NCBI RefSeq assembly: GCF_001664485.1
Contig: NZ_CP013630.1
Span: 2,731,001-2,795,000 of the forward strand
DNA from: Rhizobium sp. N324
GTDB lineage: Bacteria; Pseudomonadota; Alphaproteobacteria; Rhizobiales; Rhizobiaceae
Reading direction: 5' to 3'
Length of the DNA stretch: 64,000 nucleotides
Below the pieces are notes generated by a model that searched no databases, was not told the origin of the DNA, and worked only from the letters and a program-made list of their open reading frames with translations. Of the stretch, positions 1 through 64,000 are shown piece after piece (within the stretch, counting starts at the first letter, position 1; every line of letters begins with the position of its first letter). Made by a program: the position numbers and the translations under genes.

Positions 1-2876
1 AATCTCCCGCCCCGAATGGCTTCGAGGAAGCCCCGCAGTCGTCCTTCGAGGGAGCCCCCCTCTCCGGCTCCGTCGCGGACTGGGTGAAGCAGCTAGAGGC
101 CGATGCCGAAGCGTCGGGCGTCGAGACTCAGCGCCAGATCGCCTCCAAGGCCGGCAAGCACCGCAAGAAGGTCGAAATCGCTGCCTCGAAATCGGCGCGC
201 GGCACCTCGATGGGCGGCTCGACCGACCCGAAGACGCGCGCCGCCGCCGGCCTCAATCCCGTCGCCGGTATGAATACGACGCTGGAGGAGGCGTCATCGC
301 TGCAGGCCGGCACCGCCGTCACCGCCACGGTCGAGGCGCTGTCGGCGCTGATCGAGAGCGGCAATCCGCTGCACAAGAACGGCAAGATCTGGACGCCGCA
401 CCGCCCTGCCCGACCCGACAAATCGGAAGGTGGCATCCGTATTCTGATGAAATCGGATTATGAGCCCGCCGGCGACCAACCGACTGCCATCCGCGACCTC
501 GTCGAGGGGCTGGAGAACGGCGACCGAAGCCAGGTGCTGCTCGGCGTCACCGGCTCCGGCAAGACCTTCACCATGGCCAAGGTGATCGAGGCGACGCAGC
601 GCCCGGCCGTCATCCTGGCGCCGAACAAGACGCTGGCCGCCCAGCTCTATTCTGAATTCAAGAATTTCTTCCCCGACAATGCGGTGGAATATTTCGTTTC
701 CTACTACGATTATTACCAGCCGGAAGCCTATGTGCCGCGCTCCGACACCTATATCGAGAAGGAAAGCTCGATCAACGAGCAGATCGACCGCATGCGCCAC
801 TCGGCGACGCGCTCGCTGCTCGAACGCGACGACTGCATCATCGTCGCCTCGGTCTCTTGTATCTACGGTATCGGCTCGGTCGAGACCTATACGGCGATGA
901 CCTTCCAGATGTCGGTCGGCGACCGGCTCGACCAGCGCCAGCTGCTGGCCGACCTCGTCGCCCAGCAATACAAGCGCCGCGACATGGATTTCGTGAGAGG
1001 CTCCTTCCGCGTGCGCGGCGATACGATCGAACTCTTCCCGGCCCACCTGGAGGATGCCGCCTGGCGCATCTCGATGTTCGGTGACGAGATCGACGCCATC
1101 ACCGAGTTCGATCCGCTGACCGGCCAGAAGGTCGGCGACCTCAAATCGGTGAAGATCTACGCCAATTCGCACTATGTCACCCCGCGCCCAACGCTGAACG
1201 GCGCCATCAAATCGATCAAGGAGGAGCTCAGGCTTCGCTTGGCCGAACTGGAGAAGGCCGGTCGCCTGCTGGAAGCCCAGCGCCTGGAGCAGCGCACCCG
1301 CTACGATATCGAAATGCTCGAAGCCACCGGCTCGTGCCAGGGCATCGAGAACTATTCGCGTTATCTCACCGGCCGTGACCCCGGCGATCCGCCACCGACC
1401 CTGTTCGAATATATCCCCGACAACGCCCTGGTCTTCATCGACGAAAGCCATGTCACCGTGCCGCAGATCGGCGGCATGTACCGGGGCGACTTCAGGCGCA
1501 AGGCGACACTCGCCGAATACGGCTTCCGCCTGCCCTCCTGCATGGACAACCGGCCGCTGCGCTTCGAGGAATGGGACGCCATGCGCCCCGACACCATCGC
1601 CGTTTCGGCCACCCCCGGCGGCTGGGAGATGGAACAGTCAGGCGGCGTCTTTGCCGAACAGGTGATCCGACCCACCGGCCTGATCGACCCACCGGTCGAG
1701 GTCCGCTCGGCCCGCACCCAGGTCGACGACGTGCTCGGCGAGATCCGCGAAACCGCCGCCAAGGGCTATCGCACCCTTTGCACCGTGCTGACCAAGCGCA
1801 TGGCCGAGGACTTGACCGAATATCTGCATGAGCAGGGCGTGCGGGTGCGCTACATGCATTCCGACATCGACACGCTGGAGCGTATCGAGATCCTCCGCGA
1901 TCTCCGCCTCGGCGCCTTCGACGTGCTCGTCGGCATCAACCTTCTGCGCGAGGGCCTCGACATTCCCGAATGCGGCTTCGTCGCCATCCTCGACGCCGAC
2001 AAGGAAGGTTTTCTCCGCTCCGAGACATCGCTGATCCAGACGATCGGCCGTGCGGCGCGCAACGTCGACGGCAAGGTCATCCTCTATGCCGACCAGGTCA
2101 CCGGCTCGATGAAGCGGGCGATGGAAGAAACCGGCCGCCGCCGCGAAAAGCAGATGATCTACAACCAGGAGCACGGCATCACCCCGGAATCGGTGAAAGC
2201 CAGGATCTCCGACATCCTCGACAGCGTCTACGAACGCGACCACGTCCGCGCCGATATTTCGGGCGTCTCCGGCAAGGGCTTCGCCGATGGCGGCAACCTC
2301 GTCGGCAACAACCTGCAGACCCATCTCAACGCGCTCGAAAAGAGCATGCGCGACGCCGCCGCCGACCTCGACTTCGAAAAAGCCGCCCGCCTCCGCGACG
2401 AAATCAAACGCCTCAAGGCCGTGGAACTCGCCGCCATGGACGACCCGATGGCGCGCGAGGAAGCGAAGGTGATGGAAGGAAAAGCGCGCGGCTCCTCCGC
2501 TCCTCCGTCATCCTCGGGCTTGACCCGAGGATCCAAGCCGGCACCCGAGACGCAAGCCTCCTACTTCACCCTCCCCAGCCTCGACGACATGGGCCGCGAC
2601 ATCGCCGAACCCGCCAGGAAGAGCCTGTTCCGCAAAAACGACCTCGACGAAATGACAGTCGGCCGAACGGAAAAGCCGGTCATCGGACAGGTGCCGGAGA
2701 AGCCGGATGCCGCCAAGGGGACGAAGCGGTTTTCACCGCTGCTGGAGGGACAGCCGGACCGCGATGACGTGCGGCCGGTCGTGCGCGGGAAGACGGGCGT
2801 GGGGAGTTATGAGGACCCGGGCGAGCAGAAGCACAAGGGGCGGACGAAGGGGAAGACTGGGCGGCCGGGGCGGTAG
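1..2876 (+). CDS. uvrB: UvrABC system protein B, 5'-truncated by window edge
   Basis: UvrB is the helicase-like damage-verification subunit of UvrABC nucleotide excision repair; it is loaded by UvrA and recruits UvrC. The frame is open to the left edge (in phase with position 3), so the true start is outside; the GTG at 84 is internal. Visible are Walker A GVTGSGKT (nt 543-566), the strand-clamping beta-hairpin [12 protein letters not shown] (from nt 702), the Walker B DESH (nt 1440-1451), the helicase motif QTIGRAARN and a C-terminal UVR motif ([16 protein letters not shown]) that contacts UvrC. About 957 codons are visible against roughly 670 in enteric UvrB; the extra length is an N-terminal extension and a charged low-complexity tail, both usual in rhizobia. 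The tail carries an in-frame palindromic repeat. Orthology is certain; its promoter is not in view. Confidence 0.96.
2502..2546. repeat. Palindromic repeat inserted in frame in the uvrB tail
   Basis: The arms ATCCTCGGG (2510-2518) and CCCGAGGAT (2524-2532) flank a 5-base loop. The family 'cgtcatcctcgggcttgacc...' is a common small dispersed palindrome of alphaproteobacteria. Here it is read through as part of the poorly conserved UvrB tail ([10 protein letters not shown]). A related, longer palindrome occurs at 40003-40042. Confidence 0.75.
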
Positions 2877-3042
2877 GAACTTAGCCCCGAGAAATCAGAA
2901 ACGCCAAATCCAAGGGCACCTGAGGCCTCTTTGTCGATGGTACGCGCAAACTCAAATAGAAAATCAGCAATTCTTGCGGGTGATTAAAAAACGTTGCACG
3001 AATACCGTGGGCGCATTAAATTGCTATAACTGGAGAATTGAA

Positions 3043-3258
3043 ATGAGCTCAAAATACCTAGAATCAATTGATATTCGTGGTTTTTTAGGACAACAGAATA
3101 TTAGCGTGAAATTCGACCAAAGTATAAATTTTATTATTGGATTGAATGCACCGGAAAGACGACCTTAATCAACCTGATCCGAGCCTCTTTAACTTGCGAC
3201 AGTAGAGCGCTGCGTAACTTAGATTTTGAGGAAATTACAACCCACTTCATAACCGCGC
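3043..3258 (+). pseudogene. Remnant of an OLD/RecF/SMC-type AAA ATPase
   Basis: An AT-rich fragment unlike its neighbours. It starts at an ATG at 3043 with a good ribosome site (tggaga, 3031-3036) and reads MSSKYLESIDIRGFLGQQ..., the typical beginning of an OLD-family or RecF-like ATPase, followed by an FIIGLN strand leading to a P-loop. The P-loop is broken: the frame reads GLNAPERRP-stop (TAA 3166-3168), but adding one base after 'aatg' (near 3150) restores GLNGTGKTTLINLIRASL, and that second frame continues to about 3258. The rest of the gene is missing and is replaced by GNAT-gene sequence. Most likely a horizontally acquired defence or phage-related ATPase in decay. Confidence 0.65.
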
Positions 3259-3395
3259 GACTTCACCCCATCCTATTCCGCAGCCTCGCCCATATCGGCG
3301 CCTACCACGACACGCTCATCGGCTTCATCAACGTCGCATGAGATAGCGGTACTCAAACCTTCATCCTCAACACCTCAGTTCATCCGCAACGGAAC
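3259..3395 (+). pseudogene. Fragment of a GNAT acetyltransferase gene (copy 1)
   Basis: The frame from 3259 reads DFTPILFRSLAHIGAYHD, then TLIGFINVA, a stop where the intact copy has Trp, then DSGTQTFILNTSVHPQ. This aligns codon by codon with the middle of the intact GNAT gene at 6118-6504. Only about 45 codons survive, without the start or the acetyl-CoA loop. It abuts the ATPase remnant on its left and the start of the next gene on its right. Confidence 0.7.
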
Positions 3396-3400
3396 CAACA

Positions 3401-3850
3401 ATGTCCGACACCATTCTACGCTACGTCCCAGCCGACCCGTCTTGGCAACCCTCCCCGGAAAACGCAAACAAAGCAGTCTCCTTATTGGAAACAATCATCC
3501 CCGGGGCGGATGAAGTGAAAGCGAGCTTCGAGAATGAGATCAGGTTCTACGATCCCGGCGAAAACTGGTCCGGCGTGGAGTGCAGCGCCTGCGGCGCAGA
3601 TGCCGAGGAATGGTGGGGAGAGGCCATGGAGGCGGCTTCCGCCGGTGGGTTTAAAGACCTCAACACCGTGGCCCCTTGCTGCGGCGCCACCGTATCATTG
3701 AACGACTTGCGGTATATCTGGCCCGCCGCGTTCGGCCGCTTTGCTCTCGAGGCCCACAATCCAGGCATCGGCGATACCACCGAGGAACAGGATCGGAAAA
3801 TGGCTGAATGCCTTGGAACGCCGCTGCGGAAAATATGGGGGCAGGTTTAG
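3401..3850 (+). CDS. Hypothetical protein with CxxC/CC zinc-ribbon-like cysteines
   Basis: A 149-residue soluble protein of unknown function. The middle holds CSAC (around residue 61) and a later PCCG (around residue 98), a spacing that could form a small zinc ribbon; the rest is acidic and rich in Trp. There is no signal peptide or membrane segment. The ATG at 3401 has only a weak ribosome site (acggaa). It sits between two decayed GNAT copies, so it may be a surviving passenger of the duplication. The frame is intact and codon use is normal for the window, which supports a real gene. Confidence 0.6.
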   Translation: MSDTILRYVPADPSWQPSPENANKAVSLLETIIPGADEVKASFENEIRFYDPGENWSGVECSACGADAEEWWGEAMEAASAGGFKDLNTVAPCCGATVSLNDLRYIWPAAFGRFALEAHNPGIGDTTEEQDRKMAECLGTPLRKIWGQV

Positions 3851-3925
3851 GTGATATCAGGACGCTCACCAGGGCCTATCGTGCCAGCCGACACACCGCC
3901 AGCATGAAGGAAGGAGCCGCCACCC

Positions 3926-4307
3926 ATGCCAGACCTCCGCATTGCCCCCTTCCCCTCGCCCGCCGAACTCACCACACTCTGTCCGCCGCCTGGAACACCG
4001 CCCCACCGCGCCTGACTTCTCCCGAATCCTGCCCCGCAGCCTCGCCCATGTCGGCGCCTATCACGACGGCAGCCTCGTCGGCTTCGTCAACGTCGCCTGG
4101 AATGGCGGCATTCATGCCTTCATTCTCGACCCCCGCGCTCAGCCCTATATGCGCCCACAAGGCATCGCCAAATAGCTGGTCAGGGAAGCGACGAAAATTG
4201 CCCGCGAGCGTGGCGCCAAATAGCTGCATGTCGATTTCGAGCCGCACATGCCCTATCTACCGCGCCCGCCGTTTTCGGCCGACAGAGGCGGGCCTCCTCA
4301 AGCCGGC
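3926..4307 (+). pseudogene. Decayed GNAT acetyltransferase gene (copy 2)
   Basis: It starts MPDLRIAPFPSPAEL, like MPELRIDPFPSPAQL of the intact copy at 6118. A frame change near 3975 moves the reading into the frame that encodes APDFSRILPRSLAHVGAYHDGSLVGFVNVAWNGG. That frame stops at TAG 4173-4175 where the intact gene has an acetyl-CoA-loop codon, and again at TAG 4221-4223 in place of Trp. Another shift follows before the tail (YRARRFRPTEAGLL). With two stops and at least two frameshifts it is non-functional. It is preceded by a good ribosome site (aaggagc). Confidence 0.8.
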
Positions 4308-4323
4308 ACGCACCTCCGCCCAC

Positions 4324-5022
4324 TCACCCACACCCCGTCCTCCCCGTCCCCGCCGCCAGCGCAAAATAAATCCGCTCCACCCGACAGGCTGCACTCCTGG
4401 CGCTCGCCTCGAACCCCGCCGCCGGCCATCCGCGTCGAGGGCTGCCGTCGGCTGCGATCAGCCAGTACCAGCGCTCGTCTGACCCGGTCAGATCGATCTT
4501 GAAGATCCGCCCCATGCAGACATCGCCATAGAAGCCGATGAAATCGTCGCCGGGCTTTTCCTTCCAGGAGTGACGCCATCTTCCCCTCGGCGTCTCGCCG
4601 CTGATGACCATCTCCCAGCTCTTCCAGCCGTTATAGTCCGATTGCGCCGTCAGCGAGCCATCATAGGGTTTCGGCTCGATCTGCAGGCAGCCTTCCAGAA
4701 ACTCCGCGACCGAGTTGCAAACAGCCTCCCATGCCTCGTCGCTGTGCCACGTCAGCTTGTATGCGACCTCATCGGAGACATTCTTCAAGGCTGCGGCGAC
4801 GGTGGAGGCAACACCTTCCCTGCCCACCGGTTCGCCCCGCAACGTAATGCGGAGATAGGTGCAGAGAAATTCCGCCGTATCCCGGGCGATCGGCTCGATG
4901 ACTTGGAGCTTTCGGCGCTTGCCGACCTCATAGCCGCCGAAATCCCGGATGCGACGCTGCGGCTGTTTGCGAAGGGCATTGTTGAGGAACGACCTTAGGA
5001 GCGTTCCGATATCGTCTTGCAT
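4324..5022 (-). CDS. Conserved hypothetical protein
   Basis: A 232-residue soluble protein not assigned to a family. I start it at the ATG at 5022 because a strong ribosome site (gaggagaggaa) lies just upstream; an upstream in-frame ATG at 5058 has none. It has a basic N-terminal helical region (RSFLNNALRKQPQRR), a Trp-rich middle (WKSWEMVISGETPRGRWRHSW) and a later acidic segment (GSDERWYWLIAADG). The Trp-rich part looks like a ligand- or peptide-handling beta domain, but that is a guess. The C-terminal 25 residues are low complexity and lie next to the decayed GNAT copy, so the native tail may have been altered. Confidence 0.6.
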   Translation of the reverse strand: MQDDIGTLLRSFLNNALRKQPQRRIRDFGGYEVGKRRKLQVIEPIARDTAEFLCTYLRITLRGEPVGREGVASTVAAALKNVSDEVAYKLTWHSDEAWEAVCNSVAEFLEGCLQIEPKPYDGSLTAQSDYNGWKSWEMVISGETPRGRWRHSWKEKPGDDFIGFYGDVCMGRIFKIDLTGSDERWYWLIAADGSPRRGWPAAGFEASARSAACRVERIYFALAAGTGRTGCG

Positions 5023-5135
5023 GCGTTTCCTCTCCTCATGAGGATGTCTCTGCCGCATGGTTTGTGAGTGGCTCCGCCCGAGCCGGTGAAATCAGAGCAA
5101 TTCCGGCAAAACCGCCGCACGTCCGGAATTGCTCT

Positions 5136-5858
5136 TTAGATCAGCGTCGGTGCCGGATCGTCTTCGACCTCTTCGATGATCTCCGGCCTGTCGTTCTTCG
5201 GAGAGCCGACGTCCCGGCCGATCTTCCACATCGACATCAGTTCGGAGGGGAAAGGTTGCATCAAATCGTTCGGGTCCGGTTCGGCTGAAAGCCATCTCTC
5301 GTAATCGGCGCGATGCAGGATGACGGGCATGCGGTCATGGATCTCCGCCATCATCTCGTTCGGCTCGCAGGTGACGACGGCGAAGTTGCGGATAGACACG
5401 CCCTTCTCGTCCGTCCACGTCTCCCAGATGCCGGCGAGCGCAAAAGGCGAGCCGTCCTTCATGGCGATGGCATAGGGCTGCTTGTTCTTGCCGGTCCCGT
5501 GAATGTCTTTCCATTCGAAGAAGCCATTGATCGGAATGAGGCAGCGACGCGACCGGTAGGCAGAGCGGAACATGCCGTTGCCGCTGATCCCCTCGCATCG
5601 AACGTTGACCGGCGGCGGCCGGCCGCCGGGTTTCGCCCAGGAAGGCATCAGACCCCAGCGCGCGGTAACGAATACAGGCCCCGAAGTATCGGGTTCGCGC
5701 ACGATATCCCTGATGATAATAGGATAATCTTGCGACGGCGCCCCATTCCAGCGGGGAAAGCGATTTCCCAGCCCGTCGATATCCCCGCCCTTCACTGCAA
5801 AGGCGAAATTGCCGATCAATTCTTCAAGCGAAGTTTTGACGAAGATGCGTCCGCACAT
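5136..5858 (-). CDS. yedK: SOS response-associated peptidase (SRAP, YedK/HMCES family)
   Basis: A 240-residue SRAP-domain protein. Members cross-link covalently to abasic sites in single-stranded DNA through the N-terminal cysteine (after removal of Met) and protect stalled forks. Visible are Cys2 (MCGR), the NVRCEG strand (Asn85), the active-site Glu115 in FFEWKD and His174 in HDRMPVIL. The length is typical (220-240). A perfect GTTC-N7-GTTC LexA box lies 29 bp upstream of the ATG, so the gene should belong to the SOS regulon, as the family name implies. It is transcribed alone on this strand. Confidence 0.93.
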   Translation of the reverse strand: MCGRIFVKTSLEELIGNFAFAVKGGDIDGLGNRFPRWNGAPSQDYPIIIRDIVREPDTSGPVFVTARWGLMPSWAKPGGRPPPVNVRCEGISGNGMFRSAYRSRRCLIPINGFFEWKDIHGTGKNKQPYAIAMKDGSPFALAGIWETWTDEKGVSIRNFAVVTCEPNEMMAEIHDRMPVILHRADYERWLSAEPDPNDLMQPFPSELMSMWKIGRDVGSPKNDRPEIIEEVEDDPAPTLI

Positions 5859-5886
5859 CGTGCTTCCTGTCGATGGAATATTAGAT

Positions 5887-5901
5887 GTTCCGATTATGTT
5901 C
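5887..5901. promoter_or_regulatory. LexA (SOS) box upstream of the SRAP gene
   Basis: GTTC CGATTAT GTTC is an exact match to the alphaproteobacterial LexA consensus GTTC-N7-GTTC, a direct repeat that works in either orientation. It is 28-43 bp upstream of the SRAP start codon, in the promoter zone. Confidence 0.8.
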
Positions 5902-6117
5902 TCGGCGGAGACGTCGTCAACGAAGCGTCAGTTGTGACCGTTCAGGAATGCCACTTCGCGGCCATTAGGACACAGAAATGAAGGATGAGAAGTGGGCGGC
6001 CTCACATCCAGGCCGGGAGGAGGCCTGCCCCATCAAATCGATCTCATTGCGAAGCAAGCGGAATTGTCAGAAAAACACGTCCGGCAAGCGACGCGACAAC
6101 CGAATCGGAAACTACCT

Positions 6118-6504
6118 ATGCCCGAACTCCGCATCGACCCCTTCCCCTCGCCCGCCCAACTCAACGCCCTCTGGTCAGCAGCCTGGAGCACGCCGGAAGC
6201 GCCGGATTTCTCCCGCATCCTGCCCCGCAGCCTCGCCCATATCTGTGCCTATCACGACGACACGCTGGTCGGCTTCGTCAACGTCGCCTGGGATGGCGGC
6301 ATTCATGCCTTCATTCTCGACACCTCGGTTCATCCCGACCTGCGCCGGCAGGGGATTGCGACGCGGCTGGTCAGGGAAGCCACGAGGGTTGCGCGGGAGC
6401 GCGGCGCTGAGTGGCTGCATGTCGATTTCGAACCGCACCTGACCGGCTTTTACCGGGCCTGCGGATTTCAACCCACCGAGGCGGGGCTCATCGAGCTGGC
6501 ATGA
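6118..6504 (+). CDS. GNAT family N-acetyltransferase (intact copy)
   Basis: A 128-residue acetyltransferase of the GNAT fold; it transfers acetyl from acetyl-CoA to an unknown amine. The acetyl-CoA pyrophosphate loop is RRQGIATRL (about residues 78-86), followed by the core strand WLHVDFEP and the FYRACGFQPTEAG helix. The start MPELRIDPFP is chosen because both decayed copies upstream (3926 and the 3259 fragment) align from here; the in-frame extension back to 5992 has no counterpart and no ribosome site. It is the only working copy of three in this 3.3-kb stretch. Confidence 0.85.
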   Translation: MPELRIDPFPSPAQLNALWSAAWSTPEAPDFSRILPRSLAHICAYHDDTLVGFVNVAWDGGIHAFILDTSVHPDLRRQGIATRLVREATRVARERGAEWLHVDFEPHLTGFYRACGFQPTEAGLIELA

Positions 6505-6887
6505 GACGCCTCGCCGAGGGCGGCCCCGAACAGGCAAGCATCAAGCCCGTGATTGGGCGGACGGCGCGCCGACGGCAATGCCAAAGCAACGCCAGACGAA
6601 TCCAGTTTTTCCACGCTTATACCGCGAGCTTATGACCGCATAGGAAGGGGTATGAATTAAAAGACTAAAATACCACTTTTGGTTTGCAAATTCAAAGTCC
6701 TTCCCCAGTATTTCAGCCTTATTTTTTCGTTAAAAAACCAATAAAAAATCACAATTTTTCATTGAAAACATCACGATTTATTGGCATAGATCCCCGTGGG
6801 GTTGTCTTCCGCCGAACCAATTAAACAGTTCTTCCGCGGATTTCCATATTGCAAAGTACAACGCATCTATTGGGGGTAATTTTAAAT
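6505..6887. other. AT-rich intergenic leader of the RTX gene
   Basis: 383 bp with no gene. From about 6650 the base composition drops to well below the window average, with A/T runs (6722-6780). This probably contains the promoter of the RTX gene; I cannot assign -35/-10 elements. The last bases (tgggggtaat, 6871-6880) are its ribosome site. Confidence 0.5.
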
Positions 6888-8615
6888 ATGGCCTTGAATA
6901 TACTGGACACCAACGGCGCCACAGTCACGAAGACCGGCGCCGAGTTCGAAGCGTATGACGTCATCCGCGACTCCGCAGCCAACCCTTCCGCACCTGTCAC
7001 CCTCGTTGTCTCCGATTCCGGCCTGGCAGATCTGGCCGACGAACTCAGCTCGGTTTCCGCAAATGTGACCGGCTCGAGCGGCGACAACACGATCACGACG
7101 GGCGCAGGCAACGACAACATCAATGGCGGTGACGGCGCAGACACGCTGAACGGCGGCGCCGGAAACGATCTGATCCAGGGTGGAGTTGGTAATGACACGC
7201 TGAATGGCGGGGACGGCAATGACATGCTTTGGGGCGACGTCGGAAATGACGTCATCAGAGGCGGCACGGGCAACGATACGATCTCCGATGATGACCGCTT
7301 CAGCTTTACCCCTGCGGTCTTTAACATCGATGCGGGCGACGGCGACGACGCCATAACGGTGGATACATTTTCTTCACTGAATTCCGGAACGATCGATGGC
7401 GGTGCCGGGATCGATACGCTGCAAGCCCCGTCGCTCCAGGGCCTGACGATTAAGAACATCGAAATCCTTGAAACGGCGGGCTCTTGGGTTGCAGGGTCAA
7501 GCGCGCAGTTCGAAAGCTTTGACAAGATCGTCTGGTCAACCGATCCGTTCCCTAATTTTAACCCCTCGTTGGCAGTGACGGACAGTGTCCACCTCGATCT
7601 TTCCGACGAGTTGGGAGATCGGGGATCTTTCATCCACGGCTATGCCTCCGGCATTGACGTCAAGACCGGTGGCGGCGACGACGAGTTTTTTGGCACCGAC
7701 GGCAACGACATTTTCGACGGCAATGGCGGCAACGACATCATCAATGGCGAGGCCGGCAACGACAAACTGACCGGCGGCGCAGGCAACGACGCCATTAACG
7801 GCGGTGCCGGCATCGACACTGCGGTCTTCTCAGGCAATTTCGCCAATTATTCCTTCGCATCGAACAACGGCGATCACATCCTGACGAGCGCCGCGGAAGG
7901 GACGGATACGCTGACAGACGTCGAATTCGCCCGTTTTGCCGATGGCGTCTACAACTTCGCCACGGAAACTTTCACGCTCGACGGCAGCAATACCGCACCG
8001 ACCAACATCCAGCTCTCGAAAACCGCCCTCTCCGAGGACACCCCGATCTGGACTACGGTCGGCCTGCTGAGCGCCAAGGATGCCGATGGCGACAAGCTTA
8101 CCTACAAGCTCATCGACGGAGCGGACGATCACTTCCGGATCAACGGCAACCGTATCGTAACGTCAAAGGCATTGGACTACGAGACGGACAAGTCCTACAC
8201 GATCAAGGTCGCCGTCTCCGACGGCAAGGTCACTGTGGAAAAGGACATCACGATCAACGTCCTCGACGTCAACGAAGCGCCGGTCAACCAGGCGCCGATA
8301 AAGCTTTCCTTCTCACGCAGTTCGATCTCCGAGAACGTCGCGATCGGCACCTCGGTCGGCCTTCTCTCGGCCGTCGATCCGGAAGGCGGGGCGGTGAAGT
8401 GGCGGCTGACAGATGATGCGGACGGCATCTTCAAGCTCGTCGGCAACAAGATCCAGACCAAGGCAGCGATCGACTTCGAAAGCAACCATAGCCTGACCTT
8501 CACCGCTGAAGCCTATGACGCGGCTGGAAATGCCACCAGCCACGACTTCACGATCACCGTGAAGGACGTCTTCGAGCCGTCCTTTTCGAGCCTGTCGCAT
8601 GAGGCGTTGATCTAA
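6888..8615 (+). CDS. RTX calcium-binding secreted protein with cadherin-like domains
   Basis: A 575-residue protein with no signal peptide, as expected for a type I (PrsDE-like) secretion substrate. Two blocks of GGxGxDxUx nonapeptides (about seven from nt 7094, about six from nt 7669) form calcium beta-rolls. Two cadherin-like domains follow: one from APTNIQLSKTALSED to NVLDVNEAP, a second from APIKLSFSRSSISEN to VKDVFEP. Each has the LDYE/IDFE calcium-site motif. The start is the ATG at 6888, preceded by GGGGG; an in-frame ATG at 6849 lacks a ribosome site. Probably a surface or matrix protein for attachment or biofilm; no secretion genes are in the window. The role is inferred from its domains. 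Confidence 0.88.
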   Translation: MALNILDTNGATVTKTGAEFEAYDVIRDSAANPSAPVTLVVSDSGLADLADELSSVSANVTGSSGDNTITTGAGNDNINGGDGADTLNGGAGNDLIQGGVGNDTLNGGDGNDMLWGDVGNDVIRGGTGNDTISDDDRFSFTPAVFNIDAGDGDDAITVDTFSSLNSGTIDGGAGIDTLQAPSLQGLTIKNIEILETAGSWVAGSSAQFESFDKIVWSTDPFPNFNPSLAVTDSVHLDLSDELGDRGSFIHGYASGIDVKTGGGDDEFFGTDGNDIFDGNGGNDIINGEAGNDKLTGGAGNDAINGGAGIDTAVFSGNFANYSFASNNGDHILTSAAEGTDTLTDVEFARFADGVYNFATETFTLDGSNTAPTNIQLSKTALSEDTPIWTTVGLLSAKDADGDKLTYKLIDGADDHFRINGNRIVTSKALDYETDKSYTIKVAVSDGKVTVEKDITINVLDVNEAPVNQAPIKLSFSRSSISENVAIGTSVGLLSAVDPEGGAVKWRLTDDADGIFKLVGNKIQTKAAIDFESNHSLTFTAEAYDAAGNATSHDFTITVKDVFEPSFSSLSHEALI

Positions 8616-8624
8616 TCGCAATAT

Positions 8625-8660
8625 GATCGCCGGTGGACGTAAGATGCGTCACCGGCGATC
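8625..8660. terminator. Stem-loop after the RTX gene
   Basis: GATCGCCGGTG (8625-8635) pairs perfectly with CACCGGCGATC (8650-8660) across a 14-base loop, ten bases after the RTX stop codon. No T-run follows on the + strand, so it is either a 3'-end stabilising hairpin or a factor-dependent terminator. Confidence 0.55.
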
Positions 8661-8798
8661 TCGACAAAAAGGTGGGACTTCCCGCCTGACTACCTCGGCC
8701 GAACTTCCTGGCGCTTGCGCGGCCGGCCTTTTCCAAAATGCACCTCCACCTCGACACCGGTTTCGGTTATGATTTCCTCCCGTCCGAGGAGAGCCCGC

Positions 8799-9266
8799 AT
8801 GCGCCTGCCCACATTCATCCTGGCCCTTGCCGTCTCAGCACTCGCAGCCTTGCCCGCATCGGCCGAGACCTACAAGACGCCGAAAGCGTTGCTCAAGGCG
8901 CTCTACAGTTACAACACCGACAACAGCGATGCCGAGGCGCCCTCGCCTTATTCGATCTTTTTCTCCGACCATCTGAACGAACTCCTCCAGGCCGACCTCG
9001 ACAACACGCCTGAGGGCGATGTCGGCGCGATCGACTTCGATCCCGTCATTGCGGGCCAGGACGGTAAGGCAAGCGATGTCAGGATTGGCCAGCCGATCTT
9101 GCTGGATGACAAGGCCGAAGTGGAGGTGCAGTTCGAAAACGGCGAAGAGGTAACGCTCTTCTACACCCTGGTGCGGCAGCAAGGTGGCTGGAAAGTCGAC
9201 GATATCGCCAATCAGAAGGGAGATAATCCATGGAGCCTGAGCGCGTTGCTGGGTGATGCACAATAA
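8799..9266 (+). CDS. Periplasmic DUF3828 domain protein
   Basis: A 155-residue exported protein. The ATG at 8799 follows a ribosome site (gaggaga) and begins a signal peptide (MRLPTFILALAVSALAALPASA, cleavage after ASA at about residue 22). The mature part reads TPKALLKALYSYNTDN, then a two-strand region ending FYTLVRQQGGWKVDDI, which matches the DUF3828/NTF2-like pattern of small periplasmic proteins. The biochemical function is unknown. The longer frame from 8715 is rejected because it puts the signal peptide 28 residues inside the protein. Confidence 0.8.
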   Translation: MRLPTFILALAVSALAALPASAETYKTPKALLKALYSYNTDNSDAEAPSPYSIFFSDHLNELLQADLDNTPEGDVGAIDFDPVIAGQDGKASDVRIGQPILLDDKAEVEVQFENGEEVTLFYTLVRQQGGWKVDDIANQKGDNPWSLSALLGDAQ

Positions 9267-9883
9267 GCAATGGCCATGGCCTCAAGATCAGCCCTCATGG
9301 TGAGGAGGAACCACGAGGGCGGGCGTGGAAACTTCCGATACATTTCGCATGCCCCGCCTCCAGAATCGAAGGCAATGGCCCCGGTGGCAGCCCCGGTCCT
9401 TCGAGGCTTCAGCCTTCGGCTTCCGCACCTCACGATGAGGGCTGATTGGTGTACCGACGCAGCAGGCGCCGCCCACGACGCAATCCGCACCGGCCGCCGA
9501 ATCTGCCTTTCATCCCGTTTCGGCACGCATTCCCGCTATGACACATCAATACAAGGAACCGCTAACTCTCCGTCAAGTATCTGAATCTTCGGCATTTCCT
9601 GCCATCGATGCGAGCATGCCAAAAGAATCCCGCTTGCTTTTTGCCCGAAAAGCTGGCACCAATTCACCTACTCGGGCATTTGCATGCCGGTGACTGGACT
9701 GATGTGGTAATCCCTTCCGTTTGGAAGGCGGCGCGGGACTACCCGCCTACGTAGACGTTCTTTCCCCGTACGTGACTTCTCCGACTGACCCTTCGTCCCA
9801 ATCGATCGGGGCGAAAGCTAAAGCCGTCCGCTTCCTCTCGGGGGCGCGGATACTACACAGACTAAGGGAAAAGGACGATCCCA
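9267..9883. other. Intergenic region: dispersed repeat plus cspA leader
   Basis: 617 bp without a convincing gene. From 9286 to 9450 it holds a composite of rhizobial palindromic repeats (ccctcatggtgagg, accacgagggcggg, gtccttcgaggc, cctcacgatgaggg), the same blocks found at 27.6, 60.9 and 62.4 kb. The last about 180 bp (9700-9883) are the likely long mRNA leader of cspA, with small hairpins such as TTCC-gttt-GGAA (9715-9726) and GGCGG...CCGCC (9728-9748). Confidence 0.55.
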
Positions 9884-10096
9884 ATGGCCACCAAGGGCAC
9901 CGTAAAATTCTTCAACCAGGACAAGGGTTTTGGTTTCATCACGCCGGACGGCGGCGCAAAGGACGTTTTCGTCCACATCTCTGCGCTGCAGGCTTCTGGC
10001 ATCCAGTCGCTGCGCGAAGGCCAGCAGGTTACCTTCGACACCGAGCCGGACCGCATGGGCAAAGGCCCGAAGGCCGTCAACATCTCGGCTTCGTAA
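9884..10096 (+). CDS. cspA: Cold-shock protein, CspA family
   Basis: A 70-residue single cold-shock domain that binds single-stranded nucleic acid and acts as an RNA chaperone. The RNA-binding motifs KGFGFI (RNP1, about residues 14-19) and VFVHIS (RNP2, about 28-33) are intact. The length is standard. The ribosome site is 'gggaaaagga' upstream of the ATG. It is monocistronic: a long leader precedes it and a strong hairpin terminator follows. Rhizobia carry several csp genes, so the symbol denotes family rather than a specific paralogue. Confidence 0.95.
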
Positions 10097-10122
10097 GTCA
10101 GACTTTCCGCTTCGGCGGCATG

Positions 10123-10156
10123 AACGGCGCTCCGCAAGGGGCGCCGTTTCTGTTTG
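10123..10156 (+). terminator. Rho-independent terminator of cspA
   Basis: The stem AACGGCGCTCC (10123-10133) and GGGGCGCCGTT (10138-10148) with a GCAA tetraloop is followed by a T-rich stretch (tctgttt). It lies 26 bp after the cspA stop. Confidence 0.85.
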
Positions 10157-10270
10157 CGGCCGTCATTTGTCGATAGCACCGGCAAGTGTTATATGCGCGC
10201 TTAGTGATACCGCCCCGCGGCGGTGCGGCGCCCTTGCGGCCCCCAGAGAACAACGAATTATGGAACGTCG

Positions 10271-11272
10271 ATGACGCAAAAGAGCCCGATTTTCGCGGTC
10301 GCCCCGATGATCGACTGGACGGATCGGCATTGCCGTTATTTCCATCGCCAGATCAGCCGGCAGGCGCTGCTTTATACCGAGATGGTGGTGGCCGATGCGA
10401 TCATCCACGGTCCGCGCGACCGGCTGCTCGGCCATGACGCAGCGGAACATCCGCTGGCCCTGCAGCTCGGCGGATCGGATCCGGCCAAGCTTGCCGAGGC
10501 GGTGAAGATCGCAGAAGCCTACGGCTACGACGAAATCAACCTCAATGTCGGCTGCCCTTCCGACCGGGTGCAGTCGGGCACCTTCGGCGCCTGCCTGATG
10601 TTGACGCCGGAGACGGTGGCCGAATGCATCGCGGCGATGAAGAGGGTGGCGACCGTGCCGGTGACCGTGAAATGCCGTATCGGCGTTGACGAGCAGGAGC
10701 CGGAACAGGCGCTGCCGGAACTCATCACCCAAGTTCTCGATGCCGGCGCCGACGCGATCTGGATCCATGCCCGCAAAGCTTGGCTGAAGGGCCTGAGCCC
10801 CAAGGAAAACCGGGAAATCCCGCCGCTGGACTACGAGATTGTCTACCGGATGAAACAGCGCTGGCCCAATGTCTTCATCGGCATCAACGGCGGCATCCGC
10901 ACGCTTGATGAAGCCGCCGCCCATCTCGAACATGTCGACGGCGTCATGCTCGGTCGCGCCGCCTACCAGAATGCCGCGATCCTTGCCGAGGTCGACCAGC
11001 GCTTCTTCGGCGCCCCCGCTGGGGAGCCGGACTGGGAAAGCCTGCGTGACCGGATGATGGCCTATGCCGAGCGCCACATCGCTGGCGGCGGCCGGCTGCA
11101 GCACGTCGCCCGCCACATGGTCGGCCTCTTCACAGGCCTGCCCGGCGCCAGGCGCTACCGCCAGATCCTCTCGACCGATGCAGCCAAAAGCGGCGCCGGG
11201 CCGGAAGTGCTGGCGGCAGCCTTTGCGGCCGTCGATTTTGCAGGGACGGAGCAGGACGCAGTCAGCGCCTGA
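10271..11272 (+). CDS. dusA: tRNA-dihydrouridine synthase A
   Basis: DusA reduces uridine in the D-loop of tRNAs (U20/U20a) to dihydrouridine with FMN and NADPH. The 333-residue product begins at the ATG at 10271 (MTQKSPIFAVAPMIDWTDRH), exactly where the family consensus starts. Visible are the FMN-barrel start APMIDWTDRHCR, the LNVGCPSDRVQSGTFGACLM segment with the catalytic Cys, the KCRIGVDE strand, IHARKAWLKGLSP, and the GGIRT and MLGRAAY phosphate-binding turns. It reads alone after the cspA terminator. Confidence 0.95.
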   Translation: MTQKSPIFAVAPMIDWTDRHCRYFHRQISRQALLYTEMVVADAIIHGPRDRLLGHDAAEHPLALQLGGSDPAKLAEAVKIAEAYGYDEINLNVGCPSDRVQSGTFGACLMLTPETVAECIAAMKRVATVPVTVKCRIGVDEQEPEQALPELITQVLDAGADAIWIHARKAWLKGLSPKENREIPPLDYEIVYRMKQRWPNVFIGINGGIRTLDEAAAHLEHVDGVMLGRAAYQNAAILAEVDQRFFGAPAGEPDWESLRDRMMAYAERHIAGGGRLQHVARHMVGLFTGLPGARRYRQILSTDAAKSGAGPEVLAAAFAAVDFAGTEQDAVSA

Positions 11273-11478
11273 CGTCGCGTCATGCCTTCATCGCCACGGC
11301 CGCATCGGTGGGTGCCGTCAGCCGTAGTGCTCGTATCCGCCATCTCGGTAAGCACCCGCCCGGCTGGTCCGCGGGCGGAAATAGCGGCAATTCCGATCCG
11401 TCCGGTCGATCATCGGGGGCACGAGCACAAACGGAAATGCCGCGTGCGCTTACGGTATCTTACGGAATCTGCATCGGC

Positions 11479-12406
11479 TTATAACCGCGGCGTTGGCAGC
11501 AATATCTTCTTCTCGATCTTGCCGGCCACCGAAAACACCAGAATCTCCGTCTCCTTGCCGATCCTGCTGCCATCCATCGATCGGACGATATCATCGACGC
11601 CGCCGACCGGGCTGCCGTCGATCGCGAGAAGATAGTCGCCCTCCTGCAGCCCTCCCTTTGCCGCCGGTCCCTCCGGCTCGACGCGGCGGATGCGGACGGA
11701 GGTCGTCTGCACCGTGCCCGCTGCAAGCGCCACCCGGCGCGGCAGCACAATCGTATCGCCAGAAATGCCGATGAAGGCGCGCCTGACCTGACCGTAGCGG
11801 AGAATCTCCGACACGACGAAATTGGCGGTATTCGAGGCCACCGCAAAGGCGATGCTCTGCGCGCCCTGGATGACCGCGGTGTTGACGCCGATCACCTCCC
11901 CGTTTGAAGACACCAGCGGCCCGCCCGAGTTGCCGGGATTGAGCGCCGCATCGGTCTGGATGACATCCTCCATCAGCCGGCCGCTGGCTGCCCGCATCGA
12001 CCGGCCGAGCGCCGAGACGATGCCGGCGGTGACGGTCCATTCGAAACCGAGCGGGTTTCCGATCGCGATGGCGATATGACCCCGGCGCAGGCGCTGGGAG
12101 TCTCCGAGCTTGGCCCAAGCGCCGGTGCTTGTATTGGCGCGAATGAGGGCGATGTCGGTATCGACATCCCGGCCGAGCACGCGGCCCTCGGTAACGAACC
12201 CGTCGGGCGTGGTGATGCGAACGACCTTGGCGTCGTCAACGACATGGCTGTTGGTGATGATCAGGCCGTCGGGCGAGACGGCGAAGCCCGACCCGTGCCC
12301 CTGCCGGCCACCCACCCTCTCGATCCGGCTGACGGCCGGCCCGACAGCGTCGACTGCCGCTGCGATCGATTGCGAATAGGCATCGATCAACGCCCCGTCA
12401 TTCTGA
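11479..12406 (-). pseudogene. DegP/HtrA-like S1C protease gene, body (5' end cut off by IS)
   Basis: A serine protease with a C-terminal PDZ domain. The triad is intact: His in ITNSHVVDD, Asp in DTDIALI and Ser in NPGNSGGPL; the PDZ domain runs from about RIRRVEPEGPAAKGG. There is no signal peptide or membrane anchor, so it is a cytoplasmic variant. The reading frame runs up to the IS end at 12407 without its own ATG; the only initiation codon near is TTG at 12390. The missing first 11 codons lie beyond the element at 13936-13967. With the IS and the 3-bp duplication removed, the frame is continuous (...IAPQ-NDGALIDAYSQ). It may still be translated weakly from TTG, but its own promoter is cut off. 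Interpreted as a recently inactivated gene. Confidence 0.85.
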
Positions 12407-13935
12407 GAGCCTGTGAATGTTTGGTAGCGGAGGCGATTGGATTGTGATTCTGTTGGGTCGTTGATTTGCTTGGGGGATGATGGTGGGCGACGACCTGTTC
12501 GAAGGATTGCCGGTGCATGGAGCGCGGCGAAGTGCTCAGGTGGGACGCGGAGCGGCGCGCATGCGTGAGCCGGTGCGCGATCAGATCGAGTTGCGTGCCG
12601 TCGATATCGACAGCTTGATCGGCCAGGATCATGCGGTGCGGGTCATTTGGAACTATGTCGAGGGACTGGATCTGAGCACGCTCGAAGATCGGATCAAGGC
12701 GCGTGAGCACCGGCCAGGCCATCCACCGATTTCGCCACGGCTTTTGCTGGCGCTGTGGCTCTATGCCAGCAGCGACGGCGTCGGCAGCGCGCGGGCGCTG
12801 GAACGGCAGTGCGGGAGCCACGACGTCTATCGCTGGCTGTGCGGCGGTGTCTCGGTGAACTATCACACACTGTCGGATTTTCGGGTTGGTTGCGCCGATT
12901 TGCTCGACCGGCTGCTTGCCGAGCATCTGGCGGCGCTTGCCGGTGCCGGCCTCGTCACTCTCGATTGTCTGGCGCAGGATGGCGTGCGGGTCCGGGCAAG
13001 CGCGGGTGCGGCCTCGTTCGGCCGCAAAGCGACGCTTGATCGGCATCTTTCCATTGCCGAGGCGGTTGTGGATCAGCTCAAGCACGAGGTCGATGCGCGT
13101 TCGGATGCCAGCACTCGGCGCATCGAGGCGGCCAGGGAGCGGGCGGCGCGCGAGCGCGGCGAGCGGCTCAGAGCAGCCCAGGTCGCTCTTGACGAGATCG
13201 AGCGCCATCGCCAGGCGCGCGAAGAAAAGCGCGGCAATGGCAAAAAGCCGAAGGAGCCGCGCGCCTCCAGCACGGATGCACAGGCGCGGGTGATGAAGAT
13301 GGCCGACGGCGGCTTCCGCCCGGGTTATAATGTGCAGGTTGCGAGCACGGCCGGTGAGCAGTTCGTGGTCGGGCTCGAGGTGACCAATGCCGGCTCCGAT
13401 CGCGGCCTCATGCGGCCGATGCTGGAGCGGTTGCGCGCGCTAAGCGGCCATCTGCCGCGGCGCTATCTCGCCGATGGCGGCTTTGGCAGCGCTGAAGATA
13501 TCGAGTGGGCGCACGGCGAAGGGGTTGAGGTCTTTTGTCCGCCCACTCAGTCCAAGCACGGAACCGATCCCTTCTTGCCGCGCCGCGGCGACGGTCCGGG
13601 TGTGTCGGCCTGGCGGGCCCGCATGGCAAGCGAGGCGGGCAAGGCTCAGTACAAACCCCGATCGATCTGCGAATGCGTCCATGCCCGCTGGCGCAACTGG
13701 AATCTGCGACAATTGACGGTGCGCGGCATCGAAAAGGTCCAGGCCGTCGTGCTCTGCTACGCACTCACCAACAATATCTTGCAAGGCCATCGGCTTGCCA
13801 AGGGCTGAGCCACTGTCACCACCCAGACACCAACACGCGACCATCCGAACGCAGCGCGCAATCGCCTGACGCTCGACTGCATCGGCCAGCCAAGATCGGC
13901 CAAAAACGCGCCGGATTCAAAAGCTTCACAAGCTC
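12407..13935 (+). mobile_element. IS1182-family insertion sequence
   Basis: A complete about 1.53-kb insertion element. The ends are imperfect inverted repeats: left GAGCCTGTGAATGTTT (from 12407) and right, read inward, GAGCTTGTGAAGCTTT (ending at 13935), 13 of 16 matching. It is flanked by TGA (12404-12406 and 13936-13938; CTGA if one base is shifted from the right end), the likely target duplication. It contains one transposase gene and disrupts the protease gene on the opposite strand. Confidence 0.88.
12477..13808 (+). CDS. IS1182 family transposase
   Basis: A 443-residue DDE transposase. The N-terminal DUF772-type domain (VDIDSLIGQDHAVRVIWNYV, then HPPISPRLLLALWLYA) is the usual IS1182 DNA-binding part. 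The catalytic core shows LDCLAQDGVRV (first Asp), YLADGGFGS (second Asp) and a late Glu in VRGIEKVQAV, with a charged coiled insertion (about residues 200-265) between them. The frame is intact, so the copy may be active. The first ATG at 12477 follows directly on a G-run; the internal ATG at 12561 (MREPVRDQIELRAVDID) is an alternative start that matches the usual family length better. Confidence 0.92.
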   Translation: MMVGDDLFEGLPVHGARRSAQVGRGAARMREPVRDQIELRAVDIDSLIGQDHAVRVIWNYVEGLDLSTLEDRIKAREHRPGHPPISPRLLLALWLYASSDGVGSARALERQCGSHDVYRWLCGGVSVNYHTLSDFRVGCADLLDRLLAEHLAALAGAGLVTLDCLAQDGVRVRASAGAASFGRKATLDRHLSIAEAVVDQLKHEVDARSDASTRRIEAARERAARERGERLRAAQVALDEIERHRQAREEKRGNGKKPKEPRASSTDAQARVMKMADGGFRPGYNVQVASTAGEQFVVGLEVTNAGSDRGLMRPMLERLRALSGHLPRRYLADGGFGSAEDIEWAHGEGVEVFCPPTQSKHGTDPFLPRRGDGPGVSAWRARMASEAGKAQYKPRSICECVHARWRNWNLRQLTVRGIEKVQAVVLCYALTNNILQGHRLAKG

Positions 13936-13967
13936 TGAGGCGCAATATCCTTGTCCATGTAACCCAT
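13936..13967 (-). pseudogene. 5' fragment of the IS-split DegP/HtrA-like protease gene
   Basis: Eleven codons, ATG at 13967, reading MGYMDKDIAPQ up to the IS junction. A ribosome site (tgagggt) stands six bases before the ATG. Together with 11479-12406 this restores one open frame. The gene's original promoter must lie to the right of 13967. Confidence 0.75.
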
Positions 13968-14351
13968 GATGTGACCCTCAGACGGCAGTAACGGCCGTCC
14001 GCCGCCGGCGAAGCCGTCGCCGTTGCGACGGTTCGCCATTGTGCTGTTGTGGATTAGATGGTTGGGCGTCGACAAGCGTTCAAGTGAGGGCGTCATCCGT
14101 CCTCATCCTGAGCGATGAACGCCGCAACTCCGCTCCGCATCCGTGACGCATCGACTAAAAATACCCCTGCCCGTGAATCCTGCTCCAATACAAAATTCTG
14201 TTATGTCAATTGAATACAAAGAGCAGCTTGATGAGATCATCGACATATACGAACCTCGCCCCGCGCAGCCGTGCCTATGGCCTTGTCAATCTCGCCGGCA
14301 ACGACGCAGACTTCTGATCGCATCAATCCAACCCATTAACGGAGTTAAAAG
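13968..14351. other. Intergenic region between protease start and hydrolase gene
   Basis: 384 bp with no supportable gene. It should contain the divergent promoters of the interrupted protease (leftward) and the hydrolase at 14352 (rightward). Short palindromes occur, for example GACGGCagtaacGGCCGTC near 13980. A 29-codon ORF at 14231-14317 and a 70-codon one from 14143 have no family resemblance. Confidence 0.4.
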
Positions 14352-15188
14352 ATGAGCACAGTCACCACCAAGGACGGCGTCGAAATCTTCTACAAGGATT
14401 GGGGGCCGAAGACTGCCCAGCCGATCATGTTCCATCACGGCTGGCCGCTCTGCTCCGACGACTGGGACGCCCAGATGCTGTTCTTCCTCGACAAGGGCTA
14501 CCGGGTCGTCGCCCACGACCGGCGCGGCCATGGCCGCTCCACCCAGGTAGGCGACGGCCACGACATGGATCATTACGCCGCCGACGCCGCAGCCGTCGTC
14601 GAGCATCTCGATCTCAGGAACGCCGTCCATATCGGCCACTCCACCGGCGGTGGTGAAGCGACCCACTATGTCGCCCGCCATGGCCAGCCGCAGGGCCGCG
14701 TCGCCAAGCTCGTCATCATTGGCGCCGTGCCGCCGATCATGCTGAAAACGGATGCCAATCCCGGCGGCCTGCCGATCGAGGTCTTCGACGACCTGCGCAG
14801 GCAGCTCGCCGCCAATCGTTCGCAATTCTACCGTGACCTGCCGGCCGGCCCGTTCTACAGCTTCAACCGGCCGGGTGCGAAGGTGTCGGAGCCAGTCATC
14901 GACAATTGGTGGCGCCAAGGCATGATCGGCGGCGCCAAGGCCCATTACGACGGCATCAAGGCCTTTTCGGAAACCGACTTCACCGAAGACCTGAAGATCA
15001 TCACCGTGCCGACTCTGGTCATGCACGGCGACGATGATCAGATCGTGCCGATCGCCGACTCCGCCCTGCTCTCGTCCAAGCTGCTGCAGAACGCCACGCT
15101 GAAGGTCTACGAGAAATTTCCCCACGGCATGTGCACCACGCATGCCGACGTCATCAATCCCGACATCCTCGCCTTCATCAAGGGCTGA
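14352..15188 (+). CDS. Alpha/beta hydrolase, non-heme chloroperoxidase-like
   Basis: A 278-residue alpha/beta-hydrolase of the cofactor-free haloperoxidase/esterase group. The nucleophile elbow is GHSTGG with Ser97; the acid is in [10 protein letters not shown] and the histidine in FPHGMC near the end. The oxyanion region [11 protein letters not shown] is typical of the family. It is cytoplasmic (no signal peptide). Family members hydrolyse esters and, with acetate and peroxide, form peracids; the physiological substrate is unknown. The ribosome site is 'ggagttaaaag' before the ATG. Monocistronic. Confidence 0.9.
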
Positions 15189-15358
15189 CCGATCAATCCG
15201 CCGGGCGCCGATCAGGCGCCCGGCAGTCGGAATGAGTGCGCGGCGAAATCATCGTCGGCCGACTGCAACAAACGAGCGCCGCCCGATCAGGCCGGTCGAT
15301 TGATGGCCGGTTACGCATTTCGCATGAAACCGTTTTCGCCGATTTGCGTTTAGCGGCC

Positions 15359-15535
15359 ATGAAAAGAGAACGTGAACCCTCATCAAAGGCTTACCGGCAG
15401 GATCGTTTCGAAAACACCGAGCGCGCCGCCAAGGAAACCATCGAGGCGGAGCAGCGGGCCCGCCGGGAGAAAACCAAGCGGCTGAAAGAACTGCGCCTGT
15501 CGAAGCAAAGCGACAAGGATCCCGCGCCCAGGTAG
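15359..15535 (+). CDS. Small highly charged hypothetical protein
   Basis: A 58-residue protein from the ATG at 15359, dominated by Lys, Arg and Glu in an amphipathic helical pattern (RFENTERAAKETIEAEQRARREKTKRLKELRLSK would be one long helix). It resembles short conserved rhizobial proteins of unknown role. The ribosome site is weak. The frame is open upstream to 15236 but without coding character. Confidence 0.5.
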   Translation: MKREREPSSKAYRQDRFENTERAAKETIEAEQRARREKTKRLKELRLSKQSDKDPAPR

Positions 15536-15743
15536 ATCCCACGCTGGCGAGATCTGTCACGCCGCGCCCATCGGCCTGACACAGATCGGCGCCGCGCTCG
15601 CTCGCATCTTTCCGGGCGTGCGTGCGCGCGCGCCCCGATTTGTTTTTGAACATCAGACGTTCGCCCATCTTGCAGAGCCAAGATCGCGAAATTATCTTTT
15701 TGCCATCGATAGCGATTCACGGCATCGGAAAGGGCAGATTGCG

Positions 15744-15959
15744 ATGTCAGACAAGCTGTTCAGCACGCGTGACGAACCGCTCGCATCCGAAGACCTTGAT
15801 GTATGCAGGCGTGTCCATGAAGCGTTGTGTCAAGAACTCCAGATTAACCGATCGGAAGAGAAAGCCGCCCGTCTCGGCGCTCTGATCATCGAGCTTTATC
15901 GGCAAGGTGTGCATGACGAGACCCAGCTTCGATTGCTGGCCGGCGGCAAACGAGCCTGA
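15744..15959 (+). CDS. Small hypothetical protein
   Basis: A 71-residue soluble protein starting at an ATG with a ribosome site (ggaaaggg). Helical, with the pattern DLDVCRRVHEALCQELQINRSEEKAARLGALIIELYRQGV. Proteins of this size and pattern are frequent in rhizobia, but no function is known. The two cysteines are not in a recognisable motif. Confidence 0.55.
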   Translation: MSDKLFSTRDEPLASEDLDVCRRVHEALCQELQINRSEEKAARLGALIIELYRQGVHDETQLRLLAGGKRA

Positions 15960-16146
15960 GAACACAATCCGCCACACGCTCGAACAGCATCCTCCCAATC
16001 TCCGGCAGGACGCCACCGCCGGAGGCCAAGCTATCTCTTACGTTAGCAAACACGCACATAGATTGCTCCTCCTCATCCCAAAATGAAACCAATTGCCTTC
16101 CCCAGCGTTATACCCTCGATACTTCCATTGACCCAAGGTGAGTGAA

Positions 16147-16647
16147 ATGAACAGATTCGCCATCATTGCCCTGTCGATAGCGACGGCCTTCTCCGGAATG
16201 CCGGCGTCGGCAGGTCCCGTCTTTGTGCCGAGCCCGGCGCAGCAGGCGGCCGCGCAGCCGGTCCCCGGAGGTGGCGAGGCCAGGATCATCACCGTCGGCT
16301 GCAATAACTTCACGAACTGCCCTGGCCAGTTTGGTAACAATGACGACTGGTACCGCAAACGCCACCACTACCGCGACCGCAGCTATTATCGGGACCGAGA
16401 CTACTATCGCGGCGACCGCTATGGCCGGCGCTATGGTCACCGCTACCATCATGACAATACCGGCGCCATCATCGGAGGCTTGGCGGCAGGCGCCCTGATC
16501 GGCGGCATCATCGCCTCGCAGCCGCGCGCCTACCGTTCCACCGGCTACAGCTCGCACGCCGAATATTGCTATGCTCGCTATCGGTCGTACCGCGCCTACG
16601 ACAACACCTACCAGCCGAACTACGGCCCGCGCCGCCAGTGCCGGTAA
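16147..16647 (+). CDS. BA14K family lectin-like exported protein
   Basis: A 166-residue exported protein. The signal peptide is [22 protein letters not shown]. It is followed by a Gly/Pro segment, a repetitive Tyr/Arg/Asp stretch ([16 protein letters not shown]), a glycine-zipper-like hydrophobic segment ([17 protein letters not shown], about residues 107-123) and the BA14K signature [19 protein letters not shown] near the end. BA14K proteins of Brucella and rhizobia are immunoreactive, lectin-like surface proteins. The ATG at 16147 is preferred over the GTG at 16138, which overlaps the ribosome site. A strong terminator follows. Confidence 0.88.
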
Positions 16648-16672
16648 TATCCAGTCCCTGGCCCGGAAGGAA

Positions 16673-16700
16673 GCCTCGCATGAACATGCGGGGCTTTTTT
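16673..16700 (+). terminator. Rho-independent terminator of the BA14K gene
   Basis: The stem GCCTCGCAT (16673-16681) / ATGCGGGGC (16686-16694) with loop GAAC is followed directly by six T. Confidence 0.9.
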
Positions 16701-16913
16701 GCTGCGTATCAGCGCCACGGTGACCTCCTCAATAGCAAGGACGGACGGAGCAAGGCTTGCCGGCCTTTACCCCGTCCGTCCCGTCAGCCCAGGAGTGAAG
16801 CACTTTAGGGACTACTTCACTCCGGGAGTGGTTCGCTGCAGGAGTGAGGCACTCCTGCAATGATCCACTTCGGGATGAGTCGCTCCCGGAGTGACGGCAC
16901 CACTTCCTCGGGG
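16701..16913. repeat. Cluster of GGAGTGA inverted repeats between convergent genes
   Basis: 213 bp between two converging genes. GGAGTG or its complement CACTCC occurs repeatedly from 16792 to 16894. The best hairpin is TGCAGGAGTG-AGG-CACTCCTGCA (16837-16859, perfect 10-bp arms); CACTCC-GG-GAGTG (about 16819-16831) is another. It could be a bidirectional termination or mRNA-end element, or an array of protein sites. Confidence 0.6.
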
Positions 16914-17804
16914 TCAGGGCTGAGCTTTCGGTTGGTAAATGGCGGCCGGTTTCGGCCTCTTCTCCGTCCATTGCGGCGGCGCGCCGTATTTGCCGGCGAC
17001 CGCGCCAATCAGCCCCGGCTCGCGGCCGAAGGCATCGCAGGCGGCGTATTTCGGTTTTCCGCCGAGCCAGGATTTCATCCGCTGGCCGGAAGGAAGTGAA
17101 AGGTCCAGCCCCTTCGGCTCCTTGCGTGCGATCAGCATGCGGGAAAATTCGCTGCTGAACTTCGAGGCAAGGCCATAGGCGTCGCCCACTTCGGAAACGC
17201 GCGGCGTGTTTTGCAGCGAGTTTGCCCCGCGCGACCAGACGATCGCCGCCCGCTGCACGCCACCGCTGTCGACGGCCTCCGCTTCGACCGCCAGTCCGCC
17301 GAGACCGGCCGGCAGCCGCGGCACGCCGACCGGCAACGCGAAGCCACTGCCGACGGTCACGACCGTGGAAACACCGGCCATTGCCTTGTTGGTCGGCACG
17401 ATGTCGGTGACCACTGAGCGGATCGTCAGGTCGGCGGGCTCGCCCGGTGCCACTATCCGGTATTTATCGCTGAGCGAGATGCAGAGCGCCCGGTCGAGCG
17501 CATTCGACACCATCGTCCGATCATCAGGCGATTTGATCCGGGTCGCGGCGCTGAAGGCAAAGGTCGTCGGCGCGATGACGACCGTCTTCGCCGGCGCAAG
17601 TCCCGCTCCGTCGACATAGATGCGCGATTTCTGAAGCTTGCCCTTGGGCGGGCCGAGATTGGAATAGGAAGAAAGCGTGCCCGCTTGCTTCAGCGGCACC
17701 GTGCTGCACCCGGCCGCAGCCGCCGCAAGCGCCAGCGGCAGGGCAAGGGATAAAAACTTGGAAATCCGCTTTGAAAAGGATGAAGTGAATGGATTGCTGC
17801 GCAC
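16914..17804 (-). CDS. DUF3313-like outer-membrane lipoprotein
   Basis: A 296-residue lipoprotein. The start is taken as the GTG at 17804 because GGAGG lies nine bases upstream; an in-frame ATG at 17834 falls inside a palindromic repeat and has no ribosome site. The signal peptide ends in the lipobox LAAAAAGC (Cys about 33). The mature part begins STVPLKQAGTLSSYSNL and contains the YVDGAGL and NALDRAL segments usual in the DUF3313 group. The function of the family is unknown; the lipidation signal predicts anchoring in the outer membrane. The C-terminus is Pro/Lys-rich. Confidence 0.8.
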   Translation of the reverse strand: MRSNPFTSSFSKRISKFLSLALPLALAAAAAGCSTVPLKQAGTLSSYSNLGPPKGKLQKSRIYVDGAGLAPAKTVVIAPTTFAFSAATRIKSPDDRTMVSNALDRALCISLSDKYRIVAPGEPADLTIRSVVTDIVPTNKAMAGVSTVVTVGSGFALPVGVPRLPAGLGGLAVEAEAVDSGGVQRAAIVWSRGANSLQNTPRVSEVGDAYGLASKFSSEFSRMLIARKEPKGLDLSLPSGQRMKSWLGGKPKYAACDAFGREPGLIGAVAGKYGAPPQWTEKRPKPAAIYQPKAQP

Positions 17805-17828
17805 TCTGTCTGGCCTCCATCGCCGATA

Positions 17829-17928
17829 GCGCATAACCCCGAAATCGAGATCGATTTCGGAAAGGATTATGCGCAGTTTATAGTGCTAGAGCGTCCTTAG
17901 CGCGTCTGTCGGACGCGCGGCGCTCTAG
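17829..17928. repeat. Two adjacent rhizobial palindromes upstream of the lipoprotein gene
   Basis: Palindrome one: GCGCATAA (17829-17836) with TTATGCGC (17867-17874), and inside it GAAATCGA (17841-17848) with TCGATTTC (17851-17858). Palindrome two: CTAGAGCG (17886-17893) with CGCTCTAG (17921-17928), enclosing CGCGTC/GACGCG. Both look like members of dispersed intergenic families. Confidence 0.7.
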
Positions 17929-18010
17929 TTCAGGCAAAAGTGGCGGCCGAGAATTGCCGCAGCATTACATCGTTTCCGGCAGCGTCGGCTGCCGGAAGCA
18001 ACCCGCATCA

Positions 18011-19357
18011 TCAAAGCCGGATCGTCACCTCGGTGCCGGCGTCGCCGCTCTCGATGCTGACTTCGCCGCCATGGTTTGCGGCGATCTGCTTGACGAGGCT
18101 GAGGCCGAGCCCCGCCCCCGTGCTCTTCGGAGTGACGCGATAGAACGGTTCGAACACCAGTTCGCGGTGCTCGGCCGGAATCCCCGGCCCCTCGTCGGCG
18201 ACGCTGATCCGACCGCCGCCGGAGGCCGACACGGAGACGGTGATCATGCCGCTCCCGCCGCCATGGTCGATGGCATTGCGCACGAGGTTGCTCACCGCCC
18301 GCGGCAGCGCCGAGGGGCTGCCCTTGCGCTTCAGGCTCTCGACCTCGCTCTGAAACGAGATCTGGTAGCCGGCGCCGATCGCCAGCGGCGCGAGGTCGGC
18401 AACGACGGAGCGGGCAATCTCGACGAGATCGACCATCTCATGGAGATCGGTCGCCTGGTCGTTGCGCTCGAAATCGAGCAGCTGTTCGGCCGTCTCCGCC
18501 AGCCGCGCGACGTCGTCGAGCAATCGCCGGCGATCCTGCCCTTCCGGCGTTGCGTCGATCCGGGTCTGCATGATCGCGATCGGCGTCCTCAGCTCGTGCG
18601 CCGCATCGATCAGGAAGTGTTGCCGTTTGCGGTACTCGTTCTCCAGCCGGTCGAGCGCCTCGTTGAAGGCGATCACCAGCGGCGCGACCTCCCTCGGAAT
18701 GCCGTCGAGCGGCAGGCGCGCATCGTAGCGGCGAGCGTCGATTTCCGAGGCCTTGCGGGCAACCTCGCTAACGCTGGCAAGGCCGCGCCCGACGATCCTG
18801 GGAACGGCAAGAAAAACCGCCGGCAAGGCGATGGCGAACAGCGGGACGTAGATCGGATAAATCGCGCCCATAAGGGTCAGGACGGGCCAGCCCTTGTCGG
18901 CAACGCCGCCGAACAGAACCCTGAGTTCGCCGATCCCGGTCTCCACGTTTTCGACCGAGGCGATCTCGCTCGTGCCGGCCGATCCCCGGATATCGGCCCC
19001 TTCGAACAGATAGGTAAGACGCGCAACTTCGTTGTAGGCGGCAGGAATGGTCCCGTAGGATACGAGTGAACCGTTCGTCGTCGCCGCGACATACCAGAGC
19101 CCGTCATACTCCTGCTTGAAGGCATCGAGCTCCGGCGTATCCCTTATTTCGAGCCGTCCCTCGGCATCGATCCCAACCGCCGACGCCAGCACGCCGGTGA
19201 TCTGGTCCTCCAGCGCGACGTTCGGAGAGACGATCGTTGCGCCGTAGAAGCAGAGCCCGATGGTGACAGCCGTCACCACGCCGACGAAGACCAGGCTGAG
19301 CTGCCAGCTGAGCCGCCACCAGAGCGAAGGGTTAGGCTTGCATTTTTCGCCCATCAT
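18011..19357 (-). CDS. Two-component sensor histidine kinase
   Basis: A 448-residue membrane kinase, partner of the regulator that overlaps it by 4 bp. The order is: N-terminal transmembrane helix (about 20-42), periplasmic sensor of about 115 residues, second helix (about 160-187), HAMP-like linker, dimerisation/phosphoacceptor helix FLIDAAHELRTPIAIM with His254, then the ATPase domain with N box (NLVRNAIDHG), G1 (DEGPGIP) and G2 (GAGLGLSLVK). It autophosphorylates His254 and passes phosphate to Asp51 of the regulator. The ligand is unknown; the QseC/TctE-like layout fits cations, organic acids or envelope stress. Confidence 0.93.
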   Translation of the reverse strand: MMGEKCKPNPSLWWRLSWQLSLVFVGVVTAVTIGLCFYGATIVSPNVALEDQITGVLASAVGIDAEGRLEIRDTPELDAFKQEYDGLWYVAATTNGSLVSYGTIPAAYNEVARLTYLFEGADIRGSAGTSEIASVENVETGIGELRVLFGGVADKGWPVLTLMGAIYPIYVPLFAIALPAVFLAVPRIVGRGLASVSEVARKASEIDARRYDARLPLDGIPREVAPLVIAFNEALDRLENEYRKRQHFLIDAAHELRTPIAIMQTRIDATPEGQDRRRLLDDVARLAETAEQLLDFERNDQATDLHEMVDLVEIARSVVADLAPLAIGAGYQISFQSEVESLKRKGSPSALPRAVSNLVRNAIDHGGGSGMITVSVSASGGGRISVADEGPGIPAEHRELVFEPFYRVTPKSTGAGLGLSLVKQIAANHGGEVSIESGDAGTEVTIRL

Positions 19358-20025
19358 TCTTCCTTCAGGAGATAGCCGACGCCGCGGATATTGTGGATCG
19401 AAACCTCGGCGCCAGCCTCGGCAAGCCGCCTGCGCAGCCGCGAAATGTGCGCATCGAGCGCGTTTGACTGGATTTCCTCTTCGTAGTTGTAGACGGCCGC
19501 CTCGAGCGTCGCGCGCAGCACGGTCTTCTCCTTGCGCTTGGCAAGAGCCGCCAGCACCAGCAGCTCGCGTCGGGGCAGATCGAGCGGCGCGTCATCGATG
19601 GTTACGCTGAGATGTAAGGGATCGATCACCATCCGCCCGGCGGTGATCTTGAGTTCGGCAAGGTTCGGCGGCCGCCGCAGCACGGCTCTCAGCCGCGCCA
19701 TCAGTTCCTCCACCAGAAACGGCTTGCCGAGATAGTCGTCGGAGCCGAGATCGAGCCCTTGCACCCGCTCCTTCGGCTCATTCAGCGCCGTCAGCACGAT
19801 GATCGGCGTGTCCTTGCCCGTCCGCCTCAGCTGCGGAATGAAGCTCAACCCCTCTCCATCGGGCAGGCGCCGGTCGAGCAGGATCGCGTCATAGAGGTTC
19901 TGCCGCGTCAGCTCGACGGCATCGGCCAGATGCATCGTGTGGTCGGTGACGATCCCATGTTTGCCGAGCGCTGCCGACAGCGCCTCGGCCAGCTCCCTCT
20001 CGTCTTCTATCAACAATATCCGCAT
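19354..20025 (-). CDS. OmpR-family response regulator
   Basis: A 223-residue regulator with an N-terminal receiver domain (acidic pocket IEDER, phosphoacceptor Asp51 in LLDRRLPDG, Thr in IVLTA, Lys in GKPF) and a C-terminal winged helix (about residues 128-220, ending IHNIRGVGYLLKEE). It is the first gene of a regulator-kinase operon; its stop overlaps the kinase start (19354-19357). A 12-bp inverted repeat at 20069-20116 lies upstream and may be its target. Confidence 0.94.
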   Translation of the reverse strand: MRILLIEDERELAEALSAALGKHGIVTDHTMHLADAVELTRQNLYDAILLDRRLPDGEGLSFIPQLRRTGKDTPIIVLTALNEPKERVQGLDLGSDDYLGKPFLVEELMARLRAVLRRPPNLAELKITAGRMVIDPLHLSVTIDDAPLDLPRRELLVLAALAKRKEKTVLRATLEAAVYNYEEEIQSNALDAHISRLRRRLAEAGAEVSIHNIRGVGYLLKEE

Positions 20026-20068
20026 CGCCCGCCTACTCTCTCAACTTTCCCACTCTCCGCCACAAGGG

Positions 20069-20116
20069 TTGCGGCAGCATTGCGGAGCTTGCAAGGCGCC
20101 GGTCATGCTGCCGCAA
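20069..20116. promoter_or_regulatory. Inverted repeat in the divergent promoter of the two-component operon
   Basis: TTGCGGCAGCAT (20069-20080) and ATGCTGCCGCAA (20105-20116) are perfect inverted arms 24 bp apart. They lie between the leftward response-regulator gene and the rightward small ORF at 20164, so they could form an operator or a leader hairpin. Confidence 0.5.
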
Positions 20117-20163
20117 TTGTCGAGGTCCACCACAAAGACTATCCGCGGCATTTGGAGATCGAG

Positions 20164-20310
20164 ATGATCCGACCTATCCTCCGTTTCCTCACGAGACACG
20201 TCCTCTCGGCCTTCATCCTCGCCGCGCTGCTCGCAGCCCCGCTGGTGATACTGCACACGCTTGACGGAAAAGCAGGGGGCGGGAGCGGCCTGGTGATGGA
20301 GCTCCGATGA
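20164..20310 (+). CDS. Small single-span membrane protein
   Basis: A 48-residue ORF with a basic N-terminus (MIRPILRFLTRH) and one hydrophobic helix (VLSAFILAALLAAPLVIL). The ATG follows ggagatcgag. It diverges from the two-component operon and could be a regulated membrane micropeptide. Support comes only from the ribosome site and hydrophobic pattern. Confidence 0.45.
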   Translation: MIRPILRFLTRHVLSAFILAALLAAPLVILHTLDGKAGGGSGLVMELR

Positions 20311-20323
20311 CCGCGCAAGTCTC

Positions 20324-20857
20324 CTAGCCGGCTGCCTCGCAATAGGCCGAGAAGGCCTGAAGATAGGCCTGCACCCTCGAACGGTTCTCCGCCGTCTCGA
20401 CCGCCCGCAACACCTCGGCCGGTTCCAGCTTCATCAGAGGAAGCCGGAGGAAGATATCCTCGGCGAACCGATCGGTGATGGTGGCAAGGATGGTGCGCAG
20501 ACCGGCGAGCATATCATCGCCCCGATGCGATGCGTGCAGCAGCGCGACGGGCTTGTGAACGATCTGCTCTCCCGACACCAGCCAGTCGATCGCATTCTTG
20601 AGGCCGCCGGGGATGGATCGCACATATTCCGGGCTGGCAATGATTACCCCGTCACTCCCAGTGATCATTGCGACGAAATCCCGCACCGCCGCCGGCAGAG
20701 CTTCCCCCTCGAGATCCGGTGAGAACACCGGCAAACCTCCCACGCCATCGAAGATCGCAATCTCGATCTCACGTGGCGCGACGGCGCTGACTGCCCGCAG
20801 CATGGCCGTATTGGTGGAATTGCGCCGAGCGCTGCCGGATATTGCGAGAATCTTCAT
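20324..20857 (-). CDS. NADPH-dependent FMN reductase family protein
   Basis: A 177-residue flavodoxin-fold reductase (YieF/ChrR/SsuE group). The FMN phosphate loop is GSARRNSTN (about residues 8-16) and the second FMN contact is SPEYVRSIPGGLKNAIDW (about 78-95), both hallmarks of the family. Such enzymes reduce FMN, quinones or chromate with NAD(P)H. The start is the ATG at 20857 (MKILAISGS); longer in-frame codons upstream have no ribosome site. The specific substrate cannot be told. Confidence 0.87.
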   Translation of the reverse strand: MKILAISGSARRNSTNTAMLRAVSAVAPREIEIAIFDGVGGLPVFSPDLEGEALPAAVRDFVAMITGSDGVIIASPEYVRSIPGGLKNAIDWLVSGEQIVHKPVALLHASHRGDDMLAGLRTILATITDRFAEDIFLRLPLMKLEPAEVLRAVETAENRSRVQAYLQAFSAYCEAAG

Positions 20858-21060
20858 GACCCTAACAGCGATCGATTGATCATGGCTGTCAACGCAAAAG
20901 CCGGCGCCGCCGCGCGTCTTTTCAGAAAGACAGAACACGCTGCAGGGCTTTGAACTGCCCGATTGAGTGATCGGCAAAAGCGACTTTTGCTTGCACTCGC
21001 CGAGCCCGGCGTTAGCCTGCGTTCCAATCCTCACAGCTGCCGAATTGGCGGGAAATACAT

Positions 21061-22062
21061 ATGACGGCTTTGATCGAGGCACGCGGCGTCAGCAAGCGCT
21101 TCCGGCAGCACAAGAGATTTCCAGGCCTGCTCGGCGCCCTGAAGACGCTGGTGACCAGCGAATATAACGAAGTCCTGGCCGTTTCCGACATCGATTTCGA
21201 CGTCGATGCCGGCGAAGCCGTCGGTTATCTCGGCCCCAATGGTGCCGGCAAATCCACCATGATCAAGATGATGACCGGCATCCTGGTGCCGAGCGCCGGC
21301 ACGCTCTCCGTGCTCGGCCGCACGCCGCATCTGAAAAGGATGGACAATGCGCGCGAGATCGGCGTCGTCTTCGGCCAGCGCAGCCAGCTGTGGTGGGATC
21401 TGCCGCTGGTCGACAGTTTCACCCTGCACCAGCGCATCTACGATATCCCGCCCACCCGCTGTGCGGACAATCTCCGGCGTTTCAGCGAGCTGCTCGACCT
21501 CACGCCTTTTCTCGACCGCGCGGTGCGTCAGCTCAGCCTCGGCCAGCGCATGCGCGCCGAGATCGTCATGTCGCTGCTGCACGATCCGAAGATCCTCTTT
21601 CTCGACGAACCGACGATCGGGCTCGACGTGGTCGCCAAGGATGCGGTGCGACGGTTTCTCGCCGAGATCAACCGCGAGCGCGGCGTCACCATCATCCTCA
21701 CCACCCATGATCTGCAGGACATCGAAACCATCTGCCCACGGCTGATCATGGTCGATCATTCGAGGCTGATCTTCGACGGCGAATTGAGGAGCCTGCGCTC
21801 TGCCTTAGGCTCGGCCCGGCGGCTGACCCTTGAATTTGCCAGCGACCCCGGGCCGCTGCCGCTGAGCACCGCTTCGCTCGTCAGCGACGAGGGCCTGCGC
21901 AAGAACTATCTGATCGAACGCGAAGACGTTTCGCTGGTCAGGATCCTGTCGGAGGTCGGAAGCGACCGCGGCCTCAAGGATGTGGCGCTGCACGAGCCCG
22001 ACATCGAAGAGGTCATCCGCACCTTCTACCAGGGCCGCAACGCCAGGGCGCGGGCGTCATGA
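21061..22062 (+). CDS. ABC-2 type exporter, ATP-binding protein
   Basis: A 333-residue ATPase of the NatA/DrrA-like group. Walker A is GPNGAGKST (about 58-66), the signature LSLGQRMRAE, Walker B ILFLDEPTIGLD and the switch His in LTTHD. It is the first gene of a three-gene operon: its stop overlaps the next start (22059-22062). Together with two six-span permeases it forms a heteromeric exporter of unknown substrate. The N-terminal RFRQHKRFPGLLGALKTL insertion is typical of this subgroup. Confidence 0.93.
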   Translation: MTALIEARGVSKRFRQHKRFPGLLGALKTLVTSEYNEVLAVSDIDFDVDAGEAVGYLGPNGAGKSTMIKMMTGILVPSAGTLSVLGRTPHLKRMDNAREIGVVFGQRSQLWWDLPLVDSFTLHQRIYDIPPTRCADNLRRFSELLDLTPFLDRAVRQLSLGQRMRAEIVMSLLHDPKILFLDEPTIGLDVVAKDAVRRFLAEINRERGVTIILTTHDLQDIETICPRLIMVDHSRLIFDGELRSLRSALGSARRLTLEFASDPGPLPLSTASLVSDEGLRKNYLIEREDVSLVRILSEVGSDRGLKDVALHEPDIEEVIRTFYQGRNARARAS

Positions 22063-22859
22063 GCGTCTATTCCGCCTTCGCGCGCAGCGCTTTCCATTCC
22101 CAGCTCGCCTACCGCAACGAGGTGTGGGCCAACATCTTCGGCAAACTGGTACAGGTCATCGCCCGCGTCGCCATCTGGCAGGCAGCCTATGCCGGCGTCG
22201 GTGCAACGGTGGTCGGCGGCGTCTCGCTGCAGCAGATGGTGACCTATGCGCTGCTCGGCGGGGCCGTGATGGGCGCCACCCGCCCCGAAAGGATCATCAA
22301 CGAGATCGGCCGGTCGCTGAAGACGGGGGACGTCGCCGTCTGGCTGCTGAAGCCCATCTTCTATCCGCTCTACATTTTCGCCAATGAATGCGGAAGTTTC
22401 GGCTATCGCCTGATGACGCAGGTCATCCCGACCGTCGCCGTCACGGCGATGTTCTACGGCATGCTGCCGCCGGCAAGCCTATTCGACGGCGCCATGTTCA
22501 TCGTCTTCTGGATGCTTTCCGTCATCCTGCTGTCCCTGATGTCGATGTTCTGCGGCCTCATCGCCTTCTGGCTGATGACGAGCTTCTCGCTAGACTGGGT
22601 CCTCGGCGCCCTGCTGCAATTGTTCTCCGGCCTGCTGGTGCCCTTCTGGTTCTTCCCCGAGCCGCTGGCGACGATCGCCCGCCACCTGCCTTTCGCCTGG
22701 GTGGTCTATTATCCCAATGCGGTCTATCTCGGCCGGCTTTCGGCTGCCGACACCTGGTTTCATCTCGGCCTCGGTCTCGGCTGGGCCGGATTGTTCCTCC
22801 TCGGCGTCCTTTGGCTCTGGCGCTCAGCTTCGACCCGCATCACCGTGCAGGGAGGCTGA
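22059..22859 (+). CDS. ABC-2 type exporter permease (first subunit)
   Basis: A 266-residue membrane protein with about six hydrophobic helices and no nucleotide-binding motif. It resembles the DUF990 permeases that occur next to NatA-like ATPases. It overlaps the ATPase by 4 bp and is followed by a second permease after 2 bp, so both subunits are made in fixed ratio. Confidence 0.88.
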   Translation: MSVYSAFARSAFHSQLAYRNEVWANIFGKLVQVIARVAIWQAAYAGVGATVVGGVSLQQMVTYALLGGAVMGATRPERIINEIGRSLKTGDVAVWLLKPIFYPLYIFANECGSFGYRLMTQVIPTVAVTAMFYGMLPPASLFDGAMFIVFWMLSVILLSLMSMFCGLIAFWLMTSFSLDWVLGALLQLFSGLLVPFWFFPEPLATIARHLPFAWVVYYPNAVYLGRLSAADTWFHLGLGLGWAGLFLLGVLWLWRSASTRITVQGG

Positions 22860-22861
22860 TC

Positions 22862-23665
22862 ATGCTCCTCCATCACCTCCGCGTCATCCCGTTGCTGGTG
22901 CGCATGCATATCCGCTCGCAGATGGAATATCGCGGTGCCTTCTGGCTCGATCGCCTTGCACAGATCCTCTCCTATGGCAGCGTTTTCGCCACCATCGGCA
23001 TCCTGCTTGCCCGCTTCGATACGTTGGGAGGCTGGAGCTGGCCGGAGCTCGCGCTGCTCTACAGCTTCCAACTGCTGGCCTACTCCCTCGGTGCTGCGAT
23101 GAGCTTCACGCAGCTTCGCGATCTTGAGGAATTGGTGCGTCTCGGCACTTACGATGCGCTGCTGGTCAAGCCGTTCAGCCCCTGGGTCTATCTGATCTTT
23201 TCCGGTCTCAATATCGGCTATGCCGGCCACATCATCCTTGCCGTGCCGCTGCTCGGCTGGGCGGTTTTCTCTGTCGATTTCGCCTGGTCGGTCCCTTCAG
23301 CCCTGTTCCTCGTCGCCGCGCTTTTCAGCGCCACGCTGCTGACCGCCGCCCTCATCACCATGATCGGCGCCACCGCGCTGATCTGGGTGCGCTCCAACCA
23401 TCTGTTCTCGATCTTCTTCGGCTTCTGGGAACTGATGCGCTACCCTCTCAACATCTTTCCCGGCAGCATCCAGATCACCCTCCTCACCGCCGTTCCGCTG
23501 GCGCTGACCAGTTCGGTTCCCGTCGCCGCCCTGCTCGGCAAACCCGTCCCGATCCTTGGCGACTGGGCCGGCCCAGCGGCGCTGGCGGCCGGCCCGGTCT
23601 GGGTGCTGATCGCAATGGTGTATTGGCGCTACGCCACCGGCAAATACCAGGGCGCCGGCGGCTGA
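22862..23665 (+). CDS. ABC-2 type exporter permease (second subunit)
   Basis: A 267-residue, six-span membrane protein starting MLLHHLRVIPLLVRMHI. It is distantly similar in layout to the preceding permease (DLEELVRLGTYDALLVKPFSPW corresponds to the GRSLKTGDVAVWLLKPIFYP segment), which suggests an ancient duplication. The ATG at 22862 follows the previous stop with a ribosome site (gggaggc) inside the preceding gene. Last gene of the exporter operon. Confidence 0.88.
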   Translation: MLLHHLRVIPLLVRMHIRSQMEYRGAFWLDRLAQILSYGSVFATIGILLARFDTLGGWSWPELALLYSFQLLAYSLGAAMSFTQLRDLEELVRLGTYDALLVKPFSPWVYLIFSGLNIGYAGHIILAVPLLGWAVFSVDFAWSVPSALFLVAALFSATLLTAALITMIGATALIWVRSNHLFSIFFGFWELMRYPLNIFPGSIQITLLTAVPLALTSSVPVAALLGKPVPILGDWAGPAALAAGPVWVLIAMVYWRYATGKYQGAGG

Positions 23666-23690
23666 TGGGCCCGGCTGATCTCGCTTGATA

Positions 23691-24215
23691 TCAGCATGCC
23701 GGCGCCGACGATTTGGCGCGAACCTCGAGGAACGCCGCCGTCAACCTCGCCAGCACCGCGGATAGACGCGTGCCGTTGGCTCCGCCGATCGGATCGACGA
23801 TATGGATTTGCCGGAGATCCTCCATGAATTCCTCCCACATCGGCGGCCCGCCTTCTTCGAGAAGCTCGGCGCGGATGCTCAGTTCCTCGCTGACAGGCAG
23901 ATGGCGCCGCCCCCAGGCGCCGATCATGGCGAAGACGGGAACGAGCTGGATCGCCGGCTCCGCCAGGCTGTAGATCGCTTTCTGGCTGTGGCTCGGATCA
24001 TCCCGCTTACTGATGAATTCCAGCGAGAGCAGGCGCTTCAACCTGGCGGCCAGGATGTTGGAGGCGATCCCCTCTTCCGAATGGGTCAGAAGATCGCGGA
24101 AATGGCGGCGGTTGCCGAACATGATGTCGCGGATGATAATGAGGCTCCACCGGTCGCCCAGCACCTCCATCGTCAGGTTGATCGGGCAGCCCGAGCGCCG
24201 TTCGATATCCACCAA
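23691..24215 (-). CDS. HxlR-family transcriptional regulator
   Basis: A 174-residue winged-helix regulator of the HxlR/MarR-like group. The signature is CPINLTMEVLGDRWSLIIIRDI with Cys10 as the only conserved N-terminal cysteine, a possible redox or aldehyde sensor as in other HxlR proteins. The recognition-helix region is EEGIASNILAARLKRL. It diverges from a DHFR-family enzyme gene; an 11-bp inverted repeat sits between the two starts. Probably represses both genes. Confidence 0.88.
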   Translation of the reverse strand: MVDIERRSGCPINLTMEVLGDRWSLIIIRDIMFGNRRHFRDLLTHSEEGIASNILAARLKRLLSLEFISKRDDPSHSQKAIYSLAEPAIQLVPVFAMIGAWGRRHLPVSEELSIRAELLEEGGPPMWEEFMEDLRQIHIVDPIGGANGTRLSAVLARLTAAFLEVRAKSSAPAC

Positions 24216-24228
24216 GCATCTCCATCAA

Positions 24229-24275
24229 AAACTGGTTGCAATATAGGAGCGCTTATGCAACAAAGCAACCAGTTT
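24229..24275. promoter_or_regulatory. Inverted repeat operator between HxlR and DHFR-family genes
   Basis: AAACTGGTTGC (24229-24239) and GCAACCAGTTT (24265-24275) are perfect 11-bp arms with a 25-bp gap. They fill most of the 86-bp divergent promoter, with the right arm 26 bp before the enzyme's ATG. The position suits a repressor controlling both directions. Confidence 0.65.
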
Positions 24276-24301
24276 CAATTTGAAATCAGATGGAGGAAAG
24301 C

Positions 24302-24943
24302 ATGTCCAAAGTGCGTGTCGCAGGGTTTTCCGTTTCCGTGGATGGTTTCGGCGCGGGTCCGGAACAAAGCATGCAAGATCCGCTCGGCAAGCGGGGGCCG
24401 GAGATGTTCCAATGGTTTTTCCATACCCGCACTTTCCGCGCCATGCAGGGAAAGGACGACGGTTCGCAAGGGATCGACGAGGATTATGCCGCCCGCGGCA
24501 TGGCCAATTTCGGCGCCTTCATTCTCGGGCGCAACATGTTCGGCCCTATCCGCGGCAATTGGCCGGATGATGCCTGGAAGGGCTGGTGGGGGCCGAATCC
24601 GCCGTACCACGCGCCAACCTTCATCCTGACGCACTATCCCCGCGAACCAATCGTCATGGAAGGCGGCACGACCTTCCACTTCGTCACCGGCGGTATCGAG
24701 GAGGCACTCGCCAAGGCGAAGGCCGCGGCCGGCAGCGGGGACGTGAAGATCGGCGGCGGGGTCAGCACCGTCCGCCAGTATCTGCAGGCTGGCCTGATCG
24801 ACGAACTGCATTTCGCCGTCTCACCCGTCGTGCTCGGCAAGGGGGAAGCGATGTTTGCAGGCATCGACCTGCCGGCCCTCGGCTTCCGCGTCGCCGAGCA
24901 TGTCGCCACCGAACATGCCACACATATCGTGCTGGCAAAATAA
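24302..24943 (+). CDS. Dihydrofolate reductase family protein (RibD C-terminal-like)
   Basis: A 213-residue member of the DHFR/RibD superfamily. The N-terminus MSKVRVAGFSVSVDGF and the IGGGVSTVRQYLQAGLIDELHFAVSPVVLG segment are the standard pyridine-nucleotide site of the YwjB/YyaP type. These are NADPH-binding reductases of unknown substrate, often beside MarR/HxlR regulators. The ATG at 24302 follows GGAGGAAAG; the ATG at 24290 overlaps that ribosome site and is rejected. Probably controlled by the divergent HxlR protein. Confidence 0.87.
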   Translation: MSKVRVAGFSVSVDGFGAGPEQSMQDPLGKRGPEMFQWFFHTRTFRAMQGKDDGSQGIDEDYAARGMANFGAFILGRNMFGPIRGNWPDDAWKGWWGPNPPYHAPTFILTHYPREPIVMEGGTTFHFVTGGIEEALAKAKAAAGSGDVKIGGGVSTVRQYLQAGLIDELHFAVSPVVLGKGEAMFAGIDLPALGFRVAEHVATEHATHIVLAK

Positions 24944-25155
24944 GCCAGCCGCCTGCCGCGGGATGCCGGCGGCAATGGGATGCGGCAATGGGATGATGAC
25001 CGGGAAGCGCGGGCAACCGGGCCTGCGCCGTACGCTGAAAAAATAGCGGTGGTGTTGCCGGGGAATGAGCGTAGAGTGAATGCCATCGGCCCATCGGCAT
25101 CGGCACGACCGCTTGAGAGACTATAGTGCTCTTGCCGCTTACGGAGGGCGCGACC

Positions 25156-25359
25156 ATGCTCCTATCGCTCATCTCTCTCAACGATGATGAAATAACGATC
25201 GTCACCGATGCCGTCCGGCAATGGTGCGGCGAGAGGAAGCTCGACATCGACAGCATCGAAGGGCGCCGCGCCATCACTATTGCCGTCGATCTCGTCCAGA
25301 TGAACACTCGCCGCGACAGGCTTTTTGCCGAACTGTCGAAGCAGTTGGCCCACCAGTAG
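25156..25359 (+). CDS. Small hypothetical protein
   Basis: A 67-residue soluble protein, ATG at 25156 preceded by ggagggcg. It contains ISLNDDEITIVTDAVRQWCGERKLDIDS and ends with ELSKQLAHQ. A conserved rhizobial orphan of unknown function; the helical layout could suit a small regulator or adaptor. Confidence 0.6.
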   Translation: MLLSLISLNDDEITIVTDAVRQWCGERKLDIDSIEGRRAITIAVDLVQMNTRRDRLFAELSKQLAHQ

Positions 25360-25450
25360 GATCCGGCATCGATCCCTCGAAGCCAACGCACCAGCCGCAC
25401 TTGGCGGCTGCGTCGAGACGTCTTGCGGATCACCATCCCCTCGCCTATGG

Positions 25451-26293
25451 ATGGCAATGTCCCGCAAGGCCTCTCTTCCCGTGTTCCGTTTTGCTCTCCA
25501 CATCCTGATCGTTCTCATTCTGACGGTGCTCACGCAGATCGGCGGCGTCGCCTATCTCATCGCGCTGGCCGCGTCCCGCGCCTGGGGCATCCGTCGCTTT
25601 CCGGCGAAACTTGCCATCTTCCTGCTTTGTTATGCCGGTGCGACATTTGCCGCGGGTCTCGCAGCCCCGATGTTCGGGCGGGTTCCCCTCTCCTGCATAT
25701 CGGGCGCCACGGACAGGCTGGTGGTCCGCTCCCCGATCTATTGCCTGCTGAACCGCAACTATGTCACGCCCGACCTGCGCGATCTGGCAAAAGCGCTTGC
25801 CGCCCATATGGACGAGAAATTTCCCGGTACCGTCACCGTCGCGCTGGATGCGAATTTCCCCTTCGTGAACGGCTTTCCGCTGCTGCCGCATCTGTCGCAT
25901 GCCGACGGCAAAAAGCTCGACTTCGCCTATTATTACAAGAATGCGGACGGCGCCTTCCTGAATGGTGCCACCCGCTCCCCGATCGGCTATTTCGCCTTCG
26001 AAGAGCCGGCGCCGGGCGATGAACTGCCATGTGAAGGACGCAACGACTGGTTGACCACGCGCTGGGATTTCGACGCGCTGCAGCCATTGTTTCCGGCCTA
26101 TGGCATCGAGGAGCAGCGCACATCGGCCGCGGTCGCCTGGCTGACCAGCGAAGGTGTGACGCGCTTCGGCCTGCAGAAAATCTTCATCGAGCCGCATCTG
26201 AAGAACGCGCTTGGCATTACCGACAGCCATGTCCGCTTCCAAGGCTGCCGCGCCGCCCGTCACGACGACCATATCCATATCCAGATTGAATGA
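25451..26293 (+). CDS. Membrane-anchored LAS-type (M15/M74-like) metallopeptidase candidate
   Basis: A 280-residue protein with two N-terminal membrane helices (about 12-40 and 50-70) and an extracytoplasmic domain. The domain shows HADGKKLD, an exact HxxxxxxD, and near the C-terminus HDDHIHIQ, which supplies HxH. These are the zinc ligands of LAS peptidases (MepA, VanX, lysostaphin), and MepA also ends in a His-rich H..HxH motif. I infer a peptidoglycan-directed or related metallopeptidase; annotations I know of usually leave such rhizobial proteins 'hypothetical'. Four Cys in the domain (C81, C99, C200 and C270 approximately) may form disulfides. Start ATG at 25451 or 25457; neither has a strong ribosome site. 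Confidence 0.65.
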   Translation: MAMSRKASLPVFRFALHILIVLILTVLTQIGGVAYLIALAASRAWGIRRFPAKLAIFLLCYAGATFAAGLAAPMFGRVPLSCISGATDRLVVRSPIYCLLNRNYVTPDLRDLAKALAAHMDEKFPGTVTVALDANFPFVNGFPLLPHLSHADGKKLDFAYYYKNADGAFLNGATRSPIGYFAFEEPAPGDELPCEGRNDWLTTRWDFDALQPLFPAYGIEEQRTSAAVAWLTSEGVTRFGLQKIFIEPHLKNALGITDSHVRFQGCRAARHDDHIHIQIE

Positions 26294-26308
26294 GGGAGCT
26301 TGCTCCGT

Positions 26309-26881
26309 ATGAATATTTTCATTCTGCTGATCGGTTTTCCAGGCGTCGGCAAACTCGCGATCGCCAAAGAATTAAGTCTGCTTTTCCCCGCAAAGATTAT
26401 CGACAATCACTGGTTCAACAACCCGATACTGCGCCTCCTGGATGACGACGGAACGTCTCCCCTCCCGGAAGGAATATGGGAATACACCGGAAGAGTTCGG
26501 CAAGCCGTCTTGGATGCGATCGTCGCCTACAGCGCGCCCTCGGCAAATTTCATCTTCACGCATGCCGGGATTGAAGGAGATCAGCGAAGCATCCGCACGT
26601 TTCAGCAAATTGCTGCCGCAGCAGAACAACGCCAAGCCTTGCTGGTCCCCGTGCGGTTGCTCTGCGACGAAGACGAGTTGGCACGCCGGATTTCGACACC
26701 GGCACGCCGTGCCCACCTGAAATCCATAGATGTGGAAGCTTCGAGAAAACGCAGCCGACAAGCGTGCGTTCTCGATCCCCAACATCAAAACACCCTCGTC
26801 CTGGACGTAACCTGGGCATCACCACAAGAAAGCGCGGCCGCCATTCGGATTCATGTTTTGAGCGCCGTAGGCAATCCCTGA
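26309..26881 (+). CDS. P-loop kinase-like ATPase
   Basis: A 190-residue AAA/kinase-fold protein. Walker A is GFPGVGKLA (residues about 9-17, with Leu in place of the usual Ser/Thr, which is odd because that residue normally contacts Mg2+). It resembles small shikimate- or chloramphenicol-kinase-like proteins. It has KIIDNHWFNNPI after the P-loop and an ARRISTPARRAHLK lid segment. The ATG at 26309 follows gggagc. The substrate is unknown, and the altered P-loop residue may reduce activity. Confidence 0.7.
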   Translation: MNIFILLIGFPGVGKLAIAKELSLLFPAKIIDNHWFNNPILRLLDDDGTSPLPEGIWEYTGRVRQAVLDAIVAYSAPSANFIFTHAGIEGDQRSIRTFQQIAAAAEQRQALLVPVRLLCDEDELARRISTPARRAHLKSIDVEASRKRSRQACVLDPQHQNTLVLDVTWASPQESAAAIRIHVLSAVGNP

Positions 26882-27132
26882 CGTCGTTACTTCCCAGCCC
26901 AGCGATAGCGAATCCGCCGTGAATAAGCGGGTGCTGCTTCAAATTCCCAGGACGGGCAAGACTTCCGCCCCGTCAGGGAATTCCCACGTCAGCTTCGGAA
27001 CTAGGTTAGTTGCATAGGCAGCCAGCGACACCGGCAGTCCAAGGCCATAGGCATGGCAGAGAGAGCTGCGTTGCGCCACCAGCAGATATTTGCGATGTCC
27101 TGAAAGATTCATACTTTTCAAGAGAGCCTCGA

Positions 27133-27489
27133 ATGGAAGTAGGCATGATCTGTCTGACGCTTTTGCCCTTTGCAGCAATTTTCATCGCGGCGCTGATAAT
27201 GGGGCAAGGCAGCAGGTTATGGATATCAATTGCAATCGCCAGCTCAGCCTTGGTGGTTGGAGCGCTTTGCCTGTATGACAATGCCGTAAGAGCCTCTTGT
27301 GAAATTAGCGAGAGCGAGTGTGTGGGTGCGACCGCAACTGCTTGGCTCATCGCCTTCGTATGGAGTGCTCCCACGCTTGGATTCGTTCTCAGGCTTGTGG
27401 CGCAAATTCGTTCCCATGGCAGAGGCAAGGACGGGGCTAGGCGAGGATTGGCAGAGCACCCTCTACCGATCGAACGGAACGGCCCTTAA
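27133..27489 (+). CDS. Hypothetical membrane protein
   Basis: A 118-residue protein with three hydrophobic helices: MICLTLLPFAAIFIAALIM, SIAIASSALVVGALCLY and TATAWLIAFVWSAPTLGFVL. It has a short basic tail. The first cytoplasmic/periplasmic loop contains CEISESEC. No family recognised; the start ATG at 27133 has a weak ribosome site. Confidence 0.5.
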   Translation: MEVGMICLTLLPFAAIFIAALIMGQGSRLWISIAIASSALVVGALCLYDNAVRASCEISESECVGATATAWLIAFVWSAPTLGFVLRLVAQIRSHGRGKDGARRGLAEHPLPIERNGP

Positions 27490-27595
27490 CCCGGATGCGT
27501 CTCATTATTGGCGCGCTGCGCCGCAAAGATGGCGCCTATATTCTTCTCAGCCAATGGGCACGATCCCAGCGACTTCAACGCATAATCCACAGCCG

Positions 27596-27780
27596 GCAGT
27601 TTCCATGGAGGGGCGCGTCCAGCCACCCGCCCTCCTCCTTCGAGCTCCAGCCTTCGGCCCGCGCACCTCTGGATGAGGGCTGATCGGCGGCATCCAGTAG
27701 TTCCCTGTCCCAGGCATACCCCTATCCGGCCTCATTCTGAGGTGTCCCGAAGGGGCCTCGAAGGACGAGACTGGCCACGC
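27596..27780. repeat. Composite dispersed repeat (27.6 kb copy)
   Basis: A stretch between a small membrane gene and the Lrp-type gene, built of the same blocks as at 9.3, 60.9 and 62.4 kb: cacccgccctcctcc, ccttcgagc, ggatgagggctgat, then cctcattctgagg and cctcgaaggacgag. No gene is visible in 27490-27803. Confidence 0.7.
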
Positions 27781-27803
27781 GCCGGTGCACAAGCTACACG
27801 CGC

Positions 27804-28271
27804 CTACCGCAGCGGCAGCTCGTAGCTCCGCTTCAGCGTTTCCATCGGCACGTCGGTCTTGACGCTGAGGACGCTCGGAATGCGCGTCAAGTGGTCGGCC
27901 TGGAAACGCCAATAGCTGTGAAGATCGGCGGTGACGATGCGCAGCACGGCGTCGCACTCGCCCGTCGTCAGATAGCATTCCATCACCTCTGGAAACCGCC
28001 TGACGGCCTCGGCGAAGCGCAGGGTGACCTCGGCATCCTGGGTCTTGAACCACACGCGAGCAAAAACCGTTAGTCCCGCCCCGACCTTCGCGGGGTCCAG
28101 CACGGCAACATAGCGATCGATGATCCCCGCCTCTTCCAGGAGCCGCACGCGGCGCAGACAGGGCGAAGGCGACAGCCCCACTTCCTTTGCCAGCTCGACA
28201 TTCGAAATGCGCCCGTCGCGCTGGAGCACGCGCAGGATATGGCGATCGATCGCATCGAGGACAGCCGGCAT
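27804..28271 (-). CDS. Lrp/AsnC-family transcriptional regulator
   Basis: A 155-residue regulator. N-terminal helix-turn-helix: LDAIDRHILRVLQRDGRISNVELAKEVGLSPSPCLRRVRLLEEAGII. C-terminal RAM ligand domain (about 65-150), with the ECYLTTGECDAVLRI core that normally binds an amino acid at the dimer interface. It diverges from an argininosuccinate synthase gene; a 15-bp palindrome lies between them. It probably controls argG in response to an amino acid. Start ATG at 28271 (MPAVLDAID), where the family begins. Confidence 0.92.
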   Translation of the reverse strand: MPAVLDAIDRHILRVLQRDGRISNVELAKEVGLSPSPCLRRVRLLEEAGIIDRYVAVLDPAKVGAGLTVFARVWFKTQDAEVTLRFAEAVRRFPEVMECYLTTGECDAVLRIVTADLHSYWRFQADHLTRIPSVLSVKTDVPMETLKRSYELPLR

Positions 28272-28296
28272 TTTATAGCTCCAAGCTCTTCTGCAG

Positions 28297-28311
28297 TGGC
28301 ATAATATGCCA
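28297..28311. promoter_or_regulatory. Palindromic operator between Lrp-type gene and argG
   Basis: TGGCATA-A-TATGCCA, perfect 7-bp arms about a single base, 25 bp upstream of the regulator's ATG and 90 bp upstream of the argG ATG. The size and place suit an Lrp/AsnC dimer site. Confidence 0.65.
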
Positions 28312-28400
28312 AACATTCGCAATTTTAAGCACGCTTCGCAAGCTCATTGCGCGAGATATGACCTATCGTTCCACGCATCGATTTTTTGTGGAGATGGTTG

Positions 28401-29615
28401 ATGACAGGACAGATAGATAAAATCGTGCTCGCTTATTCCGGCGGCCTGGATACCTCGATCATTCTCAAATGGCTGCAGGAGACCTACGGATGCGAGGTCG
28501 TGACCTTCACCGCCGATCTCGGCCAGGGCGACGAACTCGAGCCGGCGCGGGCGAAGGCGGCAATGTTGGGGGTCAAGGACATCCGTATCGTCGATCTGCG
28601 GGAGGAATTCGTCCGCGACTTCGTCTTTCCGATGCTACGCGCCAACACGCTCTATGAGGGGCAGTATCTCCTCGGCAGCTCCATCGCTCGGCCGCTGATC
28701 GCCAAGCATCTGGTCGCCATAGCCCGCCAGGTCGGCGCCGACGCCGTCGCCCATGGCTCCACAGGCAAAGGCAATGACCAGGTCCGCTTCGAGTTCGCCG
28801 TCAATGCACTTGATCCGTCGATCAAGGTCATCGCTCCCTGGCGCCAATGGAACATCCGCTCCCGCATGCAGCTTCTGGATTATGCCGAGATGCATCGGAT
28901 CCCGGTGCCGAAGGACAAGCGCGGTGAAGCGCCCTTCTCGGTCGACGCCAACCTGCTGCACACCTCCACCGAAGGCAAGATCCTCGAAAATCCGGCCGAG
29001 ATCGCGCCCGAATACGTCTATCAGCGCACGGTCGACCCCGTCGATGCTCCTGATACGCCCGAGACCGTCACCATCGGCTTCGAAAGCGGCGACCCGGTGT
29101 CCCTGAACGGCGAAGCGATGACGCCGGCCAGTTTGCTCACCGCGCTCAATAGCTTCGGCGGCCGGCACGGCATCGGGCGGCTCGACCTGGTCGAAAACCG
29201 CTTCATCGGCATGAAATCGCGAGGCGTCTACGAGACGCCGGGAGGAACGATCCTGCTTGCGGCCCATCGCGGCATTGAATCGATCACGCTCGATCGTGCC
29301 GCCGCACACCTGAAGGATGAGATCATGCCCCGTTACGCCGAGCTGATCTATAACGGCTTCTGGTTCTCTCCCGAGCGGGAAATGCTGCAGGCTCTGATCG
29401 ACCGGAGCCAGCACTTCGTGAGCGGCGAAGTGACGCTAAGGCTCTACAAGGGAAGCGCTACGGTCATCTCCCGCACCTCGTCCTGCTCACTTTATTCCGC
29501 CGATCTCGTCACCTTCGAGGAAAGCTCCATCGCCTATGACCATCACGACGCCGAAGGCTTCATCAAGCTCAACGGGTTGCGGCTCAGGAGCTGGGCAGCC
29601 CGCAATGGCAGGTAA
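28401..29615 (+). CDS. argG: Argininosuccinate synthase (probable second copy)
   Basis: Condenses citrulline and aspartate with ATP to argininosuccinate, the seventh step of arginine synthesis. 404 residues, full length. The PP-loop is [10 protein letters not shown] (about 10-19), with [33 protein letters not shown] and [12 protein letters not shown] all conserved. The ATG at 28401 follows 'gtggag'. Rhizobial housekeeping ArgG, as I recall it, starts differently (VKKVVLAYSGG) and is elsewhere; the divergent sequence and the adjacent Lrp regulator suggest a regulated paralogue. It stands alone downstream. Confidence 0.92.
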
Positions 29616-29805
29616 GCGCCAGCCCCGCGTCAGCCGGGCGCGCTCAACGTGCACAGGGGCGGAATCTCATTTCAAACGATTTTAAAAATCACCGCCGGAG
29701 AGTTAATCGATTTTAATTTTATCATTAAAATTTTCTTGTTGCAGCGCAAAAGAATTTAGACATTAATTTTCCCAGATGCACACTGTGTCTGTTGGAGGAA
29801 CTCGC
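29616..29805. other. Short intergenic region with an AT-rich palindrome
   Basis: 190 bp after argG. ATTTTAAT (29710-29717) and ATTAAAAT (29724-29731) form an inverted repeat in an AT-rich patch just before the small gene at 29806, in the right place for a promoter/operator. Confidence 0.45.
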
Positions 29806-29979
29806 ATGACTGTGACATTCCCGCTCACCGAGAAGCGCGATGCGGAGGCCTTATTGAAGCACCTGACGATGCACAAACTCAGCTATCCGGGAAACTGCGT
29901 CGTCTCGCTCAAGGCCTACGTCGCCCAAGTCTCATCCTATCACACGACGGCACTCGGCACCGCATTTACCGCTTGGTAG
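29806..29979 (+). CDS. Small hypothetical protein
   Basis: A 57-residue protein from an ATG at 29806 with a strong ribosome site (ttggagga). It reads MTVTFPLTEKRDAEALLKHL and ends GTAFTAW, with a single Cys. A rhizobial orphan; the AT-rich palindromic promoter and good ribosome site suggest it is expressed. Confidence 0.6.
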   Translation: MTVTFPLTEKRDAEALLKHLTMHKLSYPGNCVVSLKAYVAQVSSYHTTALGTAFTAW

Positions 29980-30146
29980 GGACCGAATCTCCTCCCAGGC
30001 GAGACGCGGCCGCGGCGGTTTATAAAAATCATCGAATGCCAGTCGGGCCGTTGCCGGACGTGCAAAAATTCCTATTCTGAGCGCCGCCGGTGGCGATGAA
30101 AAACTGAGTCATCCCGGTTATCACGGTAGGAATTTCAGATCACATC

Positions 30147-31061
30147 ATGACCACGCTCAGCCGCCCCGATCTCAGCGATATCAACCATGGCGACTGGGTG
30201 GATCGCAGATTGCCGGCCGCATGCCGGCCATACACGCGGCTGGCGCGGCTCGATCGCCCGGTCGGAATATGGCTGACGCTTTTCCCATGCTGGGCTGCCC
30301 TCATCCGGGCGTCGCACGGTCTGCCGGGCCCCGGCGAGCTCGCCATCTTCTCTCTCGGCGCCTTGCTGATGAGAAGCGCCGGCTCCACGGTCAACGACAT
30401 CGCCGATCGGAAGTTTGACGGCCATGTCGAGCGAACCCGCTTCCGGCCGCTTGCAAGCGGTGAGCTTGGCACACTACAAGCCTTCGTCTTTCTGGCCGTG
30501 GAACTCACAGCTGCGGCCGCGCTTCTGCTCTTCCTGACACCTTATGCACGCCTGGTGGCGATATCGGTTCTGCCGCTCGTCTTCCTCTATCCGCTCTGCA
30601 AGCGTTTCACCCATTGGCCCCAGGCCGTCCTGGGCGCGGCGTTCAATTGGGGAATGCTGATGGCATGGGCCGAGCTTGCAGGCCATATCCCGGCCGGCGC
30701 CGTTCTGATGTGGGCCGGGGCGATCGCCTGGCAGATCGGCTATGATACGGTCTATGCCTATGTCGACGTCAGCGATGACACCCGCCTCGGCTTGAAATCC
30801 ACCGCGATCCTGTTTGGCCGGCACGGCAGGATGTGGATCGGCTTGTTCTATGCTCTGGCCGTTGGGGCTTGGTCGCTCGGGGGCTGGCTGTTGGAGATGT
30901 CGCCGCCTTATGTGACCGGAATGCTGGTGATCGCAGCCCACCTTGCCTGGCAGGTCGGGCGGATCGACCTCGCCCGCCCGGACCTCAATTATCGCCTTTT
31001 CCTCGCCAATATCCTGACAGGCGCGCTGCTGGCCGGCACGGCTTTATCAGGCACATGGTGA
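30147..31061 (+). CDS. ubiA: UbiA-family prenyltransferase (4-hydroxybenzoate polyprenyltransferase-like)
   Basis: A 304-residue integral membrane protein with about eight helices. The two Asp-rich motifs that hold Mg-pyrophosphate are visible: NDIADRKFD (about 82-90) and YAYVDVSDDTRLG (about 203-215). This is the UbiA layout: it attaches a polyprenyl tail to 4-hydroxybenzoate in ubiquinone synthesis. The N-terminal RPYTRLARLDRPVGIWLTLFPC is the family start. The gene lies 22 bp before a secreted-protein gene. A housekeeping ubiA may exist elsewhere; substrate specificity is inferred. Confidence 0.88.
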   Translation: MTTLSRPDLSDINHGDWVDRRLPAACRPYTRLARLDRPVGIWLTLFPCWAALIRASHGLPGPGELAIFSLGALLMRSAGSTVNDIADRKFDGHVERTRFRPLASGELGTLQAFVFLAVELTAAAALLLFLTPYARLVAISVLPLVFLYPLCKRFTHWPQAVLGAAFNWGMLMAWAELAGHIPAGAVLMWAGAIAWQIGYDTVYAYVDVSDDTRLGLKSTAILFGRHGRMWIGLFYALAVGAWSLGGWLLEMSPPYVTGMLVIAAHLAWQVGRIDLARPDLNYRLFLANILTGALLAGTALSGTW

Positions 31062-31083
31062 AAAGTTCGAGGACGCGACGCCC

Positions 31084-31860
31084 ATGAGCTATCTGAAACA
31101 AGGCGTGCTTGCCGCGGCCATGATGCTGGCAGCAACGATGACATCCCCGCATCAAGCCCATGCCGAGCAATGTGAACAGCAGAGTTTTGAAGAGACGAAA
31201 TACGTCATCTGCACCCTGGAAGCGGGAAAGGCCGACCTGCGCCTGTTCTGGAAGGGTGCCGATGGCGCACCGTACAGGACTTTTTCAAGCCTTGCCGAAG
31301 CCGTCCGTGCCGAGGGGAAGACGCTGGTGCTGGCCGTCAACGCCGGCATGTACCGGGCCGATTTTTCGCCGATGGGACTGTATGTCGAGAACGCCAGGGA
31401 ATTGAAACCCGCCAATACCGCAAAGGCCGAAAGCTCCGCCGGCCAGGTGCCGAATTTCTACAAGAAGCCGAACGGCGTGTTCTTTCTGGCTGAAACCGGC
31501 GCCGGCATCCTTCCCACAGATGAATTTCTGAAGCGCGCGCCCAAGGTGCGGTTCGCCACCCAGTCCGGGCCGATGCTCGTCATCGCCGGCACGCTGAATC
31601 CGATCTTCATCCCCGGTTCGACCGATCGAACCCGGCGAAGCGGTGTCGGCGTCTGCGACACCGGCACGGTTCGCTTGGCGGTCAGCGAAGACGAGGTGAA
31701 TTTCCACGATTTCGCGCGGCTCTTCCGCGATAATCTGAAATGCCCCGACGCCCTGTTTCTCGATGGCGGAAACGGTGTCGGGCTCTACTCCCCGGCAATC
31801 GGCCGCAACGACCGCTCCTGGCACGGCGGTTATGGCCCGATGCTCGGCGTGGTGGAATAG
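31084..31860 (+). CDS. Exported phosphodiester glycosidase-like protein (DUF2233/NAGPA)
   Basis: A 258-residue exported protein. The signal peptide ends in QAHA (about residue 27). The mature domain has the DUF2233 core: LVLAVNAGMYRADFSPMGLYVE, RFATQSGPMLVI, RRSGVGVCDTGTVRLAVS and FLDGGNGVGLY. NAGPA-like enzymes remove N-acetylglucosamine from phosphodiesters (phosphate-linked sugars on glycoproteins or teichoic acids in other taxa). In a Gram-negative its role in the periplasm is unknown. It may be co-transcribed with the upstream ubiA-like gene. Confidence 0.85.
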   Translation: MSYLKQGVLAAAMMLAATMTSPHQAHAEQCEQQSFEETKYVICTLEAGKADLRLFWKGADGAPYRTFSSLAEAVRAEGKTLVLAVNAGMYRADFSPMGLYVENARELKPANTAKAESSAGQVPNFYKKPNGVFFLAETGAGILPTDEFLKRAPKVRFATQSGPMLVIAGTLNPIFIPGSTDRTRRSGVGVCDTGTVRLAVSEDEVNFHDFARLFRDNLKCPDALFLDGGNGVGLYSPAIGRNDRSWHGGYGPMLGVVE

Positions 31861-31974
31861 CGGAGGATGTGCTCTCATCAGGCCCACAATCAGCCGGCAC
31901 CCTTTGCATTGAGCCGGACGTCGATATCGACCACAACCATAGTGATGGCTTGGCCAGCAAAACAGGAAAGCCGT

Positions 31975-32589
31975 ATGAACTACATCGATTCACTCGCATT
32001 GCTCGTCAGCGTCTACATCGCCTCCCTCGTCAGCCCCGGACCGAATTTCATCATCGTCACCAACACAAGCATGACGGTATCCCGTGCTGCCGGGCTCTTT
32101 GCAGGTCTCGGACTTGCGATCGCATCCCTGACTTGGGCCCTCATGGCGATGGCGGGATTGGGTTTTCTGCTGAGCCATTTCGAATGGCTGCATATAGTGT
32201 TGCAGGTGGCCGGCGCGCTGTATCTGATCTGGCTGGGCCTGAAGATGATCCGCAACGCGTCCAGGCCCTTGAAGCCGACGGGACCGAGCGAAGTCACATG
32301 GCGCTCCGCCATGCGCCGCGCCTACATCGTCAGCATGACCAATCCGAAATCGGTGGCTTTCTTCGGCAGTATCTTTGCGCTCGTTATCCCGGCACACGCG
32401 CCCGCCTGGCTCTATTGCGTCATCGCGCTCACCTGCTTCCTTCTTTCAGCCCTCTGGTATTGCGGCCTGGCTTTCTTCTTTTCGAATCCGCGCATTTCCG
32501 CCGGTTTCCTGCGCTTTAAGGCCAGTATCGAGCGGGTAATGGGCGCCGCGCTGATCTTGATCGGCGGCCGTCTGCTCTTGGTTCGCTGA
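31975..32589 (+). CDS. LysE/RhtB family amino-acid exporter
   Basis: A 204-residue exporter with about six helices. The N-terminal SLVSPGPNFIIVTNTSM is the LysE/RhtB signature, followed by LYLIWLGLKMIR. It exports a small amino acid or homoserine-like compound; the specific substrate is not readable. The ATG at 31975 follows caggaaag. Its 3' end converges on the ABC exporter gene on the other strand. Confidence 0.9.
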   Translation: MNYIDSLALLVSVYIASLVSPGPNFIIVTNTSMTVSRAAGLFAGLGLAIASLTWALMAMAGLGFLLSHFEWLHIVLQVAGALYLIWLGLKMIRNASRPLKPTGPSEVTWRSAMRRAYIVSMTNPKSVAFFGSIFALVIPAHAPAWLYCVIALTCFLLSALWYCGLAFFFSNPRISAGFLRFKASIERVMGAALILIGGRLLLVR

Positions 32590-32617
32590 CAGAATTTGAC
32601 GTGCCGCGCTTCCTCGC

Positions 32618-34494
32618 TCAGGTCGCGGGTGAGGCCGGCAAGGGCTCGTCGATGTCTTCAGGAATGAAGCCGCCGGTCTGGCGTTTCCACAGGCGGGCAA
32701 ACAGGCCGTCGCCTTCGACCAGCTCGTCCGGCCCTCCTGCACGATCCGCCCGTGATCGAGCACGACGATCCGGTCCATCCTGGCGATGGTCGACAGCCGG
32801 TGCGCGATGGCGATCACCGTCTTTCCCTCCATCACCAGGTTCAACCGCTCCTGGATGGCGGCTTCGGATTCGCTGTCGAGTGCGGAAGTCGCTTCGTCGA
32901 GCACCAGGATCGGCGCGTCCTTCAGCAGAACGCGGGCAATCGCCACGCGTTGCCGCTGGCCGCCGGACAGTTTGATGCCGCGGTCGACGACGAAGGCGTC
33001 GTAGCCCTTGCGGCCCTCGCTGTCGGTCAGATCGGCGATAAAGGCGTCGGCGCTCGCCATCTTCGTCACCCGTTCGATCTCATCCCGCGTCGCCTCCGGC
33101 CGGCCGTAGCGGATATTGTCGCCGACCGACCGGTGCAGCACGGCGACATCCTGCGCGATGACCCCGATCGCGCGGCGAAGACTGGACTGGGTGACGGTGC
33201 GGATATCCTGCCCGTCGATCAGAATCGCGCCGTCCTTGATGTCGTAGAAGCGCAGAAGCAGGTTTGCGAGCGTGGTCTTGCCGGCGCCGGAAAGGCCGAC
33301 CAGGCCCACCTTCTCGCCGGGCCGGACCGTCAGCGACAGGTCGTCGATGACGGATTTGCCCGTCTTGTAGGCGAAGTGAAGGTTCTCGAAACGGATTTCA
33401 CCGCGCTGAACGTCAAGCTCGGTCGCATCCGGCCGGTCGGTGATTGTCGGAGGCGTGGTCATGACGGGCATGGCGTCCTTGATCGTGCCGATCGCCTGGA
33501 AGATCTGCTGGCCCATCTGCAGGAAGACGAAGATCTGCGACGACAGCCGGTTGAGGATGTAGACCGCGCCGACAAACTCGCCGACCGTGAGGAAACCTTT
33601 GACAAGGCCGGAAAATCCGATCGACAGCATGGTCAGCCACAGCAGCGTGTTGAGAATGACGACCGTCACTTCCGACGAGCGATAGATACGCTGTTCGCTG
33701 TGCTGCGTCTGCACGGTCTTCTGGATGATGCGGCGGATGGCGCCGGCCTCGCTGTCTTCGGCCGCAAACTGCTTGATCACCTGCATGTTGGTATAAAGAT
33801 CGGTGATGGCGCCGGCGACCAGGCTGCGCTGCTTGGCGGTGCGGCGTGAGCGCTCGACGAAAACAGGCACGACCCTGGCGGTGAATGCGATGTTGAGCGC
33901 GATCCAGACGACGACAGGCAGGGCAAGCTGCCAGGCGAGTGCGCTCAGCAGGATCACGGAGCCCACCAGTTGCATCAGGAAGCGCGGGATGGACTGGAAG
34001 CCGGCAAGGATCTGCTGCTGGACGGCGGAGGATACCTGCGAGAGGCGTGAGGCAACCTGGCCGGCATAGAGATCATGGAAGAAGGCAAGGTCTTGCCGCT
34101 CCACTGCCTTATGTCCCTGCCATTGAATGGCAGCCGGCATGCCGATGCCTAAAGTATGCGAGTTCAGCGTATTCAGCATGAACGACAGGATCGGCATGAC
34201 CGGAAAGATCAGGAAGCCGAGAACGGTCAACAGCAGCCATTCATTGTGCAGGAAGGCGGCGGCGCCCTGTTGCGTCACGCCATCGACGATGACCGAAAGT
34301 CCCCAGACGATCGTCAGGTTGATCAACTCGAACACCATGGAACAAAGCGCAAGCGCGATCAGCACGCCGCGAAACATCGAGATGAAGTGCAGGAGCACCG
34401 TCACCGGACCTTTGGAAGGCAGCGGCCGGTAGGGAATGTCGAGCGGCCGGATCAACGTTTCGAAGGGACGGTAGATCGCATCGGAAATCGACAT
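32618..34494 (-). CDS. ABC exporter half-transporter with a frameshifted C-terminus
   Basis: A fused permease-ATPase of the MsbA/multidrug type. There are six membrane helices in residues 40-320 and an ATPase from about 370: Walker A GLSGAGKTT, signature LSGGQRQRVA, Walker B ILVLDEATSALD and the switch His AHRLST. As read, the frame runs past the normal end through the neighbour's 3' region to 32446 (682 residues). A shift near 32729-32734 (one base missing, or four lost with the usual THDE codons) restores the standard tail ...DELVEGDGLFARLWKRQTGG... and a TGA at 32618-32620. The ATPase core is intact, so the protein may work with an abnormal tail. It could also be a sequencing error. Confidence 0.82.
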
Positions 34495-34723
34495 GGGCCG
34501 CTCGGATCAAAATTGGGAGGAAGCGTGGACTCGGGGCTACGCCACGTGGCATGGGATCATCTTTCGGCCGCCATCTCAACTAGAAATTTTACAGATCGGA
34601 AATATCGCCGAAACAGAGCCTGGCGCGGGTGGCAAAGGCGAGGCACTGGAAGCCTCAATTGCAGTCACCGCGCGATTGGGGCAGGATGCGCCCAGCGGAG
34701 ACAGCAGGATCGAACGAACACTC

Positions 34724-35125
34724 ATGCTGACGGGCTCATGTCATTGCGGCAAGGCAAGCTGGACGCTCGAAGGCGATCCCGGCTCAATCACCGCCTGCAA
34801 CTGCACCCTCTGCCGCCGCTACGGCACCCTCTGGGCCTATGATTACGAAGGAGAGCGGATCGCTCTCAATGGGGAAACCGCCTCCTACACCCGCTCCGGC
34901 CGGGAAACCTCGTCCCTCGAAATCTTGTTCTGCCCATCCTGCGCCTGCGTCTTGAGCTGGCGTGGCCTGCGGCTTCAAAAGGATGGCCGCCGGCGCATGG
35001 CGGTCAACATGCGGCTTGCGCCGCCGGATCTCGTCGCCGACCTGCCCATCGATCACTTCGACGGCTTGGACACGTTCGAAGACCTGCCGTCCAAAGGGCG
35101 CTGCGTGCGCGACCTCTGGTTCTGA
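34724..35125 (+). CDS. GFA (glutathione-dependent formaldehyde-activating-like) family protein
   Basis: A 133-residue zinc-binding protein of the GFA/CENP-V fold. Cysteines: SCHCGKASW near the start, CNCTLCRRYGTLW and CPSC, the two zinc sites of the family. Members relate to S-hydroxymethylglutathione formation, but many have no known activity. The ATG at 34724 starts MLTGSCHCG as in other members; the longer frame from 34493 is unsupported. Convergent with the VOC gene. Confidence 0.87.
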   Translation: MLTGSCHCGKASWTLEGDPGSITACNCTLCRRYGTLWAYDYEGERIALNGETASYTRSGRETSSLEILFCPSCACVLSWRGLRLQKDGRRRMAVNMRLAPPDLVADLPIDHFDGLDTFEDLPSKGRCVRDLWF

Positions 35126-35158
35126 CAGCCTGGCATCTCTTGGCTGCGGACCGGCGCC

Positions 35159-35632
35159 TCAGCCGCGCCGGGCGGCCTCGATTGCCGCGATATCGATCTT
35201 CCTCATCGTCATCATCGCATCGAAAGCACGCTTTGCCTCACCACCTCCTGCCGTCAGCGCTTCGGAGAGAACACGCGGCGTGATCTGCCAGGACACACCC
35301 CATTTGTCCTTGCACCAGCCACACTCGCTTTCCTGGCCGCCATTGCCGACGATGGCGTTCCAGTAGCGATCGGTTTCTTCCTGATCGTCGGTGGCGATCT
35401 GGAACGAGAAGGCTTCGCTGTGTTTGAATGCAGGGCCACCATTCAGGCCGATGCAGGCAACACCCGCCACGGTAAATTCAACGACCAGCACGTCTCCCTG
35501 CTTGCCATCCGGATAATCTCCCGGTGCCCGAATGACGGCGCCGACCGCACTGTCGGGAAACGTCGCCGCATAAAAGCGGGCCGCCGCTTCGGCGTCTTTG
35601 TCATACCATACGCAGATCGTGTTCTTTGCCAT
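35159..35632 (-). CDS. VOC family protein, PhnB/3-demethylubiquinone methyltransferase-like
   Basis: A 157-residue protein of the vicinal-oxygen-chelate superfamily (PhnB/YjdN type). The signature is WYDKDAEAAARFYAATFPDS at the start and FKHSEAFSFQIATDD; the typical WGVSWQITPRVL end is present. Such proteins are of uncertain function despite the methyltransferase name. The ATG at 35632 (MAKNTICVWYD) matches the family start. Confidence 0.88.
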   Translation of the reverse strand: MAKNTICVWYDKDAEAAARFYAATFPDSAVGAVIRAPGDYPDGKQGDVLVVEFTVAGVACIGLNGGPAFKHSEAFSFQIATDDQEETDRYWNAIVGNGGQESECGWCKDKWGVSWQITPRVLSEALTAGGGEAKRAFDAMMTMRKIDIAAIEAARRG

Positions 35633-35893
35633 TGCGCGGGTCCTTTCGCTCTTCGGTTCGGATTCCTCCCTGAAATAAGAGGCAAACCGTCTTTCTCCAG
35701 CCCGCATAAACAATTTCCCGGTGGCGATCACCGCGTGCTGCCAAATGACCCCAAAGCGCCGGTTACAGAAGACCGGGCTCGGATGGGTCGCGCAATTGCG
35801 GTCATAATCGGTCTGTAGCATGAGTTGTTACAACCGCCCTCTTCGGTTCAACAGACCTGCACTTGTTGCATTGACCGGCCTGGAAAAACGCTG

Positions 35894-36496
35894 ATGATTT
35901 ACCTGCTTCGCCACGGCGAGACCTTTTGGAACAGCTTGGGCCGCTTCCAAGGCCAGAAAGATTCACCGCTGACGGAACGCGGTGTCGAACAGGCCAAACA
36001 GGCTGCGAAGCTGTTGAAAGAGGAACTTGCAGGGGGTGCGCAGTCATTCCAACTCCACGTCAGCCCGCTAGGCCGCACCCGGGAGACTGCGGCTCGCGTG
36101 AAACGGATATTGCCACTGGCGGCCCGTCTGGAACCACGGTTGATGGAGGTGACCATCGGCTCTTGGGACGGCATGACCGAGTTCGAAATCGACAACGAGT
36201 TTCCAGGAATGCTGGACGGATCCGACGCCTTCGATTGGTATTTCAAATCTCCCGACGGGGAAGGCTTCGATGCTGCCTGTGCCCGGGCGAAGGACTGGCT
36301 CGCAGCCTTACATGGACCGACAGTTGCGATTTCTCACGGGCTGTTTGGCAGATTGGTCCGCGGTGTCTATTGCGGCCTTTCAAAGCGGGAAATGCTGGAG
36401 CTACCCGTTCCCCAGGACGGGTTCTATCGCCTTTGCGACGGTAAGTTCACTCTGGTAAGCGCTTCGGCCGATGCGATATCCAACGTCGTTGCATAA
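35894..36496 (+). CDS. Histidine phosphatase family protein (phosphoglycerate-mutase-like)
   Basis: A 200-residue phosphatase of the PGM/PhoE branch. The catalytic His is in LLRHGETFWN (residues about 4-13), the second in ISHGLFGR, with Arg in SPLGRTRETA and Glu in RLMEVTIGSWDGM. It acts on a phospho-ester or phospho-sugar of unknown identity. The start MIYLLRHGE is chosen at the ATG 35894; the ribosome site is poor (tggaaaaac). It stands alone. Confidence 0.87.
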   Translation: MIYLLRHGETFWNSLGRFQGQKDSPLTERGVEQAKQAAKLLKEELAGGAQSFQLHVSPLGRTRETAARVKRILPLAARLEPRLMEVTIGSWDGMTEFEIDNEFPGMLDGSDAFDWYFKSPDGEGFDAACARAKDWLAALHGPTVAISHGLFGRLVRGVYCGLSKREMLELPVPQDGFYRLCDGKFTLVSASADAISNVVA

Positions 36497-36686
36497 CAAG
36501 GGTTCATGCTTGGATGAGGCGGTGCGGCACCACTGGCGAGGTCGACACAGACTCATAAAAACAAAGACCTGAAGCCGTCGCATGAATCAAAATCTAAGCG
36601 GCACGCTTTTTGTGTCCTTGCCACTAAACTCGTGTCAAACTGCGCAAGCTGCGCATCGCCTGCGCGCCGATCGAAAGGGCCGAACC

Positions 36687-36902
36687 ATGCATAAATTCAC
36701 CGTTACCCTCACCCGGGAGATCGAGGCCGATACCGCCGAGGAGGCCGCGCTGCTCCTCTATCAGGAACTATCAAAAGAACCGCTCCCCGACCGCTACGCG
36801 GTCGCCGACGAGACAGGGGTGACCATGGAGGTGAAGCTGGATCGGGAAAAGGCGGATGAATTCGCCAGCATCGACCACACCGCTGACCCCGGCAACTGGT
36901 AA
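36687..36902 (+). CDS. Small hypothetical protein
   Basis: A 71-residue acidic protein. ATG at 36687 with 'gaaaggg' before it. It begins [28 protein letters not shown], which resembles short proteins annotated as hypothetical in rhizobia, with a beta-alpha-beta pattern. Located upstream of the dapB paralogue, separated by 145 bp. Confidence 0.6.
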
Positions 36903-37047
36903 GGGAGCCAGACGTTCACGAGGACGGCCGGAGAGATCCCCGCTTTGCACCGGGAGCGGAAGTGCGGTAGTTGCAGATCCCTTTCTTCGGCGCGAACGCC
37001 GGATGAAAACAGCCCCTCCATCGGCAATATCGCAGCAAGGAAAGACT

Positions 37048-37818
37048 GTGACATCACCAATCAAAATAGCGGTCGCCGGCGCGAACGGCCACATGGGTCG
37101 CGCCATCCTGCCGCTGCTGGCCGCCGATCCGGCTTTTGCGGTCGTCGGCGGGATCGGTCGTCCCGGTTCCATCGGTAAAGGGCTGATCGACCGTTCGGCC
37201 GCGATCGCGGCCGCCGACGTGATCCTGGATTTCACCACCGGACGTGCCGCCGCCGAACTTGCCGGCTTGTGCGCTTCGGCCGGCGGACCGGCCCTGGTGA
37301 TCGGGGCGACGGGCTTCGAGCCGGATGAGCTGGAGCGGATCGCAGAGGCCGCCCGGACGATTCCGATCCTCCGCTCCGGCAATTTCTCCATCGGCCTCAA
37401 CATGCTGCTCGGCTTGGTGGCCCAAGCCGCCCGCGCCCTTCCCGCGCAGGGCTGGGATATCGAAATTCTCGAAGCCCACCATAACAGGAAGATCGACGCA
37501 CCATCCGGCACGGCGCTGATGCTCGGTGAAGCCGCCGCCGAGGGCCGCGGCGTTTCCCTGGCCTCCGTCGAGCGGCGCGGGCGCGACGGCATCACCGGCG
37601 AGCGTCCGCCCGGCGAAATCGGCTTCGCCGTCCTGCGCGCCGGTGGGCTGGTCGGAGAACACAGCGTGCTCTTTGCCGCCGCCGAGGAAGTCGTGACGCT
37701 TTCACATTCGGCTCTCGATCGCGGCATGTTTGCCCGCGGCGCCCTTGCCGCCGCCCGCTGGATCGCGGGACGCGCACCCGGCGAATACGGCATGCGGGAT
37801 GTCCTGGGTCTAGGGTGA
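37048..37818 (+). CDS. dapB: 4-hydroxy-tetrahydrodipicolinate reductase (DapB), probable second copy
   Basis: Reduces 4-hydroxy-tetrahydrodipicolinate with NAD(P)H in the lysine/diaminopimelate pathway. 256 residues from a GTG at 37048, preceded by aaggaaag. Rossmann motif GANGHMGR (about 10-17), DFTTGRAA, active-site [16 protein letters not shown] (His-His and Lys) and the C-terminal [14 protein letters not shown]. All catalytic positions are present. Rhizobia have a housekeeping DapB elsewhere, and this sequence is divergent from it as I remember it, so it may be a paralogue. The start codon GTG suggests modest translation. Confidence 0.88.
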
Positions 37819-37869
37819 TAAGGGGTATGAACGGCTACTGTTAGGTCGCCGCTCGCGCCCCCAAGAGAG

Positions 37870-37910
37870 CCTCATCCTGAGGTGCCCCTAAGGGGCTTCG
37901 AAGGACGAGG
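37870..37910. repeat. Dispersed palindromic repeat after dapB
   Basis: CCTCATC...CCCC-TAA-GGGG...GACGAGG: a stem-loop of the same family found at 9.3, 27.6, 52.6, 60.9 and 62.4 kb. Confidence 0.75.
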
Positions 37911-37989
37911 CCGGTGCTCCGGCGGCTGACGAATCTCAACGACAACCGACATCAAAACAAAAGCTTAAAGCTTGTCCTTGAATCAAATC

Positions 37990-38922
37990 CTACGCCGTCG
38001 CCCCCAGCCTATCGAGGATTGCCGAAGCGACGACGACTTCGGTTCCCGCGAGGCCGACCGAGCAAAACAGCGTCGTCTCCCCGGACGATCCTCGCCCGGC
38101 CGCCTTCCCGGCAATGATGTCGGCAAGGTCGGCCATGCGAGCCTCGTTGCCGGAGCCGGCGAGAAAAAAGGGGGACGCGTAAGCGCGGGTCTGCTCGGGG
38201 GAATCCGTCGCGATCACCGCCGCGGCATCGGCGACATCAAAGCCGAGTTCGTATCCCTGAAGCGTTTTCGGGCCGACGGTGTTGACGTGCACGCCGGGCT
38301 TCAGATCACGCGCATGGATGACGGGCGTTCGGCTCGTCGTCGCGCAGATGACGATGTCGGCGTCATCGACGGCTTCCGACACGCTGCCGACAGGCTCCAC
38401 CTCCAGCCCCAGGGCGTGCTGCATCTCGCTTGCGAAGGCGGCGCGATTTGTCTCGTCACGGCTGTAGACGCGGGCGCGGTCGAGCTTTCGAACGGCGGCG
38501 GCCGCGGCAAGCTGGGTTCGCGCTTGCGCTCCGCTGCCGAGGATGCCGACGACCCTGGCGCTGGGCGCGCTGAGATAGCGAACGGCGAGGCCTCCGATAG
38601 CACCGGTCCTGAGGTTGCCGAGGCGTTCCCCGAGAATGATGCCCTTCAGCCTGGCGTCGTCGGCCGACCATACCGCGACGATCTGCGAATGCTCCGCCCC
38701 TTCGAATGTTTCGTACACGCGGAAACCCGCGAGCGGTTTGTCGCCAAGGATACCGCCGACTGTGAAGACGAGATCACCTCGATCGGCAAAGGACACATGA
38801 TGTCGGGGCGGAGAAACCAGCCGATTGCCGGCTCTCGCGAGAAAAGCGGTCTCGGGCGCGTCGATCGCCACGCCCATTAACGCGTTGCCGGCCAGATCCT
38901 CGTCCCTCAGAATTTTTGTCAC
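37990..38922 (-). CDS. Ornithine cyclodeaminase/mu-crystallin family protein
   Basis: A 310-residue NAD-binding oxidoreductase. The Rossmann motif is GILGSGAQARTQ (about 125-136), with the GLAVRYLSAPSA lead-in and TTSRTPVIHARDL and HVNTVGPKTL segments. Family members deaminate ornithine to proline, reduce ketimines or act as alanine or lysine dehydrogenases; the substrate is not decidable. The ATG at 38922 starts MTKILRDEDL, with ggaggtttgcc upstream. A MITE-like repeat lies directly upstream. Confidence 0.88.
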   Translation of the reverse strand: MTKILRDEDLAGNALMGVAIDAPETAFLARAGNRLVSPPRHHVSFADRGDLVFTVGGILGDKPLAGFRVYETFEGAEHSQIVAVWSADDARLKGIILGERLGNLRTGAIGGLAVRYLSAPSARVVGILGSGAQARTQLAAAAAVRKLDRARVYSRDETNRAAFASEMQHALGLEVEPVGSVSEAVDDADIVICATTSRTPVIHARDLKPGVHVNTVGPKTLQGYELGFDVADAAAVIATDSPEQTRAYASPFFLAGSGNEARMADLADIIAGKAAGRGSSGETTLFCSVGLAGTEVVVASAILDRLGATA

Positions 38923-38937
38923 GGCAAACCTCCAGCT

Positions 38938-39293
38938 TAGAGTCTTTCCTGGTCAGATTGAAGCATTCTGCCGGAGCAGGTTTTCCTCAGGGCAGAGGCG
39001 ATTGGCGACGGGCATACCCCCAGGTACGTCCCAGCCGATCGCCTCTGCCTTGGCGGAAAGATGCCCGGCCCACCGGCCGCACCGCTTCGCCACGGCGAAG
39101 CGATCAGTGCGTCCGGCGATTCCCAAGTCTTGCAGATTTGCCTGGCAAATCTGCGGGAGGGTTGGCTGAAACGGGCCGGCTGATCGACCGGCCGGCTTGG
39201 CCGTAGAGCTGGGCTACGACGCGCGCCGGCCGGTCGACCATCCGACTCCGTTTGAGCCAACAGAATGCTTCAATCTAACCAGGAAAGGCTCTA
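38938..39293. mobile_element. MITE-like element with 33-bp inverted ends
   Basis: 356 bp with no coding capacity. The ends are inverted repeats of 33 bp (38938-38970 and 39261-39293) with two mismatches; each begins TAGAG(T/C)CTTTCCTGG. The terminal TA may be a duplicated target, as for IS630/Tc1-mariner MITEs. Inside are strong hairpins: GCAGAGGCGAT/ATCGCCTCTGC (about 38992-39050), CGCTTCGCC-AC-GGCGAAGCG, GCAGATTTGCC-TGGCAAATCTGC and GGCCGGCTGATCGACCGGCC. It occupies the promoter zone of the ornithine cyclodeaminase-like gene. Confidence 0.75.
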
Positions 39294-39369
39294 GTGCCGG
39301 CATCCTGCGACCCCAACCGCGCTTGAGGTCAATAGAGGAGAGCGGTTGCGCCAAAATTCCGCGTGAGGC

Positions 39370-39876
39370 CTAATCGACCAATCGGCGGGCCATGATAACG
39401 TCGTCGATCTCCCTGCCCTCTTCCAGAACCCCGGCAGGAATCCTGCCGACCTCGGAGAAACCCTGCCGTTGATAAAACCGGATGGCCGCCGGGTTCTCCG
39501 CGCTGACGAAGAGTTCCAACTGCCGGATGCCGATATGGCGCGCATGATCGGAGACGACGTCGAGCAGCCTCCCGGCAAGACCGGTGCCGCGCAGGCTCTT
39601 TGCGATATAGACCATGATGATCGTCGCGCGATGGGCCATCTTGCTCGACCGCTGCCGCAACAGGCCCATTATGCCGACAGGCTCATTATCCTGAAACGCA
39701 ATGAAAACCGGCTCGCTCAGGCGGCTGCGCCACTCCGCGAGGGAAAGAACCGCCCAGTCTTCGTAGCGGCTAGCAAAGGAGGAAGGTTCTGTGCGAAGCG
39801 CTTCCAAACGGATGCGCCGGAAAGCCTCCGCCTCGCCGGCCTGGATGTGCCTGATCGTCACGCCGCTTGCATCCAT
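39370..39876 (-). CDS. GNAT family N-acetyltransferase
   Basis: A 168-residue GNAT enzyme. The acetyl-CoA loop is LRGTGLAGRLL (about residues 88-98), with strand IRQLELFVSAEN and helix AAIRFYQRQGFSEVGRI. The start is the ATG at 39876 because AGGAGG lies seven bases upstream; upstream ATGs at 39912 and 39936 lack one. The substrate (small amine, amino acid or protein) is unknown. It is not a close relative of the GNAT copies at 3-6 kb. Confidence 0.87.
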   Translation of the reverse strand: MDASGVTIRHIQAGEAEAFRRIRLEALRTEPSSFASRYEDWAVLSLAEWRSRLSEPVFIAFQDNEPVGIMGLLRQRSSKMAHRATIIMVYIAKSLRGTGLAGRLLDVVSDHARHIGIRQLELFVSAENPAAIRFYQRQGFSEVGRIPAGVLEEGREIDDVIMARRLVD

Positions 39877-40002
39877 TCGGGAAACCTCCTGGGATATCTC
39901 CGCTATCGTCATTGCAGAGAGCTCCGGCCGATGCAAGCGGAGGTGGCGGATTCGATTCCAACTATGCTAGCGGACGATTTGAGGGAAGGCTTGCCTCCTT
40001 CA

Positions 40003-40042
40003 TCCCTGCCCTCGGGCTTCGACCCGAGGGATGTCGCAGGGA
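40003..40042. repeat. Palindromic repeat related to the one in uvrB
   Basis: CCCTCGGG (40009-40016) and CCCGAGGG (40023-40030) with a 6-base loop, flanked by CCCTGC/GCAGGG arms. Same sequence family as the palindrome at 2502-2546, here between genes. Confidence 0.7.
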
Positions 40043-40164
40043 TCCAGCGCGTCCAGGTCCTTGGGCGAGGGAGACTCTTCCCTTGAGCTAGTATGAGGCA
40101 TGCCCGAGGACAGGAGTGAAGGAGGAAAGGGGCTCCCTCAACGTCTCGCGCCGGCCCCCTGCAA

Positions 40165-40449
40165 TTAGTGCGCCGGAGTTCCCACCCGACCGCCTTTCCG
40201 GACGCCCGTTTCGGACGGCCCGACGGTCGGTTGGTTCGTCGGCCGGAGGTCCCATTGATCGGGCGGCCGCACGGCTGGTGGGTTGGTCGCCGGCTCAGGT
40301 GTCGAGCCTACAACCAGGTCATCAGGTTGGTCGCTCGCCCCCGTCGCCGAACCATCAGTCGACCACTCGGTCGTTTGGTCGCCCGGCTTGTCCATCGTGA
40401 AGGGCGCAATCTGATGGATAATAACGAGAAAAATTATCCCGACCATCAT
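40165..40449 (-). CDS. Putative small membrane protein with Pro/Thr-rich tail
   Basis: A 94-codon frame from the ATG at 40449, beginning MMVGIIFLVIIHQIAPFTM (one membrane helix) and continuing in a Pro/Thr/Asp-rich low-complexity tail. In frame upstream the sequence continues without an ATG (…ISEGYALKYFVLYTLAC…), which looks like real membrane-protein sequence, so the N-terminus may be lost to a frameshift or use a rare start. The antisense frame is also open. Low certainty. Confidence 0.35.
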   Translation of the reverse strand: MMVGIIFLVIIHQIAPFTMDKPGDQTTEWSTDGSATGASDQPDDLVVGSTPEPATNPPAVRPPDQWDLRPTNQPTVGPSETGVRKGGRVGTPAH

Positions 40450-40591
40450 GCACGCCAGCGTATAGAGAACGAAATATTTCAGTGCATATCCCTCGCTGAT
40501 TGGCAGAGCGTCCTTGACAGCGGCGCGAATGATATTTCCGCATCATTGAACGATACTTAGAGAGAAGGCAATAGATTTTAGACAAGACCAA

Positions 40592-40965
40592 TAAAATTCA
40601 GAATTCAACGGCGCCATATAATGTAGTTATTGGCGAGTTTCAGGAAATATCTCCCGTACTGCTCGATTTATCTTGGTCATCCCGGTAAAGGCGAGATGCG
40701 CGTCGACGATGGCTGTCGCAGGCTTCCGACCGGAAACCGTCAATGCGCCGCTGGAGCCCACCCAATTTCACATCCATGCCGCCCTCCCCAAGGCGGTCAT
40801 GCTGGATGCCGGCGCGGTGCCTAGTGCCGCAAGGGTCAGCGGCGCCTAGGATAGATCTTATGTTTTCCCGCCAAGACAGCGTCGGCAATATCGGCTAGAC
40901 TGCCTGCACCGACAGCTTGCATCGAGGGGCCTCCAGGGCGAACGGTCGGCGGCAGGGGGATCCCG
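40592..40965. other. Intergenic region upstream of the PLP decarboxylase
   Basis: 374 bp without a supported gene. AT-rich at first (to about 40660). A 46-codon frame at 40709-40849 (MAVAGFRPETVNAPLE...) has no ribosome site and no known relatives; it may be a gene remnant. The gggggatcccg before 40966 is the ribosome site of the next gene. Confidence 0.4.
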
Positions 40966-42369
40966 ATGTCGGCAATTTCATCTCTGTTTCAGGAAGCCGC
41001 CCGGCTTGCGGCGGGGTTTCGGCAGGCAGTGCCTTCCCGCCATACGCCCGCTCACAACTACGCAACCTCGCTTGCCTCCTTTGACGAGCAACTGCCGGCG
41101 GCCGGCTCTGACATGCTTGACGTTATCAGGCAGTTGGCAAATGACGCCGAACCTGGGCTGCATGCAACCACCGGCCCACGCTTCTTCGGCTGGGTCATCG
41201 GCGGCTCCCATCCCGTCGGCGTCGCAGCAGATTTTCTCACCAGCGCCTGGGGCCAGAATGCCGGAAACCATACCGCTGCCCCGGCCGCAGCCGCCGTCGA
41301 GACTGTCGCTGCGAGATGGCTTCTGGATCTTCTGAAGCTGCCGGCCGAATGCTCGGTCGGCTTCGTCACGGGCGCGACGGTCGCGAATTTCACCTGTCTT
41401 GCCGCCGCGCGCGGCGAGGTGCTGCACCAAGCCGGCTGGGATGCCGATGCCAACGGCCTGTTCGGGGCGCCCGAGATCACCGTGCTGATCGGTGACGACG
41501 CCCACACGACGGTGTTCTCCGCGCTGCAATTCCTGGGCCTCGGCCATGATCGCGTGCTGCGCGTGCGCACCGATCCGGTGGGACGGATAGACCCGGCCGC
41601 GCTGGCGGACGCGCTCGAGAGGGTATCCGGTCCGGCCATCGCCATTCTCCAGGCGGGGCAGATCAATACCGGCGCATTCGACAATTTCGCCGCCATTATT
41701 CCGCTGTTGAAGGCGAAGCGCGCCTGGGTGCATATCGACGGCGCCTTCGGCCTCTGGGCGCAGGCGTCGGTGAAGACCAGCCATCTCAGCCGCGGCATCG
41801 AAGCCGCCGACAGCTGGGCGACCGACGGTCACAAATGGCTGCAGACGCCCTATGATTGCGGCTATGCGATCGTCCGCAACGAAATCGCTCATCGCCGCGC
41901 CATGACGATCGCCGCAAGCTATCTGCCGCTCGCCGGCGAAGGTGAACGCGATCCTTCCCATTACGTGCCGGAGCTATCAAGGAGGGCGCGCGGCTTTGCC
42001 ACCTGGGCGATGCTGAAACATCTCGGCCGCGACGGTGTGGCCGCCCTCATCGACCAGTGCTGCGCCTCGGCGCGGCTGGCAGCCGACCTGCTCGCCCGCG
42101 AACCCGGCATCGCCATTCTGAACGAGGTCACACTGAACCAGCTCGTCATCCGCTTCGGAGCCAGCCGCCCGGATGAAGAAGGCGATGCCCTCACCCGAAA
42201 GACGATCGAAAGGATCCAGGCGGACGGCCTGATCTTCGCTGGCGGCGCCAAATGGCACGGCCGCGACGTGCTGCGCCTCTCCGTCACCAATTTCCAGACG
42301 ACATCGGATCAGGCGGAACTGGCGGTGGAGAGCATCATTGCCGCATTCAGGAGCGTCGACCGGGGGTGA
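40966..42369 (+). CDS. PLP-dependent group II amino-acid decarboxylase-like protein
   Basis: A 467-residue pyridoxal-phosphate enzyme (aromatic amino acid/glutamate decarboxylase superfamily). The PLP lysine is in WATDGHKWLQTPYDCG; the substrate-side region is FFGWVIGGSHPVGVAADFL, and VHIDGAFGLWAQ provides the cofactor-ring Asp. Full length for the family. The substrate is unclear: it could decarboxylate an amino acid or act as a lyase. The adjacent methyltransferase (123 bp downstream) may act on a related metabolite. Confidence 0.88.
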   Translation: MSAISSLFQEAARLAAGFRQAVPSRHTPAHNYATSLASFDEQLPAAGSDMLDVIRQLANDAEPGLHATTGPRFFGWVIGGSHPVGVAADFLTSAWGQNAGNHTAAPAAAAVETVAARWLLDLLKLPAECSVGFVTGATVANFTCLAAARGEVLHQAGWDADANGLFGAPEITVLIGDDAHTTVFSALQFLGLGHDRVLRVRTDPVGRIDPAALADALERVSGPAIAILQAGQINTGAFDNFAAIIPLLKAKRAWVHIDGAFGLWAQASVKTSHLSRGIEAADSWATDGHKWLQTPYDCGYAIVRNEIAHRRAMTIAASYLPLAGEGERDPSHYVPELSRRARGFATWAMLKHLGRDGVAALIDQCCASARLAADLLAREPGIAILNEVTLNQLVIRFGASRPDEEGDALTRKTIERIQADGLIFAGGAKWHGRDVLRLSVTNFQTTSDQAELAVESIIAAFRSVDRG

Positions 42370-42492
42370 TACTTCCGTTGCGGCGCATCAAGTCCCCTGC
42401 ATTCTACGAGGTGCGGCGTGGACGTTCTTGCTCCAATCTCCCGCTGCGACTATAGCTCCCCGCCCATTCCGATCGCGCAGAGGAGCAGAGCC

Positions 42493-43278
42493 ATGAAAGC
42501 CAGCGACGTCGCCGCCCATTGGGAGAGCAATGCCGAGACCTGGACGATTTATAGCCGGGCCGGCTACGACAAATATCGCGACGCGCTAAATACGCCGGCC
42601 TTTCTCGAGATGCTGCCGCCGGTCGCTGGCCTTGCCGGGCTCGACCTCGGTTGCGGCGAAGGCTCGAATACCCGCGCCGTCGCCCGTCTCGGCGCCCGCA
42701 TGACCGGCCTCGACATCGCGCCGACCTTCATTCGTTATGCCCGCGAGACCGAGATGCAGGTGCCGCTCGGCATCGATTACATCCTCGGCGACGGCCAATG
42801 CATTGATTTCCCGGAAGCGAATTTCGATTTCGTCACCGCCTTCATGTCGATGATGGACATGGCCGACCAGCGCCAGGTGCTGAAGGGCATCCACCACGTC
42901 CTGAAACCCGGCGGCTTCCTGCAATTTTCCATCCTTCATCCGTGTTTCATGCCGCCGACGCGCCGCAATATCCGCAACGAGGCCGGCGAGCGGGTTGCGG
43001 TAGAGATCGCCGACTATTTCGACGAGAGCGACGGCCAGATCGAGCGCTGGATCTTTTCCTCCATCCCCCAAGCGGAGCGGGAGATGCTGACGCCCTTTGC
43101 CATCCCGCGCTTTCACCGGACGCTGTCGACCTGGGTTTCGATGATCGTCGACGCGGGGCTGACGATAGAGGCCTTCGGTGAGCCGACCGCGTCTCCGGAG
43201 CTGGCAAAGGCCGAGCCTGTCGTCGCCGACACCCGCATCGCGCCAATCTTCCTGCATATCAGGGCGCGCAAACTCTAA
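42493..43278 (+). CDS. SAM-dependent class I methyltransferase
   Basis: A 261-residue methyltransferase. Motif I is GLDLGCGEGSNTRAVA (about 47-62), followed by GLDIAPTFIRYARE, ILGDGQCIDFP, and LKPGGFLQFSILHPC. The family methylates small molecules; the substrate is unknown. The ATG at 42493 follows gaggagcag. It lies just downstream of the PLP decarboxylase in the same direction; co-transcription is possible. Confidence 0.9.
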   Translation: MKASDVAAHWESNAETWTIYSRAGYDKYRDALNTPAFLEMLPPVAGLAGLDLGCGEGSNTRAVARLGARMTGLDIAPTFIRYARETEMQVPLGIDYILGDGQCIDFPEANFDFVTAFMSMMDMADQRQVLKGIHHVLKPGGFLQFSILHPCFMPPTRRNIRNEAGERVAVEIADYFDESDGQIERWIFSSIPQAEREMLTPFAIPRFHRTLSTWVSMIVDAGLTIEAFGEPTASPELAKAEPVVADTRIAPIFLHIRARKL

Positions 43279-43351
43279 ACGCGCCGCGATCGAAGGAAGG
43301 ACGCTCTTAAAGTACGGTGGCGAAATCAGCGTCGCAGAGGCCGAGCCGGCA

Positions 43352-43774
43352 TCATCGTCGCACCGCCACGACTGAGCTAGCGCGATACCTGGAGAGTTGC
43401 ACCCGGTTGGATTGATTGCCGCCGAACAGGTAGACATATTGCCGGCGTTGGTCGATGTGATCGAAAAGGCTGACGTGAAAGCGCCTGCCAGTGCGGATCA
43501 CCACGACATCCCCTCGCCTGGCGGCGCCGAAGAACACCGGCTTGCCGAACTTCCTCCAGGACACCGCCATGTTGGGGTTGGGCGGCGGCTGTCGCGAAGA
43601 TCGCTTGGCGACAAAGGCCAGGAAGGCCCCGCACCACGATACCTTGCGGGGATTGATGCTCAGGAAGGAGATAGAGCGTTCGTGCATGCTCTTGTACTTC
43701 GATGCCGTGCCCAGCATGTCCGCCTCACAGGGCACGGCAAGCACCGTGAGGACGATGACGAGAATAACCTTCAT
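43352..43774 (-). CDS. TIGR02594-family exported peptidase (NlpC/P60-like)
   Basis: A 140-residue exported protein. The signal peptide is about the first 18 residues (MKVILVIVLTVLAVPCEA). The core shows WCGAFLAF with Cys48 as nucleophile, RRGDVVVIR and HVSLF with His100, then YLFGGNQSNRV, the hallmark of TIGR02594/CHAP-like amidases. Predicted to cleave peptidoglycan crosslinks or stem peptides. It has a short N-terminal region before the catalytic Cys. Monocistronic. Confidence 0.87.
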   Translation of the reverse strand: MKVILVIVLTVLAVPCEADMLGTASKYKSMHERSISFLSINPRKVSWCGAFLAFVAKRSSRQPPPNPNMAVSWRKFGKPVFFGAARRGDVVVIRTGRRFHVSLFDHIDQRRQYVYLFGGNQSNRVQLSRYRASSVVAVRR

Positions 43775-44282
43775 AGTTACCCACCATTGTTTGTATAACG
43801 CTGAAAATTCCGAAATGTGGCGAAGAATAAAACAGGCGCGGCAACGTAGAGGTCAATTATGGCGTGATTTAGAAGCAACTAATACTGGCATTTTGGCGGC
43901 GAAAATTGGTCCGAAGCAAGGCGCGAAACCGCTGCTGGCAGGCCTGGTTCGCGGCCGGATACGGCCACCACAAACCCTCCGAACCCCATGTTTTGTCGGC
44001 CAGACAGGCTAGAACTTCGTCATCCAATCCAGGTTCCTTCTGGGTAGGACGGACCGCACCCGCAAGTGATTGAGCAACAAGTTCATTCACCAAAAAGTTG
44101 ACAGCAGCGAGCGAGCCCGGCCATCACCTATACGAGCTATATTTAGGATAGCCGTAGTAATACTTGGTTTCGACGAGAAATACATCACGCCAGCGCCTAT
44201 TCAACGGCCAAAGCTGATGGTCCACCATCCCAACGGTTGCGGAGATGGACGATGCCGAACGGCAGACGGCCGGCGCAGCGGG
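43775..44282. other. Intergenic region without confident genes
   Basis: 508 bp. Base composition in 43790-43920 is AT-richer than its neighbours. A leftward 74-codon frame (43869-44093, MVNELVAQSLAGAVRPTQ..., GTG or TTG start) reads like protein (WGSEGLWWPYPAANQ) but has no ribosome site and no family; it could be a gene fragment. Nothing else is supportable. Confidence 0.35.
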
Positions 44283-45458
44283 TCAACCGTGTGGTTGTAC
44301 CGGCTCGGGCTGATCTGCAGTCGGAGCAGGATCGGCGGCAAGCGCCCTGGTAACCAGAAGCGCCGCGGCGAGAACGGGGACGACCGCCCAGTAGGAAAAA
44401 CGGATGCCGACGTGTTCGGCAACGAATCCGAGCAGTGGCGGCCCGGCGAAAAACACGAGAAACGTCGTCTGCCCGAGTGCTGCAACGCTGACCGGCGCGG
44501 GTCGATCCGTGCGTCGGGCCGCAGCCGAGATGACAAGCGGATAGACCGAGGAGCAGCCGACCCCCGTCAGGCCGAAGCCGGCGAGCGCGACAAAAGGGTG
44601 CGTTGCCGTCGCAACCATCACCACACCGATGGCCGTGATGCCAAGAAGAGTTATTGCCACCGGGCGCGGATTGAAGCGGTCGACGACGGGATCCATGCCG
44701 AGCCGTCCGATGGCGATCAGCAGGGAGAAGATGGTCACGCCGAGCCCGCCGACGAATGGTTCGACCGCAAAGACGTCCCGCATATAGATCGCCGACCAAT
44801 CGACGCTTGCGCCTTCGGCCAGAAGCGGAGCTGCGCCGACGAGGCAAAGGGGCAGCAGCCCGAGGGTAGGAAAGGCGACAAGCGGAGCATGTCCGGGGTG
44901 AGCGTCGCGCCGCTTGGGGGCATTCTCGATCCTGGAGAAGACAATCGACCCGGCAATCAAGACAATCATGAGGGTGATGAAGATATGCAGTTCGATGGAG
45001 ACGGCAGCCTGCCGCATGACGGCGGCAACAAGGGCGGTGAGGCAGAAGCCGAGGCTCCACATGCCGTGAGCGCGGCTCATGATGCGGTATCCGAGCAGCG
45101 CCTCATGGCGATCGGTTTCGATATTGGCGTTGATCTCGAATGCCCCGGTGAAAATACCGGCAATGAAGAACAACGGCACCGCCAGCGAAGCGGAAGGCAT
45201 CCAAGGGATCAGCGCCAAGAACAGCGAGGCGCCGAAGACAGTGACGAAGGCGGTTCTGCGCGCACCGAGCCTCTCGATCAACCTCGCCGAGAAGGTCAGC
45301 CCGCAGAGAACCCCTAAGGACAAGACGGCGAGCAAAAGGCCGAGTTCTCCTTCAGCAAGGCTGAATTTGCGTTGAAGGTCGGGCAGCCGCGAAAGAAAGG
45401 CACCGACGGAAAGGGCCACGGCAAATTGAATGAAGAAAATGCGATGATGCGGCTTCAT
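44283..45458 (-). CDS. MFS transporter (YbjJ-like)
   Basis: A 391-residue major-facilitator protein with about 12 helices. Typical features are FIQFAVALSVGAFLSRLPDLQ in the first helix, GVLCGLTFSARLIERLGARR (loop 2-3 motif) and the ALLGYRIMSRAHGMWSLG segment of the FucP/YbjJ branch. The substrate is unknown. It diverges from kup; a perfect 8-bp palindrome sits between them. Confidence 0.88.
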   Translation of the reverse strand: MKPHHRIFFIQFAVALSVGAFLSRLPDLQRKFSLAEGELGLLLAVLSLGVLCGLTFSARLIERLGARRTAFVTVFGASLFLALIPWMPSASLAVPLFFIAGIFTGAFEINANIETDRHEALLGYRIMSRAHGMWSLGFCLTALVAAVMRQAAVSIELHIFITLMIVLIAGSIVFSRIENAPKRRDAHPGHAPLVAFPTLGLLPLCLVGAAPLLAEGASVDWSAIYMRDVFAVEPFVGGLGVTIFSLLIAIGRLGMDPVVDRFNPRPVAITLLGITAIGVVMVATATHPFVALAGFGLTGVGCSSVYPLVISAAARRTDRPAPVSVAALGQTTFLVFFAGPPLLGFVAEHVGIRFSYWAVVPVLAAALLVTRALAADPAPTADQPEPVQPHG

Positions 45459-45577
45459 CTCGGGACTTGCTCCGATTGGTGGGATTGAAGCCCAGGCATC
45501 CGGGCGGCATAGCCGGACATTCTGACGAAATGGCGACTGGGCCCAAAATCGCCGGCTCCCGGTTATCTCCCACCGTT

Positions 45578-45596
45578 GCTGACAGTTCCTGTCAGC
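45578..45596. promoter_or_regulatory. Palindrome in the MFS/kup divergent region
   Basis: GCTGACAG-TTC-CTGTCAGC: perfect 8-bp arms with a 3-base spacer, 120 bp upstream of the MFS start and 209 bp upstream of kup. Suits a small dimeric repressor. Confidence 0.5.
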
Positions 45597-45804
45597 ATGT
45601 GGGCGCCGCCGGCCGGTTCATAAGCGTTGACGGCTCACCAGAAGCAGTCGCCGGTGCACCCGCTCTGTGATCCCACGCGGGGATACTGCCCTCCTTATCC
45701 CGCCTCCACCCCTCACAAAAAATTCGCATCCACATCAATTTACTTGCCGTTCTGCAATGCGGCATATGTTTGTGTTCATGGCCAGGTGGCATGAGTGGGG
45801 AATC

Positions 45805-47706
45805 ATGACGTCAACACATGCAGACAAGACGGGTGAAGCTGCCAGCCGAAAGGGCTTTGCCGGGCTGGTTGTCGGCGCGATCGGCGTCGTCTATGGCGAT
45901 ATCGGCACCAGCCCGCTCTATGCCCTTCGTGAGGCGCTGAGGCCCTTTGCCGCCGACGGCGTGCACGAGGCCGAGGTCATCGGGCTCATTTCGCTGATGG
46001 TCTGGACGCTGACGATCATTGTGACCTTCAAATATGTACTCTTCCTTCTCAGGGCGGACAATGACGGCGAAGGCGGCACGCTTTCGCTTCTCGCCCTCCT
46101 GATGAAAAAAATGGGGCGAAACGTACCCGTGCTCTTCTTCGCCGGCCTGATCGGAGCGGCTCTCTTCATCGGCGATGCGATGATCACGCCTGCCCTGTCG
46201 GTCATGTCGGCGCTCGAAGGCCTGAAGCTGGTCACCCCGGCCTTTGCGGACTATGTCCCGCTCGCCTCGGCGGCGATCATGATCGTTCTGTTTGGTGTCC
46301 AGTCGCGGGGAACGGCTGCCGTCTCGATGTTTTTCGGGCCGATCACGGTATTGTGGTTTCTGGCCATGGCGGCGGGCGGTCTGATCCATATCGGTGACGA
46401 CTGGACGATTCTGGAGGCGCTCAATCCGGTCAATGCATTCCTGTTCCTCACCCATGCCGGCACTATCGGCCTCATCGTGCTCGGCGCCGTCTTTCTGACC
46501 GTCACCGGCTGCGAAGCGCTCTATGCCGATCTCGGGCATTTCGGGCGCCGCCCGATCCAGACGGCATGGTTCGTGCTCGTCTTTCCGGCATTGCTCCTCA
46601 ACTATCTCGGACAAGGCGCGCTCGTTCTCGCCCATCCCGAAACGGCTGCCAACCCATTCTTTCTGATGTATCCTGATTGGGCCTTGCTGCCGGTGGTTCT
46701 GCTGGCGACGATGGCGACGATCATCGCCAGCCAGGCTGTCATAACAGGTGCGTTTTCGCTGGCCCGCTCGGCGGTTCACCTCGGCTTCCTGCCGCGGCTG
46801 CGGATCAAGTTCACGTCGGAGACCAACACCGGCCAGATCTATGTGCCGAGCGTCAATCTTCTCCTGCTGGTCGGCGTCTTGATGCTGATCTTTTCTTTCG
46901 GCGACTCCGAGTCGCTGGCGACGGCCTACGGCATCTCGGTGACCGGAACCATGGTCATCTCGACCATGCTGGTCTTCCAGTTCCTCCGCGCCGTCTGGGG
47001 CTACTCCCTCGTGCTCGCCGCTGCCCTGCTGCTGCCACTCTTCATCATCGAAGTCCTGTTCCTGGCGGCCAACCTCTTGAAGATCTACGATGGCGGCTGG
47101 GTTCCGGTCGCCCTTGCGCTGGCGATCATGATCCTGATGTGGACATGGACCCGCGGGCAGGCCTATTTGAAGAGACTGCGCGCCAACAATGAGATCCCGC
47201 TCGATTCCTTCATCAGATCGATCGAGCGAAAGTCAGACCATTCGCCGGTCACCGTTCCGGGAACGGCAGTCTTCCTGACCAGCGTCCCGGACCGGACGCC
47301 GAACGTTCTGCTCCACAATCTCAAGCACAACCACGTGCTCCACGAACAGAACGTCATCCTGACCGTCTGGACCGAAGACGAACCCTATGTCCCCGATAAC
47401 AGGCGCATCAAGATCAGCCAGCTCTCGCCGCGCTTCGTGCGCCTTGACCTCACCTTCGGATTCATGGACGACCCTGATGTCACCAGGGCGCTGGCGCTCT
47501 GCCGGGAGGGAGGCTTCAAGTTCGAGATCATGAAGACCTCCTTCTATCTCGGCCGCCGGAACCTCGTGAGGACGCCGAACACCGGCCTGCCCGGCTGGCA
47601 GGAGCGCATATTCATGGCATTGGAAGGCTTGGCGATCGATCCTTCCGATTACTTCAACCTGCCGTCAAACCGCGTCGTCGAACTCGGCGAACAGATTGCG
47701 ATTTAA
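45805..47706 (+). CDS. kup: Kup-family potassium uptake protein
   Basis: A 633-residue KUP/HAK/KT transporter: about 12 helices, then a C-terminal cytoplasmic domain (from about residue 460). The signature [18 protein letters not shown] is near the start, [17 protein letters not shown] follows, and [19 protein letters not shown] is the conserved sixth-helix region. It imports K+ with protons. The start is the ATG at 45805 (MTSTHADK) since it has ggggaat before it and gives the usual length; upstream in-frame ATGs would add 46 odd residues. Rhizobia have two or more kup copies. Confidence 0.94.
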
Positions 47707-47765
47707 TGCATGTCGCCGGGAAGTGTGCAGCGGTGCCCGGATAACGACATGGATAAAAACAACAG

Positions 47766-47809
47766 CTAAAGCGCGTCGCATGAATCAAGTTACACGCGAC
47801 ACGCTTTAG
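47766..47809. repeat. Rhizobial palindrome (CTAAAGCGCGTCGC family)
   Basis: CTAAAGCGCGTCGC (47766-47779) with GCGACACGCTTTAG (47796-47809), 13 of 14 pairs. It may also terminate kup and the converging CPA1 gene. Degenerate relatives with 'aaaacaa...gtcgcatgaatcaa' occur at about 36550-36600 and 37950-37985. Confidence 0.7.
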
Positions 47810-47887
47810 AACGGGATGCCGAAGACGGAAAATTGCGGTGGCCGGACAGACACGCGTCGCCAGCGCCGCGGCGTGAGACACTGAACG

Positions 47888-49468
47888 TCAGGCCTTGGCC
47901 GAGATCGCGCTCAACTCCTCGAGATCGAGATCGCGTTCCAACTCGTCCAACGTTTCGTCATCGATGTCGCCGGCCCGGTGGAGACGAATGAGTTCCCGGC
48001 GCCCGGTCGCGACCGCTTCGAGAACGACGTCGAAGTGAGCTTGCAGCAACGGCACGTAGTGCTCGGTTCTCTCGGCATAGTCGACGATCGCCGTCGCCCT
48101 GCGCTGATAGCGCTCCAGCAATTGCGGGTGGATGAGCTTTCCTTCTGCGTCATAGGCCAGGTTTTGCACGATCCCGAACTGCACCTGTGCCATGGCGGCC
48201 TCGGCCTGGCTCATGGTGAGACGCGCTCTTTCCGTCTCCGGCGCCAGCCGCGCCCAGGCAATCACCCGCCCCAATGTCGTGCCCTGCACAAGCACGGTTC
48301 CAAGAATGACCGCAAAGGACGTGGCGAGGATGAAGTCACGGCCCGGGAACCCCTCTGGCAGGCTGAGCGCCAGGGCGAGCGTGACCACGCCGCGCACGCC
48401 TGCCCAGCTCAGGACGGTCGCACCGCCAGCTCCGAGCGGCCGGGTCCGTGTCAACCCCAGAGCCGCGCAGACGCGGATGATGAGATCGGAGGCGAAGATC
48501 CAGGCAAAACGCGCGACCACGAGCGTCATGAGGATTGCCAGCATCGGCAGTCCCATGGTCGCGATTACGGTGGTCAAACCGCCGCCGCGTTCGACGACAT
48601 CCCGCAGCGACAGCCCGATCAATGTGAAGACCGCCGCTTCCATCAGGAAGATCATCACCGTCCAGAACGATGTGCCGCGCATGCGCGTCGCCGCTGAAAA
48701 GACCGTGTGCTGATGCCAGGAAGCGATCAGGCCCGTGCTGACGGTGGCGATGACACCGGAGACATGCAGCAGTTCGCCCAACAGATAGGAAATCCAGCCG
48801 AGCAGCACGGTGGCCGCAATAATGAGATAATCGTCGCCGAGATGGCGGATGAGTTTGACCCAGGCCAATCCGACCGCGATGCCGACGACGGCGCCGCCGA
48901 GCGCCAGCACGAAGAAACTGCCGACCGCCTCCCCCGCGCTGAAGGCGCCCGTTGCGGCGGCCGCAACGGCAAAACGGAAGAGCACCAGGCCGCTCGCATC
49001 GTTGAGCAGGCTCTCGCCTTCCAGCAGAATCTGCAACCGCCTTGGCAGTCGTACGCGCTCCAGCACGGCGCGCGCCGAAACCGCATCCGGCGGCGCAACG
49101 ATCGCACCCAATGCCGCGCAGGCGCCCCAGGGAAGTGACGGAAAGATAAGGTGGGCGACAACGGCCACGACGACGCAGGTGAAGAATACCGCGCCGACGG
49201 CGAGCGAAGCGATGCCGATCATATGCCGCCGCAGCCGCGACAGCGCGATCGACCAGGCGCCGTCCATCAACAGCGGCGGCAGGAAGATAACCAGCACCAG
49301 CTCGGGATCGACCGATATCGCCGGCAGCCCCGGCACGAACGCCAGCAAGGCACCACCGGTCAGCAGCGCGACGGACGGTGGCAGTCCGAGCCTATGGGCG
49401 GCATATTGCAAGGCGATGATCGCGAGAAACATCGCGATAACGAGCTCGAATAAGTGAGTTGGTTCCAT
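47888..49468 (-). CDS. CPA1-family Na+/H+ antiporter
   Basis: A 526-residue membrane antiporter. Twelve or so helices, with LGAIVAPPDAVSARAVLERV (NhaP-type ion-binding Asp) and LLEGESLLNDASGLVLFRFAV. The cytoplasmic tail (from about residue 410) has an amphipathic coil (RYQRRATAIVDYAERTEHY) and an acidic C-terminus. It exchanges Na+, K+ or Li+ for protons. The ATG at 49468 is preceded by ggcagggcgc. Confidence 0.92.
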   Translation of the reverse strand: MEPTHLFELVIAMFLAIIALQYAAHRLGLPPSVALLTGGALLAFVPGLPAISVDPELVLVIFLPPLLMDGAWSIALSRLRRHMIGIASLAVGAVFFTCVVVAVVAHLIFPSLPWGACAALGAIVAPPDAVSARAVLERVRLPRRLQILLEGESLLNDASGLVLFRFAVAAAATGAFSAGEAVGSFFVLALGGAVVGIAVGLAWVKLIRHLGDDYLIIAATVLLGWISYLLGELLHVSGVIATVSTGLIASWHQHTVFSAATRMRGTSFWTVMIFLMEAAVFTLIGLSLRDVVERGGGLTTVIATMGLPMLAILMTLVVARFAWIFASDLIIRVCAALGLTRTRPLGAGGATVLSWAGVRGVVTLALALSLPEGFPGRDFILATSFAVILGTVLVQGTTLGRVIAWARLAPETERARLTMSQAEAAMAQVQFGIVQNLAYDAEGKLIHPQLLERYQRRATAIVDYAERTEHYVPLLQAHFDVVLEAVATGRRELIRLHRAGDIDDETLDELERDLDLEELSAISAKA

Positions 49469-49685
49469 GCGCCCTGCCCCGGCTCAGCAACGAATGTCGG
49501 ATGGCTGCCGCAAAGAATTACAGCGACCTTACGCATCTGAAAAGACATGACGCGCTGTAAAGGCTGCCTACCGTAAATGGGGAGTTGGAGACTTTGGCTC
49601 TCTCTGCCTTCAATCATTGCCTGGATTTAATTGGAGTTTGCTGCGCATCCTCTTTACACGCAGTGCCTTCGAGAAAGGAAGACCC

Positions 49686-50462
49686 ATGCAAAGGCGAACC
49701 TTGGTGCTTGGAGGTGCGACCATCGTCGCTTCGACCGTGGCTGCGGTGGCGATCTGGCCAAGGCGGCATAGCACGGTTGCCGCCAGGACATTCGATTGGA
49801 AGGGAACGGATTTCCTGAGCGGCGGCACAAAATCGGTCGCATCGGAAAAGCTGCCTGCGCCGCTCTTCCGCAGCCGTCCGAATTGCACCGTGACATCAGC
49901 CCAGACCCTTGGCCCATGCCATGTCAACAATATTCCTGCCCGTCAGGATGTCTCGGAAGGGAAGGCCGGACTGCCGTTGCGGCTGGCCGTCCGCATCGTC
50001 CATGCCGCCGATTGCCGGCCGGTCGAGAGCGCCGATATCGAAATCTGGCATACCGATCATCGCGGCATCTATTCCGGCCGCGAGGCAGCCGAGATGTGTA
50101 CGCTCGGTGACGCCGAGGCAGTCGGCAGCCTCGCCTTTCGCGGGCGCCAGCTGACGGATGCGGAGGGGCAGGCAAGCTTCCTGACGGCCTATCCCGGATG
50201 GTACAAAGGCCGCACGCCGCATGTTCACTGCCGCATCCTGGTCGAAGGCAAGGAGCTTCTCGTCAGCCAGATCTATTTCGACGATACGCTGAGCGACATC
50301 ATCTATGGCGAGCATCCGGACTATCTCGGACGCCCTCCCCGCGATACCCGCAATGAAGCGGACGGCATCATCCCGGAAGACGCCGCCGATCACATATTCG
50401 ACTTCGAGAAGCTCGACGGCGGCGTACTTTCCGCCACCATCACGATCGGCCTTTCTGCCTGA
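49686..50462 (+). CDS. Exported intradiol ring-cleavage dioxygenase-like protein
   Basis: A 258-residue protein related to protocatechuate 3,4-dioxygenase subunits. The N-terminus MQRRTLVLGGATIVASTVAAV is a signal/anchor with twin Arg (RR). The catalytic ligands are visible: Tyr in RGIYSGRE and GWYKGRTPHVHCRI (Tyr plus two His), which bind Fe(III). The family cleaves catechols between the hydroxyls. The substrate of this exported branch is unknown. Start ATG at 49686; it has 'gaaaggaag' before it. Confidence 0.85.
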   Translation: MQRRTLVLGGATIVASTVAAVAIWPRRHSTVAARTFDWKGTDFLSGGTKSVASEKLPAPLFRSRPNCTVTSAQTLGPCHVNNIPARQDVSEGKAGLPLRLAVRIVHAADCRPVESADIEIWHTDHRGIYSGREAAEMCTLGDAEAVGSLAFRGRQLTDAEGQASFLTAYPGWYKGRTPHVHCRILVEGKELLVSQIYFDDTLSDIIYGEHPDYLGRPPRDTRNEADGIIPEDAADHIFDFEKLDGGVLSATITIGLSA

Positions 50463-50576
50463 GCGGAACGCGCTTCCGGGCGACATGCATTAATCCTGCA
50501 TCCGGCATGAAACCAGATGCAGCGTTCCTGCGTACTAACTCTCGACAGCGGAATACAGGCAGCGAGGGTTGACGGC

Positions 50577-50858
50577 ATGGTCAGGAAAGTAGGCGCAGCG
50601 CACATCCCCCGACAAATCGCCGAACAGGGGTTGGCCAGGCTGATGATGAGGCTGCCCGCAACGCGGGCAACGATCAGAGCCACCGCGACGCGCCAACCCC
50701 ATCTCTACGAACTCTGCGGAGCCTATGGCGAGGCCTGCGCGGTTCTTGATCGCATGCGCAAGGATCTGTCGGCCGACCCGGCGATCGTCACCGAATACGA
50801 GATCATCTGCGCGGAAATCGAAATCGACGTCACCCGGATTCTGCTCGAGGGCCGATGA
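50577..50858 (+). CDS. Conserved hypothetical protein
   Basis: A 93-residue helical protein. It contains RQPHLYELCGAYGEACAVLDRMRKDLSADPAIVTEYEIICAEIEIDV read as helices. No known domain. It may begin at the ATG 50577 (MVRKVGA) or at 50643 (MMRLPATRA); neither has a clear ribosome site. The downstream neighbour converges on it. Confidence 0.55.
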   Translation: MVRKVGAAHIPRQIAEQGLARLMMRLPATRATIRATATRQPHLYELCGAYGEACAVLDRMRKDLSADPAIVTEYEIICAEIEIDVTRILLEGR

Positions 50859-50876
50859 GCTTGCCGGATATCCCTG

Positions 50877-52367
50877 TCAGATCAGCACGCCATCCACATC
50901 GATGGAGATGCTCAGCGTATCCGTATCGAAATGATGCGCAGCCCCATCGGAGATCTTATAGTGGAACGTCTCGCTCACGTCTCCGCTAACTCCGGCAAGC
51001 TTCGCCGCATCGAGCGTGTAGCTATAGTCGCCGTGATCGTCGACATGAATGCTGCCGTATTGGCCGGTCAGCGTCAGACCGTTCTTGCCGACGACTTCGC
51101 CCTCGAAGCGGCGAAGCAGCAGGATCCCATTGGCCGAACTGTCGTTTTCCAAGAGATTGCCATGATGGGCGCCATCCGTGTCGGCTGAGATTTTCAAGCT
51201 GTCATGGGCTGCGACAATTATCGGGGCCACGCCCACATGCGTTGTATCGCCGGCAACGTGACTATCAAGGCTGACAAACAGGGCGTCAGCCTCCTCGAGC
51301 GTCGTGTTGTTGCTGACGGGAAAGGTGTTCGCGGCGATAATGGCCGGCGATATGCTGTAGGGCGTGACATCGCTGGCAATGACATTGTCGTGGAAAGCTC
51401 CGGATGCAGGCCTGTCGACCTTCAGCGCCGCTTGCGACAGGTCGTCGAAAACGTTGTTGTGGACATCGATATCTTCGCGAACGTAACTGGTGGTGCCGGC
51501 GGAACTGACCACCACGCCCCATACGCCGTCATGGATGTAATTGCCTGAGATATCATAGTCCCTGGTGTCGCCCTGGTCGCCGAGGCCGACGGCGTAGGAC
51601 CAGCTGTAGCCGCCATATCCCGATATGTCGTTGTCGTGGATGGCGATATTCGTGCCCGCCTGAGCTGCCACCCCGAAGCCGCCGCCAACCAGTGTGTTGT
51701 CCTCGATCACGGCATTCACAGGCCGGACGAGCGCCAGCACGCCCTTCGGGCTAATGGCGCCCGTCTGGTCGAGATAATTGCCGCTGATCAGGATGTTGCT
51801 GCTGTCGTTCATCTGCACGGCATCTGCCGTGGTGCCGTGGGCATTGGTAACGGTGTTGTTGAGAAGAGTGACGCCATTGATCTTCTCGATCCACACGCCG
51901 TCGCCGTTCACGTCGTTGATCGTGCTGTTTTCGATGGTGATATTCGAGCCTGTTCGGAAGGTGACGGAACCGGACTTGCCGGCCAAGCCGGTGTGATCGA
52001 CCTCGACATTGCGCACCGTCCAGTTCGAGACATAGCCGCCATAAATGGCTGCACCGCCGGTATCCGAGATCTTGATGTTCTCGATGACGATGTTCGACGC
52101 ATAAAGGCTATGAATGCCGTCACCGGGGCTATGGATGACCGGCGCATCGCCGATCCCGTAGCTGCCGATGGTGATCGGGGCGCTGGCGGTGCCGGAATAT
52201 TTCAGGTCGAGCTGGTCGTTATAAACGCTTCCCGCGGCGAGCAGCACGCTATCGCCGGGCTGCAGCTTCAAATTTTCCACCGCCCAGAAGGATGCAAAAG
52301 GCGCATCCTCGCTCGTGCCGCTATTGTTGTTGGCGCCTGTCGCCGAGTTCACATAATAGACTGTCAT
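50877..52367 (-). CDS. Right-handed beta-helix protein with C-terminal VCBS-like domain (copy A)
   Basis: A 496-residue protein starting MTVYYVNSATG. It carries a parallel beta-helix of the pectate-lyase/polysaccharide-lyase type (about residues 30-350; ladders such as IVIENIKISDTGGAAIYGG and NILISGNYLDQ) and a C-terminal VCBS/cadherin-like domain (HHGNLLENDSS, LTLTGQYGSIHVDDHGDYSYTLD). There is no signal peptide, like the rhizobial PlyA/PlyB/Rap proteins exported by the PrsDE type I system. Likely a secreted glycanase or matrix-binding protein. The neighbour at 52699-54189 is a close paralogue. Confidence 0.87.
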   Translation of the reverse strand: MTVYYVNSATGANNNSGTSEDAPFASFWAVENLKLQPGDSVLLAAGSVYNDQLDLKYSGTASAPITIGSYGIGDAPVIHSPGDGIHSLYASNIVIENIKISDTGGAAIYGGYVSNWTVRNVEVDHTGLAGKSGSVTFRTGSNITIENSTINDVNGDGVWIEKINGVTLLNNTVTNAHGTTADAVQMNDSSNILISGNYLDQTGAISPKGVLALVRPVNAVIEDNTLVGGGFGVAAQAGTNIAIHDNDISGYGGYSWSYAVGLGDQGDTRDYDISGNYIHDGVWGVVVSSAGTTSYVREDIDVHNNVFDDLSQAALKVDRPASGAFHDNVIASDVTPYSISPAIIAANTFPVSNNTTLEEADALFVSLDSHVAGDTTHVGVAPIIVAAHDSLKISADTDGAHHGNLLENDSSANGILLLRRFEGEVVGKNGLTLTGQYGSIHVDDHGDYSYTLDAAKLAGVSGDVSETFHYKISDGAAHHFDTDTLSISIDVDGVLI

Positions 52368-52629
52368 ATCGCCATATGCTCGCATTGTCGCGCAGCTGTG
52401 TGGGGATCAGCTGCAATGAGTGGATCGGATGCGGTCGGGGCGAAAGGCCATAGGACAATCTTCGATTGTCACGACGGCGGTAGACAGGCCGTGGCCTGCA
52501 ATGCTCCCGAGAAGCCTGGCGGTGGCTGCATCCACGACAATACAACTTAAGGAAAAATAGTCTACAAAATAACGACTGAGAGGTGAATGAAACGGTAACG
52601 ACCGTTTTGTAAGTAACGTAAGGGAATGG

Positions 52630-52679
52630 CCGCCCTCGCCCTTCAACGCCCCTTACGGGGCGCTTCGGGATGAGGGCGG
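52630..52679. repeat. Dispersed palindromic repeat between the two beta-helix genes
   Basis: CCGCCCTC...CGCCCC-TTAC-GGGGCG...GAGGGCGG forms a strong stem-loop. A member of the family also seen at 37870 and 62360-62745. It could terminate copy B transcription. Confidence 0.8.
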
Positions 52680-52698
52680 AGAGAAGCCATCCCCTATC

Positions 52699-54189
52699 CT
52701 AGCTCAACAAGCCATCCATATGGATGAAGACGGTCAGCGTATCCGCGTCGCTGTGATGCGAGGTTCCATCGTCGATACCGTACTTGAAAGACTCGCTCAC
52801 ATGTCCGCTATGGTCGTCGGGCAGCTTCGTTTCGTCGAGAGTGTAGGCATAGTTGCCCTCCCGGTCCACGTGCATGGAACCGTAGTCCCCGGTCAGCGTC
52901 AGGCCGTGTTTGCCGACGGCTTCGTCGCTGAAGCGGCGAAGCACCAGGGTGTCGTTGTCGGAGCTGTCGTTTTCCAGAAGGTTGCCGCGATGGGCCTCAC
53001 CCGTATCGGTGAAGATCTTCAGATTGTCATGGACGGCGACGACCGCCGGGTCGGCAGCCGCCTCCGTCGTAGCGGCAGCCTTGGTCTCGGTGCTTGCAAG
53101 CGCCGTGTCGACATTTGCGACCGTGTGGTTGTTACTGACGGAAAATGTGTGCGCGTCGACGATGGCAGGCGATATGCTGGTGGCCTTGACGCCGCTCTCG
53201 ACGGTATTGTTGTAGAAGGAGCCGGATGCCGGCCTGTCGACCTTCAGCGCCGACTGGGTGAGATCGTCGAAGACATTGTCGTGGACCTTGATGCCAGTGA
53301 GACTATAGCTGGAGCCGGTGGCGCCGCTGACGGCCACGCCCCAGGCGCCATCGTGGATATGGTTGCCCGAGATGTCGTAATCCCGCGCACTGCCCTGATC
53401 GCCGAGGCCGACGGCGAAGGACCAGCTGTAACCGTGATATCCCGATATGTCGTTGCCGTGGATGGCAACGTTCTTCCCTCCAGGCGCACTGATGCCAAAG
53501 CCCCCGCCGGTCAGGACACTGTCCGCGACCACGGCATCGGTGGCCCGCACCAGCGCGATCCCCCCCTTCGGACTGACGGCATGCGTCTGGTCGAGATGAT
53601 TGCCCTTGATCAGAATATTGCTGCTGTCGTTGACCTGCATCGCATCGGCCGTCGAGCCATTGGCGCTGGTGACGGTATTGTTGAGAAGTTTGACGCCGCT
53701 GACCTTTTCGATCCAGAAGCCGTCGCCTTTGACATCGGAGATCTTGCTGTCTTCGACCGTGACGTTCTTGCTGCTCCTGAAGGTGACAGCACCTGCGTTT
53801 TCCGACATTCCCGACTTGGCGATCTCGACATTGCGGACCGTCCAGTTGGTGACATCGCCGCCATAGATGGCCGCACCGCCGGTGTTCGATATCTTCAGGT
53901 TCTCGATGACGATGTTCGAGGCATAAAGGCTGTGAATGCCGTCGCCCCCGCTATGGATGACGGGGGTGGCCCCCGTCCCGTAACTGCCGATCTTGATCGG
54001 CGCGCTCTCGGTGCCGGAATATTTGATATCGAATTGCTCGTTGAAGACGCTGCCCTTGGCGAGCAGCACGCTGTCGCCCGGTTTCAACGTCAAGGATTCC
54101 ACTTTGGACAAAGTCGAAAAAGCCGAGTTCTGGCCCGTTCCGCTGTTGCGGTCGGAGCCAGTCGCTGAGTTCACATAGTAGATTGTCAT
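52699..54189 (-). CDS. Right-handed beta-helix protein with C-terminal VCBS-like domain (copy B)
   Basis: A 496-residue paralogue of the neighbouring gene, same direction, about 65-70% identical by eye from MTIYYVNSATGSD to the end. The same layout: no signal peptide, a beta-helix in the first 350 residues, then a Thr/Ala-rich linker (about residues 360-380) that differs from copy A, then LENDSS and a VCBS-like tail ending HMDGLLS. The start is set by alignment with copy A; the upstream 'gcgatATG' is shared. Probably a tandem duplicate with a diverged substrate or partner. Confidence 0.87.
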   Translation of the reverse strand: MTIYYVNSATGSDRNSGTGQNSAFSTLSKVESLTLKPGDSVLLAKGSVFNEQFDIKYSGTESAPIKIGSYGTGATPVIHSGGDGIHSLYASNIVIENLKISNTGGAAIYGGDVTNWTVRNVEIAKSGMSENAGAVTFRSSKNVTVEDSKISDVKGDGFWIEKVSGVKLLNNTVTSANGSTADAMQVNDSSNILIKGNHLDQTHAVSPKGGIALVRATDAVVADSVLTGGGFGISAPGGKNVAIHGNDISGYHGYSWSFAVGLGDQGSARDYDISGNHIHDGAWGVAVSGATGSSYSLTGIKVHDNVFDDLTQSALKVDRPASGSFYNNTVESGVKATSISPAIVDAHTFSVSNNHTVANVDTALASTETKAAATTEAAADPAVVAVHDNLKIFTDTGEAHRGNLLENDSSDNDTLVLRRFSDEAVGKHGLTLTGDYGSMHVDREGNYAYTLDETKLPDDHSGHVSESFKYGIDDGTSHHSDADTLTVFIHMDGLLS

Positions 54190-54434
54190 ATCGCCATGTT
54201 GCCCTGTTCATCGGATCGCTATGTCGCCGCCCGACCGGCCGGAATCGGCTGATCGGAAACGCGGCGCGGGCAAACGTCCACGGCAAAAAGGCGAGAAGAT
54301 GTTGTCAATGGGGCAGCGGCGAAGTTCGAGAATCTTATTCCCAGGCAATGGCGCGAGCTCCGATCATTCGCGAGAAAGCTGCAACCCTGCCTCATAAACT
54401 GGCGACCCGAGGGCGAATAAATCGCGGTTGTACG
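54190..54434. other. Intergenic region upstream of the beta-helix pair
   Basis: 245 bp before copy B, which should hold its promoter; no conserved site was recognised. The stretch is less GC-rich around 54290-54450. Confidence 0.35.
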
Positions 54435-54698
54435 CTATCGTACCTTCCCTCCCCCTCGAACGCGCCGCAGATGATTCGCCCCTGGCCGCGCTTCATTTAG
54501 AAAGGCCGGCCGCGCCGTCGCTTCGGCGAATTTCGCCACCAGTTCGGCGGACTGGCGCCCGGCCAGGATCCGTGGGCCAGGCGCTGTGCGGCGATCCTCT
54601 CGCGCGCCATCATCGAAAGCAAAATGGGGGCAGCCGCGACAGTCGCCGCGGCGCGGACACTTGGCCGGAACGCCGGCCTCGCCGTTTGGTTTGCACAT
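54435..54698 (-). CDS. Small Cys-rich protein downstream of the hemerythrin gene
   Basis: An 87-residue protein from an ATG at 54698 with a clear ribosome site (gggagaag). It starts MCKPNGEAGVPAKCPRRG; Cys2, Cys14, Cys20 and Cys23 have the C-x11-C-x5-C-x2-C spacing of a metal or Fe-S site. The rest (RILAGRQSAELVAKFAEATARPAF) is helical. Same direction as the hemerythrin-like gene and 67 bp behind it. I do not recognise a family; possibly a redox partner. This small gene is easy to miss in annotation. Confidence 0.55.
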   Translation of the reverse strand: MCKPNGEAGVPAKCPRRGDCRGCPHFAFDDGAREDRRTAPGPRILAGRQSAELVAKFAEATARPAFLNEARPGANHLRRVRGGGKVR

Positions 54699-54765
54699 GG
54701 GTCTTCTCCCGATATTCACCGGATGCCGCGGGCGGAGCTTCGGTCCGCCGCCCGCGGCCGTCTTC

Positions 54766-55473
54766 TCAGGCCGCCAGCTTCAGAGCGTCGGCAAGCTTGG
54801 CGAAGTCGCCGGCCGAAAGCCCCGGGCGGACGGCGAAGTCGATGACTGCCTGGAAGATTTCCGGCGGCGCATCTTTCTTCATGGCGCCGAGCAGTGCCGC
54901 CCGCTCCGCCGGATTGATCGCCGGGATCATGATGCGCATGAAGGCCATGCTTTTCTCCGGCGGCAGGGAGCCGATGATGCGCATCTCGATGCCGAAGATT
55001 TCCGGGTCGTCGAAGTTGCGCCACAGCAGCGGGCCGGTCACCGCCTCCTCCTCGTGCATATGCGCGAAGTCGTCGGCGATATAGGCGGCAAAGGCGAGAT
55101 AAAGCTTGCGGCCGCAGGCTGCCTTGTGCAGCGGCCAGGCTTTTTCCCAGGCGACCACAAGCTCTTCCAGCTCGCGGAACGCGGTGCGGTGGTCGTCGTG
55201 CTGCTCGTCGAGCGTGACGGTCGAAACGCCCTTGTCGGCAAGCGCCGTGTGGATGTTGTCGTCCTCGTGCATGACATGGGAGGCGGCCAGCATCAGGTAA
55301 TGGCGCAAGTCGCCGATCAGGAAGACCGTCTCCTCGACATTCTGGAAATCGGTCGTGCCGAGGCGTCCGAGCAGGTCGCAGCCGGCCTTGCGCAGGCCCT
55401 TGTGGATCGCACCGTAAATGTCGTAGCGGCCATTGAGATCGGGAATGCTGGTAAGCGAGAATTCATGGCTCAT
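54766..55473 (-). CDS. Hemerythrin-like protein
   Basis: A 235-residue helical protein with hemerythrin-type metal ligands. The candidates are His24, His66, His69/Glu70, His92/His95 and His138/Glu141 (HVMHEDDNIH, QHDDHRTAF, HMHEEE). Such proteins hold a non-haem di-iron centre that binds O2 or NO. The C-terminus (PAINPAERAALLGAMKKDAPPEIF) is typical of the long bacterial members. The ATG at 55473 follows gagagg. It diverges from a PNPOx-fold gene pair with a phased repeat array between. Confidence 0.82.
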   Translation of the reverse strand: MSHEFSLTSIPDLNGRYDIYGAIHKGLRKAGCDLLGRLGTTDFQNVEETVFLIGDLRHYLMLAASHVMHEDDNIHTALADKGVSTVTLDEQHDDHRTAFRELEELVVAWEKAWPLHKAACGRKLYLAFAAYIADDFAHMHEEEAVTGPLLWRNFDDPEIFGIEMRIIGSLPPEKSMAFMRIMIPAINPAERAALLGAMKKDAPPEIFQAVIDFAVRPGLSAGDFAKLADALKLAA

Positions 55474-55556
55474 GATGGTTATCCTCTCGTTATCAGGCGC
55501 CTCTTTTTGTGCGCCGGGCTGATGACCGTGAGATAACCGAGGCCTTTGCGAGGCGC

Positions 55557-55609
55557 TTCCTAAAACCATCCTAAGCACTTGGAACGATTGCTAAGAATAT
55601 CCTAAGTAT
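55557..55609. promoter_or_regulatory. Phased direct repeats (CCTAAG type) in the hemerythrin/PNPOx promoter
   Basis: TTCCTAAAAC (55557), ATCCTAAGCA (55568), TGCTAAGAAT (55589) and ATCCTAAGTA (55599). Steps are 11, 21 and 10 bp, i.e. one or two helical turns, so all motifs face the same side of the DNA. This is the style of OmpR/SARP-type activator sites. It is 84-136 bp upstream of the hemerythrin ATG and 33-85 bp upstream of the PNPOx ATG. Confidence 0.6.
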
Positions 55610-55641
55610 CTATCATCGCCTGACTTGGGGTGGGGAAAAGC

Positions 55642-56118
55642 ATGCTGGGGCCGGAACTCGCAGAATTCATAGAAAGTCCCGTCATGATACTGTTCGCGAC
55701 GCGCGACGAGGCCGGCCGGCCGATGATCGGCCGCGGCTCCGGCGTGCGCGTCGACCGGCAGAGCGGGCATCTGCACTTTCTCGCCTCTCGCTGCCAATGG
55801 CCTGATGCCGTCAGCGAGGCGCAGGTCGGCCGGCCGATTGCCATGACCTATGTGCGGCCCGCCGACTACAAGGCCTGCCAGATCAAGGGCCGGATCCTCA
55901 CGGCAGGGCCGGCGGACGAGGCCCACCGGGCACAAGGCGAAGCCTATGTCGCAGAACAGCTGGCGCGAATGCTGGCGCTCGGGGTCACCCGCATGCAACT
56001 CTCCAGCACGCTGTCGGACCGGGACCTCGTCTGCCTGACGATCGAGCCGCAGGAAATCTTCGAGCAGACGCCGGGGCCTGGCGCCGGACGCAGGCTGATG
56101 CCGGAAGCCGCCGCATGA
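55642..56118 (+). CDS. PNPOx-fold (pyridoxamine 5'-phosphate oxidase-like) protein
   Basis: A 158-residue flavin-binding split-barrel protein. It begins MLGPELAEFIESPVMILFATRDEAGRPMIGRG, the PNPOx N-terminus, then SGHLHFLASRCQWPDAV. It may bind FMN, F420 or haem and reduce a small substrate. The ATG at 55642 follows gggga. Its stop overlaps the next start by 4 bp (56115-56118). Translationally coupled to the regulator gene that follows. Confidence 0.8.
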   Translation: MLGPELAEFIESPVMILFATRDEAGRPMIGRGSGVRVDRQSGHLHFLASRCQWPDAVSEAQVGRPIAMTYVRPADYKACQIKGRILTAGPADEAHRAQGEAYVAEQLARMLALGVTRMQLSSTLSDRDLVCLTIEPQEIFEQTPGPGAGRRLMPEAAA

Positions 56119-57461
56119 TTCCGCTCGAAGGGCTGCGGGACAGCTTCGAGGGCATCATTCCCTCCATCATCGCTACCGCCGATGCTGACGGAATGCCCAA
56201 TATTTCCTATCTCTCGCACGTGCATTACGTCGATGAGGGGCATGTGGCGCTCTCCGACCAGTTCTTCTCCAAGACCGCCGCCAATGTGGCGCGCAACGGG
56301 CTCGCGACCGTGATGGTGGTCGACGGCTATAGCGGCCAGCAGCACGTGCTCGACCTGGCGTTCGAGCGCTCCGAGACGGAGGGCGAGACATTCGAGCGGA
56401 TGGCGATCCACCTGGAGATCCTGGAAAGCCGGATGAGTGGGATCATGAAGCTGCGCGCCGTCGACATCTACCGGGTGGAGGACTGCCGGGCCGTGCCGGC
56501 GGCCAATCCGCTGGTCGAGCCGGAGCCGCTCTTTCTGCCCGACCTGATGGGCAAGGTGGCGCGGCTGACGGCACGGATGTCGGATTGCAGCGATCCGGAA
56601 ACGCTGCTCGACGCCACGCTCGAGGGCCTGGGCGAGCTCTTCGGCTACCACAATTCCATGGTGCTGGTGCCGGACGGCGAACGCGGCGGGCTGACGACAA
56701 TCGGCAGCCGGGGCTACGACCAGTTCGGCTTCGGCGCCGAGGTTCCGGCCGGGCGCGGCATTGTCGGACTTGCGGCCGAGCGGCGGCGCAACGTGCGGAT
56801 CACCGATCTCAGCCGCGGCCTGCGCTATATCAAGGCCGTGCAGGCCATGGCGGGCGTCGAGGATGCGACGCCGATCCCGCTTCCGGCGCTCGAAAAGCCG
56901 CTCAGCCAGATCGCGCTGCCGCTTGTCGCGCGGGGAAGGCTCGTCGGCGTGCTGTTTTCGGAAGCGACCGAGCGCTTCACCTTCCGCCATCGCGACGAGG
57001 AAGCGCTGATCGTGATCGCCGCCCATCTCGCCACCGCGCTCTCCTTCCTGTCCGAGGAACGCGAGCGGGCGGAGACGAACGGGCGGGAAAAGGCCGAGGC
57101 CCCGGCCGACGAGGCCGCCAGCGCGCCCGCCGATCGGCGCATCGCCGTTCGTTTCTATCCGCGCGACGGCTCGCTGTTCATCGACGACGACTATCTGATC
57201 CGCGGCGTGCCGGGGCGGCTGCTCCTGCACTTTCTCCAAGACTATGCGCGCACCGGCAAGCGGGACTTTCTGAACCGCGAGATCCGCCGCGACCGTCGCC
57301 TGCAACTGCCCGACTTCAAGGACAATTTGGAAACCCGGCTGATCCTCCTGCGCCGGCGACTGGAGGAGAAGGCAGGCCCGATCACACTCGAACGCGCCGA
57401 CCGCGGCCGCCTGCGGCTGACGCTCGCCGGGCGGCCGGAGATCGAGGTGGTGGAGGAATGA
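56115..57461 (+). CDS. PNPOx-GAF-winged-helix sensor/regulator
   Basis: A 448-residue fusion: a PNPOx-fold domain (about 8-125, IIPSIIATADADGMPNISYL), a GAF domain (about 150-310, PDGERGGLTTIGSRGYDQFG and IALPLVARGRLVGVLF), a linker, and a C-terminal winged helix (about 345-440, GSLFIDDDYLIRGVPGRLLLHFL ... FKDNLETRLILLRRRLEEK) like OmpR/SARP DNA-binding domains. It looks like a one-component sensor with a flavin- or haem-type input and a GAF input. It is coupled to the PNPOx gene and diverges from hemerythrin. The domain borders are by eye. Confidence 0.78.
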   Translation: MIPLEGLRDSFEGIIPSIIATADADGMPNISYLSHVHYVDEGHVALSDQFFSKTAANVARNGLATVMVVDGYSGQQHVLDLAFERSETEGETFERMAIHLEILESRMSGIMKLRAVDIYRVEDCRAVPAANPLVEPEPLFLPDLMGKVARLTARMSDCSDPETLLDATLEGLGELFGYHNSMVLVPDGERGGLTTIGSRGYDQFGFGAEVPAGRGIVGLAAERRRNVRITDLSRGLRYIKAVQAMAGVEDATPIPLPALEKPLSQIALPLVARGRLVGVLFSEATERFTFRHRDEEALIVIAAHLATALSFLSEERERAETNGREKAEAPADEAASAPADRRIAVRFYPRDGSLFIDDDYLIRGVPGRLLLHFLQDYARTGKRDFLNREIRRDRRLQLPDFKDNLETRLILLRRRLEEKAGPITLERADRGRLRLTLAGRPEIEVVEE

Positions 57462-57793
57462 TGCGGGCGGCCAGGTTTCGCTGCTTGGCACGTTTCGCTC
57501 ACTAAGGCACTGGAAATTGCAGGAATTCGCAACGTGTAAGGATGGGGCAGCAATAGAAGTTTTGCCGTGTTGCTGCCTCATCTGCCTGCCGGCATCTTCT
57601 CCCCGAGGGGAGAAGCGGCCGAGACGCGAGCATCGTGTCCACAAAGGGTGCGTTCAAGAAGGGCGAGACGTTGCCGCGACTCCTCTTCTCCCCAGCGGGG
57701 GTCTGAAGGACGGGCCGTGGCTCGCCCAGGCTGATGCCGGCAGGCAGATGAGGGGGCCATGGCACAGCCTCCAAGAAAGCCAGAATCGTGTTC
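57462..57793. repeat. Intergenic region with a 21-bp inverted-repeat element
   Basis: 332 bp, convergent gene ends, no gene. Two 21-bp perfect inverted arms (57576-57596 and 57733-57753, beginning CCTCATCTGCCTGCC) bound a 178-bp unit containing CTCCCC-GAG-GGGAG and CTTCTCCCC motifs. This is a common rhizobial repeat type and may act as a bidirectional terminator. Confidence 0.65.
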
Positions 57794-59032
57794 CTACCCT
57801 CTCGCCCGCAACGCCGCGCGGAGCGGCAGCCGCGCAGCTGCTAACGCCGGCAGGGCGCCGCCGATCACCCCGACCGCCAGCCCGAGCAAACCCGCCGTCA
57901 AAAGCACATCCGGCGTCACCACAAGCTGAAACGCCATCTTGGTGTTGTTGGCGCCCATCGTGCTCGCCTGCCAGCCGTCAAAGGCGAGCCGCGAGGCGAT
58001 GCCGCCGGCGGCCGCGCCGAGAGCCGAGAGCAGCACCGCCTCCACCCAGGTGGCGGCGAAGGCCGGCAGGCGGGCAAAGCCGAGGAGGCGCAGCGTGGCG
58101 ATCTCGATGGCGCGATCGGAAACCGAGCTCATCATCGTGTTCAGGGCGCCGGCGGTTGCGCCAATCGCCATCAGAAGCGCGACCGGCCAGCCGAACAGGC
58201 GGATCAGGCTCTCGATGCGCTCGGCCTGGCCGGCATAGAGATCGGCCTCGGAGACGACGGCAAGCGGCGGACCCGGCAGCGTGGACAGCCGTTCCCGCAG
58301 CGCCGCCAGCGCCCTTTGCGGATCGTCGCCGGCAAGCCGCACCCGCAGGCTCTGCACCTGCCCCTGCCGGCCGAAGGCCGATTGCACGGCTTCGAGATCA
58401 GCCCATATCTCGGATTCGAAGGCGCTGCCGCCTGATGTGAAATGGCCGGCGACCCACCAGTCGACCGCGCCGAGCCGTACCGTGTCGCCGACCGCAAGGC
58501 CCGGGAAGGCATCCGCGAGGCGGGCCCCGATGACGATCTCACGCCCACCCGGCGCAAACAGCCGCCCCTCTGAAAGCCGGGCACGCTGGCGCATCGCAGG
58601 TCCGGCCGGGTCCATGCCCCGCAGCGACAGCGTCTGCTCGACGCCGTCGGCGGCCCTGACATCGATGGGAACGACGACCTCGCGCGACATCGCCAGACCG
58701 CCCGCCCCATCGCCCGGACCGGCGCGGGCAATCCCAGGGTTGCGGGCAATCCCGGTGTCGCCACTCGCCGCAGCAAGGCTGCGGATTGCTTCGGCAGGCA
58801 CGTCCGAGCCGGTCTCCTGGTTGGTGCCGCCGCCGAGGATGACGGCGATATCAGGCGAGCCGGCCCCGGCAAGCGCTGCCTCGAAGCCGCGCGCCATTGC
58901 CAGAAATCCAGCGAGCACCGCCACGACGAGCGCCACCGACAGCACCATCGACAGCGAGATCGCAAGCCGCCTGGGCAGGCTGCCGAGATTGACTCTGATC
59001 ATGAGAAAGATCTGCTTGAGCGCTGAAGACAT
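57794..59032 (-). CDS. MacB/FtsX-type ABC permease (second permease of efflux operon)
   Basis: A 412-residue permease with one N-terminal helix, a large periplasmic MacB-like domain (about 45-280) and three C-terminal helices (FtsX fold). Start ATG at 59032 (MSSALKQIFLMIRVNL). It lies 4 bp behind the first permease. With that protein, the ATPase and the HlyD-like adaptor it forms a DevBCA/MacAB-type exporter. Heteromeric permeases are a sign of the DevBCA-like branch. Confidence 0.88.
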   Translation of the reverse strand: MSSALKQIFLMIRVNLGSLPRRLAISLSMVLSVALVVAVLAGFLAMARGFEAALAGAGSPDIAVILGGGTNQETGSDVPAEAIRSLAAASGDTGIARNPGIARAGPGDGAGGLAMSREVVVPIDVRAADGVEQTLSLRGMDPAGPAMRQRARLSEGRLFAPGGREIVIGARLADAFPGLAVGDTVRLGAVDWWVAGHFTSGGSAFESEIWADLEAVQSAFGRQGQVQSLRVRLAGDDPQRALAALRERLSTLPGPPLAVVSEADLYAGQAERIESLIRLFGWPVALLMAIGATAGALNTMMSSVSDRAIEIATLRLLGFARLPAFAATWVEAVLLSALGAAAGGIASRLAFDGWQASTMGANNTKMAFQLVVTPDVLLTAGLLGLAVGVIGGALPALAAARLPLRAALRARG

Positions 59033-59036
59033 TGGA

Positions 59037-60176
59037 CTATCTCGTTCTGAAAGCATTGACGATGGGCAGCCGCATGGCGCTGTAAGCGGGCAACAACCCG
59101 GTCAGCAGGCCGAGCCCGGCGATGATGGCTGCGGATTTCAGCAGCACCGCCGCGCCGAAGACGAGGCCGAAGGCCGGCCCGATCAGGAGTGCGGCAAGCT
59201 TGGCGAGGACGAGCCCGCCCGCGCCGCCGACGGCGAAGATGAACAGCGTCTCGCCGAGGATCAGCGCCACGATCCGCCCGCGGGAAAAGCCGAGCACCTT
59301 CATGACACCGATCTCGAAACGACGCTCGCGCACGGCAAACAGCATGGTGTTCACAGCGATCATCAGGATGGTGACGAAGGCCGCACCGACGACGAGGCTG
59401 ACGATGAGGCCGACATCGGCGAATTGCCGGAGGAACGCCTCGAGGAACTGCTTTTCCGATTGCGTCCGCGTCTGCGCCGCCGAATTGGCAAACAGAGCGT
59501 CGATCCGCGCCGCCAGTATGCCTGGCGACACGCCCGGGCGCGGACGCACCACGAAGGCGTCGACCATATCCTTGTCGCGCGCACGAGCGGCATTGAGCGC
59601 ATCGTAGCGGGCGAGCATGAAATAGGTGTCCGTGCCGGCATCGGCACCCTCGAAGATGCCCGCGATGGTGAAATTCCAATTCCGGCTGCCGTCGGCCTTC
59701 ATGATCTGGCTGGTGAGGCCGATGCGCTGGCCGATCGACCAGCCCTGCGCCTCGGCCAATGCCCTGCCGACCAGCACCCGGTCGCCACCGTCTTCCAGCG
59801 CCGCGATCAGCTCGGACGTCAGCCCGAGTTCGGCGCCATTGGCGGCGGCAATCGCCCGCGGATCGACCGCGCTGACGGCCACGACATTCTTCTCGACCTC
59901 GACGAAACCCCGCATCCGCGTGGTATAGGCGACGGCGGCGACATCGCCTTCCGCCGCGATGCGGTTGAGATAAGCAATCGGCAGCGGCAGCCCCCGGCCG
60001 GATTTGTTGAACACGCCGAGCAGATTGTCGCTGGCGCCGGCCGCCCCCTGGCTGCCGCTGACGAAACTCGCCGTCAGTCCGTAGATCAGGAAAGCGATGC
60101 CGACCGAAAACATCAGCAGGATCGCCCGCAACCGCTTGCGCCAGGCATTGCGCCGCATCAGCTGGAAAAAACTCAT
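59037..60176 (-). CDS. MacB/FtsX-type ABC permease (first permease of efflux operon)
   Basis: A 379-residue permease. It shows the same FtsX layout: N-terminal helix (LRAILLMFSVGIAFLIYGL), periplasmic domain with GSQGAAGAS and GFVEVEKN segments, then three C-terminal helices. Its start overlaps the ATPase stop by 4 bp (60173-60176). Only weakly similar to the other permease, so the two form a heterodimer. Confidence 0.88.
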   Translation of the reverse strand: MSFFQLMRRNAWRKRLRAILLMFSVGIAFLIYGLTASFVSGSQGAAGASDNLLGVFNKSGRGLPLPIAYLNRIAAEGDVAAVAYTTRMRGFVEVEKNVVAVSAVDPRAIAAANGAELGLTSELIAALEDGGDRVLVGRALAEAQGWSIGQRIGLTSQIMKADGSRNWNFTIAGIFEGADAGTDTYFMLARYDALNAARARDKDMVDAFVVRPRPGVSPGILAARIDALFANSAAQTRTQSEKQFLEAFLRQFADVGLIVSLVVGAAFVTILMIAVNTMLFAVRERRFEIGVMKVLGFSRGRIVALILGETLFIFAVGGAGGLVLAKLAALLIGPAFGLVFGAAVLLKSAAIIAGLGLLTGLLPAYSAMRLPIVNAFRTR

Positions 60177-60871
60177 CGGCCTTCCCCCTCAGTGAATTCG
60201 CCTTTGTTGAGATGCAGCGTGCGCCGGGCAAAGGCAGCGGCCTCGGGATCGTGCGTGACCATGATGATGGTCTTCTGAAGTTCGCGATTGAGCAAATCAA
60301 GCATCTCCAGGATATCATTGGCCGATTTCCGGTCGAGATCGCCGGTCGGCTCGTCGCAGAGGATGAGATCCGGATCGGCGACGATGGCACGCGCAATGCC
60401 GACGCGCTGCTGCTGCCCGCCCGACATGCTGGACGGAAACTGCCGCTGCCGCCCAGAAAGCCCGACGAGATCCATGACCGTATCGACACGCGCCCGCCTC
60501 TCCCTCCGCGTCAGCGGCTTCAAGAGCAGCGGCAGCTCGATATTGTCAGCCGCATTCAGCATCGGCAGCAGATTGTAGAACTGGAAGACGATGCCCAGGC
60601 TGTGCGCCCGCCAAGCCGCCCTGGCGCCCTCGCCCATCTGCTCAAGCCGGCTGCGCCCGATCCGGATCTCCCCGGCGTCGGCACTGTCGATGCCGCCCAG
60701 CATATTCAGCAGCGTCGATTTCCCCGAACCCGACGGCCCCATCACCGCGACGAAATCGCCGCGCGGAATGACAAGATCCAGCCCCGAGAAGATCGGTATG
60801 GTCTCCGCCCCGATCCGGAACGCCTTCCTGACGCCGGCTAGCGCGATATAGGGCTCTTGAGTGTCGGTCAT
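60173..60871 (-). CDS. MacB-type ABC exporter ATPase
   Basis: A 232-residue ATPase. Walker A GPSGSGKST (about 46-54), signature MSGGQQQRVG, Walker B LILCDEPTGDLD and the switch His in MVTHDPEA. The LolD/MacB-type QFYNLLP at the Q-loop marks a lipoprotein-release or efflux ATPase. It precedes its two permeases with a 4-bp overlap. It follows the adaptor gene after a 206-bp repeat-filled gap. Confidence 0.92.
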   Translation of the reverse strand: MTDTQEPYIALAGVRKAFRIGAETIPIFSGLDLVIPRGDFVAVMGPSGSGKSTLLNMLGGIDSADAGEIRIGRSRLEQMGEGARAAWRAHSLGIVFQFYNLLPMLNAADNIELPLLLKPLTRRERRARVDTVMDLVGLSGRQRQFPSSMSGGQQQRVGIARAIVADPDLILCDEPTGDLDRKSANDILEMLDLLNRELQKTIIMVTHDPEAAAFARRTLHLNKGEFTEGEGR

Positions 60872-60911
60872 TGCTTTGCTCCTTGGTGGTTCGTTGATCT
60901 ACGGCCGGTAA

Positions 60912-61132
60912 CCGGTGGCCGCCCTCGTCCTTCGAGGCCCGTGCGGGGCACCTCAGGATGAGGTCGGAGAGAAGCTGCGATCTGCGGCACAAGAAGCCGA
61001 TCCGCACGGCACCGATCAGCCCGCCTGCCGCACGGCACCCGATCAGCTTTCTAGCCACACGGCACAACAACCAGCCCTCATCCTGAGGTGTGCAGGCCGA
61101 AGGCCGGAGCCTCGAAGGACGAGGGCGGGTGA
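60912..61132. repeat. Composite dispersed repeat inside the efflux operon
   Basis: Blocks ggtggccgccctcgtccttc, ggatgaggtcggagaga, then ccctcatcctgagg, gaaggacgagggcgggtg. The left and right halves are inverted. The right half is read as the last codons of the HlyD-type gene, including its stop (TGA 61078-61080). Confidence 0.75.
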
Positions 61133-62277
61133 TGAGCACCCGCGGCAGACGCACCCACACCCGCCTCCTCCCCCACCACCAGCCGGATGCGCGCCGCCAT
61201 GGCAGGCCGCATGCCAGGCGGTGGCGAGGTCAGCGACAGGCGCAGCGTCACCGTCCCTTTCTCCCGCGAAATGACCGGCGCGATCTTCGACACCTCGATC
61301 GCAAAGGGTTGGCCGGGAAAGCCGTCCAGCACCGCCTCGCCCGAGAGGCCCGGCCGCATCAGCGCGATATTAGCCTCGGCCACATCGGCATCGATAACCA
61401 GGCTCGCCGTGTCGGTAATGGCGAGCAGGCTTTCATCCTCCCGCACGCTGTCCTCGCGCGACAGCACCGTGTCGCCGACATGGGCGTCGAGCCGCGTGAC
61501 AGTGCCGGAGATCGGCGCCCGCACGGTCAGCGCCTCCACCTGCTCGCGTGCCTTCTCGCTCTCGAGCTCTGCCTTTTCGATATCCTGCCGTGCCTGCAGG
61601 GCGGCGTTCTCGGCCTTGTCGACAGCCGTTTTCGCCTCCTCCAGCGCCTGCGCCGACATGGCATCACGCCCGGCGAGCCGCTCGGTGCGGGCAAACGACG
61701 AGCGCGCCTGCGCAAGTTCGATAGTCCTTGCATCAACCGCCAATGCCGCTGCCCGCCCCGATATTTCCGCGCCCCGAAGCGAAAATCGTGCGCCGGCATC
61801 ATCGAGCCGCACCAGCACCTGCCCCACCGCGACCTTGTCGCCCGCCTCGACCTCGACGGCGGCGATCCGGCCCTCATATTTGGAAAAGACGGTGGCGGTG
61901 TCGGGCGCCACCACGTAGCCGGAGCCGGTGACCTCACGGGTTGACGCAGCCGTGCTCGTCGCTCCATTCTCGGTCAAGGTCCGCAGTCCCTCAACAGCGG
62001 CATCGTCGCTGGCCCGCGCTTCCACCGCATCGGCGGATATCGCACGATCGCTGCCTGAAAACCCCGCAAGCGCAGTCTCGACGCGCTTCAGCGTCTCGGC
62101 GCCGTTGAAGAGAACCGCGGCCAGCGATGCCGTCGCCGCAAGGAGGAGTATTGCGCCAGGGATCATGCGCCGCCGGGCATGAGGCTTCAGCGGCTCGGTC
62201 TCGAAGGCCGCGGGCTCGATCGAAAGCGATCTGAGCTTGGCGGCAAGGTCTCGGTCATGTTCTGATGTCGTGTTCAT
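61078..62277 (-). CDS. HlyD/MacA-like periplasmic adaptor
   Basis: A 399-residue membrane-fusion protein with one N-terminal membrane helix (MIPGAILLLAATASLAAVLF, about 38-57). Lipoyl-like halves and a coiled-coil hairpin (about 165-245; DARTIELAQARSSFARTERLAGRD... ALQARQDIEKAELESEKAREQVE) are present, then a beta-barrel. It links the inner-membrane ABC pump to an outer-membrane channel. The C-terminus SAAGAHHPPSSFEAPAFGLHTSG comes from a dispersed repeat. Start ATG at 62277; MFAG at 62289 is an alternative. Confidence 0.86.
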   Translation of the reverse strand: MNTTSEHDRDLAAKLRSLSIEPAAFETEPLKPHARRRMIPGAILLLAATASLAAVLFNGAETLKRVETALAGFSGSDRAISADAVEARASDDAAVEGLRTLTENGATSTAASTREVTGSGYVVAPDTATVFSKYEGRIAAVEVEAGDKVAVGQVLVRLDDAGARFSLRGAEISGRAAALAVDARTIELAQARSSFARTERLAGRDAMSAQALEEAKTAVDKAENAALQARQDIEKAELESEKAREQVEALTVRAPISGTVTRLDAHVGDTVLSREDSVREDESLLAITDTASLVIDADVAEANIALMRPGLSGEAVLDGFPGQPFAIEVSKIAPVISREKGTVTLRLSLTSPPPGMRPAMAARIRLVVGEEAGVGASAAGAHHPPSSFEAPAFGLHTSG

Positions 62278-62359
62278 GCCGGCAAACATCGCCAACCCCG
62301 GCAGAAATCGCGACCTCGAACACGATCCAGGCAGTCCTCGATCGCGATTGTGTACTCGC

Positions 62360-62542
62360 GGTGGCCGACCTCGTCCTTCGAGGCCCCTGCGGGGCGCCGC
62401 AGGATGAGGGCGGAGAGAGGGCACGGCTTGTATCGCTGGAGAATGCGGTGCCCTGCCGCCGACAGGCCAGCCGCAGGGCACAACAATTAGCCCTCATGGT
62501 GAGGACGCCCGGGGGCCGTCTCGAACCACGAGGGCGGGTGGC
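62360..62542. repeat. Composite dispersed repeat, tandem copy 1
   Basis: A 183-bp unit (ggtggccgacctcgtccttc ... gaaccacgagggcgggtggc) in the gap between the AraC-type gene and the adaptor gene. Nearly identical to copy 2 after a 21-bp spacer. Confidence 0.8.
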
Positions 62543-62563
62543 ATGCCGATGCGTTTGAGCGCC

Positions 62564-62745
62564 GGTGGCCGCCCCGTCCTTCGGGGCCCCTGCGGGGCGG
62601 TTCAGGATGAGGGCGGAGAGAGGGCGCGGCTTGTATGGCTGGAGAACGCGGTGCCCTGCCGCCGATAGGCCAGCCGCAGAGCATAACAATTAGCCCTCAT
62701 GGTGAGGAGGCCCGGGGGCCGTCTCGAACCACGAGGGCGGGTGGC
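62564..62745. repeat. Composite dispersed repeat, tandem copy 2
   Basis: A 182-bp direct repeat of copy 1 with scattered differences (ccccgtccttcgg for cctcgtccttcga). Together the copies fill most of the 485-bp promoter region of the efflux operon. Confidence 0.8.
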
Positions 62746-62762
62746 TGGCCACTACAGCCCAT

Positions 62763-63815
62763 CTATTGTCGAGGAAACGCCGCCTTCTTCTGCCGCCAGG
62801 CAACCGGAGTCATATCCGTCACCCGGCGAAACTCGCGGTTGAAGTTGGACTTGGTCTGGAAGCCGACCTCGAACATTACCTCGGTCACCGGTTTTTCGGT
62901 GCCGGCAAGCAGCCTGCAGGCTTCGCCGATCCTGTAATCATTGACATATTGAGAGACGTTTTTGTCCATCGCCCGGTTGATCGCCGCCGAGATCTGGCGG
63001 GCGGGAATGCCGGTCTTGCGGGCCAGCCGGTCGAGATTGAGATTGGCGTCACGATAGAGCTTCTTTGCTTCCATCAGCGCATCGACCGTGGCGATCGTCT
63101 CCTTGTCCTCACTCGTCTTGTCCTCACTCGTCTTGTCCTCGCTCGTCTCTGGTCGGGGTGCTACCTCCGCCGCCTCGGCCGGCGCCCGGCTTCGGCTGGC
63201 GGCGGCCGCCGCGAAGCCGAGGATGATGAGGGCGGCAAGGTTGCTGACGCTGATCACCGTCACGGCATGCTCGCCATGCGCCCAGGTAAAGTCGAAGAAG
63301 ACGAAAATATCGACCGAGGCCGACAGGCAGAGCGCCACCGCCGTGAAGATGATTGCCCGATAGGCCGGCACCGCGCCCTCGAACGGCGCCAGCCGCAGCG
63401 CATCCGCGCCCGGGCGCATCAGACGCAGGATGGCCAGGGCATAACCGACGAAAATAAGCACCAGCGCGATATCGATCGCATCGCGCCAGAACGCCATCAG
63501 CAGAAAAATGACCGCGGCGGGCACTGCATGCAGCGCAATCCGCGCCGGCAGCGACCGCCGGCTCGTCCTCACCAGCCGGGAGACCCCGCCATAGGCCAGC
63601 GGCGGTACCATCGCCGCGATAATGGGCGCGATCACGGCAACCGCCTGGATCCCGTAGCCCCAGCGTAGGCCGGAGAGGAGGGATTGCAGCACGCTCAGCA
63701 GGATCAGCGCCAGAAACGGTCGGTTCGGCGCCGTCTCCTCTTCACGCCTGAGAACGGTGACAAACAGGATAAGCAGCAGAACAGCAACGACGAAAGGAAG
63801 CGGAATGAACAGCAT
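62763..63815 (-). CDS. Membrane-embedded AraC-family regulator
   Basis: A 350-residue protein: six or seven N-terminal hydrophobic helices (about 1-210), a linker with a threefold TSEDK repeat (about 225-239), and a C-terminal AraC/XylS HTH domain (ARQISAAINRAMDKNVSQYVNDYRI, then VTEVMFEVGFQTKSNFNREFRRV). AraC proteins with integral membrane domains of this kind sense membrane or extracellular signals. It lies upstream of the efflux operon on the same strand and is its likely regulator, though the spacing includes repeats. Confidence 0.87.
   Translation of the reverse strand: MLFIPLPFVVAVLLLILFVTVLRREEETAPNRPFLALILLSVLQSLLSGLRWGYGIQAVAVIAPIIAAMVPPLAYGGVSRLVRTSRRSLPARIALHAVPAAVIFLLMAFWRDAIDIALVLIFVGYALAILRLMRPGADALRLAPFEGAVPAYRAIIFTAVALCLSASVDIFVFFDFTWAHGEHAVTVISVSNLAALIILGFAAAAASRSRAPAEAAEVAPRPETSEDKTSEDKTSEDKETIATVDALMEAKKLYRDANLNLDRLARKTGIPARQISAAINRAMDKNVSQYVNDYRIGEACRLLAGTEKPVTEVMFEVGFQTKSNFNREFRRVTDMTPVAWRQKKAAFPRQ
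63103..63147. repeat. 15-bp tandem repeat in the AraC-type gene
   Basis: Three units of ttgtcctcactcgtc (63103-63117, 63118-63132, 63133-63147; the third differs by one base) encode TSEDK three times. Fifteen-base units keep the frame when gained or lost. Confidence 0.9.
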
Positions 63816-63943
63816 GGCCTGGCGAGCTTCGGATTGGCGGATAGACAGCCATCATTGCCGAGATCGTCACCCGGCGCGACCTCCATCATGGTTTAGGACG
63901 TGTTTTTAGGTGGGGATTTTTTTGGGGTCGGCGGCCACCAGGA

Positions 63944-64000
63944 TCAGACGCGATCCAGAAACGCGAGCACCCGGGCAGTCAGGAGCGCGGTCGCCTCCGC
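63944..64000 (-). CDS. 3' end of a gene running off the right edge
   Basis: The last 18 codons read AEATALLTARVLAFLDRV and end in TGA at 63944-63946. The pattern (ALLTARVLAFLDRV) resembles the C-terminus of alpha/beta hydrolases, but this is too short to name. The rest is outside the window. Confidence 0.4.
   Translation of the reverse strand, partial: AEATALLTARVLAFLDRV

Follow-up and report, generated by a model that had tools for sequence, protein, structure and literature searches.

PNP-REG organization in Rhizobium sp. N324

The PNP-REG gene pair is quite probably a local one-component cassette sensing a redox signal or small molecule and controlling one exchangeable effector operon, which here encodes the di-iron protein HEM. 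The pair lies in the window, the 64,000-nucleotide stretch of DNA that was analysed. An earlier sequence-only reading had placed four open reading frames between 54435 and 57461, CYS and HEM on the minus strand and PNP and REG on the plus strand. All four were confirmed, and the 4-bp overlap that it had reported between PNP and REG was read directly from the sequence as ATGA (56115-56118, plus strand). The features of the locus, in window coordinates, are as follows.

54435..54698, minus strand: CYS, small ORF, 87 aa here, with MC-x11-C-x5-C-x2-C; possible metal-binding peptide
54766..55473, minus strand: HEM, hemerythrin-like di-iron protein, 235 aa (PF01814 at cut-off; FBXL5 match; ligand residues)
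55531..55536, minus strand: possible HEM -10 element, TTATCT
55557..55574, plus strand: putative operator site 1, TTCCTAAAACCATCCTAA, HEM-proximal (sequence conservation)
55588..55605, plus strand: putative operator site 2, TTGCTAAGAATATCCTAA, PNP-proximal, 31 bp from site 1 (sequence conservation)
55588..55616, plus strand: predicted PNP-REG promoter, TTGCTA-17-TATCAT, overlapping operator site 2 (weak prediction from a consensus scan)
55642..56118, plus strand: PNP, PNPOx-like subunit with a C-terminal QTPG..AG signature (PNPOx_N matches in homologues)
56115..57461, plus strand: REG, one-component regulator of 448 aa with PNPOx, GAF and winged-helix domains (its start overlaps the end of PNP by ATGA)
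56124..56492, plus strand: REG PNPOx domain, residues ~4-126 (PNPOx_N; 3in6 match; structure model)
56529..57065, plus strand: REG GAF domain, residues ~139-317
57138..57449, plus strand: predicted REG OmpR/PhoB-type winged helix, residues ~342-445

ATG 55473 is the preferred start of HEM, because a longer GTG frame from 55578 would cover an operator. Start candidates of PNP are ATG 55642 and GTG 55630. The TA of the putative HEM -10 stretch was invariant in 13 aligned intergenic regions, and the consensus scan for the PNP-REG promoter returned one hit against a shuffle mean of 0.2.

Distribution and exchange of divergent partners

Coupled PNP and REG genes were found in Alpha- and Betaproteobacteria, Acidobacteriota, Bdellovibrionota, and one actinobacterial bin. 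PNP accompanied 83 of 85 REG-matching sequences, and the two exceptions (L080 and L084) align to no more than part of REG. The neighbourhood check thus bore out the conservation that had been proposed, as the PNP and REG pairing is kept across phyla and HEM is divergent from it throughout one clade. The four genes do not form a fixed module: PNP-REG makes up the constant core, several partners including HEM can stand in for one another, and matches to CYS came only from close Rhizobium relatives. That part of the sequence-only reading, which had treated all four as one unit, was given up.

The divergent partner varies by clade and is HEM, a flavin monooxygenase (FMO, PF00743), a cupin (PF07883) with arylamine N-acetyltransferase (PF00797) and often YceI (PF04264), an FAD/BBE oxidase (FAD_binding_4/BBE), or NmrA (PF05368). 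Rhizobium etli CFN 42 has the version with cupin, N-acetyltransferase and YceI, at RHE_RS24895/24900. Neighbours of betaproteobacterial PNP-REG include E1 alpha/beta and cytochrome c. Since core genes and repeats stand beside differing oxidation and detoxification genes in distant bacteria, a portable sensor cassette is likely, and the partners point to redox or small-molecule stress wider than NO and O2. A narrower form of this explanation, in which REG is a xenobiotic or quinone-type sensor with an aromatic or electrophilic ligand and every effector, HEM among them, serves detoxification or redox repair, draws on the FMO, arylamine N-acetyltransferase, cupin, FAD_binding_4/BBE, NmrA, and YceI partners; the E1 alpha/beta and cytochrome c neighbours fit it less well, and it is a possible but somewhat doubtful account.

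The distribution of REG is patchy, with matches in 38 of 394 genomes of the family, one of them a remnant only. Such patchiness would suit a neighbourhood that is hitch-hiking without functional link, but all ten family genomes with a HEM of at least 50% identity carry it beside REG and the operator is conserved between the two genes, which makes this explanation very improbable.

Operator repeats between the divergent genes

The putative operator of the PNP-REG cassette consists of 11-bp direct repeats, CTAA-N7-CTAA (TTSCTAARWNNWTSCTAA), oriented towards PNP and present as two copies in the window. The strict pattern occurred in 58 of 86 distinct upstream regions and never in reverse orientation, against a mean of 0.1 and a maximum of 1 in a first-order Markov control. 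When CTAA spacers of 2-19 were compared, 7 was the most frequent (58), followed by 16 (37), which is the gap between two pairs. Conservation of the repeats reaches from Rhizobium as far as Bdellovibrionota and Acidobacteriota.

Occurrence of the repeats follows the divergent layout. With one change allowed, they were found at 49 of the 50 loci that have a recurrent divergent partner (40 of 50 by the strict pattern) and in none of 17 loci without one; resampled regions gave a mean of 3.2 of 67 (maximum 8) and the reverse strand 2 of 67. In the FAD/BBE clade, a one-off variant was present in the six loci with divergent BBE and absent from the remaining seven (13 loci in total). Among 11 loci of the betaproteobacterial group, no repeated 5-mer at 10-12 bp was common to more than 2. 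CTAA-N7-CTAA is absent from the loci of a second copy of HEM (L136) and of eight distant homologues (L142-L149). The locus L150, which is beside REG, also lacks the strict pattern, but carries, as L060/L007, two one-off copies.

No exact copy of the extended motif was found outside this region in the 7-Mb genome of the window, and allowing one mismatch added a single site (L153), not above the control (3), so that further targets are not claimed. A large regulon was rejected, as CTAA-N6-S-CTAA occurred 10 times in the 7 Mb, below the reversed control (34 and 36).

The operators common to the divergent region argue for control of both arms by REG, which lends support to the sequence-only claim of a conserved unit with a regulator acting on both sides. 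The absence of repeats from some REG clades could instead indicate that another, global factor binds the CTAA repeats and that REG acts elsewhere or otherwise. This is improbable, given that within the 7-Mb genome the mismatch-free extended motif is restricted to this locus, that the repeats stay with REG from phylum to phylum although the partner differs, and that the predicted fold of REG fits the repeat period.

Domains of REG and PNP

REG matched PNPOx_N with 36.6 bits (cut-off 28.1) and GAF_2 with 52.4 bits (cut-off 28.6), in agreement with the PNPOx and GAF domains assigned to it earlier. Its N-terminal domain weakly matched the FMN-binding protein 3in6 (E 3.5e-5). The S47/K53/N57 stretch, conserved in 47, 45, and 50 of 50 sequences respectively, may have a role in binding a cofactor such as FMN, haem or F420.

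The PNPOx identity proposed for PNP finds support in its homologues; the window copy remained below the PNPOx_N cut-off (13.7 against 28.1 bits). PNPOx_N was the one family matched, by 17 of 53 homologues at E<=0.01; PNP of L083 exceeded the cut-off with 32.5 bits. Residues Q84, K86, Q146-T147-P148-G149, and G153 were kept in 53 of 53 sequences, and PNP showed a weak match (E 0.004) to HupZ, a PNPOx-fold FMN/haem protein. The PNPOx-fold FMN/haem proteins 3in6, HutZ, and HupZ differ from PNP and REG in that here the fold is within, or coupled to, a DNA-binding regulator.

The winged helix of REG, also named in the sequence-only reading, was recovered by AlphaFold and structure comparison; the best Pfam match among 15 members had an E of 0.22, and no PDB sequence match appeared up to E 10. 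The C-terminus (342-445) was modelled alone because the comparison of full-length REG was filled by GAF matches. Its predicted fold is an OmpR/PhoB-type winged helix, with an N-terminal beta sheet, three helices, and a C-terminal beta hairpin in the model, and PDB 1gxp, PhoB on pho box DNA, was among its structure matches. OmpR/PhoB-type domains bind head-to-tail direct-repeat sites with a period of about 10-11 bp, of which the pho box is an example. The 11-bp repeats of the REG locus resemble the pho box and appear to be sites of this kind, and this fit between predicted fold and repeats counts in favour of REG acting on the operator.

The predicted fold is like that of the effector domains of PhoB, BaeR, and SaeR, but REG has PNPOx and GAF domains at its N-terminus in place of a receiver. 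Only PNPOx_N and GAF-type matches were detected, with no receiver domain carrying a phosphorylatable Asp, and therefore no phosphorelay is expected.

The hemerythrin-like protein HEM and the small ORF CYS

The hemerythrin identity of HEM, as first proposed, holds at the borderline, with 25.3 bits to PF01814 (hemerythrin HHE) in the window copy, exactly the cut-off of 25.3; HEM of L082 and L062 reached 38.4 and 26.4 bits. The ligand-set residues H24, H66, E70, H92, H138, and E142 were present in 20 of 20 aligned rows. HxxH at 92-95 was kept with H92 in 20 and H95 in 19 of 20, and HxxxE at 138-142 in 20 of 20. O2-carrying (bacterio)hemerythrins have a five-His/Glu/Asp ligand set with HxxxH and HxxxxD motifs, whereas the ligand order of YtfE is H - HxxxE - H - HxxxE. 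HEM has the latter order, with four His and two bridging Glu, and lacks the O2-carrier motifs; the bacteriohemerythrin family was absent from its NCBIfam matches. An assignment of HEM as O2-carrier hemerythrin was rejected on this ligand pattern. Since the 4-His/2-Glu arrangement is that of RIC/YtfE and FBXL5-type proteins, an O2-carrying role appears unlikely. Handling of NO, as first suggested, or of reactive oxygen is possible.

HEM shares its ligand order with the RIC/YtfE di-iron proteins of iron-sulfur repair and differs from them in that Pfam finds no N-terminal domain besides hemerythrin. The RIC family TIGR03652 was matched far below cut-off by the window HEM (12.6 against 204.7 bits) and weakly by 15 of 20 members (best E 3.9e-5). 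The sole PDB molecule matching the HEM profile was the hemerythrin domain of FBXL5 (3v5x, 3u9j; E 6e-11, ~140 residues). In contrast to that domain, HEM is bacterial and carries ~65 extra C-terminal residues; the Pfam domain search returned no F-box or leucine-rich repeat match in it.

The ligand set would also accord with an NO/O2 module in which HEM is the sensor reporting to a REG specific to gas sensing, a version that the sequence-only wording leaves room for. So would the HEM-like genes that follow REG downstream in two genomes from other families than that of the window (L168 and L172). However, unrelated enzymes replace HEM before the same operator and regulator, so HEM fits better as an output, and a sensor role is unlikely.

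CYS matched at 24 loci, the window included, and C2, C14, C20, and C23 were kept in 17 of 17 aligned sequences. Conservation is limited to the first ~26 residues, the tail being unconserved, and a pattern search of 18 other HEM loci found the Cys motif in none. Codon differences (51 synonymous and 68 non-synonymous, in 24 codons) indicate only moderately that CYS is coding.

Proposed mechanism and significance

In the preferred reading of PNP-REG as a sensor cassette, REG would sense a small molecule or redox cofactor via its PNPOx and GAF domains, and the translationally coupled PNP probably joins it in sensing. The winged helix would bind the repeats head-to-tail, and bound REG would govern transcription both from its own operon and from that of the divergent effector. 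HEM, the RIC/FBXL5-type effector here, may handle NO, reactive oxygen or iron centres that have been damaged. More tentatively, PNP and the REG PNPOx domain might form a mixed split-barrel dimer round a flavin-like cofactor, which would be a so far undescribed kind of one-component redox sensor, with OmpR/PhoB output; the two genes and operator would be a mobile cassette whose effector is swapped by clade and which drives a bacterial FBXL5-like di-iron protein in Rhizobium.

LysR-, MarR-, and HxlR-type one-component regulators can lie divergent beside their target, and the layout here, a regulator divergent from a redox enzyme, is like theirs. PNP-REG differs in its sensor and DNA-binding domains, its two-gene core, and the swapping of the partner with the operator kept. 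In line with the sequence-only reading, which knew of no described system with such a gene set, no paper on this regulator was found among titles and abstract openings in a literature collection with few subscription journals.

In the annotations examined, REG-type proteins go only by the names 'GAF domain-containing protein', 'transcriptional regulator' or 'adenylate cyclase'. If the reading is true, an operator and target genes would be assigned to this widespread, vaguely annotated regulator, and the very good conservation of the operator makes target prediction possible in new genomes. PNPOx-fold proteins would join the sensors of one-component transcription factors, and bacterial relatives of the FBXL5 iron-sensing domain would come under a defined regulator. 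The recurrent partners make the signal of PNP-REG directly testable in laboratory strains of Rhizobium.

Genes of the locus

The four genes on two strands that the sequence-only reading had proposed as one redox- or gas-sensing unit are present at the locus, in a genome of 7.0 Mb:

Within 54435-57461, minus strand: CYS, a small Cys-rich ORF, and HEM, a hemerythrin-like di-iron protein
Within 54435-57461, plus strand: PNP, a PNPOx-like subunit, and REG, a PNPOx-GAF-winged helix regulator overlapping PNP at ATGA

REG matched PNPOx_N and GAF above the Pfam cut-offs, HEM matched Hemerythrin with a score exactly at the cut-off, and the window copies of PNP and CYS had no Pfam match above cut-off. 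The closest REG sequences were those of Rhizobium ecuadorense and R. phaseoli, with 97 and 94% identity, respectively. Adjoining the module, 57794-60871 (minus strand) holds two FtsX permeases and an ABC ATPase, a MacB-like set. Tandem paralogous ORFs of 502 and 496 aa (50877-52385 and 52699-54189) share ..YYVNSATG.. near their starts and, by eye, resemble right-handed beta-helix proteins ending in a VCBS-like tail; a similar pair was found again in the compared loci L034-L036 and L040.

Distribution and pairing

REG was matched in 38 of 394 genomes of the family (one sample), one of them with a 28-residue remnant only, and in 9 of 398 phylum genomes, one with an internal stop. A scan of named species genomes yielded 51 REG loci, covering the alphaproteobacterial genera Rhizobium, Ciceribacter, Mesorhizobium, Tistrella, and Zavarzinia as well as Dechloromonas and other Betaproteobacteria, Acidobacteriota, Bdellovibrionota, an actinobacterial bin, and, as a short match, a Chloroflexi bin. 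The REG remnant (28 residues matched) lies at L121:2928-4633 near an antibiotic biosynthesis monooxygenase. At L120:4348-5333, the ORF after a cupin has a copy of the REG winged helix at its end and gave no PNPOx or GAF matches.

Among 85 compared sequences (L001-L084 and the window, redundancy included), PNP accompanied REG in 83 and HEM occurred in 45; in the proposed neighbourhood, PNP-REG is the stable part and HEM one of several exchangeable partners. PNP residues 8-120 align to the REG PNPOx domain (profile comparison, probability 82, E 1e-5). Since PNP overlaps REG at ATGA and is almost always paired with it, the two probably act in one complex, which may be a mixed PNP/REG dimer. The S47/K53/N57 stretch is conserved in REG and resembles the flavin-phosphate motif of the PNPOx fold.

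HEM as sole query matched 18 of the 394 family genomes. At 50% identity or more it was found in 10 genomes, with REG adjoining in 10/10, and at 34-40% in 8, with REG adjoining in none. One of the 10 carries an additional HEM copy elsewhere, near a transposase-like ORF and without the operator described below. A distant homologue (L145, 34%) is divergent from an ORF that by eye is LysR-like; different regulators may be used across this di-iron family.

HEM as a di-iron protein

The sole PDB match of the HEM profile was human FBXL5 (E 6e-11), and 15 of 20 HEM members weakly matched the RIC family. H24, H66, E70, H92, H138, and E142 are kept in 20/20 rows, the ligand order of RIC/YtfE and FBXL5. 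A published analysis (PMC4919030) describes the FBXL5 iron site as not binding O2 and the O2-binding hemerythrins as a separate group. Because of the ligand order, the FBXL5/RIC matches, and that non-O2-binding site, HEM is better read from its sequence as a protein dealing with iron, NO, or reactive oxygen than as an O2 carrier; of the earlier expectation that hemerythrins bind O2 or NO, the NO part may still apply here and an O2-carrying role is unlikely.

Exchange of the partner gene

Genes divergent from PNP were identified by gene calling and clustering around REG, with Pfam on representatives. The partner types were HEM, flavin monooxygenase (FMO, PF00743), cupin (PF07883, often with arylamine N-acetyltransferase, NAT, PF00797, after it), FAD_binding_4/BBE oxidase (PF01565 and PF08031), and NmrA-like oxidoreductase (PF05368). 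YceI (PF04264) lay on the partner strand in 14/67 loci; E1 alpha/beta genes were downstream in 8, mostly Betaproteobacteria, 7 of which also had a c-type cytochrome. The cupin-NAT-YceI version is found on plasmid p42e of Rhizobium etli CFN 42, where its genes are annotated by domain names only.

The REG tree comprised 65 rows, one of 66 picked having been dropped by the coverage filter (L082, judging by group counts). All 20 HEM loci fell on one side of a single branch (support 82), and the six named partner classes required 6 changes, or seven groups including "other" 12.

A direct-repeat operator

Intergenic region 55474-55641 contains two copies of CTAA-N7-CTAA (11-bp direct repeats), 31 bp apart. 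Upstream regions from REG loci were counted as distinct on the basis of their central 220 bp, giving 86; of these, 58 held one or more strict copies oriented towards PNP and none a reverse-oriented copy, versus a mean of 0.1 and a maximum of 1 in first-order Markov resamples. Scanning spacers 2-19 gave counts of 58 for spacer 7, 37 for 16, 13 for 11, 6 each for 17 and 18, 3 for 15, and 0 for all others; spacer 16 equals the gap from one repeat pair to the other. Pairs were 31 bp apart in 28 cases, 32 in 5, and 33 in 1 (redundant loci). The repeats are the main conserved blocks in an alignment of 13 intergenic regions. The extended consensus approximates CGnTTSCTAAAWNNWTSCTAAG; because its sites were collected by the strict core, invariance of the core letters is built in.

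For gene layout, 67 loci were used (L060 and L119 being one contig), of which 50 had, no more than 3.5 kb upstream, a member of a recurrent partner family on the opposite strand. The strict operator occurred in 40/50 of these and, with up to one change, in 49/50, compared with 0/17 loci without the recurrent partner even with one change, a contrast that does not represent 67 independent trials because the loci are related and strict presence takes only 2 changes on the REG tree. The lone exception, L110, has a cupin about 1 kb off. The relaxed operator averaged 3.2/67 (maximum 8) in resampled regions and occurred in 2/67 on the reverse strand. Three loci (L087, L101, L106) have an extra gene between PNP and the named partner, and some of the 17 (L075, L079, and L104 among them) have a different divergent neighbour. 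In the BBE clade (13 loci), [AG]TAAAARAATGCTAA was found in the 6 with divergent BBE and no others.

A phylum draw added six genomes outside the family (L167-L172), L167 probably being the same locus as Zavarzinia L063. The operator was found in 3/6, or 2/5 of the new ones: two strict pairs accompany FMO in L170, and in L171 a single strict pair lies next to a membrane-like protein of 133 aa whose match to DUF2871 (E 0.011) is below cut-off. No operator was found in L168, L169, or L172; L168 and L172 have a HEM homologue downstream of REG, encoded on the other strand. Upstream of PNP-REG in L168, ORFs resembling by eye an aromatic-ring FAD monooxygenase and a gentisate dioxygenase-type cupin are a further hint of aromatic compounds. 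The weight of the operator case lies in the fact that Bdellovibrionota, Acidobacteriota, and Rhizobium all keep it with different partners.

Genome-wide sites and promoters

Allowing one mismatch, the extended operator has 3 sites in the window's genome: the two copies at this locus match exactly, and the third, elsewhere, has one mismatch; a reversed control pattern also has 3. From these sequences, REG appears to act locally. The PNP-proximal operator site is overlapped by a predicted sigma-70-like site for PNP, and a candidate HEM -10 element is some 20 bp away from the HEM-proximal one; therefore both repeat pairs may be close to the -35 regions of the predicted PNP and HEM promoters, a placement compatible with either activation or repression.

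No description of the PNP-REG cassette was found in the literature searched. PNP-REG is a genuine sensor cassette, conserved widely, whose operator can be identified and whose effector is exchangeable, and it is a version of the one-component regulator rather than a separate kind of system.
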